A DNA stretch of 32,998 nt from positions 1 through 32,998 of the forward strand of contig JARFQZ010000216.1 of NCBI GenBank assembly GCA_029287515.1, read 5' to 3'. Both the position numbers and the translations under genes were made by a program. The stretch comes from Lysobacterales bacterium. Its GTDB lineage: Bacteria; Pseudomonadota; Gammaproteobacteria; Xanthomonadales; SZUA-36. The notes under the pieces were generated by a model, which worked only from the letters and a program-made list of their open reading frames with translations, did not search any database and had not been told where the DNA came from. The number at the start of each line of letters is the position of its first letter. The stretch's first letter is position 1. Below are positions 1-32,998 of the stretch, in pieces.

Positions 1-2
1 AG

Positions 3-269
3 GATCCTGAAATGCTGATGCTGGATGAATTCTCGATCGCTGTGGACCCGGTTACCACGATGCGGATTGAAGATGTACTGAAAGAGCTCCGCAGCGAAGT
101 CACCATCATCCTGGTGACCAACCTGGTACAGCAGGCACGCCGCCTGGCCGACCGGACGGCATTTTTCCTGGGTGGGCGTTGTGTTGAAGTCGGGGTCACC
201 GAAGACCTGTTCACGGGTGAAGTCCGGGACCAGAGAACGCGTGATTACGTTGAAGGGAGGTTCGGCTGA
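3..269 (+). CDS. PstB-like phosphate-type ABC transporter ATP-binding protein, C-terminal fragment (5' end outside window)
   Basis: Frame is open to the window edge (DPEMLMLDEFSIAVDP...). Walker B/D-loop-like LMLDEFSIAVDP and C-terminus DYVEGRFG resemble PstB. The H-loop position reads VTN instead of VTH. Confidence 0.8.
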   Translation, partial: DPEMLMLDEFSIAVDPVTTMRIEDVLKELRSEVTIILVTNLVQQARRLADRTAFFLGGRCVEVGVTEDLFTGEVRDQRTRDYVEGRFG

Positions 270-1060
270 TGAATCAACCGGCGGCAGACCAGGGCTCCAG
301 CCTGGCCATCAGAACGCAAAAACTGACTCTCTGGTACGGCACGTTCCAGGCCCTGTTCGATATCGACCTGGACATCAAGCAAGGCATCATCACCTCAATG
401 ATCGGCCCGTCCGGTTGTGGCAAGAGTACCTTTTTGCGCAGCGTCAACCGGATCAACGAACGTCTCGGTTATGTCCGTATCACCGGCAGCATCGATGTGA
501 TGGGTGAAAATATTTACGATCCGGCCGTTGAGCTGATCCAGGTTCGCAAACAGATTGGAATGGTGTTTCAGCGCCCCAACCCCTTGCCGATTTCCATTCG
601 TGAGAACGTACTGTTTGGGCACCGAATCCACAATGCCGGGCGAAAAACCACGAAGAGTGAAAACGACGACATCGTCGAAGACGCGCTTAAAACCGTGCTG
701 TTGTGGGACAAGGTCAAGGACAAGCTTGACAAGAAGGCCACTGCTCTTTCCCTGGAAGAGCAGCAGAAGCTCTGCATTGCCCGACTGCTGCCGGTCAAAC
801 CGGGTGTGTTGCTGATGGATGAGCCCTGCTCGGCCCTCGATCCCAAAGGTACAGAGGCGGTAGAAGAACTGATCTGGGAATTAAGGGGCCAGTACACCAT
901 TCTGATCGTCACCCACAACATGGCCCAGGCCCGCCGCGCCAGTGAGGAGTGTATCTTCATGCTGATGGGTAAGGTCGTGGAGCATACTGAAACCGGACAG
1001 ATGTTCGTGACGCCTCAGCACAAGGAAACATCGGATTACATTGAAGGCAGGTACGGCTGA
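269..1060 (+). CDS. PstB-like phosphate-type ABC transporter ATP-binding protein with atypical signature motif
   Basis: 263 aa; Walker A GPSGCGKST, Walker B VLLMDEP, D-loop SALDP, H-loop VTHNMAQA, C-terminus DYIEGRYG. Signature is LSLEEQQKLCIAR rather than LSGGQQQRLCIAR. Start codon overlaps the upstream stop (tgATGa). Confidence 0.88.
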   Translation: MNQPAADQGSSLAIRTQKLTLWYGTFQALFDIDLDIKQGIITSMIGPSGCGKSTFLRSVNRINERLGYVRITGSIDVMGENIYDPAVELIQVRKQIGMVFQRPNPLPISIRENVLFGHRIHNAGRKTTKSENDDIVEDALKTVLLWDKVKDKLDKKATALSLEEQQKLCIARLLPVKPGVLLMDEPCSALDPKGTEAVEELIWELRGQYTILIVTHNMAQARRASEECIFMLMGKVVEHTETGQMFVTPQHKETSDYIEGRYG

Positions 1061-1079
1061 CCGGGGCAGCAGGCGCAGG

Positions 1080-2537
1080 TCAGTTCACAAACGAACTGAT
1101 CAATAACACCCAGGCTATGATCACGGCCGGGCCCAGCAATCCGATCAGGATTCCGCCGGGCCTCAAGTCCCTGGTTTGTATCTCACCCGTGCTATAAGCC
1201 ACGGCATTGGGTGGTGTGGAAACCGGCAGCAACAGGGCGCATGACCCACTCAGGCCAATGATCAGGCAGGTTTCCAGTTCTCTGCCCGGCATCAGTGCAA
1301 CCGACACCGGCAACACCAGCGAAACGGTCGCCGTGTTGCTCATGAAATTCGAAAGAGTCACGGTCACCAGGGCCAACGCGCCGAACACCAGCACGTCCAG
1401 GTCCAGCACGGTGAGAAACTCCAGTGATGAAGCCATGCGGTCAGCCAGGCCCGTATCGACCACCGCCGCGCCCAGCGACAGGCCACCGGCAACCAGCATC
1501 AGGGTGTCCCATGGAAGTCCCCGCACATCCGCGGCGCCCAGCACCTGGGTCATCGTCAGGCCAACGATCGGAATCAGTGAAATGGCTGCAACGTGAATGC
1601 CGTGCAGCGGTGTGGTCATCCACATGGCAACGGTCGTAATGGAAAGCACAGCCACGATGACGCGGTCACGTTTGCCGGGTAATTCGGGCTCTTCCATGCG
1701 GCTGAAATCAAGGCTGAATGAATCCATCGAGGCCGGGTGTAGCCTCAGCAGGAAAACCCAGGCGGTGATGACCAACCCGATGGCAACCGGCACGCCGAGC
1801 ATCATCCACTCGATGAAATCGATTCCCTGGCCGAATTCCGCCGCTACCCCGGCGGCGATTGCGTTGGGCGCGCTACCGATAATGGTGCCCATGCCACCAA
1901 CCGACGCAGCCAGTGGAATGGCGATCATCAGGGCCTTGGCGAATGGCTCACTGTTGCCCAGTTGCCGTACGAGTGGAATCACGGCGCCGATCATCAGCAC
2001 GGTCGTTGACGTGTTGGAAATGAACATCGAGGCGACGGCGCTGGTGAGCATGACTGCCAGCAAAACATTCGCGGGACGGGTACCGGCCGGGCGAATGGCC
2101 AGAGCAAACAATTGGCGGTCCAGCCCGGTGCGCGACAGCCCCTCGGCCATGAAGAATCCACCCAGCATCAGCCAGATAACGGGACTGGACCAGGTGTTGA
2201 GGTATTTGTCTACATCCCAGGGCTCCGGATGAATCAGCGTCGTGCCCAGTACAAAAACGAGGTAGCCCATGATCAGCAGGCCTACCGCAAAGGCAGGAAC
2301 CGCCTCGGTGATCCACAGACCTACTGCGAGCAGGAACAGGAACAATACCGCCCTTTGCTCCGGCGGGAATGATCCAAACAGCGCATTCCACACATACAGC
2401 ACCAGCGCGCCAACGATGATGAAAGATATGAACCGGCGCAGGCCGTGTTTCTTGCCCGGCGACAGAATTCGCGCGGCGGCCCGGCGGCTGTCCCGGTAGG
2501 AAACCTTGTCACTTATGGATTTGGGGTTCTCTGACAC
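1080..2537 (-). CDS. DASS/SLC13-family anion:sodium symporter
   Basis: 485 aa, many TM segments, paired SNT motifs (SNTSTTVLM; SNTATVSLVLPV), WITEAVP motif. Confidence 0.88.
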   Translation of the reverse strand: MSENPKSISDKVSYRDSRRAAARILSPGKKHGLRRFISFIIVGALVLYVWNALFGSFPPEQRAVLFLFLLAVGLWITEAVPAFAVGLLIMGYLVFVLGTTLIHPEPWDVDKYLNTWSSPVIWLMLGGFFMAEGLSRTGLDRQLFALAIRPAGTRPANVLLAVMLTSAVASMFISNTSTTVLMIGAVIPLVRQLGNSEPFAKALMIAIPLAASVGGMGTIIGSAPNAIAAGVAAEFGQGIDFIEWMMLGVPVAIGLVITAWVFLLRLHPASMDSFSLDFSRMEEPELPGKRDRVIVAVLSITTVAMWMTTPLHGIHVAAISLIPIVGLTMTQVLGAADVRGLPWDTLMLVAGGLSLGAAVVDTGLADRMASSLEFLTVLDLDVLVFGALALVTVTLSNFMSNTATVSLVLPVSVALMPGRELETCLIIGLSGSCALLLPVSTPPNAVAYSTGEIQTRDLRPGGILIGLLGPAVIIAWVLLISSFVN

Positions 2538-2637
2538 CTCGGTAGTTTAAGAGTTCTGGACCCGCACTAGAAGGCCGTGACACCAACCTGCATCTGGTAA
2601 CATCTTTCGCTGATTCGTTTACAACGGGTAGAACAAC

Positions 2638-3567
2638 ATGGCCGGGGCTTCAAAAATAGCCATTTACGGTGCAATAGCGGCAAATTCTGCGATTGCCGTC
2701 TGCAAGTTCGTAGCTGCCTTTTTTACAGGGTCTTCGGCCATGTTGTCTGAAGGGATTCATTCACTGGTTGATACCGGCAACGGTGTGTTATTGCTGTTTG
2801 GAATCCGTCTCAGCCAGAAGCCGCCTGATCCAAAGCATCCGTTTGGCTACGGAAACGAGATTTTTTTCTGGAGTTTCGTCGTCGCGATTCTCATTTTCGC
2901 CCTGGGAGGCGGAATTGCCATTTACGAGGGCATCCAACACCTTATTCACCCGCGGCAACTCCAGAACGTGCACTGGAATTACGTGGTATTGGTTCTGGCC
3001 ATGGTATTTGAAGGATTGGCGCTCAAGGTCGCTTTAAAGCAATTCAAGGCCAGTCGCGGCACCAAGCCTTTCTTCAGGGCGCTCATCGAGAGCAAGGACT
3101 CAACCACCATCGCCGTGGTCGTGGAAGACACTGCTGCACTGTTGGGTTTGATGATTGCCCTGTTGTCGGTATTTCTAGGCCAGGTCACCGGCTGGGTGTA
3201 TTTCGACGGCATTGGATCCGTGTTGATCGGCGTCCTGTTGGTCAGTGTCTCGTATTTCTTCGCTGTCGAATGCAAAGCGCTGTTGGTCGGGGAGGGGCTG
3301 GGCGCCAGACAACTGGACAAGATTGATCAAATCCTGGCGAATGAGCCCCGGGTCAGGCGTCACAGGCGCCCCCTGAGCCTGTATTTCGGGCCAAATGAAA
3401 TTCTGGTGAATCTCGACGTCCATTTCGAAGACAATCTGACGTCCGACCAGATCGAAGAAACGATCGACCGGATCGAAGCCGGCATCAAGACGGCCGTACC
3501 CAACGTAAACCGGATCTACGTGGAGGCTGAGACCATCAGGAAGATGACATCGGAGATGAAGGCATGA
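2638..3567 (+). CDS. Cation diffusion facilitator family transporter (SLC30A9/ZnT9-like)
   Basis: 309 aa; TM2 EGIHSLVDTGNG, PDPKHPFGYGNEIFFWS, TM5 VVVEDTAALLGL, C-terminal cytoplasmic domain. Confidence 0.88.
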   Translation: MAGASKIAIYGAIAANSAIAVCKFVAAFFTGSSAMLSEGIHSLVDTGNGVLLLFGIRLSQKPPDPKHPFGYGNEIFFWSFVVAILIFALGGGIAIYEGIQHLIHPRQLQNVHWNYVVLVLAMVFEGLALKVALKQFKASRGTKPFFRALIESKDSTTIAVVVEDTAALLGLMIALLSVFLGQVTGWVYFDGIGSVLIGVLLVSVSYFFAVECKALLVGEGLGARQLDKIDQILANEPRVRRHRRPLSLYFGPNEILVNLDVHFEDNLTSDQIEETIDRIEAGIKTAVPNVNRIYVEAETIRKMTSEMKA

Positions 3568-4805
3568 GCAACTTTCAAAACACTTTCGTTGCCGAGGAAA
3601 TTTACGATGACACCCTGCCCGCCGAGGAAAATCCGGATGATGGTGTAACGGCGTCGCTTGCCGACTGGATCGTCGAGTTCGATGTCTCCCCCTACCTCAG
3701 CGAGCCTTTCCGGGAAGCCTGGCATCTGGTCCAGGAATATCACCTGATATTGGCGGTCATCCTGGTTGGAATGGGTTACGGTCTGGGCCGCCTGCTTAAA
3801 TCCATCATTCACAAGCTGCTGGAGCGGTTCAGAAAGAGCTGGAAATCGGAACTGGATTACGAGATAGCCCACTACCTGACTTCGCCTATCCACCAGACCG
3901 TATTTACCTTTTTCCTGATCGTCGCCCTGGCAACGCTCGAATTTCCCGGGGCCATAGAGCAATTCCTGATCAAAGTGTGCATCACCGCCCTGCTGGTGTT
4001 CTGGGGACGCGCGTGGTTCCGCGCCACCAGCGTGATAATGCAGGCGCTGGAGGCAGAGCGTCACCGCTTCCACCTGTTCCAGCCGCGCACCGTCCCTCTT
4101 TATGAAATGGGGATCAAGCTGCTTCTTTTTGGCCTGTTCATCTACCTGTTTTTCATTGTCTGGGGCATTGACGCCACGGCATGGGTCGCTTCGGCAGGCA
4201 TCATCGGTATCGCCGTGGGTTTTGCTGCGCGCGATACCATCGCCAACCTTATTTCCGGCGTTTCGATCGTAGCGGACGCACCCTACAAAATTGGCGACTA
4301 CATCGTGCTCGACACCGGGGAACGCGGAGTCGTCTCAAGTCTCGGTATCCGGTCCACCCGGTTGGTTACTCGTGATGACGTCGAGGTTTCGATACCCAAC
4401 GCGGTCATCGGCACGGCCAAGATCATCAATGAAAGCGGTGGTCCGTGGGTCCGTCACCGGGTCAAGCTGCCGATCGGCGTGGCTTATGACAGCGACATCG
4501 ACAAAGTCATCGACACCCTGCTGGAGATTGCAGCGCAAAATGAAAGGATTGTGGATCAGCCGGAAGCACGTGTCAGGATCCGGGAATTCGCCGATAATTC
4601 AATCAATCTGGATTTTATGGGTTGGATCAGGCGGCCTGCAGATCGCGGTCTGACGATTCACGAACTGAGTCTCGAGGTGATCAAGCGTTTTCGCGAAGAA
4701 CACATTACCATTCCGTTTCCGCAGCGGGACCTGTACGTCAAAACAATGGAAGAAAAGGAAATCGCGGTGCCAGCCGAAGCAGAGAAACCCCTTTCGGAAA
4801 CCTGA
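3564..4805 (+). CDS. MscS-family mechanosensitive ion channel protein
   Basis: 413 aa; pore/beta-domain region ASAGIIGIAVGFAARDTIANLISGVSIVADAPYKIGDYI. Start overlaps the upstream stop (ATGA). Confidence 0.92.
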   Translation: MSNFQNTFVAEEIYDDTLPAEENPDDGVTASLADWIVEFDVSPYLSEPFREAWHLVQEYHLILAVILVGMGYGLGRLLKSIIHKLLERFRKSWKSELDYEIAHYLTSPIHQTVFTFFLIVALATLEFPGAIEQFLIKVCITALLVFWGRAWFRATSVIMQALEAERHRFHLFQPRTVPLYEMGIKLLLFGLFIYLFFIVWGIDATAWVASAGIIGIAVGFAARDTIANLISGVSIVADAPYKIGDYIVLDTGERGVVSSLGIRSTRLVTRDDVEVSIPNAVIGTAKIINESGGPWVRHRVKLPIGVAYDSDIDKVIDTLLEIAAQNERIVDQPEARVRIREFADNSINLDFMGWIRRPADRGLTIHELSLEVIKRFREEHITIPFPQRDLYVKTMEEKEIAVPAEAEKPLSET

Positions 4806-4832
4806 TGGCGGATTTCTTTTTATAATATCCTG

Positions 4833-7544
4833 ATGTCCTATCCCTCCGAACAATCCGGATGGAATATCCTGCCCCCGGTTACGATCCCCGAAAAGAGCCG
4901 GCTCAAGCATGTACGCCAATGCAGCGATTTTGCCTCGGGTCTGCTTGACCGGTTTCCTGCCTGGTCCGACGACCTGAACAACGCCTGCCCGCCCGACGTG
5001 ACGCGCCTGGCGGAGGCCACGAGGGAACATGGCCTCGGTACCGGGCTGAGGCGGTTCCGGAACCGCGAAATGCTCCGGATTGTCTGGCGCGACCTTTGCG
5101 GCCTGGCCCCGCTGGCGGAAACTTTTGACAGCCTGACCTCGCTGGCCGAGATCTGTCTGCAGGCGGCTGTCGAAGAGCATTTCCGGCGCCTGGCGGAAAA
5201 ACACGGTACGCCGCGCGGGGCCGATGGCAGCCCTCAGCAGATGTTTGTCATTGGACTCGGCAAGTTAGGCGGGGGTGAGCTCAATCTCTCCTCCGATATC
5301 GATATCATTTTTTGTTACGGTCAATCCGGCGCTTGCGACGGGCCACGCGGCATAGCCAATGACCTGTTTTTTACCCGATTGGCCCGCGGGGTAATCTCCA
5401 GCCTCTCCGAGTTGACCGCTGACGGCTTCTGTTTCCGGGTCGACACACGGCTGAGACCTTTCGGCAGTGCGGGACCACTGACATCCAGCCTGGCCGCCCT
5501 GGAGCAGTATTATCAGCGCGAAGGCAGGGACTGGGAGCGCTATGCATTGATCAAGGCGCGTCCGGTTGCCGGAGACCTGGCCGCTGGAGCGGCATTCATC
5601 GAAGACATAAGACCCTTCGTTTATCGCCGCTACATTGATTACAGCTCGGTCGAATCGTTGCAGGAAATGCATTCCAATGTCCAGGACGATGCCCGGCGAA
5701 AGGACCGGCTGGATGACATCAAGCGCGGGACTGGCGGTATTCGTGAAATAGAATTTCTTGCGCAGTGTTTCCAGATACTGCGTGGTGGCCGCGAACCGGC
5801 CCTGCAAACCCCGTCGCTCGACCTTGCCTTGCGGGAAATAGAACAGCTCGGCTTGCTGGAAACAGACATCGTCAGCGAAATCCGCAACGACTATGCTTAT
5901 CTGCGGTTCCTGGAAAACCGGATCCAGGCCCTGCGTGACCAGCAGACACACAGGGTGCCCCAGGGTGATGATCGAGAGCGGATTGCCCGAGCGATGTATG
6001 AGAAGGATACAAAATCCCTGGAGAAAAGCCTCGCGCGAACCCGCAAACGGGTCAGTCAGCGGTTCGAAAACATTTTTCCTTCCCGTTCAGAGCGACCGCC
6101 CGACCAGAAATGGGCCGAGCTGTGGCGCAAACTGGGTGGCATCGAACAGGAGATCGACGAGGCTCCCGTGGAAGACGAAAACCAACCTCTGAATATTTTT
6201 GTCCGCCGATTGAACCGCGTCGCCCTGAGCCAGCGAGCCCGTGATCGCCTGGACCGGTTCATGCCGGGCTTGCTGGAAAGGCTGGACCAGCAATCACTCG
6301 ACCACCAGGCCCTCAATCGGATTTTTGACCTGATCCTGGCCGTGTGCCGCCGAAGCGCCTACCTGGTACTGCTTGAGCAGAACCCCAAGGCACTGGATCG
6401 ATTACTGGACCTGTTCGAGCGCAGTGAATGGATCGCCTCGAAAGTCATTCGTTTTCCCGCGTTGCTGGACGAGTTGATCGACCCATCCCTTGGCAGGCAG
6501 ATTCCGAACCACGAGCAATTTTCTCAAAGCGTTCGCCGCATCCTGGGGGCCGCGCAGGGAACGGAAGCGGTGCTGGAGGGGCTCAACTACCTCAAGCTGG
6601 CTACTGAACTGCGGGTGGCGGTGAGCCAGCTTAAAGGCAACCTTTCCGGCGAAGAAGCCCAGCAGGCACTGGCCGAACTCGCCAGCGCCCTGCTGGACGG
6701 CGTGCTGGCTATTGCGTCATCTGAAATTGAATCACGCCATGGCAAGTTCCGGAAAGAGGACATGCTTGCCATTATCGGTTACGGCTCACTGGGTGCATTC
6801 GAACTGGGCTATGACTCCGATCTTGATATCGTGTTCCTGTTTGAATCCGGGGCAGACCCGTCTGACGGCCCAAGGCCATTGCCACCCGAGCGTTATTTCG
6901 CGCGGCTTGCCCAGAGGGTGCTCAGTTTCCTCACGGTCATGACCCCGTCGGGCCGTCTCTACGAGGTGGATACGCGCCTGCGGCCCAATGGCCGGGCGGG
7001 TTCGCTGGTCAGCAGCATCGATGCCTTCCGTGAATACCAGATGAAGGAAGCCTGGACCTGGGAGCTGCAGGCGCTGACCCGGGCCCGGTATGTTGCAGGC
7101 AGCGAACGACTGGCCGCGAAGTTTGTCCGGATCAGGCTGGATGTTCTGTGCCGGGAAAGAAATGAAAACGAACTGGCGGTTGAGTTGCTCGAAATGCGCC
7201 AGAAGATGTGCAGGGAACACGCATCAAACCTGTCTGCCAAACACCGGCCCGGCGGGCTCATCGATATCGAATTCATTGCGCAGCTGGGGGTACTGTGTTC
7301 TGCGCGCCTGTATCCCCGGGTCCTGAACGTCACCAGCACTTTGTTACAGCTCGAAGAGCTTCGTTCCATCGGCTGGCTTAGCGACGACGAGGCCCGTGTA
7401 CTCCATGAAACTGCCCGGTTGCTCAGGCAGCAGCGAATGATGACGACACTCATCCATGAGGATGTTCCGGCAGAGGCGCCGACATCGGGTTCTGCGGCAA
7501 TTTTCAAGCGTAAAGTGGGAGATTCTTCCCGTACACTGCCGTAA
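4833..7544 (+). CDS. glnE: Bifunctional [glutamine synthetase] adenylyltransferase/deadenylase
   Basis: 903 aa; duplicated nucleotidyltransferase motifs (GLGKLGGGELNLSSDIDIIF and GYGSLGAFELGYDSDLDIVF), GRDWERYALIKARPVAGD, GGIREIEFLAQ. Confidence 0.95.
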   Translation: MSYPSEQSGWNILPPVTIPEKSRLKHVRQCSDFASGLLDRFPAWSDDLNNACPPDVTRLAEATREHGLGTGLRRFRNREMLRIVWRDLCGLAPLAETFDSLTSLAEICLQAAVEEHFRRLAEKHGTPRGADGSPQQMFVIGLGKLGGGELNLSSDIDIIFCYGQSGACDGPRGIANDLFFTRLARGVISSLSELTADGFCFRVDTRLRPFGSAGPLTSSLAALEQYYQREGRDWERYALIKARPVAGDLAAGAAFIEDIRPFVYRRYIDYSSVESLQEMHSNVQDDARRKDRLDDIKRGTGGIREIEFLAQCFQILRGGREPALQTPSLDLALREIEQLGLLETDIVSEIRNDYAYLRFLENRIQALRDQQTHRVPQGDDRERIARAMYEKDTKSLEKSLARTRKRVSQRFENIFPSRSERPPDQKWAELWRKLGGIEQEIDEAPVEDENQPLNIFVRRLNRVALSQRARDRLDRFMPGLLERLDQQSLDHQALNRIFDLILAVCRRSAYLVLLEQNPKALDRLLDLFERSEWIASKVIRFPALLDELIDPSLGRQIPNHEQFSQSVRRILGAAQGTEAVLEGLNYLKLATELRVAVSQLKGNLSGEEAQQALAELASALLDGVLAIASSEIESRHGKFRKEDMLAIIGYGSLGAFELGYDSDLDIVFLFESGADPSDGPRPLPPERYFARLAQRVLSFLTVMTPSGRLYEVDTRLRPNGRAGSLVSSIDAFREYQMKEAWTWELQALTRARYVAGSERLAAKFVRIRLDVLCRERNENELAVELLEMRQKMCREHASNLSAKHRPGGLIDIEFIAQLGVLCSARLYPRVLNVTSTLLQLEELRSIGWLSDDEARVLHETARLLRQQRMMTTLIHEDVPAEAPTSGSAAIFKRKVGDSSRTLP

Positions 7545-7594
7545 ACTACGCCAATGTATTCATTGCATCATCATGAAAACCGGGAGCAAGCATC

Positions 7595-7804
7595 GTGACA
7601 CATCCCACTGACGCAACTGACGCCAGCCTGGAAACTGCCAGTACCCGGGAGGAGTACGAGGTCAAAAGACAGGACCTGCCACTGTCCTGTCCAACCCCGC
7701 AGCAAAAGCTCTGGAACTCCCACCCGAGGGTCTACCTGCCGATCGAGGAAACCGGAACCGCTGTTTGTCCCTACTGCAGCGCTCGTTACCGCCTCGTGGA
7801 CTGA
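7595..7804 (+). CDS. zf-CHCC type zinc-finger protein
   Basis: 69 aa; C...H..VYLPIEETGTAVCPYCSARYRL pattern; GTG start. Confidence 0.82.
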   Translation: MTHPTDATDASLETASTREEYEVKRQDLPLSCPTPQQKLWNSHPRVYLPIEETGTAVCPYCSARYRLVD

Positions 7805-7819
7805 AGCGGGTCAACCGCT

Positions 7820-8932
7820 GTGCATATCGTTCAGGCGCTGGTTTCGCTGAACCTGGGCGGATCAGAGCTTGTTGCTGTCGAATTGGCAGAATTTGCGGTC
7901 GCCACGGGACACCGTTGCACGGTGATCGCTGCTGACGGCCCACTGGGAGAACGAGCCCGCTCATCCGGCGCCGAGCACCTGGACTGGCCGATCGGGAAAA
8001 AGAGATTGGGCACCCTGCGCTACATTTCACGGTTGCGTCACTGGCTGGCCGATGAACGGCCGGACGTACTGCATGTGCATTCCCGTCTCCCCGCATGGAT
8101 CTGCCAGGGGGCTTTGCGCGGCATCGATAAGAACAAAAGACCTGTCTACATTACCAGTATGCACGGACATTATTCAGTCAGTCGTTACAGTGCCGTGATG
8201 GCTGGCGGGGACCGTGTCGTCGCCGTTTCCGACCATATTCGCGACTACACGCTTCACAATTACCCGTCCACGGACCCCGGTCGGGTAGTCACGGTGCACG
8301 GCGGCATCAGTCACAGCCTGTTTCCTTTTGGCTACCAGCCAAAACCCGAATGGCGGAGCCAGGTTTTCGGAGAATTTCCTGAACTGGAGGGCAGGCGCCT
8401 TCTTTGCCTTCCCGGCCGTCTGTCGCGCTATAAGGGACACGTGGATTTTATCGAGCTGATTGCCCGGCTACTGCCCGAATTTCCGGACATTCACGGGGTT
8501 GTCGTGGGCAAGGCCAAGCCGGGCTCACGCTACCGTGATGAGCTTGAAGGGCTGGCTGAGAGGTATGGCGTGCTGCAGCGGTTGACGTTCACCGGCGCCC
8601 GCATGGATATGAGGGATTGGCTGGCATCCGCCGAAATCGTCTACAGCCTGTGCAGCGACCCGCCGGAAGCATTTGGCCGCACCGTTCCTGAAGCCCTGCA
8701 CCTCGGGACTCCGGTCATCGGATGGGATCATGGCGGCGTTCAGGAAACACTCGCCGTTCTGTTTCCCCAGGGTTCGGTAACACCGGGTGACAGGAACGCC
8801 TTGTTGCAACGCAGCCGGGAGTTTCTTGGGCAAAGGCCCCCCGTTGCAAAAAACGAGGCTTTTGGATTACGGGAATCGATGGAGAAAACCATGGCTGTGT
8901 ATCAATCTGCGAGGGCCGAAAGAATCTCATGA
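7820..8932 (+). CDS. Glycosyltransferase, GT4-like (GT-B fold)
   Basis: 370 aa; N-terminal HIVQALVSLNLGGSELVAVELAE, C-terminal RLSRYKGHVDFIELIARL and PEAFGRTVPEALHLGTPVIGWDHGGVQE; GTG start. Confidence 0.88.
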   Translation: MHIVQALVSLNLGGSELVAVELAEFAVATGHRCTVIAADGPLGERARSSGAEHLDWPIGKKRLGTLRYISRLRHWLADERPDVLHVHSRLPAWICQGALRGIDKNKRPVYITSMHGHYSVSRYSAVMAGGDRVVAVSDHIRDYTLHNYPSTDPGRVVTVHGGISHSLFPFGYQPKPEWRSQVFGEFPELEGRRLLCLPGRLSRYKGHVDFIELIARLLPEFPDIHGVVVGKAKPGSRYRDELEGLAERYGVLQRLTFTGARMDMRDWLASAEIVYSLCSDPPEAFGRTVPEALHLGTPVIGWDHGGVQETLAVLFPQGSVTPGDRNALLQRSREFLGQRPPVAKNEAFGLRESMEKTMAVYQSARAERIS

Positions 8933-10170
8933 AGCTGTTTATAAGGAAATTTCAATCGGAATGGGCCAGTTGGCTTGCCGTTGCCTTCGTGGCCCTGCTG
9001 CCCTTCGGCCGCCTGGCTGAGGTGCCGTTGTCGGTCTTCGCCCTTTCGTTGCTGGTGCTGGCCCGGTCAGCCGAGAACCGGCTTCGCATCCGCAAAGCCT
9101 CCCTGTTTGTGTTGCCCCTGTTTCTCTGCTTCTGGGTACCCATGGTCATTTCCAGTTTCGACTCTTTTTACCCGTCCAAAAGCTGGACCAGCAGCATCGC
9201 GGCACTGAGGTTCCTGGCTGCGGCACTGGCCATGACGCTCTTATTGAACAGCGCTTCAACCAGGGAGCGCGTGCTGCGCTGGACAGCTTACCTGTTGCTG
9301 TTCTGGGCTGCCGACGCGTTCATCCAGCTGTTCTTCGGGCGTGACCTGTTCGGCATCGCGATGCACCCGGACCGGCTTAATGCCCTGTTCGTGAAAAAGT
9401 ACCAGTTTTTCGGCCCCACCCTCGCGATGCTGTCACCACTGGTCCTTGAGCATGCGCGGCGGGAATGGCGGCCCTGGGCCTGGGCGGTCTCATTCGCCCT
9501 GATTCTAGGCGCGGTCATGATTGCCGGCATGCGGGCCGGCTGGTTGACGATGGCCCTGGTGCTGGCCACCTATATGCTGCTGATGCTCAAGCGTGAAAAC
9601 CGGGAATTACGCCGGACCATGTTCACCATCCCGGCGCTGGCGGTCATCGTGCTGGCGGTCAGTTACTTCGCCTCGCCGCTGTTCCAGGAGCGCCTGGATG
9701 TTACCCGGGCATTCACGTCCGGAGTGGAAAAGAGCCTAGATTCCTCGTCAATGGAACGCGTACCCATTTTCAGCACCGCCTTGACCATGTATCGCGAACA
9801 TCCCGTCAACGGGGTGGGGGTCAGGGCCTTCCCCAAGGCCTACATGGTCTATGCCGAACCGGATGACATCCACATCAGGAAATCCGGCGGCGCGTCAGGC
9901 GCCACTCACGCGCACAACGTGATACTGGAAGTCATGTCGGATACGGGTACCATCGGTTTGCTGGGTTTGTTGGTCGCGATCGGTTTCCTATGGGCGCATT
10001 TCAGGAACATCACGCCAGCGGAACGGCAGGATGCCTTTCCTTATGCGCTTGCGGTGCTGTTGATACTCTTCCCATTCAACTCGCATTTCGCGATTTACGG
10101 CACGTATACCTCTTCACTGGTCTGGTTCCTGGTGGGACTGTGGAGCGCTTCATTACGGCATGGCCGATAG
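8929..10170 (+). CDS. O-antigen ligase (WaaL/Wzy-like) family protein
   Basis: 413 aa polytopic protein; NGVGVRAFPKAY...THAHNVILEVMSDTGTIGLLGLL matches the Wzy_C-type periplasmic loop. Overlaps the upstream GT by 4 nt. Confidence 0.87.
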   Translation: MKLFIRKFQSEWASWLAVAFVALLPFGRLAEVPLSVFALSLLVLARSAENRLRIRKASLFVLPLFLCFWVPMVISSFDSFYPSKSWTSSIAALRFLAAALAMTLLLNSASTRERVLRWTAYLLLFWAADAFIQLFFGRDLFGIAMHPDRLNALFVKKYQFFGPTLAMLSPLVLEHARREWRPWAWAVSFALILGAVMIAGMRAGWLTMALVLATYMLLMLKRENRELRRTMFTIPALAVIVLAVSYFASPLFQERLDVTRAFTSGVEKSLDSSSMERVPIFSTALTMYREHPVNGVGVRAFPKAYMVYAEPDDIHIRKSGGASGATHAHNVILEVMSDTGTIGLLGLLVAIGFLWAHFRNITPAERQDAFPYALAVLLILFPFNSHFAIYGTYTSSLVWFLVGLWSASLRHGR

Positions 10171-10173
10171 GGA

Positions 10174-10251
10174 TCAAATGAGCGACCGCAGAACCGCCGC
10201 TGTGATCACAGCCACGGTCAGCAGGAAAAATACCCGAATGACGTTTTTCAC
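10174..10251 (-). CDS. Candidate micro-ORF: 25-aa single-TM peptide (speculative)
   Basis: GTG start; translation (V/M)KNVIRVFFLLTVAVITAAVLRSLI*. Antisense within the waaL-waaA gap; GGGG about 9 nt upstream of the start. No homology evidence available. Confidence 0.22.
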   Translation of the reverse strand: MKNVIRVFFLLTVAVITAAVLRSLI

Positions 10252-10303
10252 GTTTGCGCACCCCGGCGGATACTGAAAGCCCGATGATATACTCGACGTA
10301 AAG

Positions 10304-11578
10304 ATGCGCAAGCTTTATTCCCTCTTGATTTACCTGCTGACGCCACTGGCACTTCTGCATCTGGCGTTCCGTGGTCTGCGCAACCGGGACTATTTGAGGC
10401 GATGGTCAGAGCGCTTCGCATTCTTTGATTCTCCACCAGCGGTTGGGGGAATGGTCGTACACGCCGCCTCGATGGGCGAAGTCAACGCGGCAAGCGCCCT
10501 GATCCGTAAACTGCTCGATCGTTATCCGGAGTATCCACTTTGTATCACTACCCTGACGCCGACCGGTTCTGACAGGGTCCGCGCTCTTTTCTCCGACAGG
10601 GCTTTTCATGTTTATGCGCCCCTGGATCTGCCGGGTGCTGTGCGGCGCTTTTTTGACCGGACCCGGCCGCGCCTGTTGGTCATCATGGAGACGGAAATCT
10701 GGCCAAACTTTTTTTTCGAGGCGGCCAGCCAGGGCATCCCCGTCGTGATCGCCAATGCCCGGATTTCCGATAATTCGATTGGCGCCTACCGGCGCCTCGT
10801 CCAGTTCATCCGCCCTGCCCTGAAAAGAGTGTCCCAAATTGGGGCCCAGAGTCGAATGGATGCCGAACGCCTGGTTGAACTCGGTGCGGAATCGAGCCGA
10901 ATTTCAATCACCGGTAACCTGAAGTTCGACGTCGATCTCCCGCTCAGTCTGCTCGAGCAGGCCGAGCCCATCCGGCTGGCCTGGGGTACAGACCGGCTGG
11001 TGCTGTTGGCAGGCAGCACCCACGAAGCAGACGAGGCTGCTGTTTTAAAAGCTTTCAAGCCACTGCTTGCAGAGTTTCCAACGGCGCTTCTGGTGCTGGT
11101 GCCACGTCACCCCGAACGCTTTGGCAGGGCCGCCCAACTTGCGCGTTCGGCTGGCTTGAAGGTGTCATTGCGCAGTGAAGGCATCAACTGTCCCAGGAAC
11201 ACCCAGTGTTTCGTGCTTGATTCGATGGGGGAATTGATGCGCTATTACGCCGCGTGCGACGTGGCTTTCGTCGGCGGCAGCATGGGCCGTGTCGGCGGTC
11301 AGAACATGCTGGAACCGGCTGCCATGGGTAAGCCGGTCATCGTCGGCCCAAACACCTTCAATTTCAAAGAAATTTCCGAGCAGTTAATCGACTGCGGGGC
11401 CAGCATCCGTATTCAGGATGCCGACGAGCTGAGGATGGCCGTTGACCGGTTATTCAACGATCCCGAATTGCGCGATCAAATGGGACAAGCCGGCATGAAC
11501 CTGGTGCAGAGCGGCCAGGGTGCACTGCAGCGCACCCTGGATTTGATTGATGGTGTGCTTACTGAAGCAGTTGATTGA
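10304..11578 (+). CDS. waaA: 3-deoxy-D-manno-octulosonic acid (Kdo) transferase
   Basis: 424 aa; VHAASMGEVNAASALIRKLLDRYP, METEIWPNFFFEAASQGIPVVIANARIS, FVGGSMGRVGGQNMLEPAAMGKPVIVGPNTFNFKEI. Confidence 0.95.
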   Translation: MRKLYSLLIYLLTPLALLHLAFRGLRNRDYLRRWSERFAFFDSPPAVGGMVVHAASMGEVNAASALIRKLLDRYPEYPLCITTLTPTGSDRVRALFSDRAFHVYAPLDLPGAVRRFFDRTRPRLLVIMETEIWPNFFFEAASQGIPVVIANARISDNSIGAYRRLVQFIRPALKRVSQIGAQSRMDAERLVELGAESSRISITGNLKFDVDLPLSLLEQAEPIRLAWGTDRLVLLAGSTHEADEAAVLKAFKPLLAEFPTALLVLVPRHPERFGRAAQLARSAGLKVSLRSEGINCPRNTQCFVLDSMGELMRYYAACDVAFVGGSMGRVGGQNMLEPAAMGKPVIVGPNTFNFKEISEQLIDCGASIRIQDADELRMAVDRLFNDPELRDQMGQAGMNLVQSGQGALQRTLDLIDGVLTEAVD

Positions 11579-12908
11579 CCACGCGCAAGTCTTCCGATGT
11601 CAACAGGCCCGCACTCGCTTTCAGCCGAAGGTGACGAATGATATACGCGTGGCGGGCGACCGAGTTATCCCTTTGCGCCTGGTATTTTCTCTGCTCGGCG
11701 ATCAGCACATCCACGATGGTGCGGGTGCCCACTTCAAATCCTGCCTGGGTTGCCTCCAGGGCGCTTTCGGCCGAAATACTGGCCTGCTCGAAAGCCTGTA
11801 CTTCCTGGATACCCGCGATGACCGCGCGGTAAGAGTTCTGTGTCTCGCGAATGACGCCCCTCTGCACATCGTCCAGGTCCTGGCCGGTCGCATCCAGCAA
11901 TTTACGGGCCTGGCGGGTCCGATGGGTGACGCGCCCACCCTGGTATATGGGTATGTCCAGGAACAGCCCGATCCGCCAGTCATCGACCTGCAGCGTGGAA
12001 TTCAGCTGCTCACCGCTGATGAAATCATTGTACTGGTATTTGTTGTTCTTGAATTGATCGTAAGTCCCTATGAGGTCCAGGGTGGGGAAATGTCCTGACC
12101 GTTCCAGCCTCATGTTTGCATCAGCTACGTCAACAGATGCCCTGCTGGCCAGCACCGCCGGGTTGGTCTGCATCGCCATGTCAACCCACTCGTCCGCATT
12201 GATCGGGTCAGGTTCCACCAGCGGAAGCACTTCCTGCAGCGCGTCATAGGTTTCGAAATACTTTCCGGTCAATTCCCGCAAGGCTTCCTTGGCATCGGCC
12301 AGGTCATTTCGGGCGACAATCGCGCGTGCGCGGGCATTGTCGTAACTGGCACGGGCTTCGTGCACGTCCGTCACGGCGGTAAGGCCTACTTCGAAACGTT
12401 GTTCCGCTTGCTCAAACTGGCGCTGGAAGGCTTTTTCTTCCGCCTCGGCAAAAGTGACACCATCGGTATAGGTAAGAACCAGGAAATAGCTTTCGGAAAC
12501 CCGCAACAGGAAGTCCTGGTAGGCGATTGCGTAGATTGCCTCGGCTTCACTGATCTGGCCCCGCGCAATATCCAGCGCTTCGTAATTGGCTTGGCGGTAA
12601 AGGCTTTGCCGTAGATCGATCCCGTAGTTCCGATTGTCGATATCCGAATCTTCGATGTCCAATTCAGGTATGTCGGTGTCGCTGTTACCCCAGTTCCACG
12701 AACCCGTGGCGCCTAGTTGGGGCAACAGGTTAGCCCTTGCAATGTAACGCTGTTCCTCGGTCGCCTGACGGCGGAAATCGGCCGCCTGCAGCCTCGCATC
12801 GTAGTCCCGCGCCAGGTCGTGAACACCCACCAGGTCCACGGCGCCGGCTGGCGTGGCAAACACCAATGCTGCGCCAGCAAGGCCCAGCAACTTAATTTTA
12901 ATAGTCAT
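11559..12908 (-). CDS. tolC: TolC-family outer membrane efflux protein
   Basis: Preferred start at 12908 (MTIKIKLLGLAGAALVFATPAGAVDL signal peptide); outer membrane efflux repeats (YRQANYEALDIARGQISEAEAIYAIAYQDFLLRVSESYFLVL). The track ORF runs to 13004. Confidence 0.92.
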   Translation of the reverse strand: MTIKIKLLGLAGAALVFATPAGAVDLVGVHDLARDYDARLQAADFRRQATEEQRYIARANLLPQLGATGSWNWGNSDTDIPELDIEDSDIDNRNYGIDLRQSLYRQANYEALDIARGQISEAEAIYAIAYQDFLLRVSESYFLVLTYTDGVTFAEAEEKAFQRQFEQAEQRFEVGLTAVTDVHEARASYDNARARAIVARNDLADAKEALRELTGKYFETYDALQEVLPLVEPDPINADEWVDMAMQTNPAVLASRASVDVADANMRLERSGHFPTLDLIGTYDQFKNNKYQYNDFISGEQLNSTLQVDDWRIGLFLDIPIYQGGRVTHRTRQARKLLDATGQDLDDVQRGVIRETQNSYRAVIAGIQEVQAFEQASISAESALEATQAGFEVGTRTIVDVLIAEQRKYQAQRDNSVARHAYIIRHLRLKASAGLLTSEDLRVVNQLLQ

Positions 12909-12925
12909 AAATTGACTCCAAAACC

Positions 12926-13585
12926 TCAAAATTCGAATTCCGGCGGTAACTCTGCATTGAGCAACCGGGGTAAGTCTGTTTCCAGCAAGCTTTCTTCCGC
13001 CCATTCAGAGACATCCAGGCGAGTGAGCAAGCGCGCATGCATGGCCGGTGAATTACCGGTGACTATAAACATCCTGCCACCTGGATTGACCCACCCTTTG
13101 AACTGTTCAGGTACGACGGGCACAGAACCGGTAACGACAACCACGTCATGGGCCTGCTCGGGCTGCCAGCCTGACATGGCATCACCGATAAACAGTTCCA
13201 CATTGTTGATTCCCTGGTCGTTAAGCTTCAACGCGGCTTCGCGGTGCAATTCTTCGAAGATTTCCACGCTGACCACGCGCTTGGCAAGCCTGGACAGGCA
13301 CGCGGTCACAAACCCGCTGCCGGTTCCGATTTCAAGGACGGTTTCGTCTTGCTTCAGGTCCAGCGCCTGTAGCATGCGGGCTTCGATCTTCGGGCGCATC
13401 ATGACCTGGTCACATGGCAGGGGCACTGCGATGTCAGCAAATGCCAGCTTGCGGTAGCGAACCGGAACGAAGTCTTCACGGTGAATGGCTTCGAGTAACG
13501 ACAGCACCTTGCTGTCAAGCACTTCCCAGGGTCGAATTTGCTGCTCCACCATGTTGAAGCGCGCTTGGTCAAAATTCATATTCAT
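12926..13585 (-). CDS. Protein-L-isoaspartate O-methyltransferase family protein
   Basis: 219 aa; MVEQQIRPWEV, REDFVP, ETVLEIGTGSGFVTACLSRLAKRVVSVEI. Confidence 0.88.
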   Translation of the reverse strand: MNMNFDQARFNMVEQQIRPWEVLDSKVLSLLEAIHREDFVPVRYRKLAFADIAVPLPCDQVMMRPKIEARMLQALDLKQDETVLEIGTGSGFVTACLSRLAKRVVSVEIFEELHREAALKLNDQGINNVELFIGDAMSGWQPEQAHDVVVVTGSVPVVPEQFKGWVNPGGRMFIVTGNSPAMHARLLTRLDVSEWAEESLLETDLPRLLNAELPPEFEF

Positions 13586-13813
13586 GTTCAGGCTCCCGGC
13601 CTTGGATTTTTCTTCAACAAACTAGCAAGCCTAAGCCTTCGGATACAAACCATCAAGCGAAAGAATGCGTATTCATGACGCAGTAATTAAGTGCCATTAG
13701 TCACATCCAAACGGTTGCGTCACCCAGTTGGAGCACGTTATGGTGCAAAGGTTTCGGCCTTAGACGTAAAAACAAGGTAAAAAGTTTGAAATATCTCTCC
13801 CACAATTCCGGTC

Positions 13814-14341
13814 ATGAACACTGAAGCCGGCCGTCAGGCGAAATTTAATCAGCTGGCTCAAAGCTATGGCACCGATCTGTATCGATATGCCATGTGGATT
13901 TGTGGAAATGATGCACTGGCCAAGGACCTGGTGCAGGAAACGTATCTGCGGGCCTGGAAAGCCCTTGACCGGCTGAAAGACCCCAAGGCCGCAAAAAGTT
14001 GGCTGATCACGATCCTGCGTCGTGAGTTCGCGCGGACTTTCGAGCGCAAGGTGCCCAAATTTACGGACCTGGACAAGGTGGTCGTGACAGAAGAAAGCGA
14101 GCTGGAACCAGACGAGCAAACTGAAATGAAGATTTTGCGCCAGGGAATCATGAAGCTGGCGCCAAAATACCGGGAACCCCTGCTGATGCAGGTGGTTCTG
14201 GGATACAGCTGTAAAGAGATTTCCGAAGCACTGGATATCAGTAAAAGCGCTGTGATGACACAACTTTTCAGGGCGCGCGAGCAATTGAAAACACAGATGC
14301 GCAAAGATGGAGTAACGGGTAATGTCCATGAACTTTTCTGA
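13814..14341 (+). CDS. ECF-type RNA polymerase sigma-70 family factor
   Basis: 175 aa; region 2 DALAKDLVQETYLRAWKAL, region 4 LAPKYREPLLMQVVLGYSCKEISEALDISKSAVMTQLFRAREQL. Confidence 0.93.
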   Translation: MNTEAGRQAKFNQLAQSYGTDLYRYAMWICGNDALAKDLVQETYLRAWKALDRLKDPKAAKSWLITILRREFARTFERKVPKFTDLDKVVVTEESELEPDEQTEMKILRQGIMKLAPKYREPLLMQVVLGYSCKEISEALDISKSAVMTQLFRAREQLKTQMRKDGVTGNVHELF

Positions 14342-15044
14342 GTTCAAGCGATTACTGGGTGCGGAGCCGCGTAGCGACGACCCGGAGTTTCGCCGTGCCT
14401 GTCATTCGTCACCTGAATTCGAGCGCGAGGCCCGCGACGCATTGCGTTTTGAAGAAAAACTGGAGCACGCCCTGGCAGTCCCCGAACCTTCCGGGCTGAT
14501 TGAAGACCTCCTGACGATCAGTGAGCAGTCTCCTTCAGGGTCCGGAAACAGGCGCCTGTTGCAGTACGCTCTGGCAGCCAGCCTGTTCGTTGCCGTCGGC
14601 GCAGCCGGAATTGTCTGGAAAATGAATCCCAGTTGGGATTCTGTTGAAGAATATCTCGTTGACCATTACCGACATGACGGAGTATCGCTGATGACCCGCA
14701 CTCAGTCTGACACGGCGGAGGATGTGCAGGCGGTCTTGTCGGAGCTGAGTATACAGGCCAGCCCGCAATTGGCGGACATCGTGGGTGTTATCAAGTACTG
14801 CCCGACCCCTGATGGAAAGGGTGTCCATATGATCCTGAACACGGATACGGGCCCGGTGACCGTTTTTTACATGCCAGACACCGAGGTCATTGACGGTGAA
14901 ACCCTTGCTTTTGATGACGTCGAAGCGGTTCTTGTTGAACTTCAAAGCGGCTCAGCCGCCATCATCGGACCCGATGCAACAACGTTTTCCAGCCTGCAGG
15001 CCCTTATTTACGACTCGTTACTGCCGTTACCCGGCAACTCCTGA
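14322..15044 (+). CDS. DUF3379-family single-pass membrane protein, probable anti-sigma partner
   Basis: 240 aa; cytoplasmic N-terminus, one TM (LLQYALAASLFVAVGAAGIVWKM), extracytoplasmic C-terminus. Overlaps the ECF sigma gene by 20 nt. Confidence 0.72.
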   Translation: MSMNFSEFKRLLGAEPRSDDPEFRRACHSSPEFEREARDALRFEEKLEHALAVPEPSGLIEDLLTISEQSPSGSGNRRLLQYALAASLFVAVGAAGIVWKMNPSWDSVEEYLVDHYRHDGVSLMTRTQSDTAEDVQAVLSELSIQASPQLADIVGVIKYCPTPDGKGVHMILNTDTGPVTVFYMPDTEVIDGETLAFDDVEAVLVELQSGSAAIIGPDATTFSSLQALIYDSLLPLPGNS

Positions 15045-15089
15045 CTAAAGACACAGCGAAAACCCTCATTTTTCTGGTATGTTTGACCT

Positions 15090-16091
15090 ATGATCAAACA
15101 AATTAATCTGCGTGCCCGTGCTTTGTGGATCAGCATTCCCTCATTCCTGGTTTTGCTGTGCCTTGTCATGATGTTTTTCCTTAACCATGAACCACCTGCG
15201 TTCAATCCCATGGCCGCCGCTACGCTGCATGCCCAGGAGCATCATCACAAAGTGGTTACCGGGTACACAACGACGTCGACGCTGATGGAAACTGTTGACG
15301 TGATGCTGAACAAGCGCGGTGGATACATGTCCAATGACATCCTGCCGCCCTGGGTATTCCTGGACAACGTACCGAACTGGGAATTTGGTGTTCTGACCCA
15401 GGTTCGTGACCTGGCCAGGGCCATGAGAAACGACTTCAGCCGGTCACAGACCCAGTCGACCGAAGACCCGGACCTGTCTGAAGCGGACCCACTTTTTCAC
15501 TACGATAATGAGCGCTGGTTTCCCCCGGATACCGAAGGGCGTTATCGGAAGGCGAACCTGGCGCTGGAACAATACCTGACCCGCCTATCCTCTCCCAATG
15601 CCCCGGAAGCTCAATTCTACGCCCGGGCGGACAACCTTGTTGACTGGCTCGCAATCGTTGAAAAACGCCTGGGTTCGTTATCTCAGAGACTCTCTGCCAG
15701 CGTGGGACAGGTTCGCCTGAATACAGACCTTTCCGGCGAAGCCAATGCGCGCCAGTCAACGGAATCCCCCGACATCGTGCTTGTAAAAACACCCTGGACC
15801 GAGATCGACGATATTTTTTATGAATCCCGCGGCAGCGCCTGGGCACTGGTCCATTTCCTGCACGCCATGGAAGTTGATTTCGAAGATGTGCTTCGCAAAA
15901 AGAATGCCACGGTGAGTTTCCGCCAGATAATCCGGGAACTCGAGGCTACCCAGATGCCACTCAACAGCCCGATGGTCCTGAATGGCAACCAGTTTGGACT
16001 GTTTGCCAACCATTCACTGGTGATGGCCAATTACATTGCCAGGGCGAATGCAGCCATTATCGACTTGAGAAAACTCCTGCAGGAAGGCTGA
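15090..16091 (+). CDS. DUF2333-family membrane-anchored protein
   Basis: 333 aa; N-terminal TM, then TLMETVDVMLNKRGGYMSNDILPPWVFLDNVPNWEFGVL. Confidence 0.75.
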   Translation: MIKQINLRARALWISIPSFLVLLCLVMMFFLNHEPPAFNPMAAATLHAQEHHHKVVTGYTTTSTLMETVDVMLNKRGGYMSNDILPPWVFLDNVPNWEFGVLTQVRDLARAMRNDFSRSQTQSTEDPDLSEADPLFHYDNERWFPPDTEGRYRKANLALEQYLTRLSSPNAPEAQFYARADNLVDWLAIVEKRLGSLSQRLSASVGQVRLNTDLSGEANARQSTESPDIVLVKTPWTEIDDIFYESRGSAWALVHFLHAMEVDFEDVLRKKNATVSFRQIIRELEATQMPLNSPMVLNGNQFGLFANHSLVMANYIARANAAIIDLRKLLQEG

Positions 16092-16096
16092 AGCCC

Positions 16097-16294
16097 ATGT
16101 TGGTCCGTCTGGTTCTCGTTTTAACCCTGGTTCTACTGGCAGGTTGCCGTGATGACACCATTGAAGACCGCAAGCACGGTCAATCGGTAGTCTGCCACAA
16201 CGGATCAAAAACACTCACGGTTTCCAACGCCGACAGCTTCGTTCATCTGGGCCATGGCGATACAGCCGGCCCTTGCCCTGATAACGGTCCCTGA
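16097..16294 (+). CDS. Small lipoprotein with CH...HLGHGDTxGPC motif
   Basis: 65 aa; lipobox LLAGC, then VVCHNGSKTLTVSNADSFVHLGHGDTAGPCP. Confidence 0.72.
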   Translation: MLVRLVLVLTLVLLAGCRDDTIEDRKHGQSVVCHNGSKTLTVSNADSFVHLGHGDTAGPCPDNGP

Positions 16295-16303
16295 GCCTCT
16301 GCT

Positions 16304-16876
16304 TTGCCAAAACAACCCAAAGTCAACGGCAACGCCCTGCCCTATGTCGAGTCCCTCGAACCGCGCCCCTTGAACAGCATATGGTTGATTGTCATACACT
16401 GTACAGAGCTCCCCGACCTAAATACGGCCAGGGAATACGGAGAGCAAATTCTGTATCCGGATTCCGGCACAGGAAATTCAGGTCACTTCTACATAGAACG
16501 ATATGGCCGAATTGAACAATGGGTGCCGATTGATCGGGTGGCGCACCATGTAAAGAATTTCAACAAAAACAGTATTGGCATTGAACTTGACAACGCCGGC
16601 CGTTACCCGGAGTGGTTCAATTCAAATAACCAGTTCATGAAAGAACCTTACACTCCTGAACAGTTGGATTCATTGCTGGCATTACTGAATTCGCTTACAG
16701 AACAACTTCCTTCGTTGTCGTCAATCAGTGGACACTCCGTGCTGGATACCGCATTGGTCCGGGCGACCGACGACTCAAGTAAAATGGTCCCCCGCAAACA
16801 GGATCCCGGCCCGATGTTTCCCTGGAAAAAAATTCTTGAAAAAACCTCCCTGAAATGGTTCGAGCCAGAAAAATAA
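16304..16876 (+). CDS. N-acetylmuramoyl-L-alanine amidase (AmpD-like, Amidase_2)
   Basis: 190 aa from a TTG start; WLIVIHCTE, GHFYIERYGRIEQWVPIDRVAHHVKNFNKNSIGIELDN, ISGHSVLD, KQDPGPMFPW. No ATG/GTG before the conserved core. Confidence 0.87.
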   Translation: MPKQPKVNGNALPYVESLEPRPLNSIWLIVIHCTELPDLNTAREYGEQILYPDSGTGNSGHFYIERYGRIEQWVPIDRVAHHVKNFNKNSIGIELDNAGRYPEWFNSNNQFMKEPYTPEQLDSLLALLNSLTEQLPSLSSISGHSVLDTALVRATDDSSKMVPRKQDPGPMFPWKKILEKTSLKWFEPEK

Positions 16877-16902
16877 TTTATGTTCCGATAAGTACTATAA
16901 TT

Positions 16903-17211
16903 TTAACGATTCCCAACAATCACTTTTTCTACGCTACCCCGGTACACGATAACAATGTGTTCCAGGGTCCTGGAGCTTTTTTTATAGTGCCACCTCTCGA
17001 CGCTGACATTTTTCCTGATTCCATCGACATCGACCTCAGCCCTTCCCCGATCTTTATGGATGGGCTCACCACAGACTCGCAGCAGTTCAGCGCGCGTGTC
17101 CCCCGTGTGAACAAGTTTTCTGCCGCAACGAAAACTGTCTCCGTGAATATGGGGAATGTATGCAGATAAAAGTATTGCAGCGAGGAAGGTAACAAAATTG
17201 ATCTTGAGCAT
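16903..17211 (-). CDS. DUF2845-like secreted small protein
   Basis: 102 aa; signal peptide, then FRCGRKLVHTGDTRAELLRVCGEP...VERWHYKKSSRTLEHIVIVYRGSVEKV. Confidence 0.7.
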   Translation of the reverse strand: MLKINFVTFLAAILLSAYIPHIHGDSFRCGRKLVHTGDTRAELLRVCGEPIHKDRGRAEVDVDGIRKNVSVERWHYKKSSRTLEHIVIVYRGSVEKVIVGNR

Positions 17212-17276
17212 AAGGGGATATTGGACTGAATTTCAGCCCCTGCCCATGAGCGTTTATCCTGCAGTCGTGCAGGAAA

Positions 17277-17960
17277 TCAACCTTCGTATCGGTAGCCCAG
17301 GCCGTAAACGGATTTGATCATGTCCTCGGACCCCGAGGTATCTGAAATTTTCTTTCGTAAATTCTTGATGTGGGTATCAACCGCACGGTCACTGACGACC
17401 CGGTAATCCGGATACATTTCATTCATGAGCTGATCACGGGAAAACACCCTTCCCTCCTGGGCTGAAAGTGTTCTCAAAAGAGCAAACTCTACCGGTGTCA
17501 GCAGCAGGTCGTTACCGTTGAGCGTGGCCTTGAATTTTTCTTCATCCATGTGAAGGGCTTTGGGTCGCTGTGCTGAAACACCCGGCCCGCTGCGCCTGAG
17601 CACCGCTTTGACCCGGGCAACCACTTCGCGGGGTGAAAACGGTTTACAGATATAGTCATCTGCGCCAAGCTCCAAGCCGAGCAATCGGTCAATCTCTTCA
17701 ACTCTTGCAGTGACCATGATAATGGGGACTGTGCTGACCGAGCGCAGCTTCTTGCAGACCTCCATGCCATCCATCCCCGGCAACATAAGGTCCAGGAGAA
17801 CCAGGTCAGGGCCGAATTTTTTGAAAGCCTCCATGGCAGTATCCCCACGCGCCTCGACCCGCGTCTCAAAAGCGCCCCGGGTTTCAAGATAGTCCTTCAG
17901 CAGGGATGCAATTTTCGGCTCGTCTTCAACGATAAGGATTTTTCTTGCGGCTTTTGTCAT
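17277..17960 (-). CDS. OmpR-family response regulator (BaeR-like)
   Basis: Start at MTKAARKILIVEDEP (17960); receiver DLVLLDLMLPGMDG, C-terminal winged helix DRAVDTHIKNLRKKISD. The track ORF runs to 17987. Confidence 0.92.
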   Translation of the reverse strand: MTKAARKILIVEDEPKIASLLKDYLETRGAFETRVEARGDTAMEAFKKFGPDLVLLDLMLPGMDGMEVCKKLRSVSTVPIIMVTARVEEIDRLLGLELGADDYICKPFSPREVVARVKAVLRRSGPGVSAQRPKALHMDEEKFKATLNGNDLLLTPVEFALLRTLSAQEGRVFSRDQLMNEMYPDYRVVSDRAVDTHIKNLRKKISDTSGSEDMIKSVYGLGYRYEG

Positions 17961-17970
17961 GTCCCGTTTT

Positions 17971-19437
17971 TTACCCAGGAATTTCAATGCGAATTTTCAA
18001 TCCACCCAACGAGGATTGGATGGCTTCTATCCGGCCGGAGTGCGCCTCGGCAATATTCCTGCAGATCGACAGGCCCAGGCCAGTTCCGCCGCCGGCACGT
18101 GAGCGGCTTCCATCCACCCGGTAAAAGCGTTCAAACACCCGGGAACGCTGTTTTTCGGTCAATCCGGGGCCGGAATCTTCCACGACCAGTTCAAAACCAC
18201 CGTTCACCGCTCGCTGTTGGACGCGTACCAACCCGCCTTCTTCCACATAGCGAATGGAATTCTCCAGCAGATTCTGAAGTAACTGGCGCAAGCGCTGAGG
18301 ATCGGCGTCCACTTCCTGTTTTTCTGTCATGACCTGCAAATCAATCCCGCGCCCGGCCAGGCGGTCACGGAAAGCTTCCGAGCATTGCTCAACCAACGAT
18401 TGCAAATCAACAGATTCCTGCTGGATATTCAATGCGCCTGCATCCGACAGCGCCAATGTCTGAAGATCGTCTATCAATGAAGAAAGATGATCGATTTCTT
18501 CCTGCAAAGACCGTGTCATTCCTTCATTGACCGTGCGCACGCCGTCCGAAAGTGCCTCGATCTCACCTTTAAGAATGGCGACCGGTGTCCTTAGCTCGTG
18601 CGCGATGTCCGCCATCCATCGCCGCCTGGCAGAACGGTTTTTCTCCAGGGTTGCTGCCAACTGGTTGATGTGGCCGGCCAGTCTTCCCGTCTCATCCAGA
18701 GTGGAAATCGTGGCCCTTGCTCCATAGTCGCCCCGGCTGAGGCTGTTTACGGTTTCATCCAGCTGTCGCACCGGGCGGCTCAGGTGACGCGCCAGTAACA
18801 GCGACAAGGCCACGGCTATGACCAGCGCCACGGCCAGTGCAATCGCGGTGATCACGATCTGGCCCTGCAAGAAACGCCGCGCCTCGGGAGGTAAAAACTT
18901 TCCAGCGGGTGCAAAGCCGATCCAACCGACTACTTCGCCGCCGACTTCTATAGCCTGGAGGCCAAGCCCTTCGCGTGACGACACACTGGCCCCAGCTACC
19001 CGTTGATATTCCTGGTCCAGAAGGAACAGCCTTTCCCTCAGCATGCCGCGGTCTGCTGCCCTCATCCAGCGCGCCGCCTGCGGGTTTTGCGGCGGAGGGG
19101 ACGGCCGGTTATTCCTTCCCGGACCGGGGCGTGCACGGGGTCCTGGTGGTGGAGCAAGTTCCTGGTTCATACGACTGCTGCGCCATATACGGTGCCAGCT
19201 TTCCGTATTGCCTCGCAATGGCTCCCAACTACCTTTCAACGCGTAGACCTCGGCCAGTACCGGAACCCCCGCCTCCAGCACCGCAGTCTCCTGGGTTTGC
19301 AGAAAATCCCTGAAACCGCGATTCAGGCTAACCCGCGTGATCACCGCCACTACGATCAGGGCAACAACCACGGCTATGACCTGGTAGACCAGTATTTTGG
19401 TAAAAAATGACTTCATCAGGATCATCCTGCACTTCAA
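17971..19437 (-). CDS. Membrane sensor histidine kinase (BaeS-like)
   Basis: HAMP region, H-box RRWMADIAHELRTPVAILKGEIEAL, N-box LLQNLLENSIRYVEEGG, G-box GGTGLGLSICRNIAEAH. The true start may be 19425 or 19416. Confidence 0.92.
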   Translation of the reverse strand: MKCRMILMKSFFTKILVYQVIAVVVALIVVAVITRVSLNRGFRDFLQTQETAVLEAGVPVLAEVYALKGSWEPLRGNTESWHRIWRSSRMNQELAPPPGPRARPGPGRNNRPSPPPQNPQAARWMRAADRGMLRERLFLLDQEYQRVAGASVSSREGLGLQAIEVGGEVVGWIGFAPAGKFLPPEARRFLQGQIVITAIALAVALVIAVALSLLLARHLSRPVRQLDETVNSLSRGDYGARATISTLDETGRLAGHINQLAATLEKNRSARRRWMADIAHELRTPVAILKGEIEALSDGVRTVNEGMTRSLQEEIDHLSSLIDDLQTLALSDAGALNIQQESVDLQSLVEQCSEAFRDRLAGRGIDLQVMTEKQEVDADPQRLRQLLQNLLENSIRYVEEGGLVRVQQRAVNGGFELVVEDSGPGLTEKQRSRVFERFYRVDGSRSRAGGGTGLGLSICRNIAEAHSGRIEAIQSSLGGLKIRIEIPG

Positions 19438-19577
19438 CCGGCCGGCCGTTCAAGTCCTTGGGCAAAACTTCTTTTTTGCTTCACATTTGCTTTCATTTTG
19501 ATGCCCAGACTTGGCCCTGAAGACAAACAACACCCAGCGGCCACGTGTCGCGTGTATTGCAACCAAAGGAGAAAGTG

Positions 19578-20009
19578 ATGAAAACCTATCTGAAAAATTT
19601 ATCCGTCGGCTTGATCGCACTGGGCATCATGGCTTCGGGAACCGCTATCGCTCAGAATGGGGAGGGCAGTCGGGACTGGCGTCAGGGACCACCCAGTGTC
19701 GAAGACGTGCTGGCCCGGATGAGTGAAGCCCTGGACCTGTCCGGCCAGCAGTCCATCGACCTGCATGTCATTCTCCAGGAACACGCCGCGGAAAGGACGG
19801 CCCTGCATGAAGAATCCATGGCGCTTCTCGGCCCCGAAATCTGCGCGCAGAAAGCCAGCGCAGAGGAGGACATCCTGGCGATCCTCACACCCGACCAGAC
19901 TGAGCAGTTCCTGGCACTGAAAGAGCAGCGCAGGACAAAAGCCGAGGAGCGCAAGCGGGGCAAAGGCCAAAGAGGGCCGGATTGCTCGCAATACGAGACC
20001 GACAGCTAA
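19578..20009 (+). CDS. Spy/CpxP-like periplasmic protein (LTxxQ family)
   Basis: Signal peptide MKTYLKNLSVGLIALGIMASGTAIAQ; LTPDQTEQFLAL; AAAGGAG RBS upstream of ATG 19578; divergent from the BaeS-like kinase. Confidence 0.75.
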   Translation: MKTYLKNLSVGLIALGIMASGTAIAQNGEGSRDWRQGPPSVEDVLARMSEALDLSGQQSIDLHVILQEHAAERTALHEESMALLGPEICAQKASAEEDILAILTPDQTEQFLALKEQRRTKAEERKRGKGQRGPDCSQYETDS

Positions 20010-20950
20010 CGCCTGGCGATGACGATGGCTCTGACAGGCGCTGGTAATCCCTCGACGGTTTTTGACGGGTCTGAAGGATCCAGCGCCTGTTCCAGAGATT
20101 CAAAAGTCATCCAGGGCGTCGATCTCTGTTCCTCAATGGTGGTGGGGCTAATGTCCACCAATCTCGGCTCACTGAATCCGGCTTCCTTGATCCAGCCAAG
20201 CAGACGGCCGGCACCCGGAATTGCCCAAACGTTTCTCATGCGAGCATAGCGGCCATCGGGAATCAGAAGATTCTCCTCCCCCTTCGGCAGCACCAGGGTC
20301 TCCAAAACCAGGGTGCCGCCGTCTTTTAACAGGGAATATATTCTTTCCAGGTGGCTTGCCGGATCTTTGCGGTGATAAAGGACACCCATTGAAAATACCG
20401 TATCCAGCCCCGCTGGGCCCTCCGGTAATTCTTCAACACCCAACGGCAGAACATAATTAGCGATATCGCCAGAGAAATGCCTGCAGGCGAAATGCTGCAT
20501 GACGAACAATAGCGTGGGATCTATGCCTATAACGAAGTCCGCTCCCGCACCCAGCATCCGCAACCCAAAGTATCCATTGCCCGACCCGATATCGAGCACG
20601 CGGTGCCCGTTAAGGTCTATGTGCGGCGATACACGTGTCCACTTCCAGTCAGACCTCCATTCCGTATCGATCCGGATCCCGGCCAACTGCAACGGGCCCT
20701 TCCGCCAGGGATGCAATCCCATCAGCTGTTCACGCAGAACCTCCTTCCCGCCATGGGGCTTGCCCAGCCTTGGGGCCGGATGGTCGAGTTCCGCGCAGGT
20801 CTCTACCGCGGGCAGCTTTTCCAGAGTCGATTTCCACCGTGGCAGGTCGCCGTGGGAATGATTGCGGAGTTTACTGTGCGCACGGTCGCATACCTCGGCC
20901 AGCCAACTGCTTTGCTGCCAGCGGCGAGTCAGAGAATCATACGGCGTCAC
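20006..20950 (-). CDS. cmoB: tRNA U34 carboxymethyltransferase
   Basis: LMGLHPWRKGPLQLAGIRIDTEWRSDWKWTRV, FSMGVLYHRKDP, DPSDPSKTVEGLPAPVRAIVIARR. GTG start at 20950 (VTPYDSLTRRWQ) overlaps the cmoA stop; the track ORF runs to 21016. Confidence 0.94.
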   Translation of the reverse strand: MTPYDSLTRRWQQSSWLAEVCDRAHSKLRNHSHGDLPRWKSTLEKLPAVETCAELDHPAPRLGKPHGGKEVLREQLMGLHPWRKGPLQLAGIRIDTEWRSDWKWTRVSPHIDLNGHRVLDIGSGNGYFGLRMLGAGADFVIGIDPTLLFVMQHFACRHFSGDIANYVLPLGVEELPEGPAGLDTVFSMGVLYHRKDPASHLERIYSLLKDGGTLVLETLVLPKGEENLLIPDGRYARMRNVWAIPGAGRLLGWIKEAGFSEPRLVDISPTTIEEQRSTPWMTFESLEQALDPSDPSKTVEGLPAPVRAIVIARR

Positions 20951-21689
20951 TGCTGTTCCTGAATGCCACCATGGAAACGAAGTTGAATCCCTGAAACCAC
21001 GGGCTGACGCGCTCAAAACCGACGGATTTCAACCGGTCACGGTGTTGTTCCATGGAATCCGGCTTCATCACGTTTTCCAGGGCATCGCGCTTTTGCGCTA
21101 TTTCCAACTCCGAATAACCCTGGGTCTTCTTGAAGTCGTGATGCCATGTCGTTTGGAGCGCCTGCTCGACCTCATCTTGAAACCGGACTTTTTCCGACAG
21201 GATCAATATGCCGCCAGGCACCAGGCCTGAAGCAATCCGGTTCAGTAATGCGTTGCGCTGATCCGGTTGAAGGAATTGCAGCGTAAAATTGAGCACGACC
21301 ACGGATGCATTCTCAATGGATGTCTGTGTGATGTCCTGCTGCACTGCGCGTATTTCGGGCGCTTTCAGAGCGGCGTCATCCTCAAGTAATTCTTTCAAAC
21401 GGCGGATCATGTCCGCGGAACTGTCGACGGCGACGATTTTTATTCCCGGTCGTCGAACGGCTGCCCTCATCGCAATGGACACGGCCCCCAGGGAGCATCC
21501 CAGGTCATACAGCACCGTGTTTTCCTGGGCATACCTGCGGGCCAGCATACCGGTCATGGGCACAATCAGCCCGTATCCCGGAACCGAACGGTTGATCATG
21601 TCCGGAAAAACACTGACCACCCGGTCGTCGAATACGAAGTCGCCGGGGTCGCTCATTTCACATTGAAACAACGTATCCTTGTGACTCAT
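20937..21689 (-). CDS. cmoA: Carboxy-S-adenosyl-L-methionine synthase
   Basis: MSHKDTLFQCEMSDPGDFVFDDRVVSVFPDMINRSVPGYG, YDLGCSLGAVS, FTLQFLQPDQR, SEKVRFQD, HHDFKKTQGYSELEIAQKR. Alternative start at 21719. Confidence 0.94.
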   Translation of the reverse strand: MSHKDTLFQCEMSDPGDFVFDDRVVSVFPDMINRSVPGYGLIVPMTGMLARRYAQENTVLYDLGCSLGAVSIAMRAAVRRPGIKIVAVDSSADMIRRLKELLEDDAALKAPEIRAVQQDITQTSIENASVVVLNFTLQFLQPDQRNALLNRIASGLVPGGILILSEKVRFQDEVEQALQTTWHHDFKKTQGYSELEIAQKRDALENVMKPDSMEQHRDRLKSVGFERVSPWFQGFNFVSMVAFRNSSDAV

Positions 21690-21859
21690 GTCTCCGGTAT
21701 CCTTGGGATGGGCATTCATGGTGATTTTCGCATGCCGTGACTTTTGGCGCATTCCCAGCCGGCTCCGGTTTGATATGTTCTGGATGGGAGAATATTCCTG
21801 AAACCAAAAAACACAAAAGGATTCCAGGAAGTTCAGTCGCTCGTTGGGAAGGTCCGAAT

Positions 21860-22117
21860 ATGGATTGGATGACACATATTGTTTTCTGGCACTGGTGGAT
21901 TCTTGCCGGAATGCTCCTGATCCTGGAACTGGCCTCTCCGGTGTTCTTTTTCCTGTGGTTGGGCTTTTCCTCAGCAGCGGTCGGTTTTCTGCTTCTGGTT
22001 TTTCCGGATATTCCCGTGGCGGCCCAGTTGGTCCTGTTCGGCCTGATGTCCGTGGTGGCGTTGGTTGCCTGGCGAAAATACCGGCTGGTACACCCCCAGA
22101 GTTCCGACCAGACCTAG
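21860..22117 (+). CDS. NfeD-like membrane protein lacking its C-terminal OB-fold domain (possibly decaying)
   Basis: 85 aa; HIVFWHWWILAGMLLILELASPVFFFLWLGFSSAAVGFLLL...AWRKYRLVHP, then TAG. Only the TM part is present. Confidence 0.7.
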   Translation: MDWMTHIVFWHWWILAGMLLILELASPVFFFLWLGFSSAAVGFLLLVFPDIPVAAQLVLFGLMSVVALVAWRKYRLVHPQSSDQT

Positions 22118-22251
22118 CTGGACCATCCCATTGTCAACGGCGCTGGAATAGGCCGAACCCTGATGATGCACTAATACCTTCTGTCGCAGGCAGTCTGGGA
22201 CTATAATTAACGGTTTGAGTTCTGCTAAGCAGCTCCAGGCAACTACCCACA

Positions 22252-23157
22252 ATGACTTTTCAGGAATTCATCCAGGCCCTCGAGGCCTACTGGTCTGAAC
22301 AAGGCTGCGTTCTCGTTCAGCCACTGGACCTCGAAGTTGGCGCCGGTACCTTTCATCCAGCCACGTTCTTGCGATCCATTGGTCCTGAACCCTGGAACGC
22401 GGCCTACGTCCAACCCAGCCGACGCCCCACCGATGGAAGGTACGGTGAAAACCCGAACCGTCTTCAACACTATTACCAATACCAGGTGGTAATGAAGCCT
22501 TCTCCGGAAGATTTTCAGGAGTTGTACCTGGACTCCCTCAAGGCCATTGGCATTGATCCTGCGGTTCACGACATCCGTTTCGTGGAAGACAACTGGGAAT
22601 CCCCCACCCTCGGGGCCTGGGGCCTTGGCTGGGAAGTCTGGCTCAATGGAATGGAGGTGACGCAGTTCACCTATTTTCAGCAGGCCGGGGGACTGGAATG
22701 CAAGCCCGTCATGGGTGAAATCACTTACGGCGCCGAACGTCTGGCCATGTACCTCCAGGGAGTCGACAGCGTCTATGATCTTGTATGGACAGACGTGGGG
22801 GGCCGGACCGTCACGTATGGCGAGGTTTTTCACCAGAACGAGGTAGAACAGTCGCAATACAATTTCGAACACGCGGACGTTGACGCCCTGTTTGGCTGGT
22901 TTGATCAGTGCGAACGCGAAGCGCAAAAGCTCGTTGAGCTTGGTCTGCCCCTTCCTGCTTACGAGCAGGTACTCAAGGCCTCGCACACGTTCAACCTGCT
23001 GGATGCCAGGCGGGCCATATCCGTTACCGAGCGCCAACGTTTTATCCTGCGCGTTCGTGACCTTGCAAGGCAGGTGGCGGAATCTTATTACGCAAGCCGT
23101 GAAGCCCTTGATTTTCCTGGACTTAATAACCGCGGTGCCAAAGGGGGTGATGCATGA
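22252..23157 (+). CDS. glyQ: Glycyl-tRNA synthetase alpha subunit
   Basis: 301 aa; [69 protein letters not shown]. Confidence 0.98.
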
Positions 23158-25232
23158 CTGCAAAGAACAAGGCCGATCTCCTGATCGAACTGGGCTGCGA
23201 GGAACTGCCCCCCAAGGCCCTGGACAAGATCAGGCAATCCTTTTTCGAGAGGGTGCTCGAAGGTCTCGAAAAGAACAGCATCAGCCTGGATCGTCAATCC
23301 AGCCGTTCTTACTCAACACCCCGCCGCCTGGCTTTATTGATTGCCGGCGTTGCTTCCCGGCAACCGGACCTGGACCAGGAGCGGCGCGGCCCGGCTGTCA
23401 AGGCCGCTTTTGACGATGAAGGAAATCCAACCGGTGCAGCCCTGGGTTTCGCCCGTTCCGTGGGCAAGGATGTCTCAGAGCTCGAAACCATCAGTAACGA
23501 CAAAGGCGAATGGCTGTATGCGCGCACTCAACAGGCCGGCAAACCGCTTGGGGATTTGATCTACCCCATTCTTGAACAGGCCGTTAAGCAATTACCGGTA
23601 CCCCGACCGATGCGCTGGGCCAGCCATGATTTCAGTTTTGTACGTCCCGTGCACTGGCTGGTCGTTCTCCATGGTGAGCGGTTGATCGAAGGCTCATTGC
23701 TCGGCCAGCAGGCCGGAAAGCAGACCCGAGGACACCGGGTTCATTCAGCAGGTCCACATACGATTCCCTGCAGCAGTGAATACCTGGAAGTATTGCACGC
23801 AGCATATGTTTTAGCTGACCAGGACATTAGAAAATCACGAATCGAAGAAAGCCTGAAGATGGCTGATCCTTCGGTCCACATCGACAGTCGGCTCCTCGAC
23901 GAAGTCAACAACCTGGTCGAATGGCCGGTAGCCGTTACCTGTTCGTTCGAAAAGGAATTTCTCGACGTACCGCACGCTGCATTGATTGCAAGCATGCAGG
24001 ACCATCAAAAGTTTTTCCCTGTTAAAGACAGCAACAATCCGGAACGGGTCAGTAATCAATTCATCGCCATTTCCAACATCGAAAGCACTGATACCGCCGC
24101 TGTCCGGGAAGGTTATGAAAGGGTGATCAGGCCACGCCTGGCAGATGCCCGTTTCTTTCTGGAGCAAGACAAGAAAAAGCCCCTGGATTCACTGGTTCCA
24201 CTTCTGGACCGCGTAATTTTTCAAAAGGATATAGGGACAGTTGGAGACAAATCACGACGGATGTCTTCTATTTCAGAGAGGTTAGGGGATATTTTATCGC
24301 TTGGCTCCGAGCACGCTTCCAGGGCGGCTCTTCTTTCAAAATGTGATTTGATGACACTGATGGTTGGCGAATTTCCTGAGCTCCAGGGGACGATGGGGCA
24401 GCAATATGCGCTTCTTTCCGGCGAAAGCCCGGAGGTGGCTACAGCCATCGGTGAACATTACAGTCCCCGCTTTTCCGGTGACGTGATTCCCGGGTCGATA
24501 GACGGAAAACTGGTCAGTCTTGCCGATCGTATCGATACCCTTGTCGGCATCTTCGCTGCTGACCTTCGGCCCAGTGGAAACAAGGATCCCTTCGCTCTTC
24601 GCCGATCCGCGCTTGGAATGGTAAGGATTCTGATCGAAGCGGACCTCGAGATTGAACTCGACCGACTGATCGCCATCGCCTGCCACGAACTATCAGGCCA
24701 ACTTGAAATCAAACCCGATCTTTTGAAAGATGTTCGCGATTTTATCGTGGACAGACTGAGAGGATACTACCGGGACCTGGGACATGGTACGGAATTGATC
24801 AATGCCGCACTGGCCTCCTCGTGGGACACCCTGCCGGACCTGGATAAGCGCCTCAGGGCATTGTCTGCTTTCATGGGCCAAAATGAAGCCGCCAGCCTGG
24901 CAGCATCAAACAAGCGAATTGGAAATATTCTCAGGAAAACCGAAGACCGTTTTTCGAAGAAGATAGACGACAATCTTTTTGTTTTCGAAGAAGAACGTGT
25001 TCTTTTCAACGAAATTAATCGGCTAGAAGAAGCCGTGCTTCCGCTGCTTGAAAAGGGTAACTACGTCGACAGCCTGAGGCTTCTTGCCGGCCTTAAAGAA
25101 CCGGTAGACGCCTTTTTCGATGCTGTGATGGTCATGGACGAAGACGTGGCCCTGCGGCTGAACCGATTGTCGCTACTGTCAAACCTCAAGTTACTTTTTG
25201 ACCGGATTGGCGACCTCTCTGTGCTTGCCTGA
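23154..25232 (+). CDS. glyS: Glycyl-tRNA synthetase beta subunit
   Basis: 692 aa; [51 protein letters not shown]-type core ([29 protein letters not shown]). Confidence 0.98.
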
Positions 25233-25235
25233 AAC

Positions 25236-27755
<2,520 letters not shown>

Positions 27756-27758
27756 CTA

Positions 27759-28820
27759 TTATAGCATTTCCTGCACCTGACCATGTTTCACGTGGAACAT
27801 TTTATGATCGAGTTCGGGTACCATCTTTCGGGTTCCTGATACCCAAACCTGGCCACCGATTTGCATCGCCCGTTGCAGAACGCTCTCATAGTGTTCGTCG
27901 TCAAATTCAGAAGCGAGGTCGTCGAGAAGAAGAATCGGCACCCTGTTATGCTTAGCGAGGATTTCTGCCTGAGATAGTAAAAGCGCCGCTGCAAGAATTT
28001 TCTGTTCACCCCGGGACAGGACCGCCTTAGCCGCCGCTTCCCGGTAAATCAATGAAATATCCGCGCGGTGCGGTCCGGAACCGGATAACCCGCGGACCAG
28101 GTCGTTTTCCCTGCATTCTTCGAGTGCCACTGCCAGAGAATCCCTGTTCCAGCCTTCCTTGTACTCTATCCGTACCTTTTCCAGGCCCGAACTGAGTTCC
28201 TCAAGAAGATATTTAACTTTGCTGGCGATTTCACTTGAATGTAAGCGCCGCAGACGTCCGAGTTTTATTCCGACCTCCGAAAAAACAACATCCATGCTAT
28301 CAAGAAGTTCTGACTGTCTGAACCTTAAAGCAGCGTTTCTTTGCTTCAATATTTTTGAAAAATCCCGCCAAACCTTTAAAAAATCCTGTTCCACGTGAAA
28401 CACTCCCCAATCGAGAAACTTTCTCCTGATTTCCGGTGCGCCACTGACCAATAGATGGCTGTTTGGCTCCATGAGAACCAGGGGCAATACACGAGTTAAC
28501 TGACTCAGTTGGGAAAGATCCTGGCCGTTCTTTCGCGCTCTCCAGTGCCTTTTCGAGCGTTGAAGGCCCAATTTGTACGTTCTGTTGTCTTTGCCGTATA
28601 GATCTGCGAAAACATTGAAGGTTTCGCCGCTTTTACCAATCAACTCGGCGGCATGCTTCGTTCTGAAAGATCTGCCGCGAGACAGGACCACGATTGACTC
28701 GAGGACGCTGGTTTTACCGGCTCCGTTAGGGCCATACAACAGATTGAGCCCCGGATGAGGCTCAATTTCAACGCTCTGCAGGTTTCTGAGATTGTTTATC
28801 TGGAGCTTGGTTATTCTCAA
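27759..28820 (-). CDS. recF: DNA replication and repair protein RecF
   Basis: 353 aa; LYGPNGAGKTSVLESIVVLSRGRSFRT, FLDWGVFHVEQDFLKVWRDFSKILKQRNAALR, LLLDDLASEFDDEHY. Confidence 0.97.
   Translation of the reverse strand: MRITKLQINNLRNLQSVEIEPHPGLNLLYGPNGAGKTSVLESIVVLSRGRSFRTKHAAELIGKSGETFNVFADLYGKDNRTYKLGLQRSKRHWRARKNGQDLSQLSQLTRVLPLVLMEPNSHLLVSGAPEIRRKFLDWGVFHVEQDFLKVWRDFSKILKQRNAALRFRQSELLDSMDVVFSEVGIKLGRLRRLHSSEIASKVKYLLEELSSGLEKVRIEYKEGWNRDSLAVALEECRENDLVRGLSGSGPHRADISLIYREAAAKAVLSRGEQKILAAALLLSQAEILAKHNRVPILLLDDLASEFDDEHYESVLQRAMQIGGQVWVSGTRKMVPELDHKMFHVKHGQVQEML
27784..27799 (-). promoter_or_regulatory. parS: Putative parS (ParB-binding) site 1
   Basis: + strand TGTTTCACGTGGAACA = minus-strand TGTTCCACGTGAAACA; matches the TGTTNCACGTGAAACA consensus. 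Lies at the 3' end of recF (MFHVKH codons). Confidence 0.85.
28387..28402 (+). promoter_or_regulatory. parS: Putative parS (ParB-binding) site 2
   Basis: TGTTCCACGTGAAACA on the + strand; same 16-mer as site 1 in the opposite orientation. Lies within recF (GVFHVEQ codons). Confidence 0.88.
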
Positions 28821-28839
28821 TAAACAAACACTTACATGG

Positions 28840-29940
28840 TCAGAGTTTCAATGGCATCACGACATGCTTGTCCCTGCCACCAGCCTCGCTGGATATGAGA
28901 CAGCTGCTGTTTGCGTCTTTCAGAGCCAGCACAACAGAGTTTCCTTCAATCGCGCTCAAAGCATCGAGAAGGTAAGTGACGTTGAAACCAATGGCAATAT
29001 GCTCAAAATTAAGCTCTGCTTCCAGTTCTTCGATGGCTTCTTCATGTTGCGGGTTGTGGGCCACGATTTTCACCGAATCCGTCGAAGCTTCCAGTCTCAC
29101 ACCTTTATATTTTTCGTGTGAAAGAATGGATGCCCTCTGCAAGGCCAACATGAAACTCTGGCGATCCAGCTTTATGTGTTTATCCGTGCCCTTTGGGATT
29201 ACCGCCAGGTAATCCGGAAACCGGCCATCGATCAGTTTGGATGTGAAAATCATGTTTTCCTTGACAAGCCGTATATGGTTCTTACCCAGGGCCAGTTCGA
29301 CCACATCATCACTTTCTGACAGCATCCTGGAAAGCTCAAGCACCCCCTTCCTGGGCACAATCATCTGCCGGTCCTGAGCAATGCCCAGGTCACTCTCGAG
29401 GTCGCAAACCGCCAAGCGGTGTCCATCGGTAGCAACGGTCGTCAATGACCCGTTTTGAAACTCGAACAACAACCCGTTGAGATAATACCTGACGTCCTGA
29501 TTAGCCATGGAAAAGGATGTTTTATCGAGAAGTTTTTTCAATTCAACTTCTTGAATTTTAAGTGATTCTAGAGTTTCAACCTGGTCTGTGGCAGGAAACT
29601 CGGTCGCAGGGAGCGTCGAGAGCGTGTATCGCCCTCTTCCGGAAGAGATTAAAAGTTTGTCGCCTTCCAGAGAAGCGGTGATGTTTACGCCTTCAGGGAG
29701 TTTCCTGACAATATCCACAAGCTTTCTTGCAGGTACCGTGACCTCACCCTCCTGAGGAATGTCCGCTTCCACTACGGCGATCAATTCCACTTCCATGTCC
29801 GTACCTGTAACCGATAGGCGGCCCCCTTGTGCTGAGATAAGAAAGTTGGCCAATACGGGTAATGTCTGCCTGCGCTCAACAACACCCACGACCTGGCTGA
29901 TGGGTTGAAGCAGGGCTTCCTGTTGAATACTGAATTTCAT
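28840..29940 (-). CDS. dnaN: DNA polymerase III sliding clamp (beta subunit)
   Basis: 366 aa; MKFSIQQEALLQPISQVVGVVERRQTLPVLANFLI, C-terminal VVLALKDANSSCLISSEAGGRDKHVVMPLKL. Confidence 0.98.
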   Translation of the reverse strand: MKFSIQQEALLQPISQVVGVVERRQTLPVLANFLISAQGGRLSVTGTDMEVELIAVVEADIPQEGEVTVPARKLVDIVRKLPEGVNITASLEGDKLLISSGRGRYTLSTLPATEFPATDQVETLESLKIQEVELKKLLDKTSFSMANQDVRYYLNGLLFEFQNGSLTTVATDGHRLAVCDLESDLGIAQDRQMIVPRKGVLELSRMLSESDDVVELALGKNHIRLVKENMIFTSKLIDGRFPDYLAVIPKGTDKHIKLDRQSFMLALQRASILSHEKYKGVRLEASTDSVKIVAHNPQHEEAIEELEAELNFEHIAIGFNVTYLLDALSAIEGNSVVLALKDANSSCLISSEAGGRDKHVVMPLKL

Positions 29941-30100
29941 AAGCGCCTTCCTGTAGAGTAATTATTTATATATTTATATTTAAAAATTGTAGTAGTAATA
30001 AGCCTGGTGGATATGTAAATAAACAACTTTTGTCTTTAAAATTCAGTGAATTGCTTCCCGGAAACAAGAGCATATCAAGACTGTTTACCTGTTTACAGCC

Positions 30101-30109
30101 TGTGGATAA
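30101..30109 (-). promoter_or_regulatory. DnaA box (perfect 9-mer)
   Basis: TGTGGATAA, reverse complement of TTATCCACA. Confidence 0.85.
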
Positions 30110-30135
30110 AAATGGGTACATATTTGATCCACCAC

Positions 30136-30144
30136 TTATCCACA
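30136..30144 (+). promoter_or_regulatory. DnaA box (perfect 9-mer)
   Basis: TTATCCACA. Confidence 0.85.
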
Positions 30145-30187
30145 CCTTTTACAAATTTTGATCACAAACTTATCCTTCTGCTGGTCG

Positions 30188-31513
30188 TCAGCCGGTTAAA
30201 GAGCGGACCAGTTTTGCTTTATCTTCGCGAATTCTCCCATCCGTATCGCACAATTCGTCGATTTTGCGACAGGCATGCAAAACGGTAGTGTGATCTCGTC
30301 CACCGAAGGCATCTCCGATCTCCGGCAAACTATGTTCTGTGAGCTCCTTGCATAAAGCCATGGCTACCTGCCGTGGCCGAGCTATCGTTCTCGGACGACG
30401 CCTGGACAAAAGATCAGAGACCCTCAGCTTGTAGTATTCAGCGACCGCTTTTTGAATATTTTCGATCGTAATCAGGCGGTCATGAACATGAAACAGTTCT
30501 CTGAGGACCTCCCGGGCGAAATTTTCCGTAATCGGCCGCCCGGTGAAACGTGCATTTGCGAACAGAGTATTGAGTGCGCCTTCAAGATCCCTTACGTGCG
30601 AGCGGACCCTTCTTGCTACCAGGTAAGCAACCGCTTCATCGAGAAAGACATCCCTTTCCTGGGCCTTGTTCATCAGGATAGCGACACGGGTTTCAAAATC
30701 CGGGGGCTCGATTGAGACGGTCAACCCCCAGCCGAAACGTGACCTCAGTCGAGCCTCAATACCATCAACTTCTTTGGGGTAACGGTCACAGGTCAAGATG
30801 ATTTGCTGTTGACTATCAAGCAAGGCATTGAAAGTATGGAAAAATTCTTCCTGTGTACGGTCTTTTCCAGCGAAAAACTGGACGTCATCGATCAGGAGGG
30901 CGCCTGCGGTGCGGTAGTGCTGCTTGAATGCTTCAATCCGGTCCCCCCTCAGTGCACTGATCATTTCGCTGACAAACTGCTCTGAGCCCAGATAGATCAC
31001 CTTGGAATCGGGGTTTCGTTTATGGAGCAGGTTGCCGGCAGCGTGTAACAAGTGGGTTTTACCAAGACCGGTGCTGCCGTAAATCACCAGGGGGTTGTAG
31101 GCTGTTCCGGGTTTCTTTGCAACCTGCTGGGCGGCTGCATACGCGAGTTCGTTGGATTTACCCTGGACAAAATTCTTGAATCGGTAGCGGCGGTCCAGAC
31201 CGGTGTTGACACGTTTATGTTGTTGTTTAGGCTTGGTTTTGGCAGCAATAGCGGTGTTCTGTCTGCTGACATCTACGGCCACAGAATCGCGGGATGCGCC
31301 GAGATGCTCGAAGATATCGCGAATTCTCTCAAGGTGGTTTAAGGAAATGTAATCCCTTACGTATTCGTTGGGCGCAAGCAGCATCGTTCGACCCCGGGAC
31401 GACTTTGTTTGCAAAGGACGTATCCAGGTATTGAAATCTTCAGCCGGGAGCTCTCGCTCCAGGTGGTTCAAGCAGGTTTGCCAGTGTGTTTGGGGCATTC
31501 CGGGATTTATCAA
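30188..31513 (-). CDS. dnaA: Chromosomal replication initiator protein DnaA
   Basis: 441 aa; YGSTGLGKTHLLHAAGN, LLIDDVQFFAGKDRTQEEFFHTFNALLDSQQQIILT, domain IV GGRDHTTVLHACRKIDEL. Confidence 0.98.
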   Translation of the reverse strand: MINPGMPQTHWQTCLNHLERELPAEDFNTWIRPLQTKSSRGRTMLLAPNEYVRDYISLNHLERIRDIFEHLGASRDSVAVDVSRQNTAIAAKTKPKQQHKRVNTGLDRRYRFKNFVQGKSNELAYAAAQQVAKKPGTAYNPLVIYGSTGLGKTHLLHAAGNLLHKRNPDSKVIYLGSEQFVSEMISALRGDRIEAFKQHYRTAGALLIDDVQFFAGKDRTQEEFFHTFNALLDSQQQIILTCDRYPKEVDGIEARLRSRFGWGLTVSIEPPDFETRVAILMNKAQERDVFLDEAVAYLVARRVRSHVRDLEGALNTLFANARFTGRPITENFAREVLRELFHVHDRLITIENIQKAVAEYYKLRVSDLLSRRRPRTIARPRQVAMALCKELTEHSLPEIGDAFGGRDHTTVLHACRKIDELCDTDGRIREDKAKLVRSLTG

Positions 31514-31575
31514 AAGCCTTTATCTTTAGCCGCAGAAACCAAGTCAGCGACCCCGAACGGTTAAGTCTAACCCGC

Positions 31576-31584
31576 TGTGGATAA
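31576..31584 (-). promoter_or_regulatory. DnaA box in the dnaA-rpmH divergent intergenic region
   Basis: TGTGGATAA, perfect reverse complement of TTATCCACA. Confidence 0.75.
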
Positions 31585-31709
31585 CTTGACCATCAGAATA
31601 AAGAGACGATTTGATAGCCTTGTTCGATGTACCTAAAAAAGTTATACTTCATCTCTTTTGTCGGCCATTTTACATGCCCGAAATACTAACACACTGAAGG
31701 ATTATCGAG

Positions 31710-31844
31710 ATGAAGCGTACATTTCAACCAAGCCTCCTCAAACGTGCCCGCCGACACGGTTTTCGCGCGCGCATGTCAACCCGCGCAGGTCAGGCCATTA
31801 TCAAAGCCCGTCGCGCGAAGGGAAGGAAGCGCCTTTCTGCCTGA
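31710..31844 (+). CDS. rpmH: 50S ribosomal protein L34
   Basis: 44 aa: [44 protein letters not shown]. Missing from the track because it is short. Confidence 0.97.
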
Positions 31845-31897
31845 CACCGCACAGGTGAAGGCATTAACGCGTACTCGGCCGCAAGGGGCTGTCAAGC

Positions 31898-32257
31898 ATG
31901 TCACGCGCGGTATTTACAAAGCAGCAAAAACTAAACCAACCATCTGAATTTAAGCGGGTTTTTAGTAAGCCCGTGGTCTCATCCGACGACTGTTTCCGGG
32001 TTCTTGCGCGAGCAGGCCAGGGCAAGGCATCCAGGCTGGGTATGGCTGTCTCACGCCAAGTGGACAGGAAAGCGGTGGTCAGGAACAGGATCAAGCGGGT
32101 GATCAGAGAGAGTTTCCGTCAGCAATTTTCCGGCAACAATAAACGATTGGATATTATAGTCTTGCCCCGGCGGGAATCGGCCACCATGTGCAACATTGAA
32201 CTTTTTCGCTCTCTTCAGGGCCATTGGTCTCGGCTGGAAAGCCGGTTTGAGGTATAA
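31898..32257 (+). CDS. rnpA: Ribonuclease P protein component
   Basis: 119 aa; RLGMAVSRQVDRKAVVRNRIKRVIRESFR motif; directly downstream of rpmH. Confidence 0.96.
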   Translation: MSRAVFTKQQKLNQPSEFKRVFSKPVVSSDDCFRVLARAGQGKASRLGMAVSRQVDRKAVVRNRIKRVIRESFRQQFSGNNKRLDIIVLPRRESATMCNIELFRSLQGHWSRLESRFEV

Positions 32258-32263
32258 CGACAG

Positions 32264-32998
32264 ATGGGAAATCTAAGACCGGTACTGATCATCGGGCTGG
32301 TGTTCCTGGGCTACATGATCTGGGTTCAGTGGCAAAAGGATTATGGTCCGGCGCCAAAGCCTGCCGCCACGCAGACGCAGTCTCCGTCTGATACGGCGTC
32401 TGTTCCATCAATGGCGGAGGAGCGCGTGGCCGATGCGGTTGACCTTCCCACCCCGTCGGATCTTGGAACGTCAAGACCGGAAGGTAAGATTTCAGAGAAT
32501 TTAGAAGAAGTTCGTGACAAAAGGCAGCTTGTTTCTGTAAAAACAGATGTTCTTGAAGTGCAGATAGACCCGGTTGGCGGCACCCTGGTCTCCGCGATAT
32601 TGCTGGACTATCCCATCAAGCAGAAAGAGCCGGAAAACCTGGTCAACCTGCTGGCAGCATCCGGTGACCGGATGTTCATTGCCCAATCCGGACTACTGTC
32701 GCGCCAGCAGGCGCCAAATCACACCAGCACTTACCGGTCAGAAAAAGACACCTACGAGTTGTCTGATGGAACCGATGAGATCATCGTGCCATTGACGTGG
32801 GTTTCGGATGACGGCGTCGAGGTCACCAAGGCCTATGTGTTTCGGCGAGGTGCTTACGAAATCGATGTTCTGCACGATGTGGACAACCGCAGTGGTTCAG
32901 ATTGGACGGGAAGCCGGTACGACCAACTGCAACGATCGGTGCCCGGTGATGAAGAATCTGCCGGATTCACCAATCCATCAAGATACAGTTTTGAAGGC
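32264..32998 (+). CDS. yidC: Membrane protein insertase YidC, N-terminal part (truncated by window end)
   Basis: Open frame to the window end: MGNLRPVLIIGLVFLGYMIWVQWQKDYG...; periplasmic domain VKTDVLEVQIDPVGGTLVSAILLDYP. Missing from the track because it has no stop in the window. Confidence 0.95.
   Translation, partial: MGNLRPVLIIGLVFLGYMIWVQWQKDYGPAPKPAATQTQSPSDTASVPSMAEERVADAVDLPTPSDLGTSRPEGKISENLEEVRDKRQLVSVKTDVLEVQIDPVGGTLVSAILLDYPIKQKEPENLVNLLAASGDRMFIAQSGLLSRQQAPNHTSTYRSEKDTYELSDGTDEIIVPLTWVSDDGVEVTKAYVFRRGAYEIDVLHDVDNRSGSDWTGSRYDQLQRSVPGDEESAGFTNPSRYSFEG

Follow-up and report, generated by a model that had tools for sequence, protein, structure and literature searches.

The locus considered here raises the question of where, and on which strand, the chromosome of an uncultured gammaproteobacterium is first opened for replication. 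The window, that is, the whole stretch of DNA analysed, is a complete contig of 32,998 bp from an assembly (G000) of 2.77 Mb that is 76% complete. The relatives used for comparison are uncultured gammaproteobacteria, mostly deposited as Lysobacterales, Xanthomonadales or Chromatiales bacteria. The answer developed below is that the dnaA–dnaN spacer is very probably oriC, with positions 29958–30022 as a strand-opening module working via a DnaA filament on the trios.

Gene context and position of the origin

The genes dnaA, dnaN, recF and gyrB lie on the minus strand of the window; upstream of dnaA, rpmH and rnpA are encoded on the plus strand. dnaA occupies 30188–31498; its start codon is probably at 31498, and the open frame reaches 31513. 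A phmmer comparison matches its product to B. subtilis DnaA in the origin complex 8btg with E = 6e-106. dnaN (28840–29940) encodes the sliding clamp and forms the downstream border of the putative origin. The spacer between these two minus-strand genes is 247 bp long (29941–30187), and the site that a preliminary description had placed between dnaN and dnaA does lie within it. A second short DnaA-like AAA+ protein, possibly the Hda regulator, is encoded by a 231-aa frame at G000:C350:5381-5800 (L002).

GC skew had been named as a check on this location, and it agrees. The cumulative GC-skew minimum of the window falls at 30772, inside dnaA. In the genus mate G003, a contig of 207,724 bp also has its cumulative minimum in dnaA, at 96001, with dnaN starting at 96843, and a two-line fit of the skew breaks at 98,500. 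The purine–pyrimidine minimum of the same contig, at 95305, agrees with the GC skew. The extremes of the keto disparity (G+T minus A+C) did not fall at dnaA in the window or in G003.

The trio block and its adjacent DnaA boxes

The A+T-rich tract GTAATTATTTATATATTTATATTTAAAAATTG occupies 29958–29989, is 94% A+T and contains a TTATT motif on the plus strand (29962–29966). By nearest-neighbour energies it has the lowest stability of any 31-bp stretch in the 33-kb window, at −26.1 kcal/mol against a window mean of −44.1 (s.d. 3.5) for stretches of this length, and 29951–30001 is the least stable 51-bp stretch. The tract is followed on the plus strand by four DnaA-trios, TAGTAGTAATAA (5'-TAG-TAG-TAA-TAA-3', 29990–30001), and by the GC patch GCCT (30002–30005), for which the family consensus at the same four positions is GGGC. 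The patch leads to the trio-proximal DnaA box on the minus strand (30006–30014), which reads GGTGGATAT on the plus strand and ATATCCACC on the minus strand and has two mismatches to TTATCCACA. Direct reading confirmed the trios, the patch and this 7/9 box to the base. Counted from the box, the trios are 3'-AAT-AAT-GAT-GAT-5': the two distal units are 3'-GAT-5' and the two box-proximal ones 3'-AAT-5'. The run comprises four successive NAN trinucleotides, compared with a BUS minimum of three, typically 3'-GAT-5' or 3'-AAT-5'.

A second weak box, TTATTTACA, lies in the same orientation on the minus strand at 30014–30022, overlapping the first by one base. It was overlooked in the preliminary description, as were the two perfect distal boxes and the IHF-like position discussed below. 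The two adjacent boxes stand 4 bp and 12 bp from the trios and have two mismatches each, where the BUS rule allows up to two mismatches and up to 16 bp. On the trio strand the order is 5'-trios-GC-TGTGGATAA-like box-3', the polarity that BUS requires. The orientation, the 4-bp spacing and the A+T tract match the published layout, in keeping with the DnaA-trio/BUS architecture and polarity first proposed. The adjacent boxes are tandem and co-oriented but both weak, and the upstream one is poorly kept in the family.

Conservation in the family

The comparison covered the dnaA–dnaN spacers of 33 family genomes, among them that of the window, and the trios were located with a scoring finder that tolerates single variant units. 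At least three of the four units are NTA on the dnaA strand in 30 of the 33 spacers, although the members share ancestry and their agreement does not amount to 33 independent tests. The middle positions of the trios are kept in 125 of 132 cases. The block stands at the same place and with the same spacing, 49–68 nt from dnaN, and the gap between box and trios is fixed at four bases, mostly G+C. The TAG repeats, whose conservation in relatives had been put forward as a check, are therefore retained. The sites of the box–trio block (−20 to +9, counted from the first trio) hold approximately 1.0 bit each, against approximately 0.3 in most of the upstream spacer. Over all offsets, mismatches to TTATCCACA are at their minimum at position −13 (mean 2.64; at most three in 82% of members), and position −21, that of the second box, is a weaker minimum (mean 4.3). 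Across the family, the trinucleotides are better kept than the adjacent DnaA box.

In genus g7 (L032, L113–L115), the trio-adjacent box is decayed and the trios are intact; a box-like TTTTACACA approximately ten bases further out in three of the four members may replace it. Only in L027, among the family members, is the trio run clearly degenerate (GTATGACGACGA), although it has boxes and an IHF-like site.

The dnaA–dnaN spacers of Rheinheimera/Idiomarina/Shewanella-type relatives (L045–L108, L110–L112) are only 12–96 bp long, and no such trio block was found in them. These spacers would serve as a natural negative control if the origins of these bacteria lie elsewhere, as does the E. coli oriC at mnmG–mioC.

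Distal boxes and the IHF-like position

Two perfect copies of the DnaA box TTATCCACA stand further from the trios, one on the minus strand at 30101–30109 and one in the opposite orientation, on the plus strand, at 30136–30144. A direct box near −108 or −98 is present in 31 of the 33 family members, and an inverted box near −143 in 29. Between the trio block and these boxes, the minus strand carries an IHF-like position, CAATTCACTGAAT (30041–30053), which is degenerate, with two mismatches to YAANNNNTTGATW, and is not significant in the window copy; it is the position that suggests a role there. IHF-like sites with at most one mismatch occur in 26 of the 33 family members, against 2.6 expected. 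Nearly all stand at −51 to −54 from the trios, and they include most of L004–L032, L113–L115 and L149. The distal boxes and the IHF-like site, at their fixed distances in the family, show the spacer as a whole to be of fixed design.

No matches to HU/IHF or DciA were found in the window's own assembly. This is probably due to its 76% completeness, because genus mates have these proteins; G003 encodes IHF alpha and beta, an HU and DciA.

Proposed course of opening and the DnaA residues involved

DnaA occupancy, the role of IHF, filament growth and helicase loading at the elements between 29958 and 30144 can be inferred as follows. DnaA would bind the perfect distal boxes (30101–30109 and 30136–30144) strongly and the weak tandem pair (30006–30022) cooperatively, probably aided by an IHF bend at approximately 30041–30053. 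From the weak pair, a filament of ATP-DnaA would extend over the 4-bp GC patch onto the plus strand, with one DnaA per trinucleotide and the first two bases of each trio captured. The plus strand would thereby be peeled from the minus strand, the A+T tract 29958–29989 would open toward dnaN, and the helicase would be loaded there. Because the trio strand is the plus strand, melting should begin near 30001–29990 and run toward 29958.

The DnaA filament of B. subtilis starts from a pair of boxes in the same orientation and extends onto the trios, where a pocket at the junction of adjacent protomers captures two bases of each trio (PMC10721633). The window DnaA keeps the residues that match B. 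subtilis E183, I190, K222, E228 and the arginine finger R264, and a shared mechanism is therefore likely, judging from the protein sequences. Four other positions differ: N187 is Ser, I193 is Leu, N196 is Asp and R202 is Lys. N187 reportedly contacts the middle adenine of the trio in B. subtilis, and base reading at this position may perhaps be looser in the window DnaA. A simple covariation between residue 187 and the middle base of the trio was considered and rejected, since Ser occurs with CTA, CCA and CAA repeats. In other gammaproteobacteria with NTA repeats, residue 187 is mostly Ala.

Repeats without a middle adenine in sister families

Sister families from the same taxonomic order still have a three-base block at this place, 50–75 nt before dnaN, but the sequence of the block is altered. 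CCA-type repeats replace CTA in f2 (L153–L161), where they are clear in eight of nine genomes and poor in L160. An f2 block on the dnaA strand reads, for example, CTA-CCA-CCA-CCA (3'-GGT-5'), and one CTA next to the box is often kept. All three f3 genomes (L162–L164) have CAA repeats, CAA-CAA-CAA on the dnaA strand (3'-GTT-5'); in f4 and f11 the repeat unit is ATC in most genomes. The periodicity exceeds that of shuffled sequences, with a combined p of 4.5e-7 for f2 and 2.9e-5 for f3, values that come from related and not independent genomes. With CCA and CAA units, the trio strand lacks the middle adenine. Three-base repeats free of the middle adenine also occur 45–75 nt upstream of dnaN in L212 (f12). 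In L260, from another order of the class, CAA is repeated four times at 45–75 nt upstream of dnaN, and the DnaA motif is unusual (E183N, N187H).

It can be tentatively hypothesized that this lineage keeps the three-base phase and the position of the block rather than the trio sequence. Trios without a middle adenine would then be functional, and the register would be the code, read by a DnaA that lacks Asn187; this is somewhat doubtful. Such deviant trios were suspected by Pelliciari et al. 2021, with no example given in the text consulted. An origin motif of Xanthomonadales, ACCAYYACCACCACCAC, carries the annotation DnaA box in Table 1 of PMC7174414, but it looks like CCA-type trio repeats.

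For an uncultured gammaproteobacterial family, the likely site and strand of chromosome opening are located here to the base. The relatives form a graded series, with canonical trios at one end and trios lacking the middle adenine at the other, and the natural origin–DnaA pairs of this series suit a test of the adenine-capture model, in which Asn187 makes the contact.

Alternative explanations

TA-rich triplets are common in A+T-rich DNA, and the test for three-base periodicity alone gave only p = 0.04 for the window, which would leave room for a chance arrangement. A strict scan was made with the published rules (PMC8287927), tightened by demanding TA[G/A] units: three or more such units, no further than 16 bp from a box of no more than two mismatches, in the correct polarity. 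It returned a single place in the 33 kb, the trio block. After Markov shuffling, runs of four units appeared in 0.025% of spacers, and 60 shuffled windows contained none. The 2.77-Mb assembly has a single match to the pattern TARTARTARTARN{2,14}GTGGATA, at the trio block, and none to the reversed control pattern. Given also the conservation in the family, chance is scarcely credible and was rejected. The dnaN start lies approximately 50–60 nt beyond the repeats, the DNA around them is A+T-rich and a ribosome-binding site is close by, as would suit a dnaN promoter or leader without any replication role. This reading was rejected as very unlikely, since no sigma-70-like promoter was matched on the dnaN strand of the spacer. 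Nor would a promoter be expected to have a three-base phase linked to a DnaA box, and relatives with a dnaA–dnaN spacer of 12–96 bp have dnaN without the repeats. The true origin might instead be the rpmH–dnaA spacer, with 29958–30022 as a secondary or relic site, given that bipartite origins flank dnaA in Bacillus and Clostridioides and that its perfect box on the minus strand (31576–31584) is shared by 10 of the 11 relatives read. That box is the only one there, trio runs were found on neither strand in any of the 11 relatives read, and it is the dnaN side of dnaA that has the strongly A+T-rich tract. With one conserved box and no trios, the rpmH–dnaA spacer was rejected as the origin, which it is very unlikely to be; the box is probably a dnaA autoregulation site rather than an unwinding site. 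In most relatives read, the sequence around this box ahead of dnaA is conserved and CAAGTTATCCACAGCGSGTTAGACTT-like.

A more serious alternative accepts the same origin and the same opening site and differs in the route. By ssDUE recruitment of the E. coli/Thermotoga type, DnaA oligomers bound at the distal boxes would be bent back by IHF and capture the plus strand of the opened tract at the TAG repeats and TTATT, in place of a single filament extending from the adjacent boxes. The order DUE, trios, box, IHF-like site and boxes is that of the E. coli oriC (DUE, TTATTAG, R1, IHF site). The IHF-like site and the distal boxes stand at fixed distances in the family, the adjacent boxes are weak, a TTATT is present at 29962–29966, and the TAG repeats of Thermotoga bind DnaA in this way (PMC10316083). 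However, box and trios stand a constant 4 bp apart throughout the family, as in the BUS layout, and the trinucleotide phase is kept although the E. coli TTATT route does not depend on one. Recruitment of this kind is possible, though less probable than filament growth on the trios, and the two are compatible and not exclusive.

Comparison with known systems

BUS elements are predicted in the origins of 85% of 2,070 species. Tandem boxes are predicted in 57% of origins, and a near-consensus upstream box is a tendency and not universal. Trio motifs in gammaproteobacterial origins have been found by machine learning (PMC7174414). On its sequence, the window site fits the known DnaA-trio/BUS kind and would not constitute a new system. 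With the B. subtilis type, it shares the dnaA–dnaN location, the polarity, two co-oriented boxes, a short GC patch, TAG/TAA trios and an A+T-rich tract beyond them (PMC6669920, PMC8287927, PMC10721633, PMC10316083). It differs in having four trios instead of six and in its boxes, which are both weak, overlap by one base and have the proximal one better kept. The critical box #6 of B. subtilis is a consensus box (PMC10721633), whereas the adjacent boxes of the window have two mismatches each. Further differences are Ser for Asn187 and Lys for Arg202 in DnaA and the family-wide IHF-like site.

The oriC2 of Clostridioides difficile has the trio 5'-CACCTACTACTATTACTACTATGA-3', with the same YTA repeat at the same dnaA–dnaN position, and its DnaA-dependent opening was mapped by P1 nuclease; it differs in its longer run, its additional boxes and its place in a bipartite origin (PMC7561715). 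In the left half of the E. coli oriC, the opening tract, trio-like bases, box and IHF site have the same order and orientation, and the polarity of TTATTAG...TGTGGATAA is that of the window's trios and box. In contrast, the E. coli origin lies at mnmG–mioC, has a 13-bp gap to a perfect R1 box and has only a weak trio run, and its BUS score is reported to be weak (PMC8287927). The oriC of Thermotoga maritima has TTATT and TAG repeats beside the box region, as in the window, but there the TAG repeats (eTrio, TAG x3) serve ssDUE recruitment and the box-adjacent DnaA-trio is only supportive (PMC10316083). Within the DnaA-trio/BUS kind, the traits of the window's family are two weak adjacent boxes, box-proximal trios of 3'-AAT-5' and a DnaA with Ser at the position of Asn187.
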